Of a stretch of 64,000 nt of DNA, positions 1 through 64,000 are shown in pieces (within the stretch, counting starts at the first letter, position 1; every line of letters starts with the position of its first letter). The translations under genes were made by a program, and so were the position numbers. Origin of the DNA: Cupriavidus phytohabitans (GTDB lineage: Bacteria; Pseudomonadota; Gammaproteobacteria; Burkholderiales; Burkholderiaceae); contig NZ_AUFE01000020.1 of the NCBI RefSeq assembly GCF_000426345.1, forward strand, positions 1-64,000, given 5' to 3'. The notes under the pieces are model-generated. The model did no database searches, was not told the DNA's origin, and worked only from the letters and a program-made list of their open reading frames with translations.

Positions 1-312
1 AGAGCTGGACAAGTGGATGCGTCACCGGCTGCGAGCCATCCAGCTCAAGCACTGGCGCCGTGGTCGGGTCATTTACCGAGAGTTGCGTGCCCTGGGTGCT
101 ACAGCTGACGCCGCCAGGCAAGTAGCGGCGAGTGGCCGGTGCTGGTGGCGCAACAGCGGGGACTCGCTGAACCGAGTCCTGACCATCGCCTACTTCGATC
201 AGTTGGGCATGCCCCGCCTCACTTAACCTCAACCTCTCGAACCGCCCGGTGCGGACCCGCATGCCGGGTGGTGTGGCAGGGGCGCAGCCAGTGCGGCTGC
301 CCCCTATGCCGA
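1..312 (+). mobile_element. Group II intron, 3' end (maturase C-terminus plus domains V and VI)
   Basis: The first 312 bases read as the tail of a bacterial group II intron. An intron maturase C-terminus ends at 226. Twelve bases later a domain V hairpin is seen: ACCGCCCGG at 240-248 pairs with CCGGGTGGT around 263-271, enclosing TGCG/CGCA with a GACC loop. A second GC-rich hairpin (GGGGC...GCCCC, about 279-304) fits domain VI, and the intron probably ends with CTATGCCGAT at about 312. The 5' part lies outside the window. The exact splice junction is inferred from the usual end of such introns. Confidence 0.8.
2..226 (+). CDS. Group II intron reverse transcriptase/maturase, C-terminal fragment (5' end outside window)
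   Basis: The reading frame is already open at base 2 and continues from outside the window. The residues RLRAIQLKHWRRG and the closing YFDQLGMPRL are the hallmark of the maturase-specific domain (GIIM) at the C-terminus of group II intron-encoded proteins, which bind the intron RNA and help it splice and retrohome. The stop codon lies 12 bases before domain V, the usual arrangement for these elements. Only about 74 residues are visible, so the presence of a working RT domain cannot be judged here. Confidence 0.85.
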   Translation, partial: ELDKWMRHRLRAIQLKHWRRGRVIYRELRALGATADAARQVAASGRCWWRNSGDSLNRVLTIAYFDQLGMPRLT

Positions 313-331
313 TTGCTCTTGCGCGACGGCT

Positions 332-375
332 TTGCGTGCGCAGCCGGGCACGTTATGCTAGCGGGCAACGTGCCC
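332..375 (+). promoter_or_regulatory. Probable promoter with an inverted repeat, upstream of the MscS-type gene
   Basis: TTGCGT at 332-337 and TATGCT at 354-359 form a plausible sigma-70 promoter with a 16-base spacer. The perfect 9-base arms GGGCACGTT (346-354) and AACGTGCCC (367-375), separated by 12 bases, span the -10 region, so they could be an operator or an early-transcript hairpin. The site sits only about 20 bases after the intron end. Confidence 0.45.
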
Positions 376-429
376 GGGCTGGCGTGCGGTGCCGCGCCGG
401 CGCAAAGCAATCCTCGGACAGGAGCGTCT

Positions 430-2163
430 ATGGCAGCGCTTGCAGCATGGTGGCGGCAAATCGCAATCCTGTGGACGCTGGCGCTGCCGTGCCTGCCGGC
501 ATGGGCGGCCACGCTGGCAACGGCACCAGCACCCGCACCAGCGCCGGTACCGATCGCCGTGCCCAGCGGCGAAGTCGCGGAACTGAGGCTGATGGACCGT
601 CCCATCGCCATGCTGCGCGCAGCAATCGGCGGTGCGACACCGGCCATGCGCGTAGCGCGCGCCCAGCAGTTGTTCGACGGTCTTACCGAAGCCGAACTGG
701 CCCAGCCGGTCGGGCAGCTCAGCGGCACCCTCGGTGATGCGCCGATGATCGCCTTCCGGCTCGGCGACCGGCTGCTGTTCGCCCTGGCCGTGCAAGACCT
801 TTCCCCGGAAGACAACCTCACGCTGGAGGCTGCCGGCGCGCAGGCCGCGGCGGCGCTGCGCCAGGCCATTGCCGCGCGGCGCGCGCACCTGCACTGGCCC
901 ACCCTGATGCGCGGGGCCGCGCTGAGCCTGCTCGGCCTGGGCGTGCTGGCTACGCTGGCCTGGGGCGTCTCGCGCGCCAGCGTGACGCTGCGCACGCGCC
1001 TGCGCACGGCATTGCAGCGCCACGTGGCGCTGCACCTTGAGCGCCGGGCCGGCCAGTTCGACTGGACCGGCACGCTCTACCAGTTGGTGGCGCGCCTGGT
1101 GCAGATCGTTGCCGTCGGCGTGGTGCTGGTGCTGGCCTTTGCCTGGCTGGAGTTCGCGCTCGAACAGTTTCCGCTGACGCAGCCGATGGGCGACCGCATG
1201 GGCGTGTTCATCCTCCACCTGCTGTCGGGCATTGCCTTGTCGATGGTGGGGGCGGTGCCAGGGCTGGTGACGGTGGTGGTGATCCTGCTGATCACGCGCG
1301 CGGTGCAGCGGCTGGTATCGAATATCTTCAAGGCGGTGCAGAAAGGCCAGATCTCGGTGCCCGGACTGCATGCCGAGACCGCCGGCGCCACGCGGCGCCT
1401 GGCCGCGGCGTTGATCTGGGTGCTGGGCTTCACCTTCGCCTACCCGTATATCCCGGGCTCGGAAAGCGATGTGTTCAAGGGCCTGTCGGTGCTGCTCGGC
1501 TTTATGGTGACGCTGGGCTCGGCCAATGTGGTCAACCAGCTGATGAGCGGCATGGTGGTGGTGTACTCGCGCGCGCTGCGGCGTGGGGACATGGTATGTA
1601 TCGGCGATACCGTCGGCACGGTGGCCTCGCTCGACGCGCTGTCGGTCAAGGTCATCAACCTGCGCAACGAAGAAGTGACGCTGCCGAACGCGGTGGTGGT
1701 CGGCAGCGCGATCCACAACTACACGCGGCACGGCAGCGTGCGCGATGCCGGCACGAAAGAGGGCTGGCAGGCCGCGATGATTTCGACCTCGGTCACCATC
1801 GGCTACGACACGCCCTGGCGGCAGGTCCATGCCATGCTGCTGGCTGCGGCCGCGCAGGCCGGACACGTGGCGGCGTCGCCGACGCCGTTCGTCCTGCAGC
1901 GTGGCTTGTCGGATTTCTACGTCGAGTATGAACTGTTTGCCGCGCTCGATGATCCGCGCAATCGCTTCTATGCGCTATCCGCGCTCCACGCGGCGATCCA
2001 GGACCAGTTCAATACGCACGGCGTGCAGATCATGTCGCCGCACTTCATGGCGCAGCCGGAGAAGACGGTCTACGTGCCAGAGGCCAAGTGGTTCGAACAG
2101 CCCGGCAGCGCTCAGATCGATCCGGCCGCGCGGCCACACCGGGCACCGTCGCGCGCCGCATGA
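430..2163 (+). CDS. Large MscS-family mechanosensitive channel with signal peptide
   Basis: A 577-residue inner-membrane protein of the mechanosensitive small-conductance channel family, which opens under membrane tension to release solutes. The start at 430 is chosen because AGGAG lies six bases upstream and the first 26 residues form a signal peptide ending in PAWA-A; an earlier in-frame start would run into the intron. Several hydrophobic helices span roughly residues 160-410. The MscS pore/beta-domain core follows, with GLSVLLGFMVTLGSANVVNQ and RGDMVCIGDTVGTV, then a soluble C-terminus. It is longer than MscS itself and has an extra periplasmic N-terminal part. It stands alone behind a promoter at about 332-359. 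Confidence 0.85.
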   Translation: MAALAAWWRQIAILWTLALPCLPAWAATLATAPAPAPAPVPIAVPSGEVAELRLMDRPIAMLRAAIGGATPAMRVARAQQLFDGLTEAELAQPVGQLSGTLGDAPMIAFRLGDRLLFALAVQDLSPEDNLTLEAAGAQAAAALRQAIAARRAHLHWPTLMRGAALSLLGLGVLATLAWGVSRASVTLRTRLRTALQRHVALHLERRAGQFDWTGTLYQLVARLVQIVAVGVVLVLAFAWLEFALEQFPLTQPMGDRMGVFILHLLSGIALSMVGAVPGLVTVVVILLITRAVQRLVSNIFKAVQKGQISVPGLHAETAGATRRLAAALIWVLGFTFAYPYIPGSESDVFKGLSVLLGFMVTLGSANVVNQLMSGMVVVYSRALRRGDMVCIGDTVGTVASLDALSVKVINLRNEEVTLPNAVVVGSAIHNYTRHGSVRDAGTKEGWQAAMISTSVTIGYDTPWRQVHAMLLAAAAQAGHVAASPTPFVLQRGLSDFYVEYELFAALDDPRNRFYALSALHAAIQDQFNTHGVQIMSPHFMAQPEKTVYVPEAKWFEQPGSAQIDPAARPHRAPSRAA

Positions 2164-2206
2164 GCACGGCCGGTGCACAGGTCGTACGCGCAGCGGGGCG
2201 CCTGCC

Positions 2207-2641
2207 TCAGCCGTCGACGTGGCGGGCCTTCCATTGCCCGCTGGGCTGCTTGCAGAACCAGCCTTTCCAGTGTTCCTGCGAGCTGCCGCGCTTGAGCTCC
2301 GACTCGAGCCGCCGGCACTGCTGGCCCTTGTCGGTCTTGCTTTCAACCGGGGTGATGGTGCCATCGACTTGCGGGCGCCGGCCGTTGGCCGGATAGGTCC
2401 AAGTCACCGACTGGCCATCCGCGGTATCGTTCAGGGCCTTGCGCACCGATTGCGACAGCGAGGCACCTTCCTTCTCGTTGAGCGTGCCGATGATGGATCC
2501 GCTCAGGTAGTTGTCGAAGTACGCGTGGGCCGGCGCGGCCATGGCGAGCATCAGCGTGGAGCCGAGCACGCCGGCGAGGGCGGCGCGAGTGGCGGCGCGG
2601 ATGGCAGGGCGGAACGGGCGGTCTGTTTGCCGAGGCAGCAT
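2207..2641 (-). CDS. Exported surface-antigen-like protein (RT0821/Lpp0805-type C-terminal domain)
   Basis: A 144-residue protein with a basic N-terminus, a hydrophobic stretch (residues 16-38) and a signal peptidase site after AHA. The mature part has the pattern VTWTYPANGR...G...TP followed by QQCRRLE and GWFCKQPSGQW, typical of the small outer-membrane surface-antigen domain related to the rickettsial 17 kDa antigen. The usual lipobox cysteine and glycine-zipper are missing, so this one is probably soluble in the periplasm or peripheral. The function of the family is not well defined. It converges with the MscS-type gene. Confidence 0.55.
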   Translation of the reverse strand: MLPRQTDRPFRPAIRAATRAALAGVLGSTLMLAMAAPAHAYFDNYLSGSIIGTLNEKEGASLSQSVRKALNDTADGQSVTWTYPANGRRPQVDGTITPVESKTDKGQQCRRLESELKRGSSQEHWKGWFCKQPSGQWKARHVDG

Positions 2642-2912
2642 GGCGATTCCTTTGGCTTCGTGTTGGCGTGCCGCGAGCCGAGGGAAGGCATTGCGCGGGC
2701 AAGCCGGATGGGTCGTTTGGGTGGCATTGTAAGCGCAATGCCGGGCTGGCGACGACCACTTTGCCGCATTGCGGCGGCGCCGGCGCGGTTGACACCGGCG
2801 TAGCGCTGACCTAGCGTTGATTGCTGCCCCAACGCTTGCCATCCCTTGTTCCGCAGCGGCTGTCGGCGGTGCACGCCGCAAGGCAAGCGCCTTTCCCCCG
2901 AGAGGAGATCCC

Positions 2913-3245
2913 ATGAAGCTGCGCTACCTCATCCTCGGCCTGGCCGGTGCGTGTGCGTTCGGCACACTGCATGCCCAGACCGGCAAGGCCGACAAGTTCA
3001 ACCCCTATACCGACGGCGCCAGGCAGGACAAATTCAGCACGTACACCGATGGGGCCAAGCAGGACAAGTTCAGTCCCTATTCTGATGGCGCAAAAAGCGA
3101 CAACGTGACCTCGCTCAACCCCGGTGCGCGGCCTGATCAGATGGAACCGATCCAGGGCGGAGCGCAGAAGTCGTTCGATTCATTCAGCCAGGGCGGCATG
3201 AAGAGCGGCAAGTTCGATCCCTATAGCGAAGGCGCGAAAAAGTAA
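2913..3245 (+). CDS. Small exported repeat protein of unknown function
   Basis: A 110-residue protein with AGAGGAG about six bases before its ATG and a clear signal peptide cut after LHA. The mature part is built of degenerate repeats of about 12 residues: DKFNPYTDGARQ, DKFSTYTDGAKQ, DKFSPYSDGAKS, then more diverged copies ending GKFDPYSEGAKK. It is hydrophilic and probably disordered, and acts in the periplasm or outside the cell. I do not recognise a named family. A perfect hairpin follows at 3268-3291. Confidence 0.7.
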   Translation: MKLRYLILGLAGACAFGTLHAQTGKADKFNPYTDGARQDKFSTYTDGAKQDKFSPYSDGAKSDNVTSLNPGARPDQMEPIQGGAQKSFDSFSQGGMKSGKFDPYSEGAKK

Positions 3246-3642
3246 CGCTGTATTAAAAGTGTCGAGTGCGGGGTGCCGGCTGGCACCCCGCCCATCACGC
3301 TGGTCGGAGGTCCGGCGAGCTTGGCGCTCGCCTGCGCTGCGCCGGTGTGACCCGAACGCCCGCAAAGCCTTGCCCGGAGCGGCTTTCGGGCAACCTCACC
3401 AACATTTTGTTGCAAACCTTGCGTGATCGAAACGTGACTTCCGCGTCTCGAATTGTTATGGTTTATTGCGCATCGCAACAAACCGGATACAGCGCCCCAC
3501 CGGCCCCGAGACCCGTGTTAAGGCCACGCCAGTTTGGCCGGGCCCGTCTCTTGCTGTGTCGTGTCTTGCTGCACCGCCTGCAAGGCTCTTCGTCCCGACC
3601 GCCGATGCCGGTCACCCCGTTTTAACTGTTCCCCTGGCATAC
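3246..3642 (+). other. Intergenic region before opgG: hairpin and a likely promoter
   Basis: A perfect 10-base stem with a GGCT loop (3268-3291) follows the repeat-protein gene; it lacks a T-run, so it is at best a weak terminator. Further on, GTGACT (3434-3439) and TATGGT (3457-3462) with a 17-base spacer form a plausible promoter for opgG, giving a leader of about 170 bases. No convincing gene was seen in between. Confidence 0.45.
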
Positions 3643-5226
3643 ATGTCACAGATCGCCACGCTACGTTTATCCGCATTGTTTACCGTGCCTGCCCGTCGCC
3701 GCAGCGCGCGCGCCGGCGTACGGATCGCGGCATGGCTGGGCGGCGGCGTCCTCGCACTGTGCGCCATGACGGCGCAGGCGTTCGACTTCGATACCGTCGC
3801 CGCGCGTGCCAGGCAGCTCGCAGCATCGCCATACAAGGCACCGCAGCAGACCCTGCCGCGCGAACTGCGCGAACTTTCGTACGAGCGCTACCGCGAGATC
3901 GAATACAAGCCCGAGCGTTTCGCCTGGCGCGGCACGCGCTCGCCGTTCGAACTGTCGTTCTTCCATGAGGGCATGGTGTTCGACCAGCCGGTGCGCATCC
4001 ATGAAGTGGTGGGCAACAGCGTGCGTGAATTCCGCTTCGATCCCGCCGCATTCAACTACGGGCCGCACAAGGTCGACGCCGCCAAGCTCAAGGGCCTGGG
4101 TTTCGCCGGCTTCCGCATCCTGTATCCGCTGAACCAGGGCAAGCGCAAGGACGAACTCGCGTCGTTCCTGGGTGCCAGCTATTTCCGCGCGCTCGGCAAG
4201 GACCAGTGGTACGGCCTGTCGGCGCGTGGCCTGGCGGTGGACACCGCGCTCAATTCCGGCGAGGAATTCCCGCGCTTCGTTGAATACTGGATCGAGCGGC
4301 CTGGTCCCAATGCCAAGGAGCTTATCGTCTACGCACTGATGGATTCGCGCCGCATGAGCGGCGCCTACCGCTTCACCATCAAGCCGGGCACCGAGACCGC
4401 CATGGAGGTCAAGTCGCGCCTGTTCCTGCGCGAGAACGTGACCAAGCTGGGCCTGGCGCCGCTGACCAGCATGTATCTGTTTGGCGAGAACCAGCCGGCG
4501 CCGGCGCGGGATTTCCGCCCCGAGGTGCATGATTCGGACGGCCTGTCGATCCACCTGGGTACCGGCGAATGGGTCTGGCGCCCGCTGGTCAATCCCAAGC
4601 GCCTGCTGGTGACGTCCTTCGCGGCGACCAACCCGCAGGGCTTCGGGCTGATGCAGCGCGACCGCAGCTTCAACAACTACCAGGAACTGGGCGCATGGTA
4701 TGAGCGCCGCCCGAGCGGCTGGGTGCAGCCGCGCGGCAACTGGGGCTCGGGCCGGGTCGAGCTGGTGCAGATCCCGACGCCGGACGAGACCAACGACAAC
4801 ATCGTCGCGTACTGGGTGCCGGACAACCCGCCCAGGCCGAAGCAGCCCTTCGACTACGAGTACCGGTTGCTGTGGCAGAAGGACGGCGAACAACTGCCGC
4901 CGCTGTCGTGGGTGAGCCAGACCCGGCTGGGCCAGGGCCAGTCGGCCAGCAAGGAGGACACGAGCTTTTCGCTGGTGGTGGACTTCGAAGGCCCGGGCTT
5001 TCGCAAGCTGCCCGCGGACGTTCGCATCGACCCGGTGGTTTCGGCCGATGCCAACGGTGAACTGCTGAAGACGTCGGTGCAGCGCAATGAGGCGACCGGC
5101 GGCTGGCGCATGACCATGGTGATGCGCCGCAAGGATGAAACCAAGCCGGTAGAGTTGCGCGGCTATCTTCGCAACGGCAATACAACCCTATCCGAGACGT
5201 GGAGCTACATCTTACCCCCAGGCTAA
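3643..5226 (+). CDS. opgG: Glucans biosynthesis protein OpgG (MdoG), periplasmic
   Basis: A 527-residue periplasmic protein needed to build osmoregulated periplasmic glucans, acting on the beta-1,2-glucan backbone made by OpgH. An unusually long basic N-terminus (about 25 residues) precedes a hydrophobic segment and a signal peptidase site (TAQA-FDF, about residue 46). The mature part starts FDFDTVAARARQLA and contains the family-typical RGLAVDTALNSGEEFPRF and GEWVWRPLVNP. The ATG at 3643 is chosen because it gives the normal length; the frame is open further upstream. Its last 28 bases overlap opgH, pointing to translational coupling. Confidence 0.95.
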   Translation: MSQIATLRLSALFTVPARRRSARAGVRIAAWLGGGVLALCAMTAQAFDFDTVAARARQLAASPYKAPQQTLPRELRELSYERYREIEYKPERFAWRGTRSPFELSFFHEGMVFDQPVRIHEVVGNSVREFRFDPAAFNYGPHKVDAAKLKGLGFAGFRILYPLNQGKRKDELASFLGASYFRALGKDQWYGLSARGLAVDTALNSGEEFPRFVEYWIERPGPNAKELIVYALMDSRRMSGAYRFTIKPGTETAMEVKSRLFLRENVTKLGLAPLTSMYLFGENQPAPARDFRPEVHDSDGLSIHLGTGEWVWRPLVNPKRLLVTSFAATNPQGFGLMQRDRSFNNYQELGAWYERRPSGWVQPRGNWGSGRVELVQIPTPDETNDNIVAYWVPDNPPRPKQPFDYEYRLLWQKDGEQLPPLSWVSQTRLGQGQSASKEDTSFSLVVDFEGPGFRKLPADVRIDPVVSADANGELLKTSVQRNEATGGWRMTMVMRRKDETKPVELRGYLRNGNTTLSETWSYILPPG

Positions 5227-7817
5227 AGCAGCGGCCGGCCCAGGCAGCGGCATGCGAGCGCTATGTCGACCGCCTGCCCATATCGCCTGAAATCCGCAGC
5301 GAACTGCTGGCCGACATGCCCGGCGCGGCCGCGGCGCCGGTGGCGTCGCTGGCGCCGCTGAGTACGGCCAGCCCTGTCATGCCGGTCGGCGGCGACGGCC
5401 GCGATGCACAGGAGGCGATCTCGCGCCTGCAGTCGCGCCTTGCCGCCAAGGACACGCCCGCCGCGCAGGGCGGCAGCGCCTACGCCTCGGTCGGCCGCCG
5501 TTTCACCATCGCTTACGGCAACCCGCAGATCGGCGGCGAGCCGCTGCTGCAGCGGCGCGAAGACGGCACCGTCAAGGTCGACACCGGCCCCGAGCCCGAG
5601 CGCAGCTCGATGGTGCCGCGCCAGTGGCCGCCGCATATCGTCACCGGCTGGCTGCGCAATACCTGGCGCCGCATGCTGGGCCGTCCGCCCGTGCCCGAGA
5701 CCTGGGACACGCTCCACGACGGTCCCGATGCCGAAGGCAAGTGGCATCCGGCCGGTTCGCACCGGCGCTGGGTCCTGCTTGGCCTGGTCCTGGTCCAGAC
5801 CGTGCTGGCCACCTACTTCATGACCAGCGTGCTGCCATACCACGGAGTCGATCCGCTCGAGATCGCGATCCTGGGCCTGTTCGCCATCCTGTTCTCGTGG
5901 GTGTCGGCGGGCTTCTGGACCGCGATGATGGGCTTCCTCGTGCTCGCCAAGGGCGGCGACCGGCATCTGATTTCGCGCTCCGCCGCACCCGAGGGGCCGC
6001 TCGCGCCCGAGGCGCGCACCGCGATCATCATGCCGATCTGCAATGAGGACGTGACGCGGGTGTTCGCGGGGCTGCGCGCGACCTATGAATCGCTGGCGCG
6101 CACCAGCCATCTGTCCAATTTCGACTTCATCGTGCTGTCCGACAGCGGCAACCCGGACCTGCGCACCGCCGAGCATGACGCGTGGATGGAACTGTGCCGC
6201 GCGGTCGGCGGCTTCGGCCGTATCTTCTATCGCTGGCGCCGCCACCGCGTCAAGCGCAAGACCGGCAACGTCGCCGACTTTTGCCGCCGCTGGGGCAGCA
6301 AGTACCGCTACATGGTGGTGCTCGATGCCGACAGCGTGATGAGCGGCGACTGCCTGGCCACGCTGGTGCGGCTGATGGAGGCCAACCCCGGCGCCGGCAT
6401 CATCCAGACCGCGCCGCTGGCCGTGGGCCGCGAGACGCTGTATGCGCGCGTGCAGCAGTTCGCCACGCGCGTGTACGGGCCGCTGTTCACCGCGGGCCTG
6501 CACTACTGGCAGCTGGGCGAATCGCACTACTGGGGCCACAACGCCATCATCCGCGTCAAGCCGTTCATCGAGCATTGCGCGCTGGCTCCGCTGCCGGGGC
6601 GCGGTCCTCTGTCCGGCGAGATCCTGTCGCACGACTTCGTCGAAGCCGCGCTGATGCGCCGGGCCGGCTGGGGCGTGTGGATTGCCTACGACCTCGAAGG
6701 CTCGTACGAAGAGCTGCCGCCGAACCTGCTCGACGAGGTCAAGCGCGACCGCCGCTGGTGCCAGGGCAATCTGATGAATTTCCGGCTCTGGCTCAAGCAG
6801 GGCTTCCACGTGGTGCATCGCGCGGTGTTCCTGACCGGCATCATGGCCTACCTGTCGGCGCCGCTGTGGCTGTTGTTCCTGCTCTTGTCCACGGCGATGC
6901 TGGCCAAGCATGCGCTGGTGCCGCCGGAGTATTTCACGCAGCAATACCAGTTGTTCCCGACCTGGCCCGAGTGGCATCCGGAGAAGGCGCTGGCGCTGTT
7001 CTCGGCGACCGCCACGCTGCTGTTCCTGCCCAAGCTGGCCAGCGTGGTGCTGCTGATGAAGCAGGCGCGGCGCTACGGCGGCGCGGTGCAGCTGTTTGCC
7101 AGCATGCTGATCGAGGTGCTGCTGTCAGCGCTGCTGGCACCGACGCGGATGCTGTTCCATACCAAGTTCGTGATCGCCGCCTACAGCGGCTGGGGCATCT
7201 CGTGGAAATCGCCGCCGCGCGAAGACGCCGAGACCACCTGGGGCGAGGCGTTTCGCCGCCATGGCTGGCATACCGCGTTGGGGCTTGCGTGGGGCGGGCT
7301 GGTCTACTGGCTGAACCCGTCTTACGTGCTGTGGCTGCTGCCGATTGTCGGGTCGCTGGCATTGTCGATCCCGTTGTCGGTGATGCTGTCGCGCGTGTCG
7401 CTGGGCCGTGCCTCGCGCAATGCGGGCCTGTTCATGATCCCGGAAGAAACGCTGGTGCCGCGCGAGATCGTCGAGACGCAGCAGCATGTCGAGAACGCCG
7501 CGGACACGCCTGACTTTGTCGATGCGGTGGTGGACCCGGTCACCAATGCGCTGATGTGCGCGACCGCGACGGCGCGCCTGGTGCAGCCCGAAGCGGCACG
7601 CCGGCGCCACGAAACGCTGGTCGAGCATGCGCTGACCCATGGTCCGCGCGCGTTGACGCCGGCGCAGAAGCACCTGCTGCTGGACAACCCGTTCGCGCTG
7701 GCCCGGCTGCATGAGCTGGTGTGGGGTTCGCCGCTGGCCGATGCCGGCTGGAAGGACACGCGTTTGCTGGTGCGCAGGGCGGCCAACGTGCTGCCGTTGC
7801 GGCCGCGCGCGGCGTGA
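5199..7817 (+). CDS. opgH: Glucans biosynthesis glucosyltransferase OpgH (MdoH)
   Basis: An 872-residue inner-membrane GT2-family glucosyltransferase that polymerises glucose from UDP-glucose into beta-1,2-glucan and feeds it to OpgG. It starts at a GTG inside the end of opgG. After a soluble N-terminal part of about 190 residues come two membrane helices (about 190-250), the catalytic domain with DADS near residue 376 and the RRWCQGN motif near 517, then several more membrane helices. The C-terminal cytoplasmic tail is of normal length. A strong terminator follows at 7895-7925, closing a two-gene operon. Confidence 0.95.
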   Translation: MELHLTPRLKQRPAQAAACERYVDRLPISPEIRSELLADMPGAAAAPVASLAPLSTASPVMPVGGDGRDAQEAISRLQSRLAAKDTPAAQGGSAYASVGRRFTIAYGNPQIGGEPLLQRREDGTVKVDTGPEPERSSMVPRQWPPHIVTGWLRNTWRRMLGRPPVPETWDTLHDGPDAEGKWHPAGSHRRWVLLGLVLVQTVLATYFMTSVLPYHGVDPLEIAILGLFAILFSWVSAGFWTAMMGFLVLAKGGDRHLISRSAAPEGPLAPEARTAIIMPICNEDVTRVFAGLRATYESLARTSHLSNFDFIVLSDSGNPDLRTAEHDAWMELCRAVGGFGRIFYRWRRHRVKRKTGNVADFCRRWGSKYRYMVVLDADSVMSGDCLATLVRLMEANPGAGIIQTAPLAVGRETLYARVQQFATRVYGPLFTAGLHYWQLGESHYWGHNAIIRVKPFIEHCALAPLPGRGPLSGEILSHDFVEAALMRRAGWGVWIAYDLEGSYEELPPNLLDEVKRDRRWCQGNLMNFRLWLKQGFHVVHRAVFLTGIMAYLSAPLWLLFLLLSTAMLAKHALVPPEYFTQQYQLFPTWPEWHPEKALALFSATATLLFLPKLASVVLLMKQARRYGGAVQLFASMLIEVLLSALLAPTRMLFHTKFVIAAYSGWGISWKSPPREDAETTWGEAFRRHGWHTALGLAWGGLVYWLNPSYVLWLLPIVGSLALSIPLSVMLSRVSLGRASRNAGLFMIPEETLVPREIVETQQHVENAADTPDFVDAVVDPVTNALMCATATARLVQPEAARRRHETLVEHALTHGPRALTPAQKHLLLDNPFALARLHELVWGSPLADAGWKDTRLLVRRAANVLPLRPRAA

Positions 7818-7894
7818 CGGTGGTGGCTATTGTCTCCCCTCTATGGGAGAGGGAGTAAACCTACAGCCTTTGACAAGTCTGCGAAACAAAGCTG

Positions 7895-7925
7895 CGGCCC
7901 GCTAGATGCGGGCCGTTTTCATTTT
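7895..7925 (+). terminator. Rho-independent terminator of opgGH
   Basis: CGGCCCGC (7895-7902) pairs perfectly with GCGGGCCG (7908-7915) around a TAGAT loop and is followed by TTTTCATTTT. Confidence 0.85.
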
Positions 7926-7983
7926 GCGCAGGGCACCGGCGCCAGCTACCCCATTTGCAACCGATTCTTGTTTCCTGCTTGCT

Positions 7984-8574
7984 TCAGCGCAGCGCCGACG
8001 TGCAGATCGGCGCGTTGATGTAGACATCGCCGATGCGGCGCTCGCCGCGGTCCTTGCGGGTCATGTAGCGGAACATCAGGCTGACGCCGAGCTTGGTCAG
8101 GATCTCCACGTCGCGGTTGGCGCAGATATTGCGTTGCAACGGCGCGGCATAGTTGACCTCGAAGCTGGCGAGGTCCAGCATCGGCCCGCGGTAATTGGTC
8201 AACTCCAGCTGGAACAGCACGTGCTTGCCGGGCACCGACTGGCAGCGGCGCAGCCGCGTCTCGCCGTCGATTTCGATTGGCAGGGCATCGTTGAGCTGGC
8301 GGCAGGCGCGCGCCAGTACGCTGTCGGGACGAGTGGTGTTGCGCAACAGTTCCGGCACGCCGGCGGCGCCGGTATTCTGGCCCGTGGCAGCCCCCTTGAG
8401 CATGCGCGACAGGGCTTCGGCTTCGTCGACCGTGGGAGCCGGCGCCGACGCCGGGGCGGCATTGCGCGCCGGCACCGGCGCCGCTTGCAGAGGCAGAGGC
8501 AACAGCAGCGCGGCCACCCATGCAAGGATGGCCAGGCCAGGCGAAGCGGAAATCGGCGTGTGTCGTGTTCTCAT
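7984..8574 (-). CDS. Exported protein of unknown function (paralogue of the broken gene at 44746-45290)
   Basis: A 196-residue protein with an N-terminal hydrophobic segment and a signal peptidase site near LQAAPV (about residue 32), a proline/alanine-rich linker, and a conserved second half. That half contains ACRQLNDALPIEIDGETRL, CQSVPGKHVLFQLEL and ICANRDVEILTKLGVSLMFR. The same pattern (ACQELV..., PGKIV, ICRNPDVPVLGKLGVTLLY) appears in the frameshifted gene at 44746-45290, so the two are paralogues. Three to four cysteines could form disulfides in the periplasm. No good ribosome site is visible before the ATG. Confidence 0.7.
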   Translation of the reverse strand: MRTRHTPISASPGLAILAWVAALLLPLPLQAAPVPARNAAPASAPAPTVDEAEALSRMLKGAATGQNTGAAGVPELLRNTTRPDSVLARACRQLNDALPIEIDGETRLRRCQSVPGKHVLFQLELTNYRGPMLDLASFEVNYAAPLQRNICANRDVEILTKLGVSLMFRYMTRKDRGERRIGDVYINAPICTSALR

Positions 8575-8982
8575 GCAGGCTAACGTTGCCGGGAGCGGTA
8601 CTGTCGTCCGTCTCTGCGTGGCCGGCGGCGCATGTCACGCGACACTCACGCCGACAGGCTCGCATTGTACCCTCGACCCTGCCAGGCGTGAAAGGCGCGC
8701 CACACTTGCCATCCTGGTCTGCGTCAGCCCAATGCGCGCCATGCATGCCGGGCTGCTGCTCGCCTGAGCACTATCTGGCAAGTTTGCCAAACCTGCCAAC
8801 GTCATCGAACCCGACCTTGGCAGGGCAATATTCCTGAACGAGTGTTTCAAACCTGCGCAACCCACTGCGGCATCGCTTTCGTTATGCTGTGCAACAATTG
8901 CACCTTTCCACAGGTTGCTCCCGCACCCCGGCATTGCCCGCGGCGGTGCGCGCCGCGCAACCCTGTGCACCGGATCTCTTCC
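8575..8982. other. Divergent intergenic region with clustered TGCCA/TGGCA half-sites
   Basis: No gene was found. TGGCAAGTTTGCCA (8776-8789) is a near-perfect palindrome; CTGCCAA (8793-8799) and TTGGCAG (8817-8823) form a second inverted pair. These lie between the exported-protein gene and the drug exporter and could be a regulator-binding cluster; no regulator is identified. Confidence 0.3.
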
Positions 8983-10200
8983 ATGTCCCGTTCCCCGAGC
9001 GCTGCCTCGACCGCGCGCTTTCCTGCCTGGCTCTTGATTTGCGGCTCGCTGATGGCGATCGCGCCGCTGTCGATCGACATGTACCTGCCAAGCTTTCCCG
9101 CGCTGGCAGGCGATCTTGGCGTCGATATCGGCCAGGTACAGCTGACCCTCGGCGCGTTCCTGGTCGGCCTTGCCCTGGGGCAGGCGTTCTACGGGCCGTT
9201 CAGCGACCGCTTTGGCCGCAAGCCGCCGCTGTACCTGGGACTGGCAGTCTATGTGGTTGCGGCGATCGGATGTGCACTGGCGCGCAGTGCCGAGACGCTG
9301 ATGCTGTGGCGCTTCCTGCAGGCGCTGGGCGGTTGCGCCGGCATGGTGATGGCGCGCGCCGTGATTCGCGACCGGCTCGAGGCCCATGAGTCGGCGCGCG
9401 CGTTTTCGTCTCTGATGCTGGTGATGGGGCTGGCACCGATCCTTGCGCCCGTCATCGGCGGCGCGATCCTGACTGCGGCCGGCTGGCGGGCGATTTTCTG
9501 GGTGCTGGCGGCGGCCGGCCTGGCCATCCTGCTGCTGGTGCACTGGCGCATGGAGGAGTCTCTGGACCGGCGCCGGGCGGCACCGCTGCGGCCTGGCACC
9601 GTTGCCAGGAGCTATGGCGAACTGCTGCGCGACCGGGAATTCGTCGGCTACTCGCTGTCGGCCGGTTTCGGGTCGGCGGGGATGTTCGCGTATATCTCGG
9701 GTTCTCCGTTCGTGCTGATCGAGCTGCACGGCATTGCGCCGTCGCACTATGGCTTCGTGTTCGGCGCCAATGCGCTCGGCCTGATCCTCATGTCGCAGCT
9801 CAACAGCCGGCTGGTGCACGGCCGTACGCTCGACAGTGTCCTGGGACAGGCGCTGCTGGCGGCTTGCGCCGCCGGCGTGGTGCTGGCCGTGGCGGCGCTG
9901 GCTGGACGGGCGACGCTGCCGATGCTGCTGGCGGCGTTCTTCGTCTTTATCGGTGCGCTGGGCTGCGTCACGCCCAATGCTTCCGCGCTGGCGCTGGCGC
10001 ACCAGGGGCATCGCGCCGGCACGGCTTCGGCACTGATGGGTACGCTGCAGTTTTCGCTGGGCACGCTTGGCGGCGCGGCCGTCAGCGTATGGCGCGACGG
10101 CACCGCGCTGCCGCTGGCCGTGGTGATGGCGCTATGCGGCGCTGGCGCGGTGCTGATGCGTTACTACGGCCGCTCCGGCGCTGGCCGGGCGGCTGCCTGA
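8983..10200 (+). CDS. Bcr/CflA-family multidrug resistance MFS transporter
   Basis: A 405-residue inner-membrane drug/proton antiporter of the major facilitator superfamily (DHA1, Bcr/CflA group). Twelve hydrophobic helices can be counted. The early SIDMYLPSFPAL in helix 1 and the loop 2-3 signature GPFSDRFGRKPPLYLG are characteristic of the Bcr/CflA proteins, as is RFLQALGGCAGMVMARAVIRD in helices 4-5. The start at 8983 gives the normal length for the group. It ends five bases before the convergent channel gene. The substrate cannot be read from sequence; Bcr itself exports bicyclomycin and sulfonamides. Confidence 0.88.
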   Translation: MSRSPSAASTARFPAWLLICGSLMAIAPLSIDMYLPSFPALAGDLGVDIGQVQLTLGAFLVGLALGQAFYGPFSDRFGRKPPLYLGLAVYVVAAIGCALARSAETLMLWRFLQALGGCAGMVMARAVIRDRLEAHESARAFSSLMLVMGLAPILAPVIGGAILTAAGWRAIFWVLAAAGLAILLLVHWRMEESLDRRRAAPLRPGTVARSYGELLRDREFVGYSLSAGFGSAGMFAYISGSPFVLIELHGIAPSHYGFVFGANALGLILMSQLNSRLVHGRTLDSVLGQALLAACAAGVVLAVAALAGRATLPMLLAAFFVFIGALGCVTPNASALALAHQGHRAGTASALMGTLQFSLGTLGGAAVSVWRDGTALPLAVVMALCGAGAVLMRYYGRSGAGRAAA

Positions 10201-10204
10201 CGAT

Positions 10205-11050
10205 TCAGGCGGCGGCCTGCTGCAAGGCCGCGGCCTGCTGTACCACCACCATGTGTGCCGGCATGGGTGCGGCATAGCCGGCCTGGCCGAAGCACTCGCG
10301 GATGATGCGGTTGGTGTCGAAGTAGACCTGCCAGTAATTGTCGTTGTGGCAATACGGGCGTACCGCCAGCACCGGCCCGACCAGCGTGAACTCCAGGATC
10401 TCCACGTCGACTGCGGGTTCCGGCAGCACGTTCGGGATCTGCGCGATGCGCGACTTGAGCAGCGCCACCGCATCGGCCACGTCGGTGCTGGCAGCGAGCT
10501 GCGCCTTCAGTTCCACGCGCCGGAACGGGTTGGCGGTGAAGTTCTGGATGGTGTCGCTGAAGATCTTGTTGTTGCCGATCACGGTCTGCACGTTGTCCGG
10601 CGTGTCGAGCGTGGTGGCGAACAGCCCGATCTCGCGCACCGTGCCGGTGACGCCGCCGACGGTAACGAAGTCTCCCACCTTGAACGGCCGCAGTACCACC
10701 AGGAAGGCGCCCGCCGCGAAATTCGACATCAGTCCCGACCACGCCATGCCGATGGCCACGCCGGCCGCGGCAATCAACGCGGCAAAGGTAGTGGTCTGGA
10801 TGCCGAAGTAGCCGAGGATGCCGATCACCAGCACTACGTTCAGCGTGACCGTGACGATCGACCCCACATAGCGCAGCAGCGTCGGGTCGACCTTCTGTTT
10901 GGTGAGCGCATTCTGCACCATTCGTACCACAAAATGGATCAGCCATCGGCCGATGACCCAGAACGCTAGCGCTGCCAGTATCTTGACCCCGAACTGCGTC
11001 GCATAGGCGACCACCAGGGTCTTGAGGTTGTCGAAAGTCGTGGCATCCAT
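10205..11050 (-). CDS. Small MscS-type mechanosensitive channel
   Basis: A 281-residue channel protein close in size to E. coli MscS. Three hydrophobic helices lie in the first 120 residues, with the pore-lining stretch AAAGVAIGMAWSGLMSNFAAG, followed by the beta-domain RPFKVGDFVTVGGVTGTVREI and a C-terminal alpha/beta domain. The start at 11050 has GAGAGGA eight bases upstream. This is the second MscS-family gene in the window, but it lacks the long exported N-terminus of the gene at 430. It releases solutes on osmotic downshock. Confidence 0.88.
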   Translation of the reverse strand: MDATTFDNLKTLVVAYATQFGVKILAALAFWVIGRWLIHFVVRMVQNALTKQKVDPTLLRYVGSIVTVTLNVVLVIGILGYFGIQTTTFAALIAAAGVAIGMAWSGLMSNFAAGAFLVVLRPFKVGDFVTVGGVTGTVREIGLFATTLDTPDNVQTVIGNNKIFSDTIQNFTANPFRRVELKAQLAASTDVADAVALLKSRIAQIPNVLPEPAVDVEILEFTLVGPVLAVRPYCHNDNYWQVYFDTNRIIRECFGQAGYAAPMPAHMVVVQQAAALQQAAA

Positions 11051-11168
11051 CGGCGTGTCCTCTCGGTTTGGGTGAGTGGTGCAAGCCCTGCGCGCTGACG
11101 CGGCGCAATACGTGGGCACGGCAATTATTGGAATGCCGTGCGTGGAACTGCAAGCAAATAATTGTCAA

Positions 11169-11196
11169 GACAAGCGGGCCGGCAGGCCAGCTTGTC
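11169..11196 (-). terminator. Probable terminator of the ammonium transporter gene
   Basis: GACAAGC (11169-11175) pairs with GCTTGTC (11190-11196), enclosing GGCC-GGCA-GGCC. Read on the minus strand, the hairpin is followed by TTGACAATTATTTG, an imperfect T-rich tail. Confidence 0.5.
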
Positions 11197-11223
11197 CAGG
11201 CCCCTCCGGGCGGCGCATCCGCC

Positions 11224-12426
11224 TTACCAGTTGGTTTCGCGCTCCGGCGTGGCGGAGATGCGGTGCAGCGTCAGGTCGGCGCCGTTGAATTCGCCTTCGG
11301 CATCGAGCCGGATGCCGACCAGCTTCTTGAGCGCACCGTATACCAGCGTGCCGCCCACCAGCGCCACCACGATCCCCAGCGCCGTCCCGATCAGCTGCGC
11401 GCCGAGCGACACGCCGCCCAGCCCGCCCAGGGCCCTGGCCCCGAAGATGCCAGCGGCGATGCCGCCCCAGGCGCCGCACAGCCCGTGCAGCGGCCAGACG
11501 CCCAGCACATCGTCGATGTGCCACCGGTTCTGCGCCAGCGTAAACATATAGACGAAGAGGGCGCCCGCAATGCCCCCAGTGATCAGCGCACCCAGCGGGT
11601 GCATCAGGTCCGAGCCGGCGCATACCGCCACCAGCCCCGCCAGCGGGCCGTTGTAGGCAAAGCCCGGATCATTGCGCCCGGCGGCCCAGGCCGCCAGCGT
11701 GCCGCCGGCCATCGCCATCAGCGAATTGATCGCGACCAGGCCGCTGATCTTGTCGACGGTCTGCGCGCTCATCACGTTGAAGCCGAACCAGCCTACCGCC
11801 AGGATCCACGCGCCCAGCGCGAGGAACGGGATATTGGAGGGCGGATGGGCGCTGATGCGCCCGTCCTTCTGGTAGCGCCCGCGCCGCGCGCCGAGCAGCA
11901 GCACCGCCGGCAGCGCGATCCAGCCGCCCAGCGCATGCACCACCACTGAGCCGGCAAAGTCATGGAAGGGCGCACCGGCAACCTGCGTGATCCAGTCCTG
12001 GACCCCATAACGCTGGTTCCACGCAATCCCTTCGAAGAACGGATAGACAAAACCGACCAGCACGAATGTCGCCACCAGTTGCGGATTGAAGCGCGAACGT
12101 TCGGCAATACCGCCCGAGATAATCGCCGGAATGGCGGCGGCAAAAGTCGCCAGGAAAAAGAACTTGACCAGGTCGTACCCGCTTTTGTGGGCCAGCGTTT
12201 CTGCCCCGGACATGAATTGCACGCCGTAGGCAATGGTGTAACCGATAAAGAAATAGGCAATCGTGGAAACTGCGAAATCCACCAGAATCTTTACCAGTGC
12301 ATTGACCTGGTTTTTCTTGCGCACCGTGCCCAGCTCGAGGAAAGCAAAGCCGGCGTGCATGGCCAGCACCATGATGGCGCCAAGCAGGATAAACATGGCG
12401 TCGGTGCCGGTCTTCCAGTTGTCCAT
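11224..12426 (-). CDS. amtB: Ammonium transporter, Amt family
   Basis: A 400-residue Amt/Mep/Rh channel that brings ammonium into the cell. About eleven membrane helices are visible, and the family signatures are present: DFAGSVVVHALGGWIALPA, containing the first pore histidine, and HPLGALITGG and PLHGLCGAWGGIAAG near the second. It lacks the long cleaved signal of E. coli AmtB. The ATG at 12426 follows AGGTCAC. No glnK lies next to it. A sigma-54-type promoter 34-50 bases upstream suggests control by nitrogen status. Confidence 0.93.
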   Translation of the reverse strand: MDNWKTGTDAMFILLGAIMVLAMHAGFAFLELGTVRKKNQVNALVKILVDFAVSTIAYFFIGYTIAYGVQFMSGAETLAHKSGYDLVKFFFLATFAAAIPAIISGGIAERSRFNPQLVATFVLVGFVYPFFEGIAWNQRYGVQDWITQVAGAPFHDFAGSVVVHALGGWIALPAVLLLGARRGRYQKDGRISAHPPSNIPFLALGAWILAVGWFGFNVMSAQTVDKISGLVAINSLMAMAGGTLAAWAAGRNDPGFAYNGPLAGLVAVCAGSDLMHPLGALITGGIAGALFVYMFTLAQNRWHIDDVLGVWPLHGLCGAWGGIAAGIFGARALGGLGGVSLGAQLIGTALGIVVALVGGTLVYGALKKLVGIRLDAEGEFNGADLTLHRISATPERETNW

Positions 12427-12459
12427 AGTGACCTCATGCTCAAAATGGGCGCATGTGAA

Positions 12460-12476
12460 TGCAAAAAGCATTCCAG
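12460..12476 (-). promoter_or_regulatory. Sigma-54-type promoter of the ammonium transporter
   Basis: Read on the minus strand, CTGGAATGCTTTTTGCA matches the -24/-12 consensus (TGG...N...TTGCA) with GG and GC ten bases apart and the whole -12 element intact; the -24 element has two changes (TGGAAT for TGGCAC). It predicts transcription starting about 23 bases before the ATG. Confidence 0.6.
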
Positions 12477-12919
12477 TTTCGGCTACATCCTGGTGCCGGC
12501 TGCACCGGAGTGGGCAAAATCCGCACCGGAATGCCGCGCGCAGGGAACCGGGCACGCAGGACGCCGGGAGGCAGGCGCCACTGGTTGTGCCGGAAATGCG
12601 CCAGAATGGCGCGTCGCCGGCATGCCAGGATGACCCGTTATGGTGCGGCGCCCCAATTCCGGGCATTTGTCCCGTCCGGTCCATGCCGGCGACGCCTTGC
12701 GGCACAACGCCGCAGCCAGGCAAATCCGGTTCGTGACAAGCGCCAAAAGAGCGGGAAATTGCCCGCTAACCGGCCTCAAGCAAGGATTTGCGGGTTTTTT
12801 CGTTGCATTGGTGCCACTGGGGATTGCTCAACGCACAAGGGGCAGATTAGACTGCGCCGATCGATGTTTTGCCGCCAGGCAGGCACATCGGTGACGACGA
12901 CCAACAAGGGAAATCAGCC
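12477..12919. other. Long intergenic region between amt and HU, with alternative hairpins ending in a T-run
   Basis: No gene was found in about 440 bases. GCGGG (12751-12755), CCCGC (12762-12766) and GCGGG (12790-12794, followed by TTTTTT) are mutually exclusive pairing partners on the plus strand, as in an attenuator. GGTGC...GCACC (12492-12506) is a short inverted repeat upstream of the sigma-54 promoter. The HU promoter should lie between 12800 and 12900, but no clear -35/-10 pair stands out. Confidence 0.35.
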
Positions 12920-13201
12920 ATGAATAAAGGTGAACTGGTATCGGCCATCGCCACGGAAGCAGAACTGAGCAACGCCGCCGCCGAGCGCGCGCTCAACGCG
13001 GCGCTGGACAGTATCAAGAAGGCAGTGGCAAAGGGTGATTCGGTCACGCTGGTAGGTTTTGGCAGCTTCAGCGCCGGCAAGCGCGCAGCCCGCACCGGAC
13101 GCAATCCGCGCACCGGCGAAACCATCAAGATCCCGGCCGCCAAGACGGTCAAGTTTTCCGCCGGACAGGGTTTCAAGGACGCGGTGAACAAGAAGAAGTA
13201 A
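12920..13201 (+). CDS. HU-family DNA-binding protein
   Basis: A 93-residue nucleoid protein that binds and bends DNA as a dimer. It has the standard HU start [17 protein letters not shown], the helix-turn-helix-like dimer core, the strand [22 protein letters not shown] carrying the conserved proline arm (RNPRTG), and a lysine-rich end. Length is normal for HU. AAGGGAAA precedes the ATG. A strong terminator follows at 13227-13249, so it is monocistronic. A second, tailed HU-like gene lies at 22484. Confidence 0.93.
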
Positions 13202-13226
13202 GCAGTTTGCGTCCACAGCGTGAAAG

Positions 13227-13249
13227 GCGGCCAGGCAGGCCGCTTTTTT
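13227..13249 (+). terminator. Rho-independent terminator of the HU gene
   Basis: GCGGCC (13227-13232) and GGCCGC (13238-13243) form a perfect stem around AGGCA, followed by six T. Confidence 0.88.
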
Positions 13250-13369
13250 GTTTGGGTGCCGTGCCGCGATGACCGGCAACGGCGGGGCCGATCCGGGTTA
13301 AACTGCCGGCGCCCGGATGCCGACCAGCCGGCCCGGGCGACCGCCCCCGCAATCCAGACCCTCCGCATC

Positions 13370-13855
13370 ATGAACGACCAGTCCCACCAGCTTTCCATGA
13401 CCGTGCTGATGACGCCGGACATGGCCAATTTCTCCGGCAACGTCCACGGCGGCACCATCCTGAAGTATCTGGACATGGTCGCCTATGCCTGCGCCAGCCG
13501 CTACGCCGGACGCTACGTGGTGACGCTGTCGGTGGACCAGGTGGTGTTCCGCCAGCCGATCCACGTGGGCGAGCTGGTAACCTTCCTGGCCTCGGTCAAC
13601 TTTACCGGGCGCAGCTCGATGGAGATCGGCATCAAGGTCGTGACCGAGAATATCCGCAGCAAGCTGGTGCGCCATACCAATAGCTGCTACTTCACCATGG
13701 TGGCGGTCGATGACAACGGCGCCCCGGCCGAGGTGCCGCCGCTCGAGCCGCGCGACGAGGTCGAGCGCCAGCGCTTCGCCGCCGCCCAGCAGCGCCGTGC
13801 ACTGCGCCAGGAAATGGAAAAGCGCCACGGCGACATCAAGTCGTCGGTGACCTGA
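13370..13855 (+). CDS. Acyl-CoA thioesterase, hotdog fold (YciA/BACH type)
   Basis: A 161-residue single-hotdog thioesterase that cleaves acyl-CoA to free acid and CoA in the cytoplasm. The N-terminal part NFSGNVHGGTILKYLDMVAYACASR is the family signature, including the catalytic-helix residues HGG...D, and is followed by the strand YVVTLSVDQVVFRQPIHVGE. The charged tail (REMEKRHGD-like) is typical of the group. The start is chosen at MNDQSHQLSM, since earlier in-frame codons lie in non-conserved, arginine-rich sequence. The next gene starts 16 bases downstream, so creA is probably co-transcribed. Confidence 0.88.
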   Translation: MNDQSHQLSMTVLMTPDMANFSGNVHGGTILKYLDMVAYACASRYAGRYVVTLSVDQVVFRQPIHVGELVTFLASVNFTGRSSMEIGIKVVTENIRSKLVRHTNSCYFTMVAVDDNGAPAEVPPLEPRDEVERQRFAAAQQRRALRQEMEKRHGDIKSSVT

Positions 13856-13871
13856 CACGTTGCCTACCGCC

Positions 13872-14348
13872 ATGATGAAGCGATCCTGCACGATCCTGGT
13901 CCTGGCCGCCTGCGCGGCGGCCACGGGCGGCGCGCATGCCGAAGAGATCGGCAGCGTCAGCACCAATTTCCGCGTGACCGGCTCCGACAAGGTCGTGATC
14001 GAAGCCTATGACGACCCGCAGGTCGACGGCATTACCTGCTACGTGTCGCGGGCCCGCACCGGCGGCATCAAGGGCCAGCTGGGCATGGCGGAAGACCCGC
14101 CGGAAGCCTCGATCGCGTGCCGGCAGGTGGGAACCATTGCCTTCAAGGGGCCGCTGAAGCAGCAGGACCATGTCTTTTCCGAGCGCATGTCGGTGCTCTT
14201 CAAGACCCTGCATGTGGTGCGCGCGGTCGATCGCAAGCGCAATACGCTGGTCTACCTGACCTATTCGGACCGCATCGTCAGCGGCAGCCCGCAGAACAGC
14301 GTGACCGCCGTGCCGGTGCCGGCCGGCACGGCGATTCCCGTCAAGTAA
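13872..14348 (+). CDS. creA: CreA-family periplasmic protein
   Basis: A 158-residue protein with a signal peptide (cut after AHA, about residue 23). It has the CreA family core: EEIGSVSTNFRVTGSDKVVIEAYDDP, VDGITCYVSRARTGGIKG and LAEDPPEASIACRQVG-like residues, ending with YLTYSDRIVSGSPQNSVTAVPV. Two cysteines probably form a disulfide. The role of CreA is unknown. In E. coli it neighbours creBCD, but here it follows a thioesterase. A GCGCTGGCG...CGCCAGCGC inverted repeat (14349-14378) lies between it and the convergent gene. Confidence 0.88.
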   Translation: MMKRSCTILVLAACAAATGGAHAEEIGSVSTNFRVTGSDKVVIEAYDDPQVDGITCYVSRARTGGIKGQLGMAEDPPEASIACRQVGTIAFKGPLKQQDHVFSERMSVLFKTLHVVRAVDRKRNTLVYLTYSDRIVSGSPQNSVTAVPVPAGTAIPVK

Positions 14349-14363
14349 GCGCTGGCGGCCCGA

Positions 14364-15215
14364 TCACGGCGCCAGCGCCGCGGCTTCGGCCTGGCAATCA
14401 CCCGGCGCTCGGGCGCCGGCGACGCGTGCGGCGGCCACTTCGCGGCGCGCCTGCTCAAGGTCTGCGCGGAAGGTCGGGTCGGCATGCAGGCGCGCCACGG
14501 TCGCGGCGGCCATCATGCGGCCTTCGTTGACGTCGCTCTGCCAGTGCACGTTGCACACCACCCGGCTCTGGCCGAAGGTGCGCCCGCGCGCCAGGATGGC
14601 GTCCGCGCGGGCGGGTTCCACCTCGGCCAGGATCAGCGCCCAGGCCCAGCCGATGGCGCTGTGGCCCGACGGGTAGGACCCGTCTTTCTCCAGCTTGGGG
14701 GCTTCGTCTGGCGTGCACATCGCGGTCTTGTTGGCGACGAATGGCCGCGTGCGCTTGTAGCGGTCCTTGGCGCCATAGGTGGACAGGCCGGCATCGACCA
14801 GGCTGCGGCGCAGCAAAATATTCAGGTAGGGCGTGTCCCTGGCGCTGACCGGCACCCCCAGCGCACATGAAAACGCGCTGGCCGCCTGCGGGAACGTGAG
14901 TACGGCGTCGGTGGCGGCAACCTGCCAGCGAGGCGAGCCGCGCAGCGTGCCGGCCTGGCGCGCGGCATCGTCATCCAGCGCCTGCGCGGGCGAGCCCTGT
15001 GCCGGTGGGGCGGGCAACAGCTTCAGGCTGTCCGGGCGCGCATCGGCCGGCAGGTAGCCGGCCGGCACGCCCGGGCGGAATTCCGGCACCGCGGACAGGT
15101 TGGTGCCGCCGGCCGCGCAGCCGGCCAGCAGCGCGGCTGCCGCGGCTGCTGCGACAGCGGCGCCAAGGCGCAAGGGATTGGACAGGGTTCGATTCCGCTT
15201 TGCTAGGTCCGTCAA
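14364..15215 (-). CDS. Class A acid phosphatase-like PAP2 lipoprotein
   Basis: A 283-residue exported protein with a lipobox (LLAGC, cysteine about residue 27), so it is probably anchored to a membrane on the periplasmic side. The PAP2 phosphatase motifs are present in order: KRTRPF, GSYPSGHSAIGWAWA and SRVVCNVHWQSDVNEGR, as in the PhoN class A nonspecific acid phosphatases that remove phosphate from organic phosphoesters. The start is a TTG at 15215 with AAGGA eight bases upstream; no ATG gives a complete signal sequence. It follows the acyl-CoA synthetase gene by 37 bases on the same strand. Confidence 0.85.
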   Translation of the reverse strand: MTDLAKRNRTLSNPLRLGAAVAAAAAAALLAGCAAGGTNLSAVPEFRPGVPAGYLPADARPDSLKLLPAPPAQGSPAQALDDDAARQAGTLRGSPRWQVAATDAVLTFPQAASAFSCALGVPVSARDTPYLNILLRRSLVDAGLSTYGAKDRYKRTRPFVANKTAMCTPDEAPKLEKDGSYPSGHSAIGWAWALILAEVEPARADAILARGRTFGQSRVVCNVHWQSDVNEGRMMAAATVARLHADPTFRADLEQARREVAAARVAGARAPGDCQAEAAALAP

Positions 15216-15252
15216 TTCTTGTTCCTTGTTGAGATGGTTTGCCGCCGGCTGG

Positions 15253-17001
15253 TCAGGCTGCCGGGTCGAACAGCTTGCGCAGGTTCGACTTGAGGATCTT
15301 GCCATTGGCATTGCGCGGCAGCATCTCCTGGTACAGCAGGATGCGCACCGGCACCTTGAACGCCGCCAGCCGCTCGCGCACGAAATCCTGCAGTTCGGCC
15401 TCGGTTGCCTGCATGCCTGGCTTCAGGCTGACCACGGCGGTCGGTTCCTCGCCCAGCGTCTTGTGCGCGATGCCGACCACCGCCGCGTCCATCACCGCCG
15501 GATGTTCGTACAGCGTGCTTTCCACCTCGATGCAGTAGATGTTCTCGCCGCCGCGGATCAGCATGTCCTTCATGCGGTCAACGATATAGACATAGCCTTC
15601 CTCGTCCAGCCGCGCGATGTCGCCGGTGCGCAGCCAGCCGTCGACAAAGGTCTGCGCCGTGGCTTCGGGCTTGTTCCAGTAGCCGCGCACGACGTTGGCG
15701 CCGCGTACCAGCAGTTCGCCGGTCTCGCCCGGCGGCAGCGCCTGGCCCCGTCCGTCGACCACTTTCATTTCGCCGACCGGCAGCGCCGGACCGCTGCTGT
15801 CGGGGCGCAGCACGTATTCCTCGGCGCTGTGGCTGGTGAAGGTCGACGAGGTCTCCGTCATGCCCCACCCGATGCCGGGTGCCGCCATCGGGAACACGTC
15901 GACGATGCGCCGCACCAGTTCGGGCGATGCCGGCGCGCCGCCGTAGTTGACGTTCTCCAGCGAAGACAGGTCGAAGCGCGCGCGCTCCGGATGTTCCAGG
16001 ATCTGCCAGGCGATGGTGGGCACGCCGCCGGCGGCGGTGCAGCGCTCGCGCTCGATCAGCTCCATGCCGCGCAGCGTGTCCCAGCGGTGCATCAGCACGA
16101 TCTTGCCGCCGCTGGCGAGCGCGCCGTTGAGCACCGCCATGCAGCCCGTGACATGGAAGAACGGCACCGCCAGCAGCATGGCCTTCTGCGGGGCGGCGGG
16201 ATCCGGCGCCGGAATCGGCTCGCCGCGGCGTAGCAGGTTGCGCAGCGGGCTGAAGCTGCCCGCGGCAGCGACCGTGGCGGAGTTGCGATGCGTGCCCAAG
16301 GCCCCCTTGGGTTTGCCGGTGGTGCCTGAGGTATAGAAGATGGTGGCATCGTCCTCCGGATCGATCTCGACCTGCGGCGGCGATTGTTGCGGCAGCGCGG
16401 CCCAGTCGACGCTTTTGCCAATCAAGTTTTCCAGTGCGGCGACGCGAGGATCGCCGGTCGCAGCGCCGGCGCGCGAGACGTATACGCGTTCCAGCGCAGG
16501 ACAGCCGGGCAGATGCTCGAGGATGCGGTCGAGCCGCTCGGCATCGACGATGGCCACGCGGCTGCCGGAATCGGCCAGGCCATATTCCAGCTCGGCGCCG
16601 GTCCACCACGCGTTCAGCGGCGTCACGATCGCGCCAGCGAGCAGCGCGCCGTAGAACGCCACCGGCCACTCCGGCAGGTTGCGCATCGCCAGCGCCACGC
16701 GGTCGCCCTTGCGCACGCCATCGCGCACCAGCGCGTGCGCCAGCGTGATGGCGGCGCGGCGGAAGGCATCGTAGGAAACGCGCTCGTCCTCGTAGACCAC
16801 GAAGGTGCGGTCGCCGAAGGCACTGGTCGCGTGGAACAGGTCGCACAGCGTGGCGGGTGCGTGCTTCCAGACTGTGGTAGGGATGCCGCGGATCTCGCGT
16901 GTCTCGGTCTCGAACGGAGAGCCGGACGCGGTCAGCCGGGCATGGGCCTCGGCCAGGGACATGACCGGCCAGCTGCCGGCCACTTGCGGATTGCTTGACA
17001 T
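15253..17001 (-). CDS. Acyl-CoA synthetase (AMP-forming), fatty-acid or aromatic-acid CoA ligase
   Basis: A 582-residue adenylate-forming enzyme that activates a carboxylic acid with ATP to an acyl-AMP and transfers it to CoA. The phosphate-binding motif YTSGTTGKPKG lies near residue 223, the A5 motif GWGMTETSS near 378, A7/A8 (LRTGDIARLDEEGYVYIVDR) near 450, and the catalytic lysine NGKILK near 565. Length is normal. It lies 133 bases downstream of the SDR gene on the same strand, and the pair may act in one degradation pathway. The acid used cannot be told from sequence. Confidence 0.85.
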   Translation of the reverse strand: MSSNPQVAGSWPVMSLAEAHARLTASGSPFETETREIRGIPTTVWKHAPATLCDLFHATSAFGDRTFVVYEDERVSYDAFRRAAITLAHALVRDGVRKGDRVALAMRNLPEWPVAFYGALLAGAIVTPLNAWWTGAELEYGLADSGSRVAIVDAERLDRILEHLPGCPALERVYVSRAGAATGDPRVAALENLIGKSVDWAALPQQSPPQVEIDPEDDATIFYTSGTTGKPKGALGTHRNSATVAAAGSFSPLRNLLRRGEPIPAPDPAAPQKAMLLAVPFFHVTGCMAVLNGALASGGKIVLMHRWDTLRGMELIERERCTAAGGVPTIAWQILEHPERARFDLSSLENVNYGGAPASPELVRRIVDVFPMAAPGIGWGMTETSSTFTSHSAEEYVLRPDSSGPALPVGEMKVVDGRGQALPPGETGELLVRGANVVRGYWNKPEATAQTFVDGWLRTGDIARLDEEGYVYIVDRMKDMLIRGGENIYCIEVESTLYEHPAVMDAAVVGIAHKTLGEEPTAVVSLKPGMQATEAELQDFVRERLAAFKVPVRILLYQEMLPRNANGKILKSNLRKLFDPAA

Positions 17002-17134
17002 GACTGCCTCCCGTGACTGCGCTGCAGGTTGAGGGCAATGCAAAGAAAGCGGCGTGCGCCGGACAGGCCGGCGCACGCGCAACGCTTGCGTCAGAAGCTC
17101 AGGTACAACTCAGAATGCGGCTCAGAGGCGTGGC

Positions 17135-17899
17135 TCAGATCGTCACGCCGCCGTCGACCACCAGCGCCTGGCCGGTCATGAAGCTGCTCGCGGCGGAGGC
17201 CAGGAATACGGCCGCGCCGGCGATCTCGACGGGCTCGCCGATACGGCGCAGCGGGGCGCCCTGCGTGGACTGCTTGTAGCGCTCGGGGTCTTCCCACAGC
17301 GCGCGCGCGAAGTCGGTCTTGATCAGGCCCGGCGCGATGCAGTTGACGCGCACATTGTGCGGCCCGAATTCCACGGCGAGGTTGCGCGCCAGCTGGAAAT
17401 CCGCGGCCTTGGAGATGTTGTACACACCGATGGTCGGCGAGCCGCGCAAGCCGCCGATCGACGACACGATGATGATCGAGCCGTCCTTGCGGTCGATCAT
17501 CTGCGGCGCCACCATCTGAATCAGCCAATGGTTGGAAATGACGTTGTTGTCCAGTACCTTGCGGAACTGGTCGTCCGAGACACCGCCCATCGGCCCGTAG
17601 TACGGGTTGGACGCGGCATTGCAGACCAGCACGTCGATCCTGCCGAAGGTGCGATTGGTTTCGTCGACCAGCCGCTGCAGGTCTTCCTTCGACGAGATAT
17701 TGGCGGGCACCGAGATGGCGGTGCCGGCGCCATGGCGCGCATTGATGGCGTCAACCACTTCCTGGCAGGCCTCTGCCTTGCGCGAGGAAATCACTACCTT
17801 GGCGCCCTGGACGGCCATCTGCTCGGCAATGGCGCGGCCGATGCCGCGCGAGGAGCCGGTGACGATGGCAACCTTGCCCGTCAGATCGAACAATGACAT
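17135..17899 (-). CDS. Short-chain dehydrogenase/reductase (SDR)
   Basis: A 254-residue classical SDR oxidoreductase. The NAD(P)-binding motif TGSSRGIGRAIAE lies at residues 14-26, NAAS at about 94, the catalytic serine in IIIVSSIGG and the YNISK tyrosine/lysine pair at about 160, and the closing MTGQALVVDGGVTI is standard. It probably interconverts a hydroxy- and keto-acyl compound. Placement ahead of an acyl-CoA synthetase suggests a role in fatty- or aromatic-acid breakdown, but this is inference. Confidence 0.88.
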   Translation of the reverse strand: MSLFDLTGKVAIVTGSSRGIGRAIAEQMAVQGAKVVISSRKAEACQEVVDAINARHGAGTAISVPANISSKEDLQRLVDETNRTFGRIDVLVCNAASNPYYGPMGGVSDDQFRKVLDNNVISNHWLIQMVAPQMIDRKDGSIIIVSSIGGLRGSPTIGVYNISKAADFQLARNLAVEFGPHNVRVNCIAPGLIKTDFARALWEDPERYKQSTQGAPLRRIGEPVEIAGAAVFLASAASSFMTGQALVVDGGVTI

Positions 17900-18166
17900 G
17901 GAGTCTCCTGTATAGCTGCGCCGGCGTCAGCGACCGGCTTCATGCAGGCGGCGGGGCTGCCGCGCTGTGGTCCTGGCGATGCGGCGCAAACGCAGCATCG
18001 ACGGGACATTATGGTGGTGCCGCGGCGGCCGAGTCCACAGCGCCGCGGTGCGGATGGCCGCCATATCAGCATTCTTTCTGCGGGCAATGCGCGGCGTGCA
18101 TGGAGGGCTGCAGCAGCGGGGCAGGCTTCACGCGAAGGTGGCGCACAAGCCGCGCACTGAATGCGC

Positions 18167-19024
18167 TTACGTGTGCCGGCCAGTGGCGAGCAGCGGTGGC
18201 AGCGCCGCCATCAGCCCATGCCGCAGCGCATCGTCAAGCCGTATGCCGAAGCGTTCGGATAAGGCGCCCACCACGGCTTCAGGCGTTGCCAGCCGCTGGT
18301 GCCGCACGCTGCCGTCGGGCGCTCGTTCGGCCAGCTCGCCATCGGCCAGCGTCACGCGCGTGCCGCCATCGGTGCGCGCGGCCATCAGCCGGCGCAGGAA
18401 CACGCTGTCCGGATGCGTCGAGACATACCAGTTGCGCGGCCCGAAATCGATCCATGGCTGCGGCGTCAGGTCGAAGCGGTAGACCTTGATCCAGCCAGCA
18501 GCGCCGCGCGCCTCCAGGTCGAAGCTGTGGAACGCGTTGCCGGCGGCTTCCGGCGGGGAGCTGGCGAGCCGGTAGGGGAAGTCGTCCTCGGCAGGCGCGG
18601 ACAGTGCCATCGCGCGGAACGGCGTGGGTCCGCCGAAGCCGACGTCGGCGAGATAGCTGCGATGCGCCACTTCCACGCGCAGCAGCATGTGCGATACCAC
18701 GGTCTCGACCGCATCGGGCACGCCCCAGCGCACGCGCGCGGCCAGCGGCGTCACGCTGAAGCCGAGCGCCCCCAGCGCTGCCGCCAGCAGCGTATTGAGT
18801 TCGAAGCAGTAGCCGCCGCGCCTGCGCGTGACCAGCTTGTCGAAGACGGTGTCGAGATCGATGCTGACCGGCCGCCGCAGCAGCGGATCGATGTTCTCGA
18901 ACGGGATGCTGGCCAATTGTGCGCCGAGCACGGTGTCGAGCGCCTGCAGCGTGGGCGAGGGCGGGGCGGCGATGCCCAGCCGCCCGCAATAGGCGTCGAG
19001 CTGGGCAGCATCGAGTGTGTTCAT
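18167..19024 (-). CDS. Arylamine N-acetyltransferase
   Basis: A 285-residue NAT enzyme that moves the acetyl group from acetyl-CoA to arylamines, hydrazines or related substrates. All three catalytic residues are in family context: cysteine in RRGGYCFELN (about residue 73), histidine in VVSHMLLRV (about 110) and aspartate in YLADVGFGG (about 126). ATG at 19024 is preferred; a TTG three codons earlier is also possible. It is followed upstream by a Crp-type regulator gene (27 bases away, same strand), so the two may be co-transcribed. Confidence 0.92.
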   Translation of the reverse strand: MNTLDAAQLDAYCGRLGIAAPPSPTLQALDTVLGAQLASIPFENIDPLLRRPVSIDLDTVFDKLVTRRRGGYCFELNTLLAAALGALGFSVTPLAARVRWGVPDAVETVVSHMLLRVEVAHRSYLADVGFGGPTPFRAMALSAPAEDDFPYRLASSPPEAAGNAFHSFDLEARGAAGWIKVYRFDLTPQPWIDFGPRNWYVSTHPDSVFLRRLMAARTDGGTRVTLADGELAERAPDGSVRHQRLATPEAVVGALSERFGIRLDDALRHGLMAALPPLLATGRHT

Positions 19025-19051
19025 GGCAGGCAAGGCTCCACGGTGGTGGAT

Positions 19052-19822
19052 TCAGTCGAGCGCTTCCAGCGCGGCCAGGTCGAGCAGCTCGATGCCGCCG
19101 TATTCCAGCCGCAGCAGGCCGCGGGCTTCGAGTTCGCGCAGGGCGTGATTGACGGTCTGGCGCGACAGCCCCAGCATCTGCGCCAGCTGCTCCTGCGGGA
19201 TGCGCACGTGCAGCACCGCATCGGCATGCGCCGGCAGGTTGCCGTAGCCATGCGCGATCGCGGCCAGGCGCCGGGCAATGCGTGCCGGCGGCGGCAGCAG
19301 CTGCGTTTCCTCGACATAGTCGAAGGCCTGGCGCGTCTTCGCCGCGAGCAGCCGCCCGAATGCCTGCCACCATGCCGGATGCTGCGCGAGGCGCCGCTCC
19401 AGCGGCGCGCGCGGCACGTGCCACAGCGTTGCGGCGCTGACTGCGCGTGCGTCGTGCGTGCGCGGCAGGCCGTCGAACAGGCAGATCTCGCCGAACCAGG
19501 TGCCGGGCTCGAGCAGCCCCAGCAGCGCCGCCTTGCCCGATTCGCCGCTGGCATGGATCTGCACGGTGCCGCTGGCCACGCAGTACAGGCCGTCGAAGCG
19601 GTCGCCACGGGCAAACAGGGTCTGGCCGGGCACCAGCCGGTGCAGGCAGCCATCGTCGAGCAGCGCCTGGCGCAACGCCGGCGGCGACTGGCTGAACCAG
19701 GCGCCGGCGCGCACCGCGGCCAGCGGGTCGTGGCCCGGTGAGGCGGTGTCAGGCCGCGCGCGTGCGTGCGCGGCATTGGCCGGCTGCGGCGCGTGGCGGT
19801 GCGGCGGGGGCGCGGATCCCAT
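19052..19822 (-). CDS. Crp/Fnr-family transcriptional regulator
   Basis: A 256-residue regulator with an N-terminal cyclic-nucleotide-binding-like beta barrel (GQTLFARGDRFDGLYCVASG, then GTWFGEICLFDGLPRTHDA) and a C-terminal winged helix (IPQEQLAQMLGLSRQTVNHALRELE). It lacks the four N-terminal cysteines of Fnr, so it is not an oxygen sensor of that type. The first 40 residues are proline/alanine/histidine-rich and probably flexible. AGGAG precedes the ATG at 19822. It lies directly upstream of the N-acetyltransferase gene. Ligand and targets are unknown. Confidence 0.85.
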   Translation of the reverse strand: MGSAPPPHRHAPQPANAAHARARPDTASPGHDPLAAVRAGAWFSQSPPALRQALLDDGCLHRLVPGQTLFARGDRFDGLYCVASGTVQIHASGESGKAALLGLLEPGTWFGEICLFDGLPRTHDARAVSAATLWHVPRAPLERRLAQHPAWWQAFGRLLAAKTRQAFDYVEETQLLPPPARIARRLAAIAHGYGNLPAHADAVLHVRIPQEQLAQMLGLSRQTVNHALRELEARGLLRLEYGGIELLDLAALEALD

Positions 19823-20013
19823 GCCGGTCTCCTGTGGGGCGAAAGGTCGTGGCAAGGCCGGTGTCGTGGCAAAGCCGGTGTGCCGGCAGATTGTCAAAAA
19901 CCAGACAGACCCGCCGGTACACGCCCACTACTATAAATCCACATCGCGACCTGAGCGCGCACAGCAGCAGGCGGCAGTTTCCGCGCACGCCTGCGCATAC
20001 AAGGAGACGCCCC

Positions 20014-20511
20014 GTGAAAACCCTGATCGAGCACCTGGCCAACTATGCCGCCTACCACCGTGATCCGCGCAATATCGTCACCCATTTCGTTGGCATCCCG
20101 ATGATCGTGCTGGCGGTGACCACGCTGCTGGCGCGGCCGGCCATGGCGCTGGGCGACGGCTCCGCCCACCTCACACCGGCGATGCTGGTGTATATCCTGT
20201 CGTGCCTGTTCTACCTGCGCCTGTCGTTGGGCTTCGGCGTGGCGATGGCGTCGATCCTGGCGCTGTTCCTCTATGCCGGGGCGCACATCGCCGCCATGCC
20301 GACCGCTGCGTGGCTGGCTGTCGGGGTCGGGCTGTTCGTGGTGGGGTGGATTATCCAGTTCGTCGGCCATTACTACGAAGGCCGCAAGCCGGCGTTTGTC
20401 GACGACCTGGTGGGCCTGCTGATCGGCCCGCTGTTCCTGGTCGCCGAGACCGCCTTCGCGCTGGGGCTGGCGCGCGACACGCGCGACGCGATGGCGGCAC
20501 GCGCGCACTGA
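20014..20511 (+). CDS. Mpo1-like (DUF962) membrane protein
   Basis: A 165-residue inner-membrane protein of the DUF962 family, related to yeast Mpo1, an Fe(II)-dependent dioxygenase of 2-hydroxy fatty acids. The family's conserved histidines are seen in NYAAYHRDPRNIVTHFVGIP and in QFVGHYYEGRKPA, together with DDLVGLLIGPLFLVAE; four hydrophobic helices lie between. The start is a GTG preceded by AAGGAG. TATAAA at 19932-19937 may be its -10 box. The enzymatic role in bacteria is an inference from the yeast enzyme. Confidence 0.82.
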   Translation: MKTLIEHLANYAAYHRDPRNIVTHFVGIPMIVLAVTTLLARPAMALGDGSAHLTPAMLVYILSCLFYLRLSLGFGVAMASILALFLYAGAHIAAMPTAAWLAVGVGLFVVGWIIQFVGHYYEGRKPAFVDDLVGLLIGPLFLVAETAFALGLARDTRDAMAARAH

Positions 20512-20519
20512 CGGGGAAT

Positions 20520-20813
20520 TCAGGGCAGGCCCGCCGGCAGCCGCAAGCGCGCCGACAGCCCCCCCATGGGGCTGGTCGCCAGCGCCAGGCTGCCCTCATA
20601 CATCGCGGCGATTTCGGTGACGATCGCCAGACCCAGCCCGCTGCCTGCAGCCGCCTCGTCCAGCCTGCCGAAGCGGGCGGTGGCCCCTTCGCGCGCCTCT
20701 GGCGGCATGCCCTGGCCATCGTCCTCGACCAGGATTTCCAGTTCGCCGCCGGCCTCGCGCAGCGTGACGTGCACACGCGTGCGCGCCCACTGGCAGGCGT
20801 TGTCCAGCAGGCC
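20520..20813 (-). pseudogene. Remnant of a sensor histidine kinase (C-terminal ATPase part only)
   Basis: Only about 97 C-terminal codons of a kinase remain. Reading from 20813 down: LLDNACQWARTRV (end of the N box), VEDDGQGMP (G1), GSGLGLAIVTEIAAMYEGS (G2), and the normal end LRLPAGLP. The sensor, HAMP, dimerisation/phosphohistidine parts and the start of the ATPase domain are missing. The frame joins the preceding response-regulator gene at 20810-20822 in a different reading frame, so the kinase part is not translated in frame. It must be inactive. Confidence 0.85.
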
Positions 20814-21462
20814 GCAGCCGGTAACCCTGGCCGCGCACCGTCTCGATCACGTCCACGCCCAGCTTGCGCCGCAGCCGCCCGACGAAGACTTCGATGGTAT
20901 TGCTGTCGCGGTCGAAATCCTGGGCGTAGATGTGTTCGGTCAGCGCGGTCTTGCTGACGATCGCGCCCGGGTGGTGCATCAGGTAGTCCAGCACGCGGAA
21001 CTCATGCGAGGTCAGCACCACCGTCGCGCCGTCGACGGAGACGGTGCCGGCGCGCGGGTTCATCCGCACCGGCCCGCATTGCAGCTCCGGCACGGCCATG
21101 CCGTGCGCGCGCCGGATCAGCGCGCGGATGCGCGCCAGCAGCTCCTCCATGCGGAACGGCTTGGCCAGGTAGTCGTCGGCGCCCGCGTCGATGCCTTCGA
21201 CTTTTTCGGTCCAGCTGTCGCGTGCGGTCAGTATCAGTACCGGCACATTGACCTGCCCGGCGCGCCAGCGTCGCAGCACGGAGAGGCCGTCGAGCCGGGG
21301 CAGGCCCAGGTCCAGGATGACGGCGTCGTACGGTTCCTGCTCGCCCATGTGGCAGGCATCGATGCCGTCGGCGGCTACGTCGACCGCGTAGCCCGCGTCG
21401 GCCAGGCTGGCGCGGACCTGCGCGGCCAGGGTCGCTTCATCTTCAACCAGCAGGATGCGCAT
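20596..21462 (-). CDS. OmpR/PhoP-family response regulator with out-of-frame C-terminal tail
   Basis: A 288-residue frame. Residues 1-121 are a complete receiver (acidic EDE at 7-9, phosphoacceptor D51, AKPF lysine near 101). A winged-helix domain follows, ending in the standard DSNTIEVFVGRLRRKLG and ETVRGQGYRL at about residue 216. The normal protein would stop a few residues later. Here the frame runs 70 residues on through kinase DNA in the wrong frame, giving an arginine-rich tail. The DNA-binding domain is intact, so it may still work if the tail is tolerated. The pepSY gene lies 39 bases upstream on the same strand. Confidence 0.85.
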   Translation of the reverse strand: MRILLVEDEATLAAQVRASLADAGYAVDVAADGIDACHMGEQEPYDAVILDLGLPRLDGLSVLRRWRAGQVNVPVLILTARDSWTEKVEGIDAGADDYLAKPFRMEELLARIRALIRRAHGMAVPELQCGPVRMNPRAGTVSVDGATVVLTSHEFRVLDYLMHHPGAIVSKTALTEHIYAQDFDRDSNTIEVFVGRLRRKLGVDVIETVRGQGYRLRPAGQRLPVGAHACARHAARGRRRTGNPGRGRWPGHAARGARRGHRPLRQAGRGGCRQRAGSGDRHRNRRDV

Positions 21463-21501
21463 CAGTGTCTTCCGGTGGGCAGGTTGGCGGCCGGCGCGCG
21501 C

Positions 21502-21864
21502 TCACGGCTTCTTGCGCGCCTCTTCAAGGCCGCGGCCCTTGGCCTTGATCAGCGCGGCGGTGCGCGCATCGTATTCCAGCTTGGCCACCGAGCCGCCGGG
21601 CAGCAGCAGCTTGACTTCGTATTGCCAGATGCCGTCGTCGCGGTCCAGCTCGACGCCGATCACGTCGCCGGCATACTGGCGCGAGACGGTCTCGAGAATG
21701 CGCGACAGCGGCAGGATTTCGCCCGACTGCACCGCGGCGCGGGCGCGGTCGGCATCCTTGTCGGCATGCGCGGCAGGCACGGCCGCGAGCGCCAGCAGCG
21801 CTGCCAGTGCGGCAGCGGACAGCAGGCGGGCGGGGCGCCACAGCAGCGCGGAAAAACGCTTCAT
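21502..21864 (-). CDS. PepSY-domain periplasmic protein
   Basis: A 120-residue exported protein with a signal peptide cut after AHA (about residue 34) and one PepSY domain: LSRILETVSRQYAGDVIGVELDRDD and YEVKLLLPGGSVAKLEYDA. PepSY proteins are often encoded beside PhoP/PhoQ- or QseBC-like systems and are thought to modulate them or act as protease inhibitors. Here it is the first gene of the operon with the response regulator and the kinase remnant. A regulator-binding direct repeat lies 25 bases upstream. Confidence 0.87.
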   Translation of the reverse strand: MKRFSALLWRPARLLSAAALAALLALAAVPAAHADKDADRARAAVQSGEILPLSRILETVSRQYAGDVIGVELDRDDGIWQYEVKLLLPGGSVAKLEYDARTAALIKAKGRGLEEARKKP

Positions 21865-21888
21865 GGCCCGAAGTTTGCATCAAAAACC

Positions 21889-21906
21889 CTGAACGCGGGC
21901 TGAACG
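21889..21906 (-). promoter_or_regulatory. Response-regulator box upstream of the pepSY operon
   Basis: CTGAACG occurs twice (21889-21895 and 21900-21906) with an 11-base period, that is GTTCAG-N5-GTTCAG on the operon strand. Direct repeats one helical turn apart are the usual binding site of OmpR/PhoB-type regulators, so the regulator of this operon may control itself here. Confidence 0.5.
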
Positions 21907-21972
21907 AAACGCTCAGGCCGGGATTGAGGCAGCGCCGCCGGCAATGCCCGCATCCCATCCAAGGAAGCGGAC

Positions 21973-22773
21973 ATGTCCCGATCCGACACCCTCGCCAGCG
22001 TTTCGCCGATCCATCGCGGCAGGTCCCTGCGCACGCTGTCGCTTGTCGCCGTTGCACCGGTTTCGCTGCTGAGCGTGGCCAGCGTGTTCGGCATGCAGGC
22101 AAGTCTGGCGGCACTGTCGAACGCATGGGCGCAGGCTGATGCATCGCTGCCGCTGCTCGCGCTCGGCGCGCTGTTTGCGGGCCCGTTGCTTGCGCTTTCG
22201 GTGCGCGCCCGAGGCATGCAATCGGGTCTGCACGTTCGCGTCGCGCAGCGTGCGCAAGCGCCAGAACGGGGGTACGTAGGCCCTCTTTGCGTTTTTACTG
22301 AGGTAAAGCCGCGACAAAACCCGGGGTTTTCACGGGGTTTTGCGTTTCGCATGCACGAAAACCCCTTGACTTATGGCTGTTTCCGCTATGATTCAGTGGG
22401 CGCCGACAAGGCGTTTTGCGTAGCGCTGCTGAGCGATGCAAGACGACGAGCCGGCATCCATCGTTCAACCTACGTATATCGATATGGCGACCAAAGCGAA
22501 ACCGACCGCGAAGACTGCAACCAAGCCCGCTGCCAAGAAGGCTGCGGCAACCAAGGCACCCGTGAAGGCTGCCGCCAAGAAGGCCGCGCCGGCCAAGAAG
22601 GCTGCTCCCGCCGCTGCGCCCGTTGCGCGCCCGCTGAAGGACACCTTCAACAAGTCGAGCCTGGTCGCTCATCTGGTAGCTCAGACGGAACTGGAAGCCA
22701 AGACCGTGAAGACGGTTCTGGCCCATCTGGAAAACACCATCGTCAGCGCGCTGAACAAGAAGGGCGCTGGTGA
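21973..22773 (+). CDS. Possible small membrane protein whose frame runs on into the next gene
   Basis: AAGGAAG lies seven bases before the ATG, and the first 80 residues contain two hydrophobic segments (LSLVAVAPVSLLSVASVFG and LPLLALGALFAGPLLAL), like a small inner-membrane protein. After about residue 100 the frame crosses the promoter of the tailed HU gene and then reads that gene in another frame, giving cysteine/arginine-rich nonsense. The real 3' end is therefore uncertain; a stop may have been lost, or the frame may not be expressed. I recognise no family. Confidence 0.3.
   Translation: MSRSDTLASVSPIHRGRSLRTLSLVAVAPVSLLSVASVFGMQASLAALSNAWAQADASLPLLALGALFAGPLLALSVRARGMQSGLHVRVAQRAQAPERGYVGPLCVFTEVKPRQNPGFSRGFAFRMHENPLTYGCFRYDSVGADKAFCVALLSDARRRAGIHRSTYVYRYGDQSETDREDCNQARCQEGCGNQGTREGCRQEGRAGQEGCSRRCARCAPAEGHLQQVEPGRSSGSSDGTGSQDREDGSGPSGKHHRQRAEQEGRW
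22366..22392 (+). promoter_or_regulatory. Promoter of the tailed HU-like gene
   Basis: TTGACT (22366-22371) and TATGAT (22387-22392) match the sigma-70 consensus well; the 15-base spacer is short. Three AAAACCC/GGGTTTT motifs, two of them forming a hairpin (22316-22343), lie just upstream. Confidence 0.6.
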
Positions 22774-22942
22774 ATTCACGCTGCCGGGCCTGCTGAAGGT
22801 GACGGCGCAGCAAGTCCCGGCCAAGAAGAAGCGCTTCGGCAAGGACCCGTTCACCGGTGAAGAGCGTTGGTTCCCGGCCAAGCCGGCCAGCGTCAAGGTG
22901 AAGGTGCGCCCGCTGAAGAAGCTGAAGGACGCCGCGGCCTGA
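22484..22942 (+). CDS. HU-like DNA-binding protein with an alanine/lysine-rich N-terminal tail
   Basis: A 152-residue protein. The first 50 residues are a low-complexity tail of KAAAKK/PAAKKAA repeats resembling eukaryotic histone H1 and Bordetella BpH tails. The rest is an HU/IHF-type domain (TFNKSSLVAHLVAQTELEAK, EFTLPGLLKVTAQQVPAKKK), in which the usual arm is replaced by KKRFGKDPFTGEERWFPAKP. It is expected to bind DNA through both parts and compact the nucleoid. The start is set at MATKAKP; an in-frame ATG 16 codons earlier is also possible. It has its own promoter and terminator. Confidence 0.88.
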   Translation: MATKAKPTAKTATKPAAKKAAATKAPVKAAAKKAAPAKKAAPAAAPVARPLKDTFNKSSLVAHLVAQTELEAKTVKTVLAHLENTIVSALNKKGAGEFTLPGLLKVTAQQVPAKKKRFGKDPFTGEERWFPAKPASVKVKVRPLKKLKDAAA

Positions 22943-22970
22943 TTTGCGCCACAGCCTGTCCCAATGAAAA

Positions 22971-22995
22971 AGGAGCCGCTCGCGGCTCCTTTTTT
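22971..22995 (+). terminator. Rho-independent terminator of the tailed HU-like gene
   Basis: AGGAGCCG (22971-22978) and CGGCTCCT (22983-22990) form a perfect stem around CTCG, followed by five T. Confidence 0.9.
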
Positions 22996-23061
22996 ACGGC
23001 TGGGGACAATGTCGGGCATTTAATCCAGGTCAATCCGCCAGCGCGGGCATCGTCCTAGAAT

Positions 23062-23156
23062 CCCAAACGTCATGGGTGCGGGGGCGCTCCCCGTGACAGG
23101 CTTCGGCGTCTTCCCCGAAGCTGGTGCCCGCGGCTTGAGAAGGCCGCGGGTTTTTT
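23062..23156 (+). ncRNA. Candidate small RNA with three hairpins
   Basis: Between the HU-like gene and the convergent tautomerase, a -10-like TAGAAT (23056-23061) is followed by three hairpins: CGGGG/CCCCG (about 23079-23093), GCTTCGG/CCGAAGC (about 23099-23121) and a strong terminator, CCCGCGGC (23127-23134) with GCCGCGGG (23143-23150) and six T. The HU-like gene already ends in its own terminator and no frame here looks coding, so a separate short transcript of about 90 nt is the simplest reading. No -35 box is evident. Confidence 0.45.
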
Positions 23157-23191
23157 ATTGGGTGCGCCAATCGTTGGGGCGCAGTCGCGGC

Positions 23192-23560
23192 TCAGGCAAT
23201 GACCTGCTTGGCGTAGGTCGCGCGCTGCATCTCGCACACTTCCACCGAAACCTGCACCGATTGCCCGCCGTCCACGCCCGTGCGCACGGCATCGGCGATC
23301 ACGTCGCAGACGGCCTGGCCTAGCGCCTGTCGCACGGCGGTGTCGCGGCCGTCGAGGATCGACAGGCGCGCATGGACGAAGGCGCGATCCGCGGCATCCA
23401 CGCCCTGGCGGTAGGTCGACAGCGTGATGCAGCGCGACTTGATATCGGCCTCCTGGAACTGCCCCGACGCCAGCAGCGCGGCATTGGCTTCATCGAGCAA
23501 CTCTTCCTGCGAGCAGTTCAGGCGGGTGTTTTCCGTGAGTTCGATGACGAGGTGGGGCAT
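23192..23560 (-). CDS. 5-carboxymethyl-2-hydroxymuconate isomerase-like tautomerase
   Basis: A 122-residue tautomerase-fold protein. Removal of the first methionine would expose Pro-1 (MPHLVIELTENT), the general base of the superfamily. Length and the pattern ADIKSRCITLSTYRQG and AFVHARLSILDGRDTAVR match CHMI (HpaF), which isomerises 5-carboxymethyl-2-hydroxymuconate in homoprotocatechuate breakdown. No other homoprotocatechuate genes are nearby, so the true substrate is open. Confidence 0.8.
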   Translation of the reverse strand: MPHLVIELTENTRLNCSQEELLDEANAALLASGQFQEADIKSRCITLSTYRQGVDAADRAFVHARLSILDGRDTAVRQALGQAVCDVIADAVRTGVDGGQSVQVSVEVCEMQRATYAKQVIA

Positions 23561-23700
23561 GGCTGTATCCTGGATGATCCTGGCGGTGGTGCCGGCGGAA
23601 TGCCGGCGGCAGCGAGCATGATACGGGATCGCGCGTTACGTGGAATGCAACGGGGCGCCCGAAGGCGCCCCGCTTGGCTTGCCGAAAAGGTGGCTGCGGA

Positions 23701-24297
23701 TCAGGCGTGGACGTACTCGCGCATGACCTGCGCAGCCTGCTCCGTGGCGAAACGTGCCGGTTTTTCGCGCGCCAGTTGCTGCAGTTGTTCCAGCTTCGCC
23801 TTCAGCCCGGCATCGAGCTTCGGCGCGGGCATCACCGTGGACGGGCAGGCCACCCCGAGGATCCCGAGCGCTTGCTGGAAGTTTTCGAGGGTCAGGCCGA
23901 GCGCCGGATCGACGCTGACCAGGTGATCGCGAATGGCTTCCGGCATGGATTCGGGCGCGGCGCATGACAGGATCACGTAATGGACGGGCGCCGCAGCCTG
24001 CGCAAAATAGGCGGCGATCTCGGCGCCGTGCCCGCCCGGGGCGGCCGGGGTCATGGCTTCGACCTGCAGGTCCAGCTGCTGCAGGATCGCGGCCGGCGTG
24101 CCGCGACGCCAGGCATCGGACACCACCACGCGCGCACCGGCGACACCGAACAGGCGGCGGACGAATCCGAGCGCGATCGGGTCAAAAAACCTGACATCGC
24201 GCAGGGTGCCTGAATCCGGAATGCCGCCGAGGCGGGCGCGGGAGCGGTCGGAGTACAGGACGCCGGGTACGTCCAGCATGATCAGTCGTTCAGCCAT
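23701..24297 (-). CDS. HAD-like protein with altered catalytic motif
   Basis: A 198-residue cytoplasmic protein. The start MAERLIMLDVPGVLYSDRS and the later ARVVVSDAWRRGTP resemble the HAD domain associated with RNA-repair proteins (LDxDGVL...VVSSSWR). The second aspartate of the usual DxD motif is proline here (DVPG), so phosphatase chemistry through the normal acid/base residue is doubtful. The C-terminal 50 residues are lysine/glutamine-rich and helical. Neighbours give no hint of a pathway. Assignment is by motif only. Confidence 0.55.
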   Translation of the reverse strand: MAERLIMLDVPGVLYSDRSRARLGGIPDSGTLRDVRFFDPIALGFVRRLFGVAGARVVVSDAWRRGTPAAILQQLDLQVEAMTPAAPGGHGAEIAAYFAQAAAPVHYVILSCAAPESMPEAIRDHLVSVDPALGLTLENFQQALGILGVACPSTVMPAPKLDAGLKAKLEQLQQLAREKPARFATEQAAQVMREYVHA

Positions 24298-24525
24298 GAT
24301 TTCCTGGGCGGATGCCAGTTCAGTTGGTGTGAGGCAAGATTACTAGGCAGGCAGCGGCCTGCACGTAACTGGCACCGCTTCAGTTGAAACAGATCTGTAA
24401 CTTTGTCGAGGAAGACGTAAATGCCGGTTACTTCGCCATGACAAATGTTTCGCGCTGACACATCTGCCTGACGGTGACGGCTGCCTGACGGACAAGCGAG
24501 ACCGGGGAGCAATAAAGCTTGCCGC

Positions 24526-26145
24526 TCAGAAGCGGAAACGCGCCACGTCCTCGGCCAGGACCGCGGCCTGGTGATCGAGGCGACCGGCCTGACCACCCAG
24601 TTCGTCCACCAGCGCGGCATTCTGCTGTGCGGTCAGGCGCAGCTGCGTGACGGCTCCTGCAGCCGCCTGCACGCTGGCGGCCTGCTGGTCGGCCAGCGCG
24701 CACAGGGTTCCGGCCAGCGCATGGCTGTGCCGGACCGCGGTGGCGATGCGCTCCATGGCTGCAACCACGTCTCCGCTCAGGCGCGCGCCCAGTCCGATTT
24801 CATGTGTGGCCGTGCCGATGATGCCGCCGATCTCGCGCGCGGCATCGGCGCTGCGCTGGGCCAGCGCGCGCACTTCCTGCGCAACCACGGCAAAGCCGCG
24901 CCCGGCCGGGCCCGCTCGGGCCGCCTCGACGGCGGCGTTGAGCGCCAGGATATTGGTCTGGAACGCGATGCCCTCGATCACGCTGACGATTTCCGCGATG
25001 TGCCGCGAGTGCCCGTGCAGCGCGTCCATGGCGCCGCGCATCTGCCGCACCACGTCTGCGCCGGCATCGGTGGCGGCGCGCGCCTGGTCGGCCAGCAGGC
25101 TCGATTCGGTCGCCTGGGCGTGCGCGTCGGCAACGCGCCCCGCCAGCGTCTCCATGCTGGCGCCCGCGGCATCGAGTGCGCTGGCCTGCAGTTGCGTCCG
25201 GGCCGACAAGGCGTGATTGTCGGCGGCGATCTGCTGGCTGGCCGCGGCGACCTCCTGCGCGGAGCCATGAATGCGCGCCAGCACCCCGGCGAGCTGGTCG
25301 CGCATGCCCGCCACGTGATGCAGCATGCTGCTGCGATCCGACGGATGCAGCGCGATCGTGGCGGTCAGGTCGCCGGCGGCAATGCGCCGCGCAATCTCGG
25401 CGGCGTCGCGCGGCTCGCCGCCCAGTTCGGCACGCAGGCTGCGTGCCGCGATCCACGCCAGCCCTGCGGCGGCCAGCAGGCTGGCGCCGAGCAGGGCTAC
25501 CATCCACGCTTGCGCGCGCAACTGGCTGCTGGCGACGCTTGCCACGGTGGCGGCGGCCTGCCGCTCCTGCTGCACGCGCACCGCCTCGATACGCTGGCTC
25601 AGCGCCTGCAATTGCTCGGTGACAAAGTGGCCCTCGACCGAGACCGCGCTGTCGAACTGCAACGGATCGAGCGGCTGCTTGCGCAGCAGCGCGACATAGC
25701 CTTGCACCAGCCCGGCGGCGCGTTGCCTGGCGTCGAGCAGCGGCACGGCCTGCGTGGCACTGGCTTGGCGCACCCCGCCCAGCGCCGTGTCGAGCCGCGC
25801 CAGCGCCTGGTCGATCTCGGCGGCGGCGGTGTCGCGCTCGGCGCCGCTGGTGGCCATGGTCAGCGCCAGCTGGGCGCGTCCGAGTGCGGCCAGCGCCGAA
25901 TGCGCGCGCTCGGCCGACATGGCGCCATGCATGTCCTGCTGGTAGAGGGTATCGGTGCGCGCCTTGATCGAAACGAGGTTGGCGATGCCGGTCAACCCGA
26001 CCGCGGCCCCGAACAGGTAGACCAGGGCAAAGGCGGCGCACACGCGTGCGACCAGCGGCAGGCGGTTCAGGCGCGAGGCGGCCCGGCCCAGTACGGCAAA
26101 AGCCGGGCGGCGGCCCGGCAGGCTTGACTTGATGACGTGCAACAC
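24526..26145 (-). CDS. Methyl-accepting chemotaxis protein
   Basis: A 539-residue chemoreceptor. The GTG at 26145 is chosen because AGGAG lies eight bases upstream. TM1 (about residues 28-52) and TM2 (about 213-236) flank a periplasmic four-helix ligand domain of about 160 residues, with [20 protein letters not shown] near its start. A HAMP domain (about 237-290) and the signalling domain follow, with the hairpin tip [20 protein letters not shown] and [16 protein letters not shown] intact. It ends without a CheR/CheB-binding pentapeptide. It is divergent from the c-di-GMP gene at 26404 and shares its regulatory region. Confidence 0.92.
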
Positions 26146-26291
26146 GGAGATGACTCCTGACGGGCGCGCGTCCAGCCAACCGCGGCAGGCGGCAGCGCAG
26201 CCCGGGCTTGACCCGGTTTGCCGTCGCGCCTTCCTCGTGCGGGAGGGTCGCTGGCGGCGCACGGATGGTGGCCGATCAACGTGACGCCGGC

Positions 26292-26340
26292 GTGACATGA
26301 CAGGCAGGGGACTGTCATCGTGCTGTCACATTTATGTCAT
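26292..26340 (+). promoter_or_regulatory. Pho-box-like array between the chemoreceptor and the EAL-GGDEF gene
   Basis: CTGTCAT (26312-26318), CTGTCAC (26323-26329) and ATGTCAT (26334-26340) are direct repeats with an exact 11-base period, matching the PhoB box (CTGTCAT-N4-CTGTCA). Two inverted copies, GTGACAT (26292-26298) and ATGACAG (26297-26303), precede them. The array lies 64 bases before the EAL-GGDEF start and could also act on the divergent chemoreceptor. Confidence 0.65.
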
Positions 26341-26403
26341 GCAATGTGGCCCGCCTCTGTGGTCTTGTGCCCTGCCAATCTGCTTCGCCTCCCGGATCCA
26401 TTC

Positions 26404-28242
26404 ATGCCCGGCCACGACGCCGCACTGCTACCGTTCCACCTCGCAACAGGCGTACCTGCCGCGCCTGCGGTGCCCCGCGCGCAGATCCCGCCGCTACATG
26501 CGGTGTTCCAGCCGATCGTGCAGGCCGGCAATGCCCAGCTGCTCGGTTACGAAGCCCTGGTCCGCGGCCCGGCAGGCTCGCCTTACGCGTTGCCGGAAGC
26601 CTTGTTTCGCCTTGCACAGGGCGTCGAGAACACGATTGCGCTGGAAATCGAGGCGGCGCGCACCGCGCTGGCCGCCTGGCGCGGCCTCGAGCTGCCGGGC
26701 AAGCTGTTCCTGAATTTCAGTCCGATGACGTTGCGACATCTGCTGGCCGATCGCGAGCGCTTGTCGGCGGCGTTGCTGCGAGCCGGTATCGCACCGTCGC
26801 GGCTGGTGGTCGAGGTCACCGAGCAGACCCCGATCGGCGATGCCGCGAGCTTCGGCGCGGCCATGTCGCTGCTGCGCGAACTGGGCATGCAGTATGCGTT
26901 GGACGACTTCGGCTCCGGCCATGCCAATCTCGACCTGCTGGCGCATCTGTCGCCGCAGTTCGTCAAGATCGACAAGTCGCTGGTATGCGGCATCGCTTCG
27001 TGCTCGCGGCGGCTGGAGATACTGCGTGCGGTGATGCGCATGATGAGTGCCTTCGGCGGGCGCGTCATTGCCGAGGGAATCGAGCATGAGGACGAACTTG
27101 CGGTGGTCCGCGACCTCGGCGTGACCTGCGCGCAGGGCTACTACATCGGCCGGCCGTCGGCGCGCCCGGATACGCAGGTGGCACCGCAGGTGCGGCGCAC
27201 GCTGGCATCCCGGCATATTGCCGTGTTTCCGCAGGTGGTGCGCTCGGGCTGGTCCGGCATGACTGCCGGGCGGCTGTTGCGCCCGGCACCGACCGTATCG
27301 CCCTCCACCTGCAACGACGCGGTGCTGCGCATGTTCCAGGACCAGCCCGAGCTGCACGCCGTGGCGGTGGTCCATGACGATGGCCGGCCGCTTGCCATCA
27401 TCGGCCGCCAGGGCTTTATCGACCGCTACGCCGCACCGTTCCACCGCGAGCTGTATGGCAAGAAGGCCTGCATTGCCATGGCCAACCGCGAACCCGCCTG
27501 TTTCGAGCGCCGCGCGACGCTGGAGGAAATGGCGCAGATCTTGTCCGGAGAGAATACGCGCTCGCTGGCCGATGGCTTCCTGATCACCGAGCAAGGGCGC
27601 TATATCGGGCTGGGCACCGGCGCCGACCTGATCCGCGCGATCACCGAAGTGCGCATGGAGGCGGCCCGCTATGCCAATCCGCTGACGTTCCTGCCGGGCA
27701 ATATCCCGCTCAACCAGCATATCGAGCGCCTGATCGAAGCCGCCAGCGAGTTCCGCGCGTGCTATGTCGACCTGAACCACTTCAAGCCGTTCAACGACAA
27801 GTACGGCTACTGGAAGGGCGACGAAATGCTCAAGGGCGCCGCCGCGATCCTGGCCGAGGCATGTGATCCGGCGCGCGATTTCCTTGGCCATGTCGGCGGC
27901 GACGACTTCCTGGTGCTGTTCCAGAGCCGCGACTGGCCGGCACGGATGCACGAGGCGATCCGGCGCTTCAACGATGCGGCCCTCGCCATGTATGCACCGG
28001 GGGATCGTGCCGCAGGCGGCATGCAGGGCGAAGACAGGCACGGCCAGCCGGTCTTCTTTCCGCCGGTATCGATGGCAGCGGGCGTGGTGTGCGTGAGCGG
28101 GGAGGGCGTGGCTGCGCTGCAGCGCCTGGGCAGCCAGCATATCGGCGCCGCCGCGGCAGTCGCCAAGCGCGAGGCCAAGCGTTCGGCCACGGGCATGGCG
28201 GTGCTCGAGTTCCTGTCGCTGGCGGCTGCGCTGCAGGGCTAG
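26404..28242 (+). CDS. EAL-CBS-GGDEF protein, c-di-GMP phosphodiesterase/cyclase-type
   Basis: A 612-residue cytoplasmic signalling protein. The EAL domain (about 30-260) keeps its key residues: YEALVRGP near 48, LNFSP, VEVTEQ, DDFGSGHANLDLL near 166, KIDKS near 188, AEGIEHEDE near 222 and QGYYIGRP. A central part of about 130 residues looks like paired CBS domains. The C-terminal GGDEF domain has VDLNHFKPFNDKYGYWKGDE and a GGDDF active loop near 497. Hydrolysis of c-di-GMP is likely; cyclase activity is possible. The order EAL first is unusual. Its end overlaps the next gene by four bases. Confidence 0.9.
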   Translation: MPGHDAALLPFHLATGVPAAPAVPRAQIPPLHAVFQPIVQAGNAQLLGYEALVRGPAGSPYALPEALFRLAQGVENTIALEIEAARTALAAWRGLELPGKLFLNFSPMTLRHLLADRERLSAALLRAGIAPSRLVVEVTEQTPIGDAASFGAAMSLLRELGMQYALDDFGSGHANLDLLAHLSPQFVKIDKSLVCGIASCSRRLEILRAVMRMMSAFGGRVIAEGIEHEDELAVVRDLGVTCAQGYYIGRPSARPDTQVAPQVRRTLASRHIAVFPQVVRSGWSGMTAGRLLRPAPTVSPSTCNDAVLRMFQDQPELHAVAVVHDDGRPLAIIGRQGFIDRYAAPFHRELYGKKACIAMANREPACFERRATLEEMAQILSGENTRSLADGFLITEQGRYIGLGTGADLIRAITEVRMEAARYANPLTFLPGNIPLNQHIERLIEAASEFRACYVDLNHFKPFNDKYGYWKGDEMLKGAAAILAEACDPARDFLGHVGGDDFLVLFQSRDWPARMHEAIRRFNDAALAMYAPGDRAAGGMQGEDRHGQPVFFPPVSMAAGVVCVSGEGVAALQRLGSQHIGAAAAVAKREAKRSATGMAVLEFLSLAAALQG

Positions 28243-28991
28243 CAACCGGGGGGCTTGCGACCGGCTGCCGGCAGGCGCGGCAGGCTGCTTTCCTCCAGCA
28301 CATCGAGCCGATAGCCATGGGCGTAGACGACGGTGACGATGATGCCGTTCTCGATGCCAAGCCGCAGCGTCTTGCGCAGCCGCGACATCAGCCCCGCCAG
28401 CGCCCGTGACAGCGGCGGCAATTCATGGCGCCATACCGTCTGCTCGATGCGGCTGTTGGGCATCACCCTGCCGACATTGGAAAACAACAGCATGGCCAGG
28501 TCGAATTCCTTCGGCGTCAGTGCGATGCGCTCGTCGCGCAGCGTGGCGAAGCGCCCGATGCTGTTGAGCTGGTACGGGCCGGCACGCACCACCAGCCCCT
28601 GGCGCAAACGCTCGCCGGTCACGCGCCGGCGCAGCGCGGCAATGCGCGCCAGCAGCACGCGGTGGCTGAGCGGACGGCACATGTAGTCGTCGGCACCGGC
28701 GTCGAGCGCATCAACCAGGCGGTCTTCGCTGCTGTCGCTGCCCAGCATCATGATCGGCACATCGCGCGAGCGCGCGCTGCGCACCGCGCGGATCACGTCG
28801 ATGGCCGGGATGTCGGCCACTTCGTCGGGAAGCAGCAGCATGTCGTAGGTCTGCTGCAGGGCGCTGTGGATCAGGTCGCGGCCCGCGTCGAAGATGCTGC
28901 AGCGAAAACCCGAGCGCACCAGCAGGTCTGGAACGTCCTGGAGCTGGGGCGACCTGCCCAGCAGCAGCGCAATAGTGATCGGCGACGGCAT
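28239..28991 (-). CDS. Atypical OmpR-family response regulator lacking the phosphoacceptor
   Basis: A 250-residue protein with a receiver-like N-terminus and an OmpR/PhoB winged helix (LTPKEFDLAMLLFSNVGRV... LSRALAGLMSRLRKTL, VYAHGYRLDVLEE). In the receiver, the acidic pair after strand 1 is absent (ALLLGRS), the phosphoacceptor position is proline (P55 in YDMLLLPDEVAD) and the conserved lysine is arginine (MCRPLS). It is therefore unlikely to be switched by a kinase and has no kinase gene beside it. Its 3' end overlaps the EAL-GGDEF gene on the opposite strand. Confidence 0.85.
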   Translation of the reverse strand: MPSPITIALLLGRSPQLQDVPDLLVRSGFRCSIFDAGRDLIHSALQQTYDMLLLPDEVADIPAIDVIRAVRSARSRDVPIMMLGSDSSEDRLVDALDAGADDYMCRPLSHRVLLARIAALRRRVTGERLRQGLVVRAGPYQLNSIGRFATLRDERIALTPKEFDLAMLLFSNVGRVMPNSRIEQTVWRHELPPLSRALAGLMSRLRKTLRLGIENGIIVTVVYAHGYRLDVLEESSLPRLPAAGRKPPGC

Positions 28992-29398
28992 ACGAAGCGA
29001 GCGTGACGGCGTGTGAGAACCGCAGGAACAGGACGGGTAGCGGACGCTTGGCGGGCAGATACCGGACAGCGCTTCAACGGGATCGGACCGGCCTCAAAGC
29101 GTAAAAAGCCGCGTGCCGTGGAACAATCAGATGTTTCCGAGAAGCTCGCCGTTTTTGCCCTTTTTGTGGCAGCGCGGTAAATGGCGGCCATTGATGGCCG
29201 GCCGGGGCCGGGGGGGAGACGAAGTTGTCCACAGATCCTGTGGACAACGGGCCGGCCCCAGGCCTGGCGGCCGCATGGCACCGTCATCCCATCGGCGTGC
29301 CAAAAAAGAAGGCAGGCGTGCGCCGCGGCATCAACATCCCGCCCGCGGTGTGCCAAAATAGCGCGCATCGTGTTCCGGTCCAGGGACTCAAGCCACCG
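28992..29398. other. Intergenic region with a DnaA-box-like palindrome upstream of cls
   Basis: No gene was found in about 400 bases. TTGTCCACAG (29225-29234) and CTGTGGACAA (29238-29247) form a perfect inverted repeat around ATC; each arm is one base off the DnaA box TTATCCACA. A T-rich stretch (about 29147-29168) and a G-run lie just before it. Confidence 0.5.
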
Positions 29399-30835
29399 AT
29401 GCTGCAGAGCCCGAGTGTCATCGCCTTCATCCTCCTGGCCTTTCACGTCGTCGGCTTGGTGGCGGCGCTGCACGCCGTCATGACGGTGCGCACCGCGCCT
29501 GGCGCGATCGCCTGGGCGGGGTCGCTGCTGATGATGCCGTATGTCACGCTGGTCCCTTACCTGATCTTCGGACGCAGCACCTTTGCCGGCTATGTCGATG
29601 CGCGCCGCTTCAATGACGACCGGCTGCGCGAGATCCGCCATGGCATGACACCGCGCGAACGCGAGGCCCGCAGCGCCTGCGTGGTGCACGAGCCAACGCA
29701 GGTCTGCATGCGCGCGTTGCCGCGATTGACCGGCATGCCATGCCTGGCCAACAACGACGTGCGGCTGCTGGTCAATGGCACGCAGACCTTCGATGCCATC
29801 TTTGCCGCGATCGGCCAGGCCAGGGAAGTGTTGATCGTGCAGTTCTTCATCGTCCACGACGATGCGCTGGGCCGGCGCCTGCAGGCGCTGCTGTGCGAGC
29901 GCGCGCAGGCCGGCGTCAAGGTCTACTTCCTGTTCGACAGCATCGGCTGCCACGCGCTGCCGCGCCGCTACGTGCGCACGCTGCTCGAGGCGGGTGTCGA
30001 TGCCCGGCCGTTTTCCACGCATCGCGGCTTCGTCAACCGCTTCCAGCTCAACTTCCGCAACCACCGCAAGCTGGTCATCGTGGACGGGCGCGAGGCTTTT
30101 ATTGGTGGCCACAATGTCGGCGTGGAGTATCTGGGCGAGCATCCGTCGCTGGCGCCATGGCGCGACACCCATATCGCATTGCGCGGCAGTGCCGTGCTGG
30201 ACCTGCAGATGTCCTTTGCCGAAGACTGGTACTGGGCCGCGCGCGAAGTCCCGCATTTGCTGATGCCGCCAGCCGAGGTGGGCGGGCGCATGACATGCCA
30301 GGTGGTCCCGACCGGTCCAGCGGACTCGCAGGAAACGTGTTCGCTGTTCTTTGTCGAGGCGATCCAGTCGGCCCGGCACCGGCTGTGGATCACGTCGCCG
30401 TATTTCGTGCCGGACGAGGCGGTGTTCGCCGTGCTGCGGCTGGCGGTGCTGCGCGGCGTCGATGTGCGCATCCTGATACCGGCGCGTCCCGATCACGTCG
30501 TCGTCTACGCCGCGTCGACAATCTATGCGTACCAGGCAGTCGCGGCGGGAATCAAGCTGTATCGCTACCAGCCCGGGTTCCTGCACCAGAAAGTGATCCT
30601 GATCGATGACGAGGCCGCCGCGGTGGGCACGGCGAACCTCGACAACCGCTCGTTCCGCCTCAATTTCGAACTGATGGTGATGACGGCGGACAAGGGGTTC
30701 GCCGCCGACGTGGCGGCCATGCTGGAATCCGATTTCGCCAACGCCACACGCATCGGGCCGGATGAGTTCCTGGGCGCGCCCGCGCCGCTGCGCGTGGCCA
30801 TGCACGTGGCCAAGCTGTTCGCCCCCATTCTCTGA
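29399..30835 (+). CDS. cls: Cardiolipin synthase (phospholipase D family)
   Basis: A 478-residue inner-membrane enzyme that joins two phosphatidylglycerol molecules (or a close variant) into cardiolipin. Two N-terminal membrane helices (about 5-60) precede two phospholipase D domains, each with a full HKD motif: NHRKLVIVDGREAFIGGHN and FLHQKVILIDDEAAAVGTAN. The start at MLQSPSV gives the usual length, since upstream in-frame codons are not family-like. It is preceded by a long intergenic region with a DnaA-like palindrome. Confidence 0.93.
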   Translation: MLQSPSVIAFILLAFHVVGLVAALHAVMTVRTAPGAIAWAGSLLMMPYVTLVPYLIFGRSTFAGYVDARRFNDDRLREIRHGMTPREREARSACVVHEPTQVCMRALPRLTGMPCLANNDVRLLVNGTQTFDAIFAAIGQAREVLIVQFFIVHDDALGRRLQALLCERAQAGVKVYFLFDSIGCHALPRRYVRTLLEAGVDARPFSTHRGFVNRFQLNFRNHRKLVIVDGREAFIGGHNVGVEYLGEHPSLAPWRDTHIALRGSAVLDLQMSFAEDWYWAAREVPHLLMPPAEVGGRMTCQVVPTGPADSQETCSLFFVEAIQSARHRLWITSPYFVPDEAVFAVLRLAVLRGVDVRILIPARPDHVVVYAASTIYAYQAVAAGIKLYRYQPGFLHQKVILIDDEAAAVGTANLDNRSFRLNFELMVMTADKGFAADVAAMLESDFANATRIGPDEFLGAPAPLRVAMHVAKLFAPIL

Positions 30836-30890
30836 TACCGGTTGTGGATGCCGGCCTGCGGATACGGGCCCGCGGCGAGCCGATGGCGCT

Positions 30891-30917
30891 TTGTTTGTGT
30901 ACACTGTTCACTATAAG
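30891..30917 (+). promoter_or_regulatory. Promoter and operator-like palindrome of the TetR gene
   Basis: GTGTACACTGTTCAC (30897-30911) is an inverted repeat with 7-base arms and one mismatch. It lies between a TTGTTT -35-like box (30891-30896) and a TATAAG -10-like box (30912-30917). Such overlap is typical of TetR autorepression. Confidence 0.55.
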
Positions 30918-30961
30918 CGCCTACAGATAATGAACCGATTCCAGCATCACAGGGGAGCCGC

Positions 30962-31606
30962 ATGAAGCCGGCCGTCCCCGCGCCACCGGCGCGCGCCACT
31001 TACCGTCATGGCGACCTGCGCCGCGCCTTGCTTGACGCCGGCATTGACCTGGCCCGCGAAGGTGGCCCAGACGCCATCGTGCTGCGCGAGGCCACGCGCC
31101 GCGCCGGCGTCGTTCCCAATGCGGCTTACCGGCACTTTGCCAGCCGGCAGGACCTGCTGCAGGCGGTGCGAGCGTCAGCCTTGTCGTCGCTGGCGATTGC
31201 CATGGAGGCAGAGATTGGCGGACTGCGCCCCGGCCGTGGCGCCGCTGCCCATGCGCGCGCCTGCCTGCGCGCGGTCGGCACGGGTTATCTGCGCTTCGCG
31301 CTGACGGAAACCGGCCTGTTCCGTACGGCATTCTCCGTGCCGGATGAGGTCGAGGATGACGCCGATCCCGCCAAGGCGGGCAACAGCGGGCTCAACCCGT
31401 TCCAGTTGCTTGGCGCCGCGCTCGACAAGCTGGTGGAGTCCGGCGCATTGCCACCCGAGCGGCGGCCCGGTGCCGAGTACCTGGCCTGGTCCGCCGTGCA
31501 CGGGCTGGCAATCCTGCTGATCGACGGCCCGTTGCGCAGCCGCGCGCGCGAAATGGCCGAGCCGCTCGGGCAACGGCTGCTGGAAATGGTCGAGAAGGGC
31601 CTGTAG
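30962..31606 (+). CDS. TetR/AcrR-family transcriptional regulator
   Basis: A 214-residue repressor-type protein. The N-terminal helix-turn-helix domain is plain (RRALLDAGIDLAREGGPDAI, LREATRRAGVVPNAAYRHFA), followed by a helical ligand-binding domain with WSAVHGLAILL, as in the TetR_C/WHG group. AGGGGAG-like sequence precedes the ATG. No efflux or metabolic gene is divergent from it, so the target beyond itself is unclear; cls lies upstream in the same direction. An operator-like palindrome covers its promoter. Confidence 0.9.
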   Translation: MKPAVPAPPARATYRHGDLRRALLDAGIDLAREGGPDAIVLREATRRAGVVPNAAYRHFASRQDLLQAVRASALSSLAIAMEAEIGGLRPGRGAAAHARACLRAVGTGYLRFALTETGLFRTAFSVPDEVEDDADPAKAGNSGLNPFQLLGAALDKLVESGALPPERRPGAEYLAWSAVHGLAILLIDGPLRSRAREMAEPLGQRLLEMVEKGL

Positions 31607-31620
31607 CCCCGCGCGTGCTC

Positions 31621-31720
31621 AAAAAAATTGCCACGATGGCGGGGACCATCGTGGCAGTGCAAGGAACCAGGAAGGGGGGCAACCTGGCTCTGTCGGGGCA
31701 CCCGCGGGCCGGGTGCAAGG
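31621..31720 (-). ncRNA. Candidate small RNA on the minus strand with a C-rich loop and strong terminator
   Basis: On the minus strand, in order: a hairpin with GCACCCG/CGGGTGC arms (31716-31698), a hairpin CCAGG/CCTGG (31687-31667) whose loop contains CCCCCC, and a perfect 10-base terminator stem (31655-31630) followed by AATTTTTTT. The stem is on the wrong strand to end the TetR transcript properly, and no minus-strand gene lies upstream to be terminated. C-rich loops are common in small RNAs that mask Shine-Dalgarno sites. No clear promoter was found. Confidence 0.4.
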
Positions 31721-31753
31721 GCAATGTAATACGGGCTTTCTCATGCGAATATC

Positions 31754-31774
31754 GGACAAATCCTAAATATGTCC
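31754..31774. promoter_or_regulatory. Inverted repeat upstream of the Gly-Gly-His lipoprotein gene
   Basis: GGACAAAT and ATATGTCC (7 of 8 bases complementary) flank CCTAA. It is AT-rich against the local background and lies between the candidate minus-strand RNA and the lipoprotein gene, so it could control either. Confidence 0.35.
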
Positions 31775-31921
31775 CTGAATTGTCGTGATTTGGATGGGGC
31801 TGCGGCGCAGCGACCGTAAGTCATCGCCAATTGCGGGCCGGGCGCCGGTGGAATTGCGTGGCAGTGGCGGGGGTCTAACCTGTGCCCGCAATGCACGCTG
31901 GCGATGCAAGGAGGGAACCCC

Positions 31922-32320
31922 ATGCGCTTCGGATATGGAATATTGCTTGCGGTGGTGTTGGCCAGCGGGTGCGTGGCTTATCCCTATGCCAGCGACGACT
32001 ACCTGGCCTATCCCGCCTACCCGGTCAGCTCACCGTACTACAGCGGCTATCCGGTCGCGCCCGGCTACCCCTATTACGGCCCCGGATACAGCAGCTACTA
32101 CGGCAGCTTTGCCTTTATCTATGGTGGCGGTGGCCACGGCTGGAGGCACGGACACCATGGACACCGCGGCTGGCACGGCGGCGGCCGTGGCAGAGGCGGC
32201 TGGGCTGCTGGCGGACATGGCGGACATGGCGGACATGGCGGACATGGCGGACATGGCGGACATGGCGGACATGGCGGACATGGCGGACATGGCGGACATG
32301 GCGGAGGCAGGGGCCGATGA
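31922..32320 (+). CDS. Lipoprotein rich in Tyr/Pro with a Gly-Gly-His repeat tail
   Basis: A 132-residue protein with AGGAGG before its ATG and a lipobox (VLASGC, cysteine about residue 17). The middle is rich in tyrosine, proline and glycine (YPYYGPGYSSYYGS). The second half is glycine/histidine-rich and ends in ten Gly-Gly-His units encoded by a perfect 9-base tandem repeat. Poly-histidine tails of this kind can bind nickel, zinc or copper, but metal binding is inferred only from composition. No neighbour supports a pathway. Confidence 0.7.
   Translation: MRFGYGILLAVVLASGCVAYPYASDDYLAYPAYPVSSPYYSGYPVAPGYPYYGPGYSSYYGSFAFIYGGGGHGWRHGHHGHRGWHGGGRGRGGWAAGGHGGHGGHGGHGGHGGHGGHGGHGGHGGHGGGRGR
32210..32299 (+). 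repeat. Tandem repeat, ten copies of GGCGGACAT
   Basis: Ten identical 9-base units within the lipoprotein gene encode Gly-Gly-His. Because the unit is a multiple of three, copy-number change would lengthen or shorten the tail without a frameshift. Confidence 0.95.
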
Positions 32321-32445
32321 CGGATGTCTGGCCGGGATGTCTGGCGGGGATGGCCAAGGCGCACGACTTCCTGGCCATCTCGCTTGATGCAGAAGTGCGC
32401 TAGCGCCAGGGGCCTGACGCTACGTTTTGATAGACGCCACGGCAG

Positions 32446-32865
32446 CTAGGGCAGCTGCCGTAGCTGGCCGATCACGGACATCAGTCGCCCGTGCGCCACG
32501 ATGACGCCCGATTCGTCCTGCAAGGCTTCCTGGTAGCGCTTGCGAAAGCCGGGATCGGCGCCGTCGCTGAAGAGCCTTTCAGCGGCGCGCGCCACGGCGC
32601 GGCAGGTTTCGTCGTGATGTTCCTTCGATTCGAGTTCCTCATCGACCTCGATGATCAGCCGCGACAGCGGATCGAGCCAGCGAAAGAAGTTGTCCTCCGT
32701 GACCAGCTGGACAAACAGTCCGGCCGGGATCGGGCCGTTCAGCCGTTCGTACTGGTCGCGGTCGTAGCCGATGACTTCCTTGTGAACTTGCAGCAAGGCC
32801 GCCCGCAAGGCTTGCAGCCCCGAGCGGCGAGTTTCCTGGGTGGCGAGGAATTGTTCGTTGGGCAT
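32446..32865 (-). CDS. Protein of unknown function
   Basis: A 139-residue soluble protein, mostly helical and acidic, with no signal peptide. The start at MPNEQF is preferred because GGAG lies six bases upstream; an ATG two codons earlier has no spacing to that site. Notable stretches are YDRDQYERLNGPIPAGLFVQ, TEDNFFRWLDPLSRLIIEVD and GVIVAHGRLMSVIGQLRQL. I do not recognise a named family. It lies beside the integrase gene, same strand, 240 bases away. Confidence 0.65.
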   Translation of the reverse strand: MPNEQFLATQETRRSGLQALRAALLQVHKEVIGYDRDQYERLNGPIPAGLFVQLVTEDNFFRWLDPLSRLIIEVDEELESKEHHDETCRAVARAAERLFSDGADPGFRKRYQEALQDESGVIVAHGRLMSVIGQLRQLP

Positions 32866-33106
32866 GCCCATCTCCGCATTTCCACTGGGTTGGCCCGGCA
32901 GCCGGTCCGGTCACTCCGGCACGCGTTCCGGCGCACATCGTGGGCTCGTCCGGGCGGGCCGCCATCACCTGCCCCGGACCTCCGGGTACTGCCGGCCAGC
33001 GCATCTGGCAATGTCCGGCGCGCCTGCCAGTATAGGCACCTGACGCATCCCGGGCCAGCGCACGGGGCTAGCGAAATACCCGAATTTGCGGCGCGCTCTG
33101 CGCCCG

Positions 33107-34228
33107 CTAGCCGTCTTGTTCTTCCGCTTGTGCAGGCCCGAGCAGGTCCGCAGCGCGCGAGCGCTGCATGTCCGCCGCACGGAAATAGCGCACCACTGTG
33201 GCTACGCTGGCGTGGCCGGTCATCGCCATGGTCTCGGCCAGCGGCACCTGTTGCGCCGCCGCTTCGGTGACGAAACCCGCGCGCAGCGAATGCGCGGAGT
33301 AATCGCCCTCAAGTCCCGCCTGCGCGCAGCGCGCCTTGACGATGCGGCTCACTGCGGCATCGGACAAGCCTTCACCCACATGTCCGCCGCGCCGGATGCG
33401 GCGGAACAGCGGTCCGCCGGCAATTCCCGAAGCGGCCAGCCACGCCTCCAGTGCCTGTCCCGCTGCACCCGTCACCGGCTTGGCGGCATCGGCGTGGTCG
33501 CGGCCCGACTGGTTGGTCTTGGACCAGCCCAGCACGTAGACAAATTCACCCGGCGCGACACGCGTCAGGTTCTCCACCGTCGCGCGTGCGACCTCGGAAC
33601 GACGGCGGCCGCCGCTGGCCCATGCAAACAACAGCAGCGCGCGGTCACGGACGCCGCGCAACGAATCATCACAGGTAGCGAGCAGCCGCAGCAGCGGGTC
33701 GCGCGTCAGCGCGGCCTTGCGCGCCTGGCGGTGTCCGCGGCGCGCATAGGCGCGGCGGATGCCGGACATCAATTCGCGCACGGACGCGTCGGCACAAGGA
33801 TTGGGCAACTGCTGCATGCGGTGGGCCTTGGCCAGCACCGCAAGGCGGTGCGTCAGCGTGGACAGCGCGGGCGCGCCGGGTCGTGCCTTGTATCCATCAG
33901 CGACCAGCGCCTGGTCGATCGCCGGGGGTAGTTCACAGACCGGCCCGTGCGGCGTCTGCCGCGTAGCGTGGTCGACGATGAATTGAACCACGACGGCAGG
34001 AGCAAGCGGAAGCCGGGCCGGCTGGCGATAGCGCAGCCCGTGCCAGGCAGCCCAGTAACGCAGGGCAGAGCGGTAGCTCGCCACGGTGTTGGACGACTCG
34101 CCTTCGCGGCGCAGTGTGTTCGCGGCCTGTTCGGCGAGGGGATCCAGTTCAGACGGGCGGAGCGGCGCCGGGAATTCGACATCGGAGGCAAGCTGCGGTG
34201 GGTTGGCTAGCGGGTCAGCTGTTATCAT
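33107..34228 (-). CDS. Tyrosine recombinase (phage-integrase family)
   Basis: A 373-residue site-specific recombinase. The N-terminal SAM-like DNA-binding domain (AEQAANTLRREGESSNTVAS) is followed by a catalytic domain with the first arginine in GGRRRSEVA (about 207), the HSLR box (about 313), the TGHAS histidine (about 335) and the nucleophile in VVRYFRA (about 344). The ATG lies inside the AT-rich operator region, with no ribosome site, so it may be translated leaderless. It is divergent from a KfrA-like gene. Its partner site is unknown; no att repeat was seen. Confidence 0.9.
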   Translation of the reverse strand: MITADPLANPPQLASDVEFPAPLRPSELDPLAEQAANTLRREGESSNTVASYRSALRYWAAWHGLRYRQPARLPLAPAVVVQFIVDHATRQTPHGPVCELPPAIDQALVADGYKARPGAPALSTLTHRLAVLAKAHRMQQLPNPCADASVRELMSGIRRAYARRGHRQARKAALTRDPLLRLLATCDDSLRGVRDRALLLFAWASGGRRRSEVARATVENLTRVAPGEFVYVLGWSKTNQSGRDHADAAKPVTGAAGQALEAWLAASGIAGGPLFRRIRRGGHVGEGLSDAAVSRIVKARCAQAGLEGDYSAHSLRAGFVTEAAAQQVPLAETMAMTGHASVATVVRYFRAADMQRSRAADLLGPAQAEEQDG

Positions 34229-34330
34229 AATAAATATGATGTATGCTGTATTATATCATACATAAATATCGAATAGCGCTCGATAAGTCTCCATTATCGA
34301 ACCTTATTTGGGTCTTCTCCGGATCACACC
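34229..34330. promoter_or_regulatory. AT-rich divergent promoter/operator region between the recombinase and KfrA-like genes
   Basis: This 102-base stretch is very AT-rich against the local GC. ATGTATG (34239-34245) and CATACAT (34257-34263) form an inverted repeat with an 11-base spacer. TATCGA/TCGATA occurs three times (34267-34272, 34280-34285, 34295-34300), the first two facing each other. KfrA of plasmids represses itself by binding repeats at its promoter, so these are candidate KfrA operators. Confidence 0.6.
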
Positions 34331-35293
34331 ATGGAAACGCTCCGCTCCCGAGGCATCAATCGCGACGACGTCTGGGCCGCCGCCGACAGCCTGCTCAAGG
34401 CAGGCCAGCGTCCGACCATCGAACGCATCCGCCTGCATCTGGGCCGCGGTTCGCCCAATACTGTCAGCCCCCACCTCGACGCTTGGTTCGCCGCGCTCGG
34501 CGGGCGATTGCAGGATCCGCAAGGCTTTGCGCCGAAGCCGGGTTGCCCGGAACCGGTCACCGAAGCGGCGCGTTACCTGTGGGAAGCTGCATTGCAGGTT
34601 GCCCAGGCGCAGGCGGAAACGGCGCTGACCCAGCGCGAAACGGCGCTGGCCGACGCGCAGGCGGCATTGGCCAGGGAACGGGAGGCGCTGGAGCAGGAGC
34701 GCCTGGTCATGCAGGCGCGGCTGGACGGTGCCGAAGCGGCGATGGCGGAGCTGACGCGCGCGCGGGACGAGGCGCTGGAGCGCGGCGCACAGGCCGAAGC
34801 CCGCGCTGCAGGCCTGCAGCAGCAGGTGGAGACGTTGCGAGCCGAGGCTGGCGTCGCGCTGGAGGCCCGTGCCTCGTTGCAGCGGGAATTCGCCGCGGAA
34901 CGCGGCGCGTGGGACCAGGAGCGCGAAACCATGACCGCCCGCGCCACGGCCAGCGAACGCCGGCTGGCGCTGGAACTGGATGCGGCCCGCATGGCGGGCA
35001 AGGAAGCGCAGAAGTTGCTGGAAGCAGAACGCAAGGCCGCGCTGGAGCGGCTGGCGCACGCTGCCGAAGCGGCTTCACGCCAGGGCGGCGAGATGATGCG
35101 GCTAAGCCAGTCGATTGCCGTACTGGAAGAACGCATCCGCCAGCGCGAGGCGATGCTTGTCGAATATCGCGAACAGAAGGGTGCCGGCAGCCAGGGCGTT
35201 GCCGCGGCGGGCCGGCGCGGGCGCCCGGCGCGTGGAGCACTGGCCGGCGGCGCGAGTGCCCTGCTGCGGACGCGGGCGGCGCCGGGCGGCTGA
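34331..35293 (+). CDS. KfrA-like DNA-binding coiled-coil protein
   Basis: A 320-residue protein. The N-terminal 70 residues (INRDDVWAAADSLLKAGQRP, TIERIRLHLGRGSPNTVSPH) match the KfrA N-terminal DNA-binding domain known from broad-host-range plasmids. Residues 85-280 form a long alanine/glutamate/arginine-rich coiled coil, and a short basic glycine-rich tail follows. Plasmid KfrA is an autorepressor that forms filaments and helps plasmid stability. Here it pairs with a chromosomal-type recombinase gene, suggesting a mobile or partition-like islet. Confidence 0.85.
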   Translation: METLRSRGINRDDVWAAADSLLKAGQRPTIERIRLHLGRGSPNTVSPHLDAWFAALGGRLQDPQGFAPKPGCPEPVTEAARYLWEAALQVAQAQAETALTQRETALADAQAALAREREALEQERLVMQARLDGAEAAMAELTRARDEALERGAQAEARAAGLQQQVETLRAEAGVALEARASLQREFAAERGAWDQERETMTARATASERRLALELDAARMAGKEAQKLLEAERKAALERLAHAAEAASRQGGEMMRLSQSIAVLEERIRQREAMLVEYREQKGAGSQGVAAAGRRGRPARGALAGGASALLRTRAAPGG

Positions 35294-35304
35294 ACCGCGG
35301 TGCG

Positions 35305-35361
35305 TTACACCTGCGCGCCAGTGCGCAGCATGTGCTTCTGGATCTTGCCGCTGGTGGAATA
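35305..35361 (-). pseudogene. Remnant of an AMP-forming acyl-CoA synthetase (last 18 codons)
   Basis: Minus-strand translation gives YSTSGKIQKHMLRTGAQV followed by a stop. The STSGKIQKHMLR part is the A10 catalytic-lysine motif found at the extreme C-terminus of AMP-forming CoA ligases. Upstream of it the frame no longer resembles the family, and the LexA box of the helicase gene begins 60 bases away. The rest of the gene must have been lost when this region was rearranged. Confidence 0.55.
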
Positions 35362-35421
35362 ACGATTTGCTCTTTCCTTATGCCGCCGTTGCCGCACAGG
35401 GCGGGAGAATCGGTTCGGATA

Positions 35422-35437
35422 CTGTATATTCATACAG
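35422..35437 (+). promoter_or_regulatory. LexA (SOS) box of the nuclease-helicase gene
   Basis: CTGTATATTCATACAG is a perfect CTG-N10-CAG palindrome-type site, nearly identical to the E. coli consensus CTGTATATATATACAG. It ends 22 bases before the start codon, so LexA bound there would block the promoter. Confidence 0.85.
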
Positions 35438-35459
35438 CCTTTTTAGCGTTCCAGCCTTC

Positions 35460-37781
35460 GTGTCCGTCGACCCACTTGCCGCCCCCGTTCGTGCCCCAGC
35501 TCCAGCGCAAGCTCCCGCCTACGTCGTCGCCGTGCGCGCGTTGTGCGACTTCACCGCCAGGGCAGGCGACCTCGACCTGCGCTTCGTGCCGACGCCAACC
35601 GCGCAGGAAGGCGTCGCCGGCCACTCCCTGGTGACCGGCAGGCGCGGACCGGACTACCAGGCGGAAGTGCCGCTGTCGGCGGATTTTGGGCCCTTGCACG
35701 TTCGCGGCCGTGCCGATGGCTTCGATCCGGGGGCCAACCGCCTGGAAGAAATCAAGACCGTGCGCGGCGAGGCCGCCGTGCCGGATAACCACCGCCACCT
35801 GCACTGGGCGCAGGCAAAGATCTATGGCTGCCTGATGTGCCGCAAACTCGGATTGCCCGGGATCGACGTGGCCGTGGTCTATTTCGACATCATCGGCCAG
35901 CGCGAGCACCCGGTGGTGCAGCACTTCACCGCGGACGCGCTCGATGCGTTCTTCGTCCAGACCTGCGAACGCTTCCTGCGGTGGGCCCAGGCCGAACTGG
36001 CGCACCGGCAGGCCCGCGATGCCGCGCTGGCGCGGCTGGCCTTTCCGCACCCGGCATTCCGAACTGGCCAGCGCGAACTGGCGCAGGCGGTCTACAACGC
36101 CAACCGCGCCGGGCGCACCCTGCTGGCCCAGGCGCCGACAGGCATCGGCAAGTCGGTCGGCACGCTGTTCCCGCTGCTCAAGGCGATGCCGGGGCAGGGC
36201 ATCGACAAGGCGTTCTTCCTGTCGGCGCGCTCCACCGGGCGCGGCGTCGCGCTGCAGGCCGCCCAGGCGCTGCGCAGCCACGGCGCGCAGCCGCTGCGCG
36301 TGATCGAACTGGTGGCGCGAGACAAGGCCTGCGAGCATCCGGAGCTCGCCTGCCACGGCGAATCCTGCCCGCTGGCGCGCGGCTTCTACGATCGCCTGCC
36401 GGCCGCGCGCGAAGCCGCCTGCGATGTGCCGGTGCGTAACCGTGCCGCGGTGCGCACGCTGGCGCTGGCGCATGGCATCTGCCCCTACTACCTGGCGCAG
36501 GAACTGGTGCGCTGGAGCGATGTGGTGGTGGCGGACTACAACTATTTCTTCGACCGCAGCGCGCTGCTGTATGCGCTGACGATCGCCAACGGCTGGCGCG
36601 CAAGCGTGCTGGTCGACGAGGCGCACAACCTGGTCGAGCGCGGCCGCGCCATGTACACCGCCGAGCTGGATCCGCACGCGCTGCGCGAAGCCCGGCGCGG
36701 CGCGCCCGGCGCGGTGGCCAGGCCGCTGGCCCGGCTGGCGCGCCACTGGAGCGCGCTGGCGCGGCAGGCCGACGTTGCCTATGAAGTCTTGCCGGAAGTG
36801 CCCGCGCCCCTGCTGCGGGCGCTCGATGACTGCTGCGCGGCCGTGCTGGCGCACATGACCGAGCAGCCCGCGGCGATCGACCCGGCGCTGCAGCGCTTTT
36901 ATTTCGATGCGCTGCATTTCAGCCGGCTGGCAGAGCAGCTCGATGCCAGTTCGCTGTTCGATATCCAGCGGCCAGCCCTCGCCGCAAACGCCCGGCGCGG
37001 CAACCATGCGCGCCTGTGCCTGCGCAACGTCATCCCGGCGCCGTTCCTGCGGCCGCGCTTTGCCGCGGCGCATTCCGTCACGCTGTTCTCGGCCACGCTG
37101 GACCCGGCCGCCTACTACCTCGATACGCTGGGTTTGCCTGCCGACTGCGCGCGCGTGGCGGTGCCGTCGCCGTTCCGGGCGGAACAACTGTCAGTACGTA
37201 TCGCCAGCCGGATTTCCACCCGCTATGCGCGGCGCGGCCAGTCGCTGCCGGACATTGCCGCGCTGATGGCGAACCAGTTTCGCGCCCGCCGCGGCAACTA
37301 CCTCGCGTTCTTCAGCAGCCACGAGTACCTGCAGCAGGCCGTGTCGAATTTCACGCAGGCCCATCCCGACATTCCGTACTGGGTCCAGTCGCGCGGCATG
37401 GACGAGGCGGCGCAGGCCGCCTTCCTGTCCGCCTTTGTCCCGGATGGCGCAGGCATCGGCTTTGCCGTGCTGGGCGGCGCCTTTGCCGAGGGCGTGGACC
37501 TGCCCGGCGAGCGCCTGATCGGCGCCTTCGTCGCCACGCTGGGGCTGCCGCAGTTCAACGCGGTCAACGAGCAGTTCCGCGCGCGCATGCAGTCGGCCTT
37601 CGGCCAGGGCTACGACTATGCCTATCTCTATCCGGGCTTGCGCAAGGTGGTGCAGGCCGCGGGCAGGGTGATCCGCACGCAGCAGGACGAAGGCGTGGTC
37701 TACCTGATCGACGACCGCTTTGCCGCGCCGGAGGTGCGCCGGCTGCTGCCGGAATGGTGGCAAATCGGCCCGGCGGCGTAG
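35460..37781 (+). CDS. XPD/DinG-type DNA helicase with N-terminal PD-(D/E)XK nuclease-like domain
   Basis: A 773-residue protein. The first 180 residues resemble a Cas4/RecB-type nuclease (GRADGF near 85 and EEIKT near 97 supply the D...ExK motif). A superfamily 2 helicase follows: Walker A APTGIGKS near 224, four cysteines for an iron-sulfur cluster (about 290, 297, 302 and 340), DEAH box VDEAHN near 384 and motif VI QAAGRVIRTQ near 733. It should unwind and perhaps cut damaged or branched DNA. The start is a GTG at 35460 without a clear ribosome site. A LexA box lies just upstream. Confidence 0.88.
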   Translation: MSVDPLAAPVRAPAPAQAPAYVVAVRALCDFTARAGDLDLRFVPTPTAQEGVAGHSLVTGRRGPDYQAEVPLSADFGPLHVRGRADGFDPGANRLEEIKTVRGEAAVPDNHRHLHWAQAKIYGCLMCRKLGLPGIDVAVVYFDIIGQREHPVVQHFTADALDAFFVQTCERFLRWAQAELAHRQARDAALARLAFPHPAFRTGQRELAQAVYNANRAGRTLLAQAPTGIGKSVGTLFPLLKAMPGQGIDKAFFLSARSTGRGVALQAAQALRSHGAQPLRVIELVARDKACEHPELACHGESCPLARGFYDRLPAAREAACDVPVRNRAAVRTLALAHGICPYYLAQELVRWSDVVVADYNYFFDRSALLYALTIANGWRASVLVDEAHNLVERGRAMYTAELDPHALREARRGAPGAVARPLARLARHWSALARQADVAYEVLPEVPAPLLRALDDCCAAVLAHMTEQPAAIDPALQRFYFDALHFSRLAEQLDASSLFDIQRPALAANARRGNHARLCLRNVIPAPFLRPRFAAAHSVTLFSATLDPAAYYLDTLGLPADCARVAVPSPFRAEQLSVRIASRISTRYARRGQSLPDIAALMANQFRARRGNYLAFFSSHEYLQQAVSNFTQAHPDIPYWVQSRGMDEAAQAAFLSAFVPDGAGIGFAVLGGAFAEGVDLPGERLIGAFVATLGLPQFNAVNEQFRARMQSAFGQGYDYAYLYPGLRKVVQAAGRVIRTQQDEGVVYLIDDRFAAPEVRRLLPEWWQIGPAA

Positions 37782-37916
37782 AAATTACACGGCGTGATGG
37801 GCTTGGCCAGGCCGCTGGCGGCCCCGCCGGGCCAGAACGAATCTGGCACGAATCCGGCAGCAATGCGACCATGCGTGCCGACCGCATCCCGTCGTCATCG
37901 AACCAAGGACCCGACC

Positions 37917-38240
37917 ATGCCCATGACCCAGCATTACGCGGCCACCGAGCCGCCCCGTACCGAAGTGGATGCGCTGAACGGCGGCACCGTGCTGGAGTTC
38001 GGCGCCCCGTGGTGCGGCTTCTGCCAGCGTGCGCAGCCCGCGCTTGCCGAAGCGTTCGCCGTGCATCCGGGGCTGCGCCATATCAAGGTCGAGGACGGCA
38101 GCGGGCGCCCGCTCGGCCGCTCCTTCCGCATCAAGCTGTGGCCGACGCTGGTATTCCTGCGCGACGGGCAGGAAGTCGCCAGACTGATAAGGCCGACCGA
38201 GGCGGATCCGATCCGGGAAGCCATGCGGCGCATCAGTTGA
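37917..38240 (+). CDS. Thioredoxin-family protein
   Basis: A 107-residue cytoplasmic thioredoxin-fold protein. The active site WCGFC (residues 32-36) replaces the usual WCGPC; the phenylalanine should shift the redox potential. The cis-proline is present in LWPTLVFL, and the strand-turn IKVEDGSGRPLGRSFRIK is typical. It lacks a signal peptide. It is preceded by the helicase gene (136 bases), but nothing links them beyond position. Confidence 0.85.
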   Translation: MPMTQHYAATEPPRTEVDALNGGTVLEFGAPWCGFCQRAQPALAEAFAVHPGLRHIKVEDGSGRPLGRSFRIKLWPTLVFLRDGQEVARLIRPTEADPIREAMRRIS

Positions 38241-38410
38241 CCGCTGTGGGCGCTTAAGACGGAACTTCGGCAATTTTCGGCCACGCCAGGGGCGCTCAAC
38301 CCTGCTTTGGGAGGGAACACCCGGAGCTCCTTCTGCCGTTTGTGCAGAAGCCTTGACGACGCGCCGCCTGTCACGGCCTCCGGCCAGGGCTGATACCTGG
38401 CACGAGACCG

Positions 38411-38746
38411 TCAGCGGCCGGCCGGCAGCACCATCGTCACCAGCACCGACGCATCGGTGTCGGCGGTCAGGTCATAGCGCACGCCCGGGCCGACGTAGAG
38501 CAGGTCGCCCTGGCGCAATCCGCGTTCGGCGCCGTCCACGCGTAGCCGGACTTCGCCTTCCAGGCACTGCACCGTCATGGGACCGTCGACTGCATGGGGC
38601 GGCACATGCTTGCCCGCCTTCAGCACCAGCCGCATCACTTCCAGCGGGCCTTCCTTGAACAGGGCTTGGGTGACAGTCTGGTCGAGGCGCGTGCCCAGGG
38701 GCAGCACGCTGGCGATCTGTCCGGAAGCTAGGTGGGGGAGGGACAT
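38411..38746 (-). CDS. Small cupin-domain protein
   Basis: A 111-residue single-domain cupin. Motif 1 (MRLVLKAGKHVPPHAVDGPMTVQCLEG, with histidines for a metal) and motif 2 (LRQGDLLYVGPGVRYDL, the usual late histidine replaced by arginine) are visible. Its substrate or ligand is unknown; such proteins often sense or modify small acids or sugars. It stands alone, with 230 bases to the next convergent gene. Confidence 0.75.
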   Translation of the reverse strand: MSLPHLASGQIASVLPLGTRLDQTVTQALFKEGPLEVMRLVLKAGKHVPPHAVDGPMTVQCLEGEVRLRVDGAERGLRQGDLLYVGPGVRYDLTADTDASVLVTMVLPAGR

Positions 38747-38859
38747 GCGCGGCTCCTCGCTGTAGTGGGTCGTGTGATGTGTGCGTTGTCAGGCGCAGCT
38801 GGCATTTGCCGCCAGCAGGCCTTTCCAATCTAGCACCGGAGCGCGCGCCTCAGTAGGGT

Positions 38860-39000
38860 TCAGCGTGCCGCAGCCGGCGTAGCCTGGATCGCCGAAGCGG
38901 GCGCCGCGGGGGCACTTTGTGCACAGGGAACCGCATGGCGGGCGCGAGCTTCGGCGCGGGCGCGCTCGATCACGGACGAAGTGTAGTCACGCTGATCCAT
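38860..39000 (-). CDS. Possible small protein of 46 residues
   Basis: An ATG frame giving MDQRDYTSSVIERARAEARA followed by an alanine-rich end. The first half is a charged amphipathic helix. AGGA directly abuts the ATG, which is too close for a normal ribosome site. It is oriented like the cupin and efflux genes on either side. No family is recognised; coding status is uncertain. Confidence 0.35.
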   Translation of the reverse strand: MDQRDYTSSVIERARAEARARHAVPCAQSAPAAPASAIQATPAAAR

Positions 39001-39027
39001 TCCTGTGACGATTAAAAATGACAAAAA

Positions 39028-40503
39028 TCAGTCGCTTTTTTCATCGTTATGCGCAGGCCTTTCCAAGGGCTCTGCCGGGGCCTTGGGTGCGGCTTGCCAA
39101 CCGCCGCCCAAGGCGAGGAACAGGTCCACCTGGCGGTATGACACCTGTGCTTCGGCCACCGCCAGGGCGGCCTCGGCATCGGCCAGCGCCTGCTCGGCGT
39201 CGAGACGGTCGAGGTAAGGGATGCGCCCGGCCTGTTGCAGCCGCACCTGCTGGCGCGCGGCTTCGCCGGCCTGCTCGCGCGCCGCATGCAGCGACTCTTG
39301 CCGCTCCAGTGCGCGGGTATAGGCGGACAGCGCCGTTTCCGTTTCCTGCAGCGCACGCAGCACGGCGCCGTCGAAGCGAGCCAGCGCGGCGTCGGCGGCC
39401 GCCTCATGGCCGTGGATGCGGTGACGCACGCCGTTGGTCGGCAGCGACCAGCTCAGCATGGGGCCCAGGCTCCAGCGCGCCGTCGGGCCGCTGCCCAAGT
39501 CGCTGAGCACGCCGGTCAGGCCTGCGCTGGCGCCGATGCGGATCGAGGGGTACAGGTCGGCGGTGGCAACGCCGATGCGCGCGGTCGCCGCGGCCAGCTC
39601 CCGCTCGGCCTGGCGGATATCGGGACGGCGCCGCAACAGCGCGGCACCGTCGCCGACCGGCAACGGCGCGTGCAATTCCGGCTCGGTGTGGCAATCGACG
39701 TCGTCCGGCGCCAGTTCCGACGGTGGTTTGCCCAGCAGCAGCGCCAGGCGGTGGTGCGCCGCGGCGCGCTCCGCCGCGAAGGCCGGCAAGGCGGCGCGCA
39801 GTGCTTCAGTGCGGGCGCGTTCGCGGGCCACGTCCGGCGGCTGCGCGCGGCCGGCGGCGACCAGCCGGCGGGTTGCGTCCAGCGTTCGCTCGCGCACGGC
39901 AAGCTGCTGCGTGGCCACTGCCAGTTCATGGGTGGCGGCGCATCCCTGCACGTAGGCGCGCACGGTCTGCGCGGCCACGCTGACGCGCACCATGTCGAGG
40001 GTGGCTTCGCTGGCTTCGGCGCTGGCGAGCGCGGCCTCGTCGGCACGCGCCAGCTTGCCGAAGAAATCGACCAGGTAGGACACGCCGAAGCCGAAATCGC
40101 CCAGGTTGAACACCGGCGGCTTGACAGTCTGCAGGAAGCTCTGGGCCGACAGCTGCGCGCGCGACACGCTGGCGTCGGCCCCGCCCTGCGGCAGGTTCTC
40201 GGACTCGACTTCGTGCAGCAGCGCCACCGCGCGCCGCAGGTTGGCCGAGGCGGCGCGGATGTCGGTGTTGGCGGCCAGCGCCTGTTGCACCAGCCGGTCG
40301 AGCCGCGCGTCGTCATAGAGACGCCACCAGTCGTCAGGGACCGGGCCGATGTCGACACCATGCGCGGTGCCGCCCTGCAGCGCGCCGTTGGCCCGCGCAG
40401 CCTTGAACGCGGCGCGTTCGGGCACTCGGTAGTCCGGGCCGACCGTGGCACAGGCGCACAGGCACGCGGCCGCGCACGCCAGCCAGCAAAGGCGCCCGCT
40501 CAT
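39028..40503 (-). CDS. Outer-membrane efflux lipoprotein (NodT/OprM family)
   Basis: A 491-residue TolC-like outer-membrane factor. The lipobox (CLCAC) gives a lipidated cysteine at about residue 18, followed by ATVGPDYRVP, typical of the NodT group. Two long coiled-coil repeats follow, with SYLVDFFGKLARADEAA and RRRPDIRQAERELAAATARI. It would form the outer duct of the tripartite pump with the products of the three genes upstream, overlapping the fusion-protein gene by four bases. Confidence 0.9.
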   Translation of the reverse strand: MSGRLCWLACAAACLCACATVGPDYRVPERAAFKAARANGALQGGTAHGVDIGPVPDDWWRLYDDARLDRLVQQALAANTDIRAASANLRRAVALLHEVESENLPQGGADASVSRAQLSAQSFLQTVKPPVFNLGDFGFGVSYLVDFFGKLARADEAALASAEASEATLDMVRVSVAAQTVRAYVQGCAATHELAVATQQLAVRERTLDATRRLVAAGRAQPPDVARERARTEALRAALPAFAAERAAAHHRLALLLGKPPSELAPDDVDCHTEPELHAPLPVGDGAALLRRRPDIRQAERELAAATARIGVATADLYPSIRIGASAGLTGVLSDLGSGPTARWSLGPMLSWSLPTNGVRHRIHGHEAAADAALARFDGAVLRALQETETALSAYTRALERQESLHAAREQAGEAARQQVRLQQAGRIPYLDRLDAEQALADAEAALAVAEAQVSYRQVDLFLALGGGWQAAPKAPAEPLERPAHNDEKSD

Positions 40504-41390
40504 GATCGCGCCGCGGCAGGGCGCCGCGGTTCGCGCACCGACACCGTCGCGGTGCGGCCCGAGACCAGCCTGACGTCGGCGGGCACGTCTTCCAGCACGA
40601 TCCGCACCGGCACGCGCTGCGCCAGCCGGACCCAGTTGAAGGTCGGGTTGACGTTGGGCAGCAGGTTGGAGCCGGCACTGCGGTCACGGTCCTCGATGCC
40701 GGCGGCGATGCTCTGCACATGCCCGCGCAGGTGCCGGGGCTCGCCCATGATATGGACGTCCACCGGGCTGCCGATGTGGATGCGGTGCAGCTTGGTTTCC
40801 TCGAAATACCCTTCCACATGGAATGACGCCGCGTCGACCATCGACAGCACCGGGCGGCCGGTGGACACGTAGTCGCCCAGGCGCGGCAGGCGGTCGTTGA
40901 GGTAGCCGGCCACCGGGCTGCGCACGCTGGTGCGCTCCAGGTTCAGCCGCGCCAGCCGCACCGTCGCCTCGGCCTGCGCCAGCGCGGCTTCGCCTTGCTC
41001 CACGCGGGCGCGGCCCTGCTCGGCGACTTCGCCGGCCACGAGCCCGTCGAGCGCCCGGTTGCGCGCGGCTTCGCGCCGCGCCTGGGCCAGCGTCGCGCGC
41101 AGCGTGGCGGCGGTGGCCAACGCCTGCTGCAGTGCCAGCGCGTAGCGGTCGCGGTCGATCTCGAACAGCAGCTCGCCGCGCTGCACGTACTGGTTGTCGC
41201 GCACCGGCACGCGCGTGACCAGGCCTGCGACGTCGGGCGCGACCTGGACGATGTCGGCGCGCACATGGCCGTCGCGCGTCCATGGCGCGGCGGTGTAGTA
41301 GTCCCACAGGTGGCGCAGCACCAGCACGGCGGCGAGCACGGCCAGCAACGTAGGCAGCAAGGGAAGCAGGGGGCGGAGTCGGAGTGTCAT
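40500..41390 (-). CDS. HlyD/EmrA-type membrane fusion protein of the efflux operon
   Basis: A 296-residue periplasmic adaptor anchored by one N-terminal helix (about residues 7-28). The biotinyl-lipoyl-like halves (VQVAPDVAGLVTRVPVRDNQ and RSPVAGYLNDRLPRLGDYVS) flank a helical hairpin, then a beta-barrel region (VEGYFEETKLHRIHIGSPVD). It resembles AaeA, which works with FUSC-type pumps for aromatic carboxylic acids. It overlaps both neighbouring genes by four bases, so the four genes form one operon. Confidence 0.9.
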   Translation of the reverse strand: MTLRLRPLLPLLPTLLAVLAAVLVLRHLWDYYTAAPWTRDGHVRADIVQVAPDVAGLVTRVPVRDNQYVQRGELLFEIDRDRYALALQQALATAATLRATLAQARREAARNRALDGLVAGEVAEQGRARVEQGEAALAQAEATVRLARLNLERTSVRSPVAGYLNDRLPRLGDYVSTGRPVLSMVDAASFHVEGYFEETKLHRIHIGSPVDVHIMGEPRHLRGHVQSIAAGIEDRDRSAGSNLLPNVNPTFNWVRLAQRVPVRIVLEDVPADVRLVSGRTATVSVREPRRPAAARS

Positions 41391-41605
41391 GACAGCAGTT
41401 CCGGTACCGCGGCGAAGACCGCCGCCACAGTGCCCAGGACGATCACATAGAGGGAAAGATTGAACAGCGAGCGGTGCCAGATATGCCGGTAGCAGCCCAG
41501 CGCCGCCAGCGCCAGGCGGATCGCGGTGGTGGCGGCGAAGGCCAGCACCATCAGCACCAGCACGCCTGGCACGAACACGCCATAGAGATCGATTTCACTG
41601 AGCAT
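41387..41605 (-). CDS. DUF1656 small membrane protein (AaeX-like)
   Basis: A 72-residue protein with two hydrophobic helices and the family start MLSEIDLYGVFVPGVLVLM. DUF1656 proteins are encoded between the pump and the fusion protein in AaeXAB-type operons; their role in the pump is not known. It sits 29 bases after the FUSC-type pump gene and overlaps the fusion-protein gene by four bases. Confidence 0.9.
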   Translation of the reverse strand: MLSEIDLYGVFVPGVLVLMVLAFAATTAIRLALAALGCYRHIWHRSLFNLSLYVIVLGTVAAVFAAVPELLS

Positions 41606-41634
41606 CGGGAATGCAACGAGGGCGGGGAACGGGA

Positions 41635-43620
41635 TCAGGCCGCGCGCGTCGGCGGGCATGCGCCGGGCTGCAGCGTGACCTGCAGCACCACCAGCGCGCG
41701 CAGCGCGCCACTGTCCTGGCGTGGCAGCGCGGAGATGGCATCGGCGACCCAGCGCTGCAGTGCCGCCGGCGCCACCGGTGCCGCCACCGCATGGCCGCTG
41801 CGCAGCCGCGACCGGTAATGCCGCGCGACTGCCGCCAGCACCCGGCGCACCGGCTTGCGTGCCGCCGGCGGCAGGTCCGGCAGCGCCTTGTGTAGCGCCA
41901 GCGCGCAATAGCCGACCTGCAGCGCATGGAAGCCGTCTGACGAGAGCGGGTCACCGGCCGCGCCCAGGCGAGGCACCAACTGGCCGAGCCGGTCCAGCAT
42001 GCGCGCACCCAGCCGCGCGTCGCCATCCGACGCGCGCAGGGTGGCCGCCTGCGCCAGGTCCCGCCAGCTTGCGCGCACCAGCCGGTGCGCCGCCGCGCGC
42101 GCGCCGAACGGGCGCACCGCCATCGACCACAGCGGCGCGAACAGCATCGCGGCGGCGCTGGCCAGGCAGGCATTGAAGGTGCCAAGGAAATCCGCGTCGA
42201 AGACGGCCTGCACATTGGCGAACGAGGCGGTGTTGACCGACAGCAGCATCGCGATCAGCTGGAAGCCCGGCCGCGCCACCAGCAGGCCGATGCCGAGGTA
42301 GGGCAGCGCCAGCATCGCCGCCAGCGCCTCGAAGGTGTGCGCGTGCGGGACCACCACGAAGAGGTAGCCCGAGGCCACCAGCAGGCACGCCAGGCTCCAC
42401 CGGAGGAAGGAGCCGGCCATGCGGCGCGGTTCGTCGATGGCGGCAAAGAAGCAACAGGCGATCGATGCCACCGCGACCGCGCCGGCACCGTCTTCCCAGC
42501 CCGAAAATATCCACAGCAACCCGGCACAGAACACCGCCAGCCCGCTGGACACGGCACCGAACAGCAGCATGCCGTGGTCATGGTGATGGCCGGTGCCATC
42601 CGGTTCCGGCTGGCTGCAGGTGGACGGCGCTGCGGGGCCGCGTTCGCCGATGCCTCGTTGCAGTGCCAGGCATTCCGCGTAGAGCATGCACAGGCGCTGC
42701 AACTGCCCCGCGGCGGTGGTGGCGAGCCGCGCCGGCCAGTCGCCATCCGCGCCGTCCAGGCGCCGGTCGCGTTGCAATAACGGAGCTGGCCGCTCGGCAC
42801 CGCCATCCAGCCACGCGGCAGTCGAATCCATTGCCCGCCGCAGTGGAGCGGGCATGCCGCCGGGCATTCCGCGCAGCGCCTGCAGCACGCTTTCCAGCGA
42901 CGACAGCAACGGCATCAGCATGGTCATGCGCTGGCGCAGCGCGCGCGCCTGGTGCAGTGTGCGGCTGCATTCGGTGTCGTAGGCGAGCTGGCTGATCAGC
43001 TGGTCCAGCGCCAGGATGTCGCTCGCAAGCCGATGGCGGCCATCGTCGGCGCCGGGGCTGCCGCGCAGGATCGCCGCGGCCCAGCCGCTGGCGTCGGCAA
43101 GCCAGCTCTGGGCACGCTGGCGCAGCGCGGGCGCCACCTTGGCCGGGAACACGATCGATCCGACCAGCCCGGCGCAGACGATGCCGATCACGATCTCCTC
43201 GATGCGCGCCACGGCGATATCAAAGATCCCGGCCGGCTGGCTGACCGCCGGCAGCGCCACGATCGGCAGCGTGTACGCCGCCAGCAGGAATACATAGCTG
43301 CGCGGCGAGCGCTGCAGCAGCGACAGGTACACCAGCGCGGTAATCCACAGTGCGATCGCACCCATCAGCACGATCGGCATGTTGACCAGCTGTGGCACGG
43401 TCGCGACCGCGGCGGTGGCGCCGAGCACCGTGCCGGCGACGCGATAGGCAGCCTTGGAGCGGGTCGCGCCGGTCAGCGGATGCGAAACGAAATACACGGT
43501 GGCCATGGCCCAGTACGGCCGCGGCAGGCCAAGCGCCAGCGCGATATAGAGTGCCAGCATCGCGGCGGCAAATGCCTTCAGCGAGAACAGCCACTGTCGT
43601 GCATTCGGCCAGCTAGCCAT
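41635..43620 (-). CDS. FUSC/AaeB-type inner-membrane efflux pump
   Basis: A 661-residue protein with the duplicated layout of the aromatic acid exporter family: an N-terminal group of about five helices (about 15-170), a long cytoplasmic part, then a second group of helices (about 345-500) and a soluble end. KAFAAAMLALYIALALGLPRPYWAMATVYF and FPAKVAPALRQRAQSWLADA are family-like. The first gene of the operon, it is divergent from the broken LysR gene at 43825, as aaeB is from aaeR. Its likely substrates are aromatic carboxylic acids. Confidence 0.88.
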   Translation of the reverse strand: MASWPNARQWLFSLKAFAAAMLALYIALALGLPRPYWAMATVYFVSHPLTGATRSKAAYRVAGTVLGATAAVATVPQLVNMPIVLMGAIALWITALVYLSLLQRSPRSYVFLLAAYTLPIVALPAVSQPAGIFDIAVARIEEIVIGIVCAGLVGSIVFPAKVAPALRQRAQSWLADASGWAAAILRGSPGADDGRHRLASDILALDQLISQLAYDTECSRTLHQARALRQRMTMLMPLLSSLESVLQALRGMPGGMPAPLRRAMDSTAAWLDGGAERPAPLLQRDRRLDGADGDWPARLATTAAGQLQRLCMLYAECLALQRGIGERGPAAPSTCSQPEPDGTGHHHDHGMLLFGAVSSGLAVFCAGLLWIFSGWEDGAGAVAVASIACCFFAAIDEPRRMAGSFLRWSLACLLVASGYLFVVVPHAHTFEALAAMLALPYLGIGLLVARPGFQLIAMLLSVNTASFANVQAVFDADFLGTFNACLASAAAMLFAPLWSMAVRPFGARAAAHRLVRASWRDLAQAATLRASDGDARLGARMLDRLGQLVPRLGAAGDPLSSDGFHALQVGYCALALHKALPDLPPAARKPVRRVLAAVARHYRSRLRSGHAVAAPVAPAALQRWVADAISALPRQDSGALRALVVLQVTLQPGACPPTRAA

Positions 43621-43824
43621 GGAGCGGGGTCTTGAAGACACAAGGAGTTCGGGGGCGCGCACCGCCGCCTGCCGCTCCACGCTTCATGGCGGCGCAGTCG
43701 GGCAGGGGCGATGTGTGGAAGCGAAGTGTAGCCAAACCTTCGCATTCCATTCATGATTTAATATTAGCTTTACCATTCGCTTTGTTCATGGATGCGTGCC
43801 GCCACGATCCAGCCTGAGTTCCAC

Positions 43825-44729
43825 ATGCCTATCGATATCCGCGCGCTGCGCTACTTCGTCGAGACCGCCCGCCTGCGCAGCTTCACGCAGGCGGCCGGCT
43901 CACTGTTCGTCACCCAGTCGACCATCAGCAAGATGGTGAAGCAGCTCGAGGACGAGGTCGGCCAGCCGCTGCTGATCCGCGAAGGCAAGAGCGTGCGCCT
44001 GACCGACGTTGGACGCGTGGTGTACGAACGCGGGCAGGAGGCGCTCGGCGTTGTCCACCGGCTGACGCTGGAGGTGGCCGACCTGTCATCGCTGGGCCGC
44101 GGGCAGCTGACCGTCGGCATCCCGCCGATGTCAACCTGTTTTTTTCGCCGGCAGTCAGCGCGTTCCGGCAGCGCTATCCCAACCTGCAGCTGACGCTGGA
44201 CGAGCACGGCGGGCAGGTGGTCGAGCAACTGGTTGCCAGCGGCGAACTGGAAGTCGGGGCCACCGTGCTACCCGGCGACAGCGGGCTGGCGCTGGAGACC
44301 CGGCAGTTCGGCCGGCACCCGATCTGGGCGGTCGGGCCGCGCAAGGCGAAGTGGGCGCGCGGGCGTACCGTCACGCTGGGTGCGCTGCGCGACGAGCCGC
44401 TGGTGATGCTGACCGACGACTTCTCGCTGACGCGCAAGCTCAGCCAGGCCTTTCTGCAAGCGCGCATCGAGCCGCGCGTGGTGGCGCGTAGCGGCCACTG
44501 GGATTTCCTGGCCTCGATGGCGGCGGCGGGACTGGGCACCACCTTCCTGCCGCAGCCGCTGGCCGAGCGCCTGCAGGGCCAGGACACGCTCGCCATGGCG
44601 CGCCTGACCGAACCCGCGATGGACTGGGCCATGGCGCACATCTGGTCGCCTGGGCGCTATTTGTCGCACGCGGCGCGCGCGTGGCTGGCGGTCTGTGACG
44701 AGGTCCTCGGGGAGGGGGAGAGGCGCTAG
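43825..44729 (+). pseudogene. LysR-family regulator with an apparent one-base deletion
   Basis: The first 102 codons encode a normal LysR DNA-binding domain (IRALRYFVETARLRSFTQAA) and the start of the effector domain up to VGIPPM. At 44130/44131 the frame is lost; adding one base restores VNLFFSPAVSAFRQRYPNL and the rest of the domain to the end at 44729. One base is missing either after ATG or in the seven-T run. The gene would otherwise be a full-length regulator of about 301 residues, divergent from the AaeXAB-like operon. It is broken or a sequencing error. Confidence 0.85.
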
Positions 44730-44745
44730 GCGTGCCAGCGCCCGC

Positions 44746-45290
44746 CTACTTGCGCAGGCACTGGTCCGGCGCGATATTCAGCCGCACCAGCGACTGCCGC
44801 CCCGCGGTGTAGTGGTACAGCAGGGTCACGCCGAGCTTGCCCAGCACCGGCACGTCCGGATTGCGGCAGATCCCGCGCTCCAGGATCGGCTTGGCCGATG
44901 CCATGTACTCGCGCGTGCCGTCGCGCGTGGCATCCACGCCCGACACCTTGAGCTGGAGACGATCTTGCCGGGCCGGGCCACGCAGCCGTCCAGGCGCGTG
45001 GTGTCGTCCAGGTCCAGCGGGCCGGCGCGCACCAGCTCCTGGCAGGCCATCCGCAATTCCCGGTCGGCATTGCCAGCCGTCAGCCGCGTGACGCCGGTCA
45101 TGCCGGTCGGCTTGCCGCGCACGGTGCCGAGCAGCAGCGTGGCGAGGCCGGAGAGCTGCGGGCTTTGCGCGGGCGGCGCGGCCAGCGCGGCGGTGGCTGC
45201 GATGGATGTGGCCAACGAGGTGGCCACGGAAACGAGGGCCGGCAGGAGGCGGTGGGGCTTTGCCGTCGAGGCGGCTGGCGTAAAGCGCAT
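44746..45290 (-). pseudogene. Exported protein with an apparent one-base deletion (paralogue of 7984-8574)
   Basis: The 5' part encodes a signal peptide and ACQELVRAGPLDLDDTTRLD...CVARPGKIV; the 3' part encodes LKVSGVDATRDG... ICRNPDVPVLGKLGVTLLYH to a normal stop. The two lie in different frames, joined near 44956-44961. Restoring one base gives KIV-FQLKV, matching the paralogue's KHVLFQLEL. An intact protein of about 181 residues is therefore expected. Function is unknown. Confidence 0.8.
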
Positions 45291-45435
45291 AAAGGGAGCG
45301 GGGTGGGGTAGCCTGTAGCGCTGCTACTTTAGCCCCTGCTCCTTGTTGCCGTTGTCAGGCATTGTCCTACGCGCCGCCGGAGTGTGTAGGGCGAGGGGCT
45401 GTCCGAGGCACTTTGTGCCAATGCGGTGGCTGTCG

Positions 45436-47778
45436 TCACAGTTCCAGCACCAGCCGGCACCCGCCGGCCGCACGCGAGCAGCACGCCATCATCCGGTCGT
45501 TGGCGTCACGCTCGCTGCGGGTCAGCACCACGTCGCGGTGATCGACCTGGCCGGCCAGCACGCGTACTTCGCACGAGCCGCACAGGCCTTCCTCGCAATC
45601 GCTCTGCACATCGATATTGGCGCCGCGCAGCGCCGCGAGCAGGGTCTGGCCGGCAGGCACCTCCATGACCAGTCCGGAATCCTTCAGCTCGACGGTGAAG
45701 GGTTGCTCCTTCGACGCGTCCAGCGTGCCCAGCCGCGACACGAAATGCTCGACCCGCAGCGCGTCCTGCGGCCACGCCGCGCAGGCACCGGCGAGCGCAT
45801 CGAGCAGCCGTTGCGGACCGCAGGCGTAGACGTGGGTGCGCGGCTGCGGCGTGGCCAGCAATGCGGCGAAGTCGGCGCGGCGGCCTTCGTCGCCTGCATA
45901 GATATGCAGGCGCTCGCCATGCAGGGCCTGTAGCGTGTCCAGCATCGCCATCGACCGCCGCGAGCGGCCGCAGTAATGGATCTCGTAGTCGATGCCGAGC
46001 TGGCGCGCGCGCCGCGCCATCGCGCTGACGGGCGTGATGCCGATGCCGCCGGCAATCAGGATGGCGCGCCCGCAGCCCTCGTCGAAACGGAAATGGTTGC
46101 GCGGGCCGCGGATGCGCAAGCGGTCGCCCGCCTTGACGCTGTCGTGCACCCAGGCCGAGCCGCCACGGCTCTCGGGCTCGCGCAGCACGGCGATTTCCAG
46201 TACGGCGGCATCGTCGGGATCGCCGCACAGCGAATACTGGCGCGACAACCCGGTATCGCCGCACTCCACGTCGATATGCGAGCCCGGCGCCCAGCGCGGC
46301 AGCGGCTTGCCGTCCGGCGCCGCCAGCCGCAGCCGCAGCACGCCGTCGGCGGCAGGGGCGATGCTTTCCACCACCACGGTGCGCGCGCTGGTGTGCGCCG
46401 ACGGCTCGCCAATGCGCACGGGCTGCCGTTGCGTGAGTAGTGCAGGGTTGCGGCGCTCCGGGTTCCGCGCAGGATCCCATTCGACCAGCAGGTGCTCGGG
46501 GCCACGGAACGAAGTGTTGGGCACGTAGGTGAAGACCTGTTCCGCCAGCCGCATATGCGGCAGCCGGCGCGTCAGCTCTTCCAGGAAGATCTGCATTTCC
46601 ATGCGCGCCAGGTTCTTGCCCATGCACTGGTGCGAGCCGTAGCCGAAGGTCAGCTGCTCGCTGGCGTTGTCGCGGCGGATGTCGAACAGGTCGGCATCAG
46701 CGAAGTGGCGCTCGTCATGGTTGGCCGACGAGGTCACGATCAGCAGCTTGCTGCCGGCGGCCACCCGGATGCCGGCCACCTCCGTGTCGCGCGTGACCAG
46801 CCGGCGCCACGCCGCCACCGAGCCGTTATGGCGCAGGCATTCTTCCACCGCGTTGGGAATCAGCGAGGGATCATCGCAGATCTCGCGCCATGCATCCGGG
46901 TGCTGCAGCAGCAGCTTGATGGCGTTGGCCGACGCATTGGCCGTGGTCTCGTGCGCGGCGACGATGCCGGCCATCATCATCGAATGCAGGTAAGAGTCGG
47001 TGACAACCTCGGGCAGTGCCTTCTGCTTGCGCAGGCCGTACTGCATCCATCCCGAGCCTGACGGGTCTTCGCGCATCTTGTCCAGGATGCGCCCGGCCAG
47101 CTGCCAGAAGTTGCCGACCGCATGCGCCACCGCGACCTGTTCCTCGGGCCTGGGGCGGCCCCAGGTGTTGACCGTATGGGCGATGGAGTACTGGCGCAGC
47201 AGGTCCATGTCCTCTTCGGGCACGCCCAGGAAATGCAGCGCCACGGTCAGCGGCACTTCCCACAGCATCTGGTCGACCAGGTCGGCGCGGCCGTCGTCGA
47301 TAAAGCGGTCGACGTACTCGCGCGCCAGGCGCCGCACCATCGGCTCGTGATGCGCCAGCTCGGCGGGCGTGAACGGATCCATCAGCGCGCGCCGGCGTGG
47401 CATGTGCGCGGGTTCGTCCTCGTTGACCAGCGTGCGGTTCATGGCATACCCGTACGAGGCCAGCACCGCGTTGGCTTCGTCGCCGGTGGGCGTGATCTTC
47501 TCCAGCGCGATCGACGGGCTGAAGGTGATGTTGTCGCGGAAAATCGCCTTGATGTCGTCGTAGCGCGTGACCACCCAGTAGCCAAGCTTCGGGCTGTAGA
47601 ACACAGGCTCCTGCTCGCGCGACCAGCGCACATACTCGGGCGGATCCTGCTGGTAGCCGTCGCCGAAGGGATCGAACTCGGCCGCCTTGTGGCTGTCCGG
47701 GCAGCCATTGGGGGCGGTGAAGGCGGAATGGTCGACGGGACAGCCGCCGCGCGCGGTGTCGGGGGAGGGGGTGGCCAT
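45436..47778 (-). CDS. Self-sufficient cytochrome P450 (CYP116B type) fused to a phthalate-dioxygenase-like reductase
   Basis: A 780-residue monooxygenase carrying its own electron supply. Residues 1-430 are P450: I-helix AGIVAAHETTANAS near 280, heme cysteine in FGYGSHQCMGKNLARME near 385. An FMN reductase domain follows (SRQYSLCGDPDD, ILIAGGIGITPVSAMA), then a 2Fe-2S ferredoxin domain with CEEGLCGSC at about 729-737. This is the CYP116B layout known from C. metallidurans and Rhodococcus. It uses NADPH to insert oxygen into small organics. It follows a Bug-receptor gene on the same strand by 82 bases. Confidence 0.95.
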   Translation of the reverse strand: MATPSPDTARGGCPVDHSAFTAPNGCPDSHKAAEFDPFGDGYQQDPPEYVRWSREQEPVFYSPKLGYWVVTRYDDIKAIFRDNITFSPSIALEKITPTGDEANAVLASYGYAMNRTLVNEDEPAHMPRRRALMDPFTPAELAHHEPMVRRLAREYVDRFIDDGRADLVDQMLWEVPLTVALHFLGVPEEDMDLLRQYSIAHTVNTWGRPRPEEQVAVAHAVGNFWQLAGRILDKMREDPSGSGWMQYGLRKQKALPEVVTDSYLHSMMMAGIVAAHETTANASANAIKLLLQHPDAWREICDDPSLIPNAVEECLRHNGSVAAWRRLVTRDTEVAGIRVAAGSKLLIVTSSANHDERHFADADLFDIRRDNASEQLTFGYGSHQCMGKNLARMEMQIFLEELTRRLPHMRLAEQVFTYVPNTSFRGPEHLLVEWDPARNPERRNPALLTQRQPVRIGEPSAHTSARTVVVESIAPAADGVLRLRLAAPDGKPLPRWAPGSHIDVECGDTGLSRQYSLCGDPDDAAVLEIAVLREPESRGGSAWVHDSVKAGDRLRIRGPRNHFRFDEGCGRAILIAGGIGITPVSAMARRARQLGIDYEIHYCGRSRRSMAMLDTLQALHGERLHIYAGDEGRRADFAALLATPQPRTHVYACGPQRLLDALAGACAAWPQDALRVEHFVSRLGTLDASKEQPFTVELKDSGLVMEVPAGQTLLAALRGANIDVQSDCEEGLCGSCEVRVLAGQVDHRDVVLTRSERDANDRMMACCSRAAGGCRLVLEL

Positions 47779-47860
47779 GCTGCGTACTCCTGCAAGAACA
47801 TTGCCGTCCGGGCGGGCCGGACGGGCTTGGGGTCAGGCGATTGTCAGACGATTGCCGGCC

Positions 47861-48850
47861 TCAGTTGTCCAGCGTGATCTTCAGGTCGCGGATCAGCCTG
47901 GTCCAGCGTGCCGACTCGGTGCGCAGCAGCTCGCTGAACTGCGCCGGCGTATTGCCCACCGGCTCCACGCCGAAATCCACCAGCCGCTTGTTCACCGCCG
48001 GCTCGCGGATCGCCGCGACCACATCCTTGTTCAGCGTGTTGATGACCTCGGGCGGCGTGGCGGCCGGCACCACCATGCCGACCAGCGCGGCGGCTTCCAC
48101 GCGCGGGTAGCCCAGTTCGGCGAAGGTCGGCACGTCGGGCAGCTGCGGCAGCCGGGTGGCATTGGCCACCGCCAGCGGCCGCACCTTGCCGCCCTTGATG
48201 AAGCCGGCTCCGGCGGCGTAGTCCACCATCATTGCGGCCACCTGGCCGGCGGCGACGTCGGCCAGCGCGGGAGCGGCGCCGCGGTATGGCGCGTGCGTCA
48301 TCGGCAGGCCGCCGGCTTCTACCTTCAGCAACTCCATCGCCAGGTGGTGCGGGCTGCCCGCGCCGGCGGAGCCATAGTTGACGCCACCCTGCGTGGACTT
48401 CGCCTGCGCGATGAAGTCCCTGGCGCTTTTCACCGGGCTGTTCGCGCCGACCACCAGGATCATCGGGAAGCGGCCCAGCAGCGTGACCGGAGCCAGGTCC
48501 TTGCCCGGGTTGTAGGAAAGTGTCTTGTACAGGACGGGGTTGAACACCAGCGTGCCGTTGTCGGCGGACAGCACGGTATAGCCGTCGGCGGCCGATCGCG
48601 CCGTCTCGGCCGCGCCGATCGCGGTGTTGCCGCCGGGCTTGTTATCGACCAGCACGGGCTGGCCGGCCTTGGCCGACAGCCCCTGGCCGATGGTGCGCGC
48701 GAGGAAGTCGGAACCACCGCCCGCGGCGTACGGCACGATCCAGCGGATCGGCTTGGCGGGGTAGGTGTCGGCGCCGTGCGCCGGCATGGCGGACAGCAAG
48801 GGCAGGACGAGCGCGCCGATGGCCAGGCGCGGCAACAGGGGGCGGGGCAT
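47861..48850 (-). CDS. Bug-type tripartite tricarboxylate transporter substrate-binding protein
   Basis: A 329-residue periplasmic receptor with a signal peptide cut after AHG/AHGAD (about residue 26). It has the Bug family pattern YPAKPIRWIVPYAAGGGSDFLAR, VLVDNKPGGNTAIGA and YGSAGAGSPHHLAMELLK. Orphan Bug receptors, without the membrane parts of the transporter nearby, are abundant in Cupriavidus and Bordetella. It is first in the operon with the P450 and divergent from an IclR regulator, so it may bind the P450 substrate. Confidence 0.9.
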   Translation of the reverse strand: MPRPLLPRLAIGALVLPLLSAMPAHGADTYPAKPIRWIVPYAAGGGSDFLARTIGQGLSAKAGQPVLVDNKPGGNTAIGAAETARSAADGYTVLSADNGTLVFNPVLYKTLSYNPGKDLAPVTLLGRFPMILVVGANSPVKSARDFIAQAKSTQGGVNYGSAGAGSPHHLAMELLKVEAGGLPMTHAPYRGAAPALADVAAGQVAAMMVDYAAGAGFIKGGKVRPLAVANATRLPQLPDVPTFAELGYPRVEAAALVGMVVPAATPPEVINTLNKDVVAAIREPAVNKRLVDFGVEPVGNTPAQFSELLRTESARWTRLIRDLKITLDN

Positions 48851-48876
48851 ATGGTTGTCTCCGTTGATTTCTGTTT

Positions 48877-48902
48877 TGCGTAAATCTTATACGCATTGCG
48901 TA
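48877..48902. promoter_or_regulatory. Operator-like repeats between the Bug receptor and IclR genes
   Basis: TGCGTA (48877-48882) and TACGCA (48890-48895) form a perfect inverted repeat around AATCTTA, with a third copy TGCGTA at 48897-48902. They lie in the divergent promoter region and are good candidates for the IclR binding site. Confidence 0.55.
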
Positions 48903-48993
48903 ATGATTGAATTGGGGGTTAACCTTGAAGCCGACCGCCCGCCCGGGCGTGGCCTAATCTGCCTGCTCTTGCCCAACCATCAACACCACTGCC

Positions 48994-49842
48994 ATGCCTG
49001 CCTCCCGTTCCAAGCCCGCTGCCTCCGAAACGCCTGCCGACGCCTCGCTCCGCACACGGGAGCGCCGCCAGCGCGTGCAGTCCGCTGTCACGGGCATGGC
49101 CGTGCTCAAAGGACTGGCCCGGCTGGGCGGGCGCGCCAGCCTTACCGCACTGGCCGCGCATATCGACGAAAGCCCGGCCAAGGTGCACCGCTACCTGGTC
49201 AGCCTGCTGGAAGAGGGACTGGTCGCGCAGGAATCCGGTACCCAGCAGTACCACCTCGGCTACGAGGCGCTGCAGATCGGCATGGCGGCGATGCGCCAGG
49301 CCGACCCGATCCGGCTCGCCGAAGCCTCTCTGGTGCGGCTGCGCGAGACGCTGGAAGTGACGTGCTTTGTCGCGGTGATGGGCAACAAGGGCCCGACCAT
49401 CATGCGTTTTGAAGAACCGGGCCTGCCGGTCACGGTGAATGTGCGGGCGGGGTCGGTGATGCCGCTGCTGTGGTCGGCCACCGGCCGCGTATTCCTGGGC
49501 CTGCTGGACGAAACCCGTGTACAGGCGCAGGCAAGGGAAGAACTGGCAGAGGCCGGCCCGGCGCGGCTAGCCTTGCTCGATCAGGACGACCCGATCGGCG
49601 CACTGCGCCGCACCGTGCAGGCCGACGACTGCGCCTGGGTGCGCGACACCAACCTGACCGGCATCAGCGCCGTGGCCGCGCCGGTGCGCGACTACACCGG
49701 CCGCGTGTGCGCGGTGCTGACGGCGCTGGGCGCCACCGGCGGCTTCGATCCGTCGATCGACGGGCCGGTCGGCTCCGCGCTGCGGCATGAGGCCCGCGTG
49801 GTCAGCGCCGCGCTTGGCTTCAACCCGGACGCGCCGGTTTGA
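48994..49842 (+). CDS. IclR-family transcriptional regulator
   Basis: A 282-residue regulator. The N-terminal winged helix (VLKGLARLGGRASLTALAAHIDES, KVHRYLVSLLEEGLV) is followed by the IclR effector domain (ETLEVTCFVAVMGNKGPTIM, LPLLWSATGRVFLG-like, GISAVAAPVRDYTGRVCAVL). The first 30 residues are hydrophilic and may be partly missed by a later start. Divergent from the Bug receptor and P450 genes, it is the likely regulator of that pair. Confidence 0.9.
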   Translation: MPASRSKPAASETPADASLRTRERRQRVQSAVTGMAVLKGLARLGGRASLTALAAHIDESPAKVHRYLVSLLEEGLVAQESGTQQYHLGYEALQIGMAAMRQADPIRLAEASLVRLRETLEVTCFVAVMGNKGPTIMRFEEPGLPVTVNVRAGSVMPLLWSATGRVFLGLLDETRVQAQAREELAEAGPARLALLDQDDPIGALRRTVQADDCAWVRDTNLTGISAVAAPVRDYTGRVCAVLTALGATGGFDPSIDGPVGSALRHEARVVSAALGFNPDAPV

Positions 49843-50032
49843 GCCCGGGGGTTTCAGCGCTGGCGGCCAGTTTTCCGGGGCTTAACCGTGACGGGCGGTA
49901 AAACATTCGGCGAGTCTCTCGCGGCGGAAGGCTTCCACGGTGGCCCACCAGGAAGGGAGTTGCCATTGTGCAAGCCGCGCGCAGACGCGTATAGTCCCTC
50001 GCGGTTTGCCGACACTCCTGCCATTGCCTGAC

Positions 50033-51217
50033 ATGACGATCCTTGCCCCCACGCACTTCGCGGCGATTGCCGCCGCCGGTCTCCTGTGCACGCCAGCCAC
50101 GTACGCCGCCGACAAGGTCGACCAGCGCCAGCTCGAGCGCGCTGTCAACGAGGCGATCGCGCCGATGATGAAGGCGCACAACGTGCCGGGCATGGCCATC
50201 GCGGTGACGGCCGGCGGCAGGCAGTATTTCTTCAACTATGGCGTGACAGCGAAGCGGGGCGGCAAGCCAGTCACCGAGTCCACGCTGTTCGAGATCGGCT
50301 CGGTCAGCAAGACCTTCACCGCGACGCTGGCGGGCTATGCGCAGGCGCGCGGCGCCATGTCGCTGTCGGACCCCGCTGGTAAATTCCTGCCGGCGCTTGC
50401 CGGCAGCGCCTTGGGCACGACCAGCCTCCTGGACCTTGGCACCTATGCGGCCGGCGGCCTGCCGTTGCAGTTTCCCGAGACGGTCAACAGTCCGCAGGCA
50501 ATGACCGACTACTTCAAGGCCTGGCGACCCGCCTACGCGGCCGGTACCCACCGGCGCTACTCGAACCCCAGTATCGGCCTGTTCGGCTACCTCGCCGCGC
50601 GCAGCCTGGGCGAGCCGTTCGACGACCTGATGGAGAAGACCATCTTCCCGTCGTTTGGCCTGAAGCGCACTTATATCCGGGTGCCGAAGCCGCTGATGGT
50701 GGACTACGCGTCGGGTTACACCAAGGACGACAAGCCGACCCGCGTGACGCCGGGGGTGCTGGATTCCGAGGCCTATGGCGTGAAGACGACGTCTGCCGAC
50801 ATGATCCGCTTCGTCGAGGCCAACATGTCGCCGAGCGGGCTCGATGACAGGCTGCAGCGCGCCATCGCCACCACGCGTACCGGCTACTTCAAGATCGGCG
50901 GCATGGTGCAGGGGCTGGGATGGGAGATGTATGCCTATCCGACGCCGGTCAGCGCCATCCTGGCGGGCAGCTCGCCGCGGATGGTGTTCGAGGCCAACAA
51001 GGTCGACCGGCTGGAGCCGCCGCAGGCGCCGGGCGCCAATGTGCTGGTCAACAAGACCGGGTCGACCAACGGGTTTGGTGCATACGTCGTGTTCGTGCCC
51101 GCAAAGCGCATCGGGCTGGTGATGCTCGGCAACAAGAACATGCCGGTGCCGGCGCGGGTGGAAGCGGCGTATCACATCCTGACGGTGCTGGACGGCGACC
51201 TGGCGGCAAAGCGCTAG
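50033..51217 (+). CDS. ampC: Class C (AmpC-type) beta-lactamase
   Basis: A 394-residue periplasmic serine beta-lactamase with a signal peptide cut near ATYA-AD (about residue 25). All three active-site motifs of class C are present: SVSK (serine about residue 90), YSN (about 175) and KTG (about 340), in normal spacing. It would open cephalosporin and penicillin rings. No ampR regulator is beside it. An ATG is used at 50033; the frame is open for another 31 codons upstream. Confidence 0.93.
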   Translation: MTILAPTHFAAIAAAGLLCTPATYAADKVDQRQLERAVNEAIAPMMKAHNVPGMAIAVTAGGRQYFFNYGVTAKRGGKPVTESTLFEIGSVSKTFTATLAGYAQARGAMSLSDPAGKFLPALAGSALGTTSLLDLGTYAAGGLPLQFPETVNSPQAMTDYFKAWRPAYAAGTHRRYSNPSIGLFGYLAARSLGEPFDDLMEKTIFPSFGLKRTYIRVPKPLMVDYASGYTKDDKPTRVTPGVLDSEAYGVKTTSADMIRFVEANMSPSGLDDRLQRAIATTRTGYFKIGGMVQGLGWEMYAYPTPVSAILAGSSPRMVFEANKVDRLEPPQAPGANVLVNKTGSTNGFGAYVVFVPAKRIGLVMLGNKNMPVPARVEAAYHILTVLDGDLAAKR

Positions 51218-51240
51218 GACCGACGCGCCAGTCGCTGCCC

Positions 51241-51267
51241 GAAGAAAGAAAGCGGCCCGAAGGCCGC
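51241..51267 (-). terminator. Terminator of the acyl-CoA dehydrogenase gene
   Basis: GCGGCC (51252-51257) and GGCCGC (51262-51267) flank CGAA. On the minus strand the stem is followed by TTTCTTTCTTC. The plus strand stem may also slow the beta-lactamase transcript. Confidence 0.75.
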
Positions 51268-51290
51268 CCTGTCTGCCGCGCGCTGAAGCG

Positions 51291-51331
51291 CCGTCAGAAC
51301 TGCTCCGCCGTCAGAACTGCTCCGCCGTCAG
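51291..51331 (-). repeat. 17-base tandem duplication at the 3' end of the acyl-CoA dehydrogenase gene
   Basis: CCGTCAGAACTGCTCCG occurs at 51291-51307 and again at 51308-51324, followed by a partial third copy (51325-51331). The gene's stop codon lies in the second copy; the first copy repeats the last codons beyond the stop, in another frame. Confidence 0.95.
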
Positions 51332-53095
51332 CGCATTGACCGGCGCCGCACCGCCGACCACGGCATCGCGCAGCGCGGTTGCCTGCGACAGGATGTGCTG
51401 TGCGAAGAAATGCGCGGTGGCGATCTTGGCGTCGTGGAAGTTCGGATCCTCGGCACGTTTCGCATCCGCGGCCAGCATCGCGCGGCCCAGCTGCCAGCCC
51501 GAGAATACGATGCCGCACAGCTTCAGGTACGGCACGCTGCCGGCGAACACGGCATTCGGATCCGACTTGGTATTGGCCACCACGAACTCAACCACCGCTT
51601 CCAGCGCCGCGCGGCCATTGGCCAGTTGCGCCTGGACCGCGGTGAAGGCAGCGCCGCCATGCTTGCCCAGCGCGGCCTCGGTCTCGGCGATCTGCGCGCA
51701 GATCGCGCGCGCCACCGCGCCGCCGTCGCGCACGGTCTTGCGGCCGACCAGGTCGTTGGCCTGGATGGCCGTGGTGCCTTCGTAGATCGGCAGGATGCGG
51801 GCGTCGCGGTAGTGCTGCGCCGCGCCGGTTTCCTCGATAAAGCCCATGCCGCCATGCACCTGCACGCCCAGGCTGGCGACGTCGATCGACAGCTCGGTGC
51901 TCCAGCCCTTGACCACCGGCACCAGGAATTCATAGAACGCCTGGCTTTGCTTGCGCACGGCTTCGTCCGGATGCTGGTGCGCGGTGTCGCTAGCGGCGGC
52001 CGCCACGTAGGCGACGGCGCGTGCGCCTTCGGTCAGTGCGCGCATCGTCATCAGCATGCGCTTGACGTCAGGGTGGTGGATGATGGTGACCGCTTCGCGC
52101 GCCGAGCCGTCGACCGGGCGGCTTTGCACGCGCTCGCGCGCATACGCCACGGCCTGCTGGTAGGCACGCTCGGACACCGCGACGCCCTGCATGCCGACTG
52201 CAAAGCGCGCGGAGTTCATCATGATGAACATGTACTCCAGGCCGCGGTTCTCTTCGCCCACCAGCGTGCCGATGGCGCCGCCGTGGTCGCCGAACTGCAG
52301 CACCGCGGTCGGGCTGGCCTTGATGCCCAGCTTGTGTTCGATCGACACGCAGTGCACGTCGTTGCGCTCGCCCAGGCTGCCGTCGGCGTTGACCAGGTAC
52401 TTGGGCACGATGAACAGCGAGATCCCCTTGACGCCTTCGGGCGCGTCGGGCGTGCGGGCCAGCACCAGATGGACGATGTTCTTCGCCATGTCGTGCTCGC
52501 CGTAGGTGATGAAGATCTTGGTGCCGAAGACCTTGTAGGTACCGTCGCCCTGCGGCTCGGCGCGGGTGCGCACCGCGGCCAGGTCCGAACCGGCCTGCGG
52601 CTCGGTCAGGTTCATGGTGCCGGTCCACTCGCCGCTGATCAGCTTGGGCAGGAAGGTGGCCTTCTGCTCGTCGGAGCCGGCGGTCAACAGGGCCTCGATG
52701 GCGCCGTCGGTCAGCAGCGGGCACAGCGCGAACGACAGGTTGGCGCTGTTCAGCATTTCGATGCAGGCGGTCGCAATCAGCTTGGGCAGGCCCTGGCCGC
52801 CGAAATCCTGCGGATGCAGCACGCCCTGCCAGCCGCCTTCGCCGAACTGGCGGAAGGCGTCCTTGAAGCCGGGGGTGGTGGTCACCACGCCGTCCTTCCA
52901 GCTGCTGGGATCCAGGTCGCCGGTGCGGTTGAGCGGCGTCAGCACCTGTTCGTTGAACTTGGCGGCTTCGTCGAGCACGGCCCCGGCCGTTTCCGGCGTG
53001 GCTTCCTCGAAGCCGGGCAGGCGGCTGACAGCGTCAAGACCTGCGAGCTCGTTCATCACGAACAGCATGTCTTTGAGCGGGGCACGGTAGGTCAT
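51311..53095 (-). CDS. Acyl-CoA dehydrogenase (long type, about 594 residues)
   Basis: A flavoprotein that removes two hydrogens from acyl-CoA in fatty-acid breakdown and passes electrons to ETF. It is of the longer bacterial type with an extra N-terminal segment (MTYRAPLKDMLFVMNELAGL) and a C-terminal domain. FAD/acyl-binding signatures GTMNLTEPQAGSDLAAVRTR and KVFGTKIFITYGEHD, and the catalytic-loop YEGTTAIQANDL, are present. AGGAG precedes the ATG. The gene ends in a 17-base duplication. No ETF or hydratase genes are adjacent. Confidence 0.93.
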   Translation of the reverse strand: MTYRAPLKDMLFVMNELAGLDAVSRLPGFEEATPETAGAVLDEAAKFNEQVLTPLNRTGDLDPSSWKDGVVTTTPGFKDAFRQFGEGGWQGVLHPQDFGGQGLPKLIATACIEMLNSANLSFALCPLLTDGAIEALLTAGSDEQKATFLPKLISGEWTGTMNLTEPQAGSDLAAVRTRAEPQGDGTYKVFGTKIFITYGEHDMAKNIVHLVLARTPDAPEGVKGISLFIVPKYLVNADGSLGERNDVHCVSIEHKLGIKASPTAVLQFGDHGGAIGTLVGEENRGLEYMFIMMNSARFAVGMQGVAVSERAYQQAVAYARERVQSRPVDGSAREAVTIIHHPDVKRMLMTMRALTEGARAVAYVAAAASDTAHQHPDEAVRKQSQAFYEFLVPVVKGWSTELSIDVASLGVQVHGGMGFIEETGAAQHYRDARILPIYEGTTAIQANDLVGRKTVRDGGAVARAICAQIAETEAALGKHGGAAFTAVQAQLANGRAALEAVVEFVVANTKSDPNAVFAGSVPYLKLCGIVFSGWQLGRAMLAADAKRAEDPNFHDAKIATAHFFAQHILSQATALRDAVVGGAAPVNALTAEQF

Positions 53096-53314
53096 GGATG
53101 TCTCCTGTCTGTACGTCTGTACGCTTGTTCCTGGGTGGCGCGCAGGGCATGGCGCCTGGCCCGCAACCCGGGCCGATACGTCATCGTAACGCGGGAAGCA
53201 CCGGGCGCGGCTATCCAAAGCTGCCCATTCATTGACGAAATCTGCCGCCATACATAAACCGGCGCGCGGCGATGCCCGCAGGTCGGCACCGGCCTGGCCT
53301 CGTGGCAGGATTTG

Positions 53315-54322
53315 TCAGGGGTGTGCGGGCATGGTCCGGTAGGCCTTGGGCGTGCTGCCGGTCCAGTTGCGGAAGGCACGATGGAAGGCGGTGGGGTTGT
53401 CAAAGCCGATATCGAAGGCGATCGCCGCGATCGCATCCGTGGTGCGCGTGAGCCGCTGGATGGCAATGTCCCGGCGCACCTCGTCCTTCACTGCCTGGAA
53501 GGTCGTGCCTTCAGCGGTCAGCCGGCGGCACAGCGTGCGGACCGAGAAGTGCAGGTCCTGCGCCACCGCTTCGATGGTCGGCGTCGCCGGCAGGCAGTCG
53601 GCCAGGTACTGGCGCACATGGTGGCACACCATCTGGTCGGCGAACGCGACGAAGATCCAGTCCTCGGGCGCGCGCGCCAGGAATTTCTGCAAATCGGCCT
53701 TGCGCCGGCGGACCGGCATGTCCAGGTAGGACTCCTCGAACCTGAGCAGCGTCTGGCGGCCGCCGAACTGCACCGGGCCGGGAAACAGGTAAAGGGAGTC
53801 GCTGGCGCGCGGCGGCCGCGGAAAATCGAACTCCACCCTGGCCAGAGGGATGCGCATGCCGATCAGCCATGAGGCGACGCCGTGGACCAGCTTGAGCATC
53901 AGCTCGCTGCCCAGCGCGCTGACGCCGGGGCCGGCCGGGTCGGCACGCAGCACGACCTCGCCGAAACCATCGTCGCGTCCGGATTCGAGCCGGAAATCGT
54001 CCAGGATCAGGTGGAAGAACTGGCCAAAGCGGTGCAGCGCCACTTCCAGCCGCGGCGCATCCAGCAGGCTCAGGCACAGGAACTTGAGCGTGCCGTTGCG
54101 CAGCGGCCGGCTGAAGATGCCGGGCATCTCGTCGTCCAGTTCCATGGCCAGTTCGCGGTAGAGCGTGGAAAACTGTTCCTCGGTCACGCGCGCGGCCGGC
54201 GCCTGCAACAGGCCGCTCGGGATCCCCGCGCGCTCCGCCAGCCGCGCCATGGCGGCCGGGTCGGCACCGGACAGGAAGCCGTTGACCAGCGAAATGGGGA
54301 CGGTGGCGGTGAACTGGGTCAA
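53315..54322 (-). CDS. AraC-family transcriptional regulator (OruR/ArgR type N-terminus)
   Basis: A 335-residue regulator with an N-terminal ligand-sensing domain of the type found in OruR-like proteins (LVNGFLSGADPAAMARLAERA, PGIFSRPLRNGTLKFLCLS) and a C-terminal double helix-turn-helix (AVAQDLHFSVRTLCRRLTAE, IAAIAFDIGFDNPTAFHRAF). It is on the same strand as and 219 bases upstream of the acyl-CoA dehydrogenase gene, so it may control it. Confidence 0.9.
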   Translation of the reverse strand: MTQFTATVPISLVNGFLSGADPAAMARLAERAGIPSGLLQAPAARVTEEQFSTLYRELAMELDDEMPGIFSRPLRNGTLKFLCLSLLDAPRLEVALHRFGQFFHLILDDFRLESGRDDGFGEVVLRADPAGPGVSALGSELMLKLVHGVASWLIGMRIPLARVEFDFPRPPRASDSLYLFPGPVQFGGRQTLLRFEESYLDMPVRRRKADLQKFLARAPEDWIFVAFADQMVCHHVRQYLADCLPATPTIEAVAQDLHFSVRTLCRRLTAEGTTFQAVKDEVRRDIAIQRLTRTTDAIAAIAFDIGFDNPTAFHRAFRNWTGSTPKAYRTMPAHP

Positions 54323-54456
54323 TGTTGCGGGGCGGCTAATACGGAGTGGTGCGCAAGCGCGCCGGGACGATGCGTGGCGTATTTTGTCATAGCCCGGCGG
54401 GTGTTACCGGCGCTCCGGGGTTGCTATGGCACCCATGTTGAGCGTCGCGACCGCTG

Positions 54457-54978
54457 TCAGTCCTGCGCGGACCGTGCCGGTTCCTCCGCCGCGTGCGCGC
54501 CGGGGTCCGCGTCCATGTGGACGCTGGCCAGGCCGGCGTTGAGCTGGTTCAGGAAATGGACCAGCGAAACCTTGTCGTCAAAGCCGAAGCTCGCCAGCGC
54601 CTGGCGGTAGAACTCATAGATCCTGGGTTGCAGGCTGTTCCAGAACTCGCGCCCCTTCGGCGTCAGCACGACCTTCTTGGCGCGGCGGTCCACGGTGTCG
54701 GCAACACGCTGGACATGCTTTTCCCGCTCCAGCCGCTTGAGCACGCCATCAAGGCTTTGCCGGCTCACCACCAGGTATTCGGTCAGTTCCGAGAACGACA
54801 TGCCTTCCGGCACCTGCGGCCGCGATAGCGCCCCCAGCACGGACCACTGCACGGTGGTGATGCCGAGCGACTTGCTGGTCTGCCGGTCCAGCGTATTGCC
54901 GGCCTGGAACAGCCGGAAAAACAGCCGGTTATGGACGGATGCGTCGGACGGGTCGTACGCGAATTCTGGTTTGGTCAT
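54457..54978 (-). CDS. MarR-family transcriptional regulator
   Basis: A 173-residue winged-helix regulator. The DNA-binding part reads ITTVQWSVLGALSRPQVPEG, SFSELTEYLVVSRQSLDGVL, then DRRAKKVVLTPKGREFWNSL for the wing and last helix. It resembles regulators of aromatic compound metabolism. It lies 134 bases from the AraC gene; upstream is an AT-rich stretch with a GATCATGATC palindrome around 55132-55141. Targets are unknown. Confidence 0.9.
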   Translation of the reverse strand: MTKPEFAYDPSDASVHNRLFFRLFQAGNTLDRQTSKSLGITTVQWSVLGALSRPQVPEGMSFSELTEYLVVSRQSLDGVLKRLEREKHVQRVADTVDRRAKKVVLTPKGREFWNSLQPRIYEFYRQALASFGFDDKVSLVHFLNQLNAGLASVHMDADPGAHAAEEPARSAQD

Positions 54979-55211
54979 GGTGTGGGATTGACACTGGCCG
55001 CCGTGAGCCTGCCATTAGTGTGCCTATTCTAAGGCGGCGCGGAGCACACACGCACAGGCGCGACGGGTGGGATGGTACCCTGCGAGCCGTTTGAATGTGT
55101 TCCATCGTGCTCTTTTGCTGCATTTGCGCAAAGATCATGATCATTATTTATAAGCAGTGGTAGTGAGAAAAAGCCTGCTAGCGGATGTGTTGGTAAATAT
55201 AAGTAAGGATA

Positions 55212-55240
55212 TTGACGTATACGTAAGGCGTGCCTAGTAT
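55212..55240 (+). promoter_or_regulatory. Strong sigma-70-type promoter with a palindrome at the -35 box
   Basis: TTGACG (55212-55217) and TAGTAT (55235-55240) are separated by 17 bases. ACGTATACGT (55215-55224) is a perfect 10-base palindrome overlapping the -35 box and could be an operator. Confidence 0.65.
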
Positions 55241-55270
55241 TCTTCGGATTCTTGCCATCAAGGTTCAGCC

Positions 55271-55366
55271 ATGACCATTACGTTCCACCATGCTGCCGAT
55301 GTCGCCGTCCTGGCCGTCCTGGCCGTCCTGGCCGTCGAGCGCCCGGCGCGCTTCGTCGGCCGCTGA
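55271..55366 (+). CDS. Possible leader peptide of 31 residues with a Val-Leu-Ala repeat
   Basis: An ATG with AAGG eight bases upstream begins 24 bases after the predicted transcription start. It encodes MTITFHHAADVAVLAVLAVL followed by AVERPARFVGR. The VLA stretch comes from a 9-base GCCGTCCTG tandem repeat (three to four copies). It could be a small membrane peptide or a leader, or a fragment of a longer gene; no family is recognised. Confidence 0.35.
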   Translation: MTITFHHAADVAVLAVLAVLAVERPARFVGR

Positions 55367-55399
55367 GCGGCTGGTCTTCCGGCTCGCTGGGACGCAAAT

Positions 55400-55792
55400 A
55401 TGGAAGTGGCACAAGCCGCGCGCCCCCTCCGGTCCACACAGCCGGAAATGGGCATCACCGACATGCTCCATCACATCCGCGCCGCGGCCCGGACCATCCA
55501 GGCCGAGGCGCGGCGCCAATGGCCCGGCGACGCCAATGCGGTGACACGCCGCCTCAGCCGCCTGCTGTCGCTGGCCATGCGCCAGCAATCCGCGCTGGAC
55601 ATTGCGGTGATCCTGGGCAGTGCCGCCGAGCTTCGCTATTTCCCCGACGATGCGGCGCTGGAGCGGTGTACCCGCATGGTCGAGTCCCACGGCGGCAAGG
55701 CCATGCGTGCGGTCGTCTGGGCGGTCCGGCATCGCCGCGTGCGGGCCGGCGTAACCATTACCCGGCGCTTTATCGTCGACGCGGTCGACTGA
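55400..55792 (+). CDS. Protein of unknown function
   Basis: A 130-residue soluble basic protein. Conserved-looking stretches are IRAAARTIQAEARRQWPGDA, AELRYFPDDAALERCTRMVE and VVWAVRHRRVRAGVTITRRF. The ATG at 55400 has no clear ribosome site; a start at 55448 (MGITDML) is equally possible. It lies behind the strong promoter at 55212-55240 and is closed by a terminator-like hairpin at 55805-55828. I recognise no family. Confidence 0.6.
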   Translation: MEVAQAARPLRSTQPEMGITDMLHHIRAAARTIQAEARRQWPGDANAVTRRLSRLLSLAMRQQSALDIAVILGSAAELRYFPDDAALERCTRMVESHGGKAMRAVVWAVRHRRVRAGVTITRRFIVDAVD

Positions 55793-55804
55793 CCTCCAAT
55801 GAAC

Positions 55805-55828
55805 AATGGCGGGCCAGGGCCCGCCATT
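55805..55828. terminator. Terminator-like hairpin between convergent genes
   Basis: AATGGCGGGCC (55805-55815) and GGCCCGCCATT (55818-55828) form a perfect stem; TTCCTTAT follows on the plus strand. It probably ends the plus-strand transcript and may act on both strands. Confidence 0.65.
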
Positions 55829-55873
55829 TCCTTATGGCGGCGCGCAGTCGCGCCGCGCGCCTCCAGGACGCTG

Positions 55874-57253
55874 TCAGCTTCGCGCTTCAGCCACGCCCGG
55901 CACCATCGACGCCGGGGCCGCGCTTGCCGCTGCATCGGCGTGCAGCGCCGATGCCGACAGCCGATGGTTGATGCACGCGAGCGCCAGCGCACCCACGATC
56001 CCCGCCGCACCGATGACCAGGAAGTTCTGCGCCAGCGGCAACTGCAGCGAAACGATCAGCCCGATCAGCACCGGCGCCGCGATGGCACCAAGCCGTCCGA
56101 TGCCCGAGGCCATGCCAACGCCGGTCGAACGGATCGACACCGGATAAAACTGGCCGCTGTATGCATACGCGACGATCTGCGCGCCGGTAGTGCAAGCACC
56201 TACCGCGCCGATCAGCAGGTAGAGCATCTCGGTCGAGGTCTTGAACGTCATCAGGTAAAGGAACGCGCCGCCGAGCAAGTACATCACCACCAGCACCCAC
56301 TTGATATGGAACCGGTCGGCCAGCCATCCGCCACCGATCGCACCTACCACAGCGCCCACGTTCAGCGCGATCACGAAGCTGAGCGCGGAGCCCAGGCTGT
56401 AGCCCGACATCGCCATCAGCTTGGTCAGCCAGGTGCTGAGCGCATAGACCATGAACAGGCCGGTAAAGAAGGCGATCCAGAACATGACCGTGCTGAAGCC
56501 ACGGCCGTCCTGGAACAGGCGGGCCACCGGCGCGCCGGCTGCGCGGTCCTGCTGCGGCAAGCGGAAGGTGGCGCCGGCATCCAGGCGCAGGTGCGGGTCG
56601 ATGCGTTGCGCGAGGGCGCGCAGGTCCTTTTCGTTCTGGCGCGACACCAGGAACGACAGCGACTCCGGCATCGTCTTCAGGATGAACGGGATCAGGATCA
56701 CCGGCACGCCGGCCGCGAAGAACACGATCTGCCAGCCAAACCCGGCAATGAACTGCTTGCCGATCACCGCGGCCAGGATGCCGCCGATGGCATAGCCGGA
56801 GAACATCACCGTGGTCATGAAGCTGCGGATCTTGCGCGGCGAATATTCCGTCATCTGCGCCACGATGTTGGGCATCACGCCGCCGATGCCAAGACCGGCG
56901 ATAAACCGCATCACGCTGAACGTGACCGGATCGCTGGTCAGGCCCGCGGCCGCCGTGAACACGCTGAACAGGAATACGCACAGCGAGATGGTCCAGCGTC
57001 GTCCGATCTTGTCGGAGAGGGCGCCCAGGAAGATAGCGCCGAACATCATGCCGAACAGCGCCGAGCTCGCCATGAAGCCGGCGGTCGACGCCGTGACGCC
57101 CATCTCCTTCATGATCGATGGCAGCGCGGCACCCGCTACGGCGATGTCATATCCGTCGATGATGATCACCAGCAGGCACCAGGCCAGGACACGCGCATGG
57201 AATCGGTTAAAGCGGGCGCCGTCGGCCAGCTTCTGTACATCAATGTGCTGCAT
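55874..57253 (-). CDS. MFS transporter of the aromatic acid:H+ symporter family (BenK/PcaK-like)
   Basis: A 459-residue importer with twelve membrane helices. The AAHS family marks are present: CLLVIIIDGYDIAVAGAALP in helix 1 with its DGYD motif, the loop 2-3 motif GALSDKIGRRWTI, and RFIAGLGIGGVMPNIVAQ near helix 4. Such carriers bring in benzoate, 4-hydroxybenzoate, protocatechuate or similar acids with protons. No ring-cleavage genes are adjacent. It is the last gene before the uraD region and reads away from it by a 265-base gap. Confidence 0.9.
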   Translation of the reverse strand: MQHIDVQKLADGARFNRFHARVLAWCLLVIIIDGYDIAVAGAALPSIMKEMGVTASTAGFMASSALFGMMFGAIFLGALSDKIGRRWTISLCVFLFSVFTAAAGLTSDPVTFSVMRFIAGLGIGGVMPNIVAQMTEYSPRKIRSFMTTVMFSGYAIGGILAAVIGKQFIAGFGWQIVFFAAGVPVILIPFILKTMPESLSFLVSRQNEKDLRALAQRIDPHLRLDAGATFRLPQQDRAAGAPVARLFQDGRGFSTVMFWIAFFTGLFMVYALSTWLTKLMAMSGYSLGSALSFVIALNVGAVVGAIGGGWLADRFHIKWVLVVMYLLGGAFLYLMTFKTSTEMLYLLIGAVGACTTGAQIVAYAYSGQFYPVSIRSTGVGMASGIGRLGAIAAPVLIGLIVSLQLPLAQNFLVIGAAGIVGALALACINHRLSASALHADAAASAAPASMVPGVAEARS

Positions 57254-57518
57254 CTATGTCTCCTTCACCAATCTTCTTTTGAACGCTCAACCAGCGGCAA
57301 GGGCCCGCGAACGGGCCCCTGGCCCGGGCTGGACGGGCTATGGTTGATGCGTGGTTATACGTCAAGATCATTACTTATATCGTGACGAAAACCTAGGGTA
57401 TTTCCGGTGAAGAAGTGCTGAATCGGCGGTTATTTAGTCAATAAGTTGATTTATCAAGCAGTGTGCGCGCAGGCGCGATCGGTTCGGCCGCCTGGCCCTC
57501 CCGCACCTGTCGCCGCAT

Positions 57519-58043
57519 TCATGCCAGCGTATCGAGCCGTGCCTGCAGCCGCCCGCGCGTGATCGCGCCGATCTGAGCCAGCGCCTCATCCAGTTCCTGC
57601 TGCGTGCTGCGGTCGATACGGCGTTCCAGCGCGGCAAAGATGCCTTCCCGCGTGTAGTGCCGCACGCAGATAATGAAGGGAAAGCCGTGTCGTGCCAGGT
57701 AAGCGGCATTCATGCGGTCGAGCGTGGCTTCCTGCTGCACTGACATCGTGTCCAGCCCCGCGCTCTTCTGCTCGGCATTGGAATCCGCCGTCATGGTGCC
57801 GGCGCGGATATTGGCGGCCGACAGCATCGGGTGCAGGTTCAGGAAATCGCACTGGGCCTTCGCATCCAGCTTGCGGATGACATCCATCATCGCATCATGC
57901 AGCGCGCTGGACGATGCAAAGGGCCGCCGCGCCCAGGCGCGCTCTGCCGCCAGCGGAAAATGCTCGAACACGCTGCCGAACGCGTGGGTAAAGCCGGACT
58001 GGTCCAGCGCGTTGACCGGCGCCAGATCGATGGACTGTGACAT
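57519..58043 (-). CDS. uraD: 2-oxo-4-hydroxy-4-carboxy-5-ureidoimidazoline (OHCU) decarboxylase
   Basis: A 174-residue cytoplasmic enzyme that turns OHCU into S-allantoin in uric acid breakdown. The catalytic histidine lies in FLNLHPML (H71), and the glutamate and surrounding helix in QQEATLDRMNAAYLARHGFP with FIICVR are typical. Length is normal for a stand-alone UraD. It acts directly after hydroxyisourate hydrolase, which is encoded at 61435. It is preceded by the LysR gene on the same strand, 129 bases away. Confidence 0.92.
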   Translation of the reverse strand: MSQSIDLAPVNALDQSGFTHAFGSVFEHFPLAAERAWARRPFASSSALHDAMMDVIRKLDAKAQCDFLNLHPMLSAANIRAGTMTADSNAEQKSAGLDTMSVQQEATLDRMNAAYLARHGFPFIICVRHYTREGIFAALERRIDRSTQQELDEALAQIGAITRGRLQARLDTLA

Positions 58044-58172
58044 GGACTGCTCTCCCGTTGTGCCGGCCGCGCAGGCCAGGCATGGAAACCGAATACGGGC
58101 CGAGTATAGGAAGCAGGCATGGCCGCGGCGAGGGGCGCGGCCATATAAGACGCATAACAGAATCCGATACCG

Positions 58173-59129
58173 CTATGCGCGTGGGGCGGGGTCCAGGTCG
58201 CGCAGGTCGCGCAGCGCCTGCGATGCCGCCGTCAGCATGCCGCGCAGCCACGCATGCGAGGCCGAGCGGTGGCGCGCGGGATGCCACAGCTGGTAGAAGC
58301 GCATGAACGGGAATTCGATCGGCGGCCTGAGCACCGCCACCGGTACATGCTGCGCGTGATAGTTGGCAAAGTGGCGGCCCGTCGTCAGGATCAGGTCCGT
58401 GCCGGGGATCAGGCTCGGCGCCAGGTTGAAGTAAGGGCAGCTCACGCGGTTGTCCCGGTGCACGCGCATCGTGCTGAGGCCCGTGTCCACCAGCCCGCGC
58501 TGGTCGCGCGAGTAGGGCGTCGGCACGATATGCGCCGCGCCCAGGTAGGCCTGCGCGGTGAACTTTCCCGGCCGGTTATGCACGCTGTCAGGCGCCACCA
58601 TGCAGACCACCTCGTCTTCCAGCAATACGGACAGGTGCAGGTGCTCCGGGGGATTGGGCCAGTTGCCGATCACGATGTCGATGGTGCCCTCCGACAGCGC
58701 CTGCTCGTAGTCGAAGGTGGCGGTCAGTGGAATCGCCGCCAGCCGCGCCTGGGGTGCCATGCGCCGGAACTCCCGTACGACTTGGGCAAAGAACGGCGGC
58801 GCGAGGTAGTCGGGCATCGCTACGGTAAAGCTTTGCTCGGTGGTGGCGGGGTCGAAGCGGTCGTCCGACACCAGCAGATTGTCCAGCGCGCTGAGCGCCG
58901 CCTGCGCGTTGCGGGCAAGCTGCAGGGCGCGCTCGGTCGGCACCATGACATTCTTTTCGCGCGTGAGCAGCGGGTCGTTGAAGATCGCGCGCAGCCGCTT
59001 GAGCGCTGAGCTGATCGCCGGTTGCGACTGGTTCAGCCGGACGGCGGTGCGCGAGACGCTCTGCTCGGCAATCAGGATGCACAGCACGCGCAGCAGGTAG
59101 GTATCGAAAGGGTCGTCGGCGCGGATCAT
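58173..59129 (-). CDS. LysR-family regulator, probably of the ureide cluster
   Basis: A 318-residue regulator with an N-terminal helix-turn-helix (LLRVLCILIAEQSVSRTAVR, NQSQPAISSALKRLRAIFND) of the NodD/NahR-like type (PLLTREKNVMVPTERALQL) and a full effector domain. The start at MIRADDP is the natural one for the family. It sits between uraD and the divergent permease gene; a LysR-type palindrome lies 274 bases upstream, ahead of the permease promoter. It is the likely activator of the cluster. Confidence 0.9.
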   Translation of the reverse strand: MIRADDPFDTYLLRVLCILIAEQSVSRTAVRLNQSQPAISSALKRLRAIFNDPLLTREKNVMVPTERALQLARNAQAALSALDNLLVSDDRFDPATTEQSFTVAMPDYLAPPFFAQVVREFRRMAPQARLAAIPLTATFDYEQALSEGTIDIVIGNWPNPPEHLHLSVLLEDEVVCMVAPDSVHNRPGKFTAQAYLGAAHIVPTPYSRDQRGLVDTGLSTMRVHRDNRVSCPYFNLAPSLIPGTDLILTTGRHFANYHAQHVPVAVLRPPIEFPFMRFYQLWHPARHRSASHAWLRGMLTAASQALRDLRDLDPAPRA

Positions 59130-59540
59130 GCGGAGTCTCGGGCGTTCCGGTAGGTAAGTAGGCGTGGGCAGCAGGCGCCGCAACCGGTGCGCATTGCTTG
59201 CTGCCCATGGCGGCTTTGTAGCCTTTTGCGCACCGCACGGCAACGCGGTCGAACCCGCACGCGGGCGGGAACGCCGCCCCCCGGCGCACCGCGGAGGAGG
59301 GCAAAGCGGGTGCCCTAGGGTAATCCATAGGTCCGCCAACGCGCCTGGCAAAAACCCGGAATCCCGCGCCAGGCAAGGCTTTCCGACCCATATCCAAGCT
59401 GATATAGGGCCTATACCAGCGCCCCCGTTCCGCAATCCGGGCCCGTTCCTATACTTGCACCCAATCCAGACGGAGGGCCGCCGCAGCACCATCCCCGCGG
59501 CATCGCCCGCACAACACAAACCGACAAGACAGGAGACTCC
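59130..59540. other. Divergent region between LysR and permease genes
   Basis: No gene was found. The first 270 bases are GC-rich and unremarkable. The palindrome and promoter at 59403-59455 are listed separately; the rest is the leader of the permease gene. Confidence 0.5.
59403..59455 (+). promoter_or_regulatory. LysR-type operator and promoter of the permease-HIU hydrolase operon
   Basis: TATAGGGCCTATA (59403-59415) is a perfect palindrome with the T-N11-A pattern of LysR sites. TATACT (59450-59455) is a good -10 box, and the -35 region (TTCCGC, 59428-59433) is poor. The palindrome would lie about 50-60 bases before the transcription start, where LysR activators bind. Confidence 0.6.
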
Positions 59541-60881
59541 ATGTCCATTACAAAACAGGGCGTTCCGCTGTTCGCCGACACGGCGGACGATGCGGAAGCC
59601 AGCGTCTTTCGCAAGGTGTCGTGGCGCCTGCTGCCATTCCTTGGCGTGCTGTGGGTGCTCGCGTGGCTGGACCGGGTCAACATCGGCTTCGCCAAGCTGC
59701 AGATGCTGGATTCGCTGCGCTTCAGCGAGGCGGTGTATGGCCTGGGCGCCGGCATCTTCTTCCTCGGCTACTTCTTCTTCGAAGTGCCGTCGAACATGCT
59801 GCTGCAGAAGATCGGCGCCAAGAAGACCATCATGCGCATCACCATCTGCTGGGGCGTGATCTGCATGCTGCAGACCTATGTCACCACGCCGACGCAGTTC
59901 TATATCCTGCGCTTCCTGCTGGGCGCGTTCGAGGCGGGCTTCTATCCCGGCGTGATCCTCTACCTGACCTACTGGTATCCGTCCGAGCGGCGCGCCCGCG
60001 CTTTCGGCACCTTCATGTCGGCGTCCGCCATCGCAGGTGTGCTCGGCGGCCCGCTGGCCGGCTGGATCATGACCTCGATGGGTGGCGTGCATGGCATGCA
60101 TGGCTGGCAATGGCTGTTTATCCTGGAAGGCATTCCTTCCGTGCTGGCCGGCATCTTCGCGTGGTTCTACATGACCGACAAGCCGGAGCAGGCACAGTGG
60201 CTGACCGACAGCGAGAAGCGCGTGGTGCTCGACGCCCTGAAGCGGGACAACGCCACCATGGGCGAACGTGGGCACGACTGGCGTACGCTGTTCACCAACC
60301 GCAAGGTGTGGCTGCTGATCGCCATCTTCTTCTGCCTGCTGTGCGCCAACTCCACGCTGACATTCTGGATCCCGACCATCATCAAGGAAGTCGGCTTCAC
60401 CACGCCGATGGCGGTGGGCTGGATCGCGGCGGTGGCCTACCTCTGCGGCGCGATCGGCATGATCGCCAACGGCGCGCACTCTGACCGTCGCAACGAGGTG
60501 CGCTGGCACTTCAGCGGCGCCGCGCTGGTCGGTGGTGCGGCAATGGCCCTGCTGGCCGTGCTGCTGGGCATGCAGGCGCTGTCGCCTGTGATCACCCTGG
60601 TGGCCATGACTGCCGCGCTGGTCGGCACCATGAGCGCCATCCCCGTGTTCTGGCAGCTGCCCAACCGCTACCTGGCTGGCAGCGCCGCCGCGGTGGGCGT
60701 GGCCCTGATCAATTCCGTCTCAAACCTGGCCGGCTTCGGCGCGCCCTATGCGATGGGCCTGATCAAGACCGCCACCGGCACGGTCAGCAGCGGCCTGTAC
60801 CTGGTGGCCGCCATCGAGATCCTGGCTGCGATGCTGGTTGTGTTCTGCATCCGCCGTCTCCATCACAAGCGCGAGGCCTGA
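59541..60881 (+). CDS. MFS permease of the anion:cation symporter family
   Basis: A 446-residue importer with twelve membrane helices. The ACS family signs are visible: WRLLPFLGVLWVLAWLDRVNIGFAK in helix 1, and RFLLGAFEAGFYPGVILYLT and YPSERRARAFGTF near helix 4. AGGAG precedes the ATG. It is followed by the Tat-type hydroxyisourate hydrolase-like gene after a single base, so the two are coupled. Given the neighbours, uric acid, allantoin or another ureide is the likely cargo. Confidence 0.88.
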   Translation: MSITKQGVPLFADTADDAEASVFRKVSWRLLPFLGVLWVLAWLDRVNIGFAKLQMLDSLRFSEAVYGLGAGIFFLGYFFFEVPSNMLLQKIGAKKTIMRITICWGVICMLQTYVTTPTQFYILRFLLGAFEAGFYPGVILYLTYWYPSERRARAFGTFMSASAIAGVLGGPLAGWIMTSMGGVHGMHGWQWLFILEGIPSVLAGIFAWFYMTDKPEQAQWLTDSEKRVVLDALKRDNATMGERGHDWRTLFTNRKVWLLIAIFFCLLCANSTLTFWIPTIIKEVGFTTPMAVGWIAAVAYLCGAIGMIANGAHSDRRNEVRWHFSGAALVGGAAMALLAVLLGMQALSPVITLVAMTAALVGTMSAIPVFWQLPNRYLAGSAAAVGVALINSVSNLAGFGAPYAMGLIKTATGTVSSGLYLVAAIEILAAMLVVFCIRRLHHKREA

Positions 60882-60882
60882 C

Positions 60883-61404
60883 ATGCACGACGACCACGAT
60901 CCCGGCTTCAACGCCGCCCGCCGACGCTTCGGCCTGCAATCGATCACGCTGGGAGGCAGTGCGCTGCTGGCTGGCAGCGCGCTGGCCGCCAGCCCGGCAC
61001 CGACTCCGGCGCCCAACCAGACCGCGGGCCCGGTGCAGCAGGGCGGCCTCAGCCCGCGGCTGACCATGCACGCGCTCGACACCTGGCACGGCACGCCGGC
61101 AGCCGGTATGCGCGTAGACATGTACCGCATTGAAAACGGACAGCCACGCCTGCTGCAGACGGTGACGCTCGCCGCCAATGGCCGCAGCGAACCACCGCTG
61201 CTGCTCGGCGACGCCTACCGCACCGGCACCTACGAACTGGTCATGCACGTGGACGAATACTTCGCCGCCCGCAAGGCCAGCCTGCCGCAGCCGCTGTTCC
61301 TTGCGAAGATCCCGCTGCGCCTGCGCGTGACGGACGCCAGCCAGCGCATCCACCTGCCCGTGACGTTCGGGCCGTGGAGCTACAACTACTACCGCGGCAG
61401 CTGA
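60883..61404 (+). CDS. Hydroxyisourate hydrolase-like protein with a twin-arginine signal
   Basis: A 173-residue transthyretin-family protein. An N-terminal RRRFGLQS twin-arginine motif and hydrophobic stretch end near ALAAS (about 36), so it should be exported folded. The mature part keeps the HIU hydrolase residues: RLTMHALDTWHGTPAAGM, NGRSEPPLL, the histidine in RIHLPVTFGPWSY and the closing YYRGS. It would open the 5-hydroxyisourate ring outside the inner membrane. It starts one base after the permease stop and is 30 bases ahead of a cytoplasmic version. Confidence 0.85.
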   Translation: MHDDHDPGFNAARRRFGLQSITLGGSALLAGSALAASPAPTPAPNQTAGPVQQGGLSPRLTMHALDTWHGTPAAGMRVDMYRIENGQPRLLQTVTLAANGRSEPPLLLGDAYRTGTYELVMHVDEYFAARKASLPQPLFLAKIPLRLRVTDASQRIHLPVTFGPWSYNYYRGS

Positions 61405-61434
61405 TGCCTGCATTGCATTGAAAGGAGACAGACC

Positions 61435-61770
61435 ATGGCAGGCATCAGCACCCACGTGCTCGACGTATCGCTCTGCAAGCCGATTGCCGGCATGCAGATC
61501 GAACTGTTCGACGTCGGCACGCAACCCCCGAAACTGATCGCAAAGGCGCGCACCAACAACGACGGCCGCACTGACACGCCCATGCTGCCCGCCGCCCAGG
61601 CCCGCACCGGCGACTTCGAGCTGCGCTTCTGGGTGGCGGACTACTTCAAGGCGCCGGACACGTTCGCCGACATCGTGCCCGTGCGCTTTACCATCGCGGA
61701 CGCCGCGCAGCACTACCACGTGCCGCTGCTGTGCTCGCCGTGGAGTTTCGGCACGTACCGGGGCAGCTGA
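61435..61770 (+). CDS. uraH: 5-hydroxyisourate hydrolase
   Basis: A 111-residue cytoplasmic enzyme that hydrolyses 5-hydroxyisourate to OHCU in uric acid breakdown. All family residues are present: ISTHVLDVSLCKPIAGM, NNDGRTDTPML, HYHVPLLCSPWSFGTYRGS. AAAGGAG precedes the ATG. The product is the substrate of UraD, encoded at 57519. No urate oxidase gene is in the window. Confidence 0.93.
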   Translation: MAGISTHVLDVSLCKPIAGMQIELFDVGTQPPKLIAKARTNNDGRTDTPMLPAAQARTGDFELRFWVADYFKAPDTFADIVPVRFTIADAAQHYHVPLLCSPWSFGTYRGS

Positions 61771-61778
61771 AGCGCACC

Positions 61779-63167
61779 TTACTGCGTGCCGGTCAGCACC
61801 GCGCTGCTGGTGGTCGGCGGCGCGTTGCCCTCGACCACCAGCAGCGTGGCGGCGGCAGGCTGCTTCGTGGACAAGGCGGGCACCGCCTCGCGCAACGGCC
61901 CGATGGCCGTGCCATTGGCGGCGCCGGCGGCATTCGTCCTGAAGCTTGCAACGGGCGTGCGGTGGCCAGAGACGTAGACGTTGTAGACCGTCTGCGGCTT
62001 TAGCTGGTAGAGGAACACTTCCAGCGCATCGACCAGGCCCAGGTTGCGTGCCACGACAAAGCCGCGTCCGGCGCCGCTGGTGGCCTTGAGCGGAATGTTG
62101 ACGGGATCGCTGTTTGCACGCGGCGCGAGATTTGCCTTGCCATCGCCGGCCGGCACGGCATTGGAGACATAGACGAGGGCCTGCGGTGCCTGTCCGACCG
62201 GGGTGCGGGCGATGACGCGCTGGGTGGCGGTGTCGATCACGTCGACCCCGTCGCCGTTTTCCAGGCCGACATACATGCGGCTGCCGTCATCGGACGGCCA
62301 GATGCCATGCGGCAGCGCGCCGACGGGTATGGTCGCGAGCAGGCGGGGCTCGGCGTCGGTGCTGTAGACCTTGACCGCATTCTCGCCGCCGACCGTCACG
62401 TAGGCGAGCGTGCCGCGCGCTGTCCTGGCGAAGCCGATGTGGTTGGTGATAAAGCCGGTATCGAACACGCCCCTGACGCTGAGGCTTTGCGTGTCGATGC
62501 GGGTGACCTTGCCCACGTCCTTGTGCGTCATCCACACTTCGCTGAAGTCCGGGGTGAACTGCAGGAAGGGCGAAAACGGGCTGGCGACCGGAATGCGCTT
62601 GACGACCTGGTGCGTGGCGACATCGATCACGTCGACCTCGGGCGTAAAGCTGGAGACGACAAAGGCGAGCTTGCCGTCGGGATGGAACAGCACCATGCCC
62701 GGGCCTGGCGCGGTGGGGATGCGGCGGATCTCCTTGTAGCTGGCCGGGTCGATCACCGAGATGTAGTCCTCGCCGCGCACGACCACCCACGCTTCCTTGC
62801 CGTCGGCGGTAAAGAAACCCTCGTGCGGCGAACGGCCGATATAGGCAACCCCCTTGACCTTGTTCGTGGCGGTATCGATGAACGTCGCCGAGTTCGAGCC
62901 ATTGGAGACGACGAGCAGCGTCTTGTGATCCGGCGAGAAGCCCAGGCCATGCACGTTGATCTCGCCCTTGTAAAGCGGCGAAAGGATATCGGGCCGCGCA
63001 TTGCCAAGGCGGATCTGGCCGAGCAGCGTATTGGTGGCGGGCTGGATGACCGACACGGTGTTGCTGTTCTGGTCCGCCGTATAGACGCGGTCGCTGGCGG
63101 CCGGTGCCGCGGTGGCGAGCGACGACGCCGTGGCCAGGACCAGCGCAAGCTGCAAGGTCTGCTTCAT
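61779..63167 (-). CDS. YncE-like periplasmic beta-propeller protein
   Basis: A 462-residue protein with a signal peptide cut near TAAPA (about residue 24). The body is a seven-bladed YVTN-type propeller with repeats such as VYTADQNSNTVSVIQPATNT, VVSNGSNSATFIDTATNKVK and AWVVVRGEDYISVIDPASYK. The last 110 residues form a separate domain ending in EGNAPPTTSSAVL. It is 11 bases downstream of the DUF305 gene, so the two are co-transcribed. Function is unknown; such proteins bind DNA or metals or act as scaffolds. Confidence 0.85.
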   Translation of the reverse strand: MKQTLQLALVLATASSLATAAPAASDRVYTADQNSNTVSVIQPATNTLLGQIRLGNARPDILSPLYKGEINVHGLGFSPDHKTLLVVSNGSNSATFIDTATNKVKGVAYIGRSPHEGFFTADGKEAWVVVRGEDYISVIDPASYKEIRRIPTAPGPGMVLFHPDGKLAFVVSSFTPEVDVIDVATHQVVKRIPVASPFSPFLQFTPDFSEVWMTHKDVGKVTRIDTQSLSVRGVFDTGFITNHIGFARTARGTLAYVTVGGENAVKVYSTDAEPRLLATIPVGALPHGIWPSDDGSRMYVGLENGDGVDVIDTATQRVIARTPVGQAPQALVYVSNAVPAGDGKANLAPRANSDPVNIPLKATSGAGRGFVVARNLGLVDALEVFLYQLKPQTVYNVYVSGHRTPVASFRTNAAGAANGTAIGPLREAVPALSTKQPAAATLLVVEGNAPPTTSSAVLTGTQ

Positions 63168-63178
63168 GTGGGATTCCT

Positions 63179-63625
63179 TCAGTGAGAATGTGCTGGTGCC
63201 GGGCTGCGGCTCGGCGCGGTTTTCGGATGGCGGGCAAGCCAGGCTTGCATCAGGCGGATCTCGTTCTGCTGGTCGGTGATGATGCCCTGTGCCAGGTTGC
63301 GCAATTCAGGATCCCGGGTGTCGAGCAGCAATGCCTTGGCCATGTCGATGGCGCCCTGGTGATGCGGGATCATCATCGCGACGAAGTCGTGGTCAGGGTC
63401 GCCGTTCATGGGGGCGGCGCGCATGCCTGCATCCATGACGGCCATGGCGTCGTCCATGCGTTGCGCGAACGGCTTTGCGGTGCTGGCGACAAAGGGTTCC
63501 GGCTGCCGCGCCACTGGCGTCTGGCCATGATCATGCGGCGCCGTCGGGACACCGCCTGCCAGGCAGATCGAACCGGCCGCCGCCGCAATGGCGGCGAGCA
63601 TGAAAGCGGGCAAGTTGGACTTCAT
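63179..63625 (-). CDS. DUF305 exported protein
   Basis: A 148-residue protein with a signal peptide cut near CLAGG (about residue 23). The DUF305 core HDFVAMMIPHHQGAIDMAKALL and AQGIITDQQNEIRLMQAWLA is a four-helix ferritin-like bundle with paired histidines. It is often encoded with copper-resistance genes and may bind copper. First gene of the pair with the beta-propeller protein. Confidence 0.88.
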   Translation of the reverse strand: MKSNLPAFMLAAIAAAAGSICLAGGVPTAPHDHGQTPVARQPEPFVASTAKPFAQRMDDAMAVMDAGMRAAPMNGDPDHDFVAMMIPHHQGAIDMAKALLLDTRDPELRNLAQGIITDQQNEIRLMQAWLARHPKTAPSRSPAPAHSH

Positions 63626-63927
63626 GTGTGGCGTTCTCCGGGTTGTGGTTCGAGGGCTGCTTCGGAGTAAACACGCCCGGGACCGGCTTTATTCCGCACA
63701 GGCCAACTTTTTTTGCAACACATCCTCGGCACACCAACCGTACGGGCACGGCGCTTGCGAGCCGCCAGGCGTTGCAATCATGGCTGCGCAGCGGCGGCCC
63801 TCAGGGTTCTCCCGCTCCCATGAGGCTGCCACCGTTCGCTACACTGACCTGCCGCCAGCGGCAGGCGAGACGACACAACGGGTGCCAGCCCGCAACACAA
63901 CTACGTCTTGCCCAAGGCGCGGCGCAA
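63626..63927. other. Intergenic region upstream of the DUF305 operon
   Basis: A TTTTTTT run (63707-63713) stands out. No clear promoter, hairpin or gene was seen. Confidence 0.4.
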
Positions 63928-64000
63928 ATGGCAAGCGCATCCATGCCCCCGAATCCACTGCCCCCGACCGAACCGTCCGCTGCAGCCGCCGCGCCGCGCG
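63928..64000 (+). CDS. Start of a gene cut by the window end
   Basis: An ATG at 63928 opens a frame with no stop to the window end. It encodes MASASMPPNPLPPTEPSAAA and further alanine/proline residues, a low-complexity start. AAGG lies nine bases upstream. No family can be named from these 24 residues, and the start could be the second ATG at 63943. Confidence 0.4.
   Translation, partial: MASASMPPNPLPPTEPSAAAAAPR

Follow-up and report, generated by a model that had tools for sequence, protein, structure and literature searches.

A predicted LexA-controlled nuclease-helicase of the EndoDinG type in Cupriavidus and its FAN1-linked relatives

We analysed a stretch of 64,000 nucleotides of Cupriavidus phytohabitans DNA, called the window below. 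Its plus strand carries, at 35460..37781, a gene with a predicted GTG start that encodes a 773-amino-acid protein combining a PD-(D/E)XK nuclease with an Fe-S XPD/DinG helicase (EndoDinG; see below for the family assignment). The N-terminal RecB/Cas4-like nuclease domain (residues 21–191; 35520..36032, plus strand) features H55, E69, D86, E97-x-K99 and Q118xxxY122, and the XPD/DinG helicase core, as delimited by Pfam, alignment and fold, spans residues 196–768 (36045..37763, plus strand). The alignment places the four cysteines of the Fe-S domain, C291, C298, C303 and C341, at 36330..36482 on the same strand, and we take residues 226–232, 386–389 and 732–739 to be the Walker A, DEAH and QxxGRxxR motifs, respectively. 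The nuclease and helicase motifs are intact.

Pfam recognised DEAD_2 and Helicase_C_2 in the window protein and gave no match to its N-terminus. PDDEXK_1 matched 8 of 26 aligned N-terminal domains (best E-value, 4.5e-9), the window's own domain not being among them. The residues H55, E69, D86, E97, K99, Q118 and Y122 are invariant in all 26 N-domains, Listeria and Enterococcus included, and each is present in 69 of the 70 sequences of a larger alignment that includes one locus twice as well as near-duplicates. In the single exception, presumably L083, the ORF as read starts past the motifs, though the DNA before it resembles them. The cysteines C291, C298, C303 and C341 occur in 70, 66, 70 and 70 of the 70 sequences, respectively. 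AlphaFold2 modelled the whole protein with a pLDDT of 88.4 and the N-domain with 92.9; the top Foldseek match of both was the DinG of Finegoldia magna (9kqh), followed for the N-domain by SSO0001 (a Cas4 family protein), RecE, EXO5, AdnAB, AddAB and lambda exonuclease, at modest TM scores of about 0.4–0.55. Motifs, PDDEXK_1 matches among the aligned N-domains and predicted folds agree on a PD-(D/E)XK nuclease joined to an Fe-S XPD/DinG helicase, the fusion that a preliminary description of this DNA had proposed. Homologues also appear in 16 phage records, of which the 10 listed lack annotation and possibly represent host DNA.

A LexA/SOS box, CTGTATATTCATACAG, lies at 35422..35437 on the plus strand, its end being 22 bases from the GTG at 35460; it is identified by sequence match, by weight matrix and by conservation in Cupriavidus homologues. 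With up to three mismatches allowed, CTGTATATTCATACAG occurs once in the 64-kb window, against an expectation of 0.02, and a weight matrix built without this type of box scored it at 24.6, the runner-up in the 64 kb reaching 12.1. The bare core CTGTN8ACAG alone is no evidence, because 0.55 occurrences are expected in the window by chance and the C. phytohabitans genome contains 42 such sites, the same number as the reversed control gives. A consensus scan revealed no sigma-70 promoter near the box. Elsewhere in the window, a weak LexA-like palindrome, CTGCATAGATATGCAG (45894-45909), falls within a P450 fusion ORF and is probably a chance occurrence.

An exact-core LexA box was found just ahead of the gene in all 38 Cupriavidus homologues examined, which were taken from 51 gene-bearing genomes; the reversed pattern was found at none of the 38 loci within 200 bases upstream. 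The boxes fall into three variants, present at 24, 8 and 6 loci. Relative to gene starts extrapolated from the alignment, the box is strictly upstream at 28 of the 38 loci and lies, at the other 10, within a stretch aligning to the variable N-terminus. In the C. phytohabitans genome, boxes also precede lexA (scores of 18.6 and 13.2), recA (16.6), uvrA (22.0) and a gene with an IMS domain (26.2), so that the EndoDinG box outscores those of lexA, recA and uvrA and ranks below that of the IMS gene. A near-palindromic box close to the start, its retention in relatives and the presence of lexA and recA with similar boxes support a predicted SOS/LexA control of the EndoDinG gene. The preliminary description had placed a near-consensus LexA site 22 bases before the gene, had inferred SOS control from it and had suggested a search upstream of homologues; the site is confirmed, and its conservation supports the inference. 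Other strong LexA-type boxes of this genome (L092, L095, L096, L097 and L098) lie near ORFs that mostly have no Pfam name and could be unrecognised SOS genes.

A KfrA_N gene (34331..35293, plus strand) and, beside it, a tyrosine recombinase gene (33107..34228, minus strand) adjoin the module in the window, as had been described. A kfrA homologue was found in 9 of 24 Cupriavidus genomes and in 8 of the 21 that bear the helicase; seven of these eight homologues are at least 1.8 kb away from it or on a different contig. Within a 1.5-kb flank, kfrA is next to the helicase at 4 of 38 loci (the window's own, G282, G232 and G243) and partly so in G260. Between kfrA and the helicase, the relatives closest to the window (G003 and G019) have a further gene, judged by its motifs to be presumably an acyl-CoA synthetase gene, of which the window retains the 3′ end alone (35305..35361, minus strand). 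A thioredoxin-fold gene (37914..38240, plus strand) is a commoner neighbour, occurring downstream in 29 of 38 Cupriavidus genomes within the 1.5-kb flank, and those neighbours that were tested have metabolic, regulatory or efflux functions. We therefore rejected KfrA and the recombinase as functional partners, their adjacency not being conserved across Cupriavidus, and the anti-element role that had been suggested on the strength of these neighbours is unsupported. Two further features of the window deserve mention: a LysR-type regulator gene appears to be split (43792-44193 and 44217-44729, plus strand), perhaps by a frameshift or a sequencing error, the Pfam check having covered the first ORF (43792-44193), and a small ORF (31904-32320, plus strand) encodes a product with a long run of GGH repeats.

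By its sequence, the window protein is a member of the EndoDinG subgroup, which was named in 2025 (section 3.7 of PMC11981726). It has an N-terminal PD-(D/E)XK domain with the H, E, D, E and K residues, the XPD/DinG motor domains and the four Fe-S cysteines, and this set is the same as that of the EndoDinG of B. bacteriovorus HD100 (PMC11981726). The activity claimed there for EndoDinG rests on unpublished data; the main text of that article does not mention FAN1, VRR or Burkholderia, and LexA is absent from its section on EndoDinG. The F. magna DinG (9kqh) is a full-length homologue of about 30% identity (E-value, 4e-101; Foldseek TM, 0.78/0.82) with the same two-part layout; the entry was released on 2025-12-03, and no paper on the structure was found in the literature searched. 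LexA sites were predicted in 2012 before beta-proteobacterial ‘Helicase c2’ genes, in a set that holds Cupriavidus and Ralstonia species (PMC3323433). These are the same kind of predicted site as ours, and the genes concerned may correspond to EndoDinG; the main text of that article lacks nuclease and Fanconi/VRR terms.

Other DinG-like families fit less well. E. coli DinG and YoaA are both SOS-induced XPD-type helicases (PMC11981726), and both lack a nuclease domain; against the NCBIfam equivalog cut-offs of 598 for the E. coli-type DinG and 680 for YoaA, the window protein scored 72.5 and 86.5 bits. The ExoDinG proteins (the DinG of S. aureus and B. subtilis) likewise have a nuclease domain ahead of the DinG helicase, but it is a 3′-5′ exonuclease of a different kind, and they are called not LexA-regulated (PMC11981726). 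The window protein scored 44.6 bits against the dinG_rel cut-off of 547.7, and its N-domain is PD-(D/E)XK-like, not DnaQ-type. For the CasDinG of type IV CRISPR systems the score was 12.7 bits against the csf4 equivalog cut-off of 400, and the four Fe-S cysteines of the window protein contrast with the vestigial Fe-S domain of CasDinG. Another gene of the C. phytohabitans genome (L206) exceeds the YoaA cut-off with 885.9 bits. The two further Helicase_C_2 proteins of this genome are this YoaA and a PDC-S28-type protein (L207, contig C40), which scored 1024 bits against PDC-S28, a candidate defence family in PADLOC.

In those loci of the family Burkholderiaceae where the helicase lacks an adjacent box, a full-length FAN1 is encoded by the ORF that runs up to the beginning of the helicase gene, as judged from FAN1_HTH, FANC_SAP and VRR_NUC and from its best PDB match, 4r89. 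It is homologous over nearly its full length to this bacterial FAN1 of P. aeruginosa (PaFAN1, PA1865). We rejected the notion that the Burkholderia-type genomes lack the box, which lies about 1.7–1.9 kb upstream of the helicase, ahead of FAN1. Among 299 family genomes, the search found FAN1 in 96, none of them Cupriavidus. In the 88 of these 96 that had a helicase position among the matches listed (the other 8 were left out of the comparison), FAN1 is directly upstream of the helicase on the same strand in 84, with a gap of -28 to 290 bp (median, 8 bp). In the four exceptions FAN1 is on a separate contig, and each of these FAN1 genes has an exact-core box of its own; of the two corresponding helicases that were read, one (G047) has a box and the other (G073) has no exact box in 2 kb. 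The exact-core box heads the FAN1-helicase unit in 15 of the 18 family heads read, those of G166, G120 and G219 lacking it. No exact box was found for the helicases of G028 (in 1.5 kb) and G428 (near the start).

We also inspected the best 80 of at least 328 named loci. FAN1 adjoins the helicase in 51 of these 80, and 29 have none alongside. Their heads contain an exact-core box in 27 cases (23 with FAN1 and 4 without), against 0 for the reversed control, a near-exact site in 22 more (p ≤ 0.01 against 1760 control windows) and no box at this threshold in 31; some of these loci come from genomes or genera that fed the matrix and are therefore not fully independent of it. FAN1 was found in 18 of 18 genomes of a Pseudomonas-type genus, and all 12 loci read there have FAN1 followed by the helicase, headed by an exact-core box in eight and by a site one base off in four. 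None of the genomes searched in this genus has a FAN1 nearly identical to that of P. aeruginosa, the best match being 64%. FAN1 also precedes the helicase in six of the more distant loci read (G030, G483, G593, G511, G616 and G674), including three (G511, G616 and G674) whose helicases are 34–36% identical to that of the window; a seventh, G428, has no FAN1 before the helicase. An exact-core box stands at the FAN1 head in G030 and in G483; G616 has a site of unsure position relative to the start, and the other three have none. From this arrangement we infer that FAN1 and EndoDinG are co-transcribed in relatives.

Of the 60 Cupriavidus genomes searched, 51 contain EndoDinG, as do 48 of the 54 good genomes among them; one of the nine genomes without it is only 54% complete. 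FAN1 was found in none of the 60 with the same query that detected it in the 96 family genomes, the C. phytohabitans genome contains no VRR_NUC, and no FAN1 lies directly upstream of EndoDinG in the window. Cupriavidus thus appears to have lost FAN1 while keeping the helicase-nuclease and the box, the direction of change being our reading of the distribution. The simplest history would be an old LexA-headed FAN1-EndoDinG unit from which FAN1 was subsequently lost in Cupriavidus. Neither this absence nor a LexA-controlled FAN1-EndoDinG unit was found described in the open-licence literature searched, and both are apparently new. EndoDinG itself (2025), its solved relative 9kqh, the 2012 LexA predictions before Helicase c2 genes and bacterial FAN1 are already known; given PMC11981726 and PMC3323433, neither the fusion nor the LexA site is new.

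We consider that EndoDinG is an SOS-induced repair enzyme and that the FAN1-EndoDinG pair most probably acts on DNA that is crosslinked or blocked in some other way, a reading to which we assign a probability of roughly 0.6. FAN1 and XPD-family helicases both act in human crosslink repair. One argument for the pair is that, in Burkholderia-type genera, Pseudomonas and halomonads, EndoDinG is usually the gene immediately following FAN1. FAN1 is a 5′-flap nuclease that acts in crosslink repair and unhooks interstrand crosslinks (PMC9635880), and sharing an operon-like unit with it would make EndoDinG a probable component of a bacterial pathway for the repair of blocked or crosslinked DNA. An operon-like position is no proof of a common substrate. 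The helicase can presumably also act alone, since it occurs without an adjoining FAN1 in Cupriavidus, in two annotated Firmicutes records and in the above 29 of the best 80 named loci.

In the mechanism that we propose, LexA bound to the box would keep EndoDinG expression low until, upon DNA damage, activated RecA brings about the cleavage of LexA and EndoDinG is made, as the conserved box suggests. The Fe-S XPD-type motor would then run 5′ to 3′ on single-stranded DNA, the direction in which XPD-family motors are described to move, and open the blocked fork or lesion. The tethered RecB/Cas4-like domain should cut DNA and would act on the exposed strand; the motor and nuclease activities are predicted from the intact motifs and from relatives. 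Where both enzymes are present, EndoDinG would open and trim, and FAN1 would incise around the lesion. A bolder and tentative version, possible in our view, is an SOS-controlled Fanconi-like module shared by several proteobacterial groups, in which a LexA-headed unit combines FAN1 with a FANCJ/XPD-family helicase carrying a RecB-type nuclease; in Cupriavidus the nuclease domain might replace the dropped FAN1 and do the unhooking or trimming alone.

EndoDinG could instead be a general SOS helicase that clears forks and R-loops in the manner of DinG and YoaA, with the nuclease trimming flaps, FAN1 being a mere co-regulated neighbour and crosslinks no special substrate. The XPD/DinG-type core is in keeping with this, as is the retention of the enzyme without FAN1 in Cupriavidus and alone in the two Firmicutes records, and published work on DinG and YoaA connects them with R-loops and the repair of forks, without singling out crosslinks. 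The YoaA of E. coli is induced in the SOS response (PMC11981726), and the YoaA orthologue of C. phytohabitans (L206, contig C70) has no LexA-like site in 5 kb (best score, 2.4), so that EndoDinG may have taken the SOS slot. We nevertheless regard this explanation as unlikely, because the pairing with FAN1 persists even where helicase identity has dropped to the 34–36% of G511, G616 and G674, beyond what a mere neighbour would be expected to show.

Another candidate role is the processing of broken ends, with EndoDinG as an AddAB/AdnAB-like nuclease-helicase that trims them for RecA loading during the SOS response. The matches of the nuclease domain to AddAB, AdnAB and RecE are consistent with it; however, FAN1 is the usual neighbour, no Chi-recognition part was recognised and the motor is of the XPD-type Fe-S class, unlike the SF1 motors of AddAB, making this role improbable. 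An anti-plasmid or anti-phage effector working with the KfrA/recombinase module, which the adjoining genes and a match of the window protein to the PADLOC typeIV_DinG model might suggest, is very improbable, as kfrA is not a conserved partner, the tested neighbours are of the kinds listed above, the gene is too widespread in Cupriavidus (51 of 60 genomes) to resemble a patchy defence gene, and the PADLOC match, which we rejected as defence evidence, is non-specific because the ordinary YoaA of the same genome scores higher (499.9 against 403.6 bits).

No partner or regulator is assigned to bacterial FAN1 in the parts of the literature searched, and the LexA-boxed unit suggests both. The portions of the Burkholderia and Pseudomonas expression literature that were searched contained no mention of the FAN1 and helicase genes. 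Cupriavidus, as an apparent natural case of FAN1 loss, offers a setting in which the helicase-nuclease is testable alone. In P. aeruginosa, if PA1866 is the helicase, a LexA-boxed unit could account for the UV-C induction of both PA1865 and PA1866: PA1865 (PaFAN1) is reported to be induced by UV-C and ciprofloxacin and repressed by hydrogen peroxide, and PA1866 to be UV-C-induced, both genes lying outside the three known P. aeruginosa regulons (PMC12796719).
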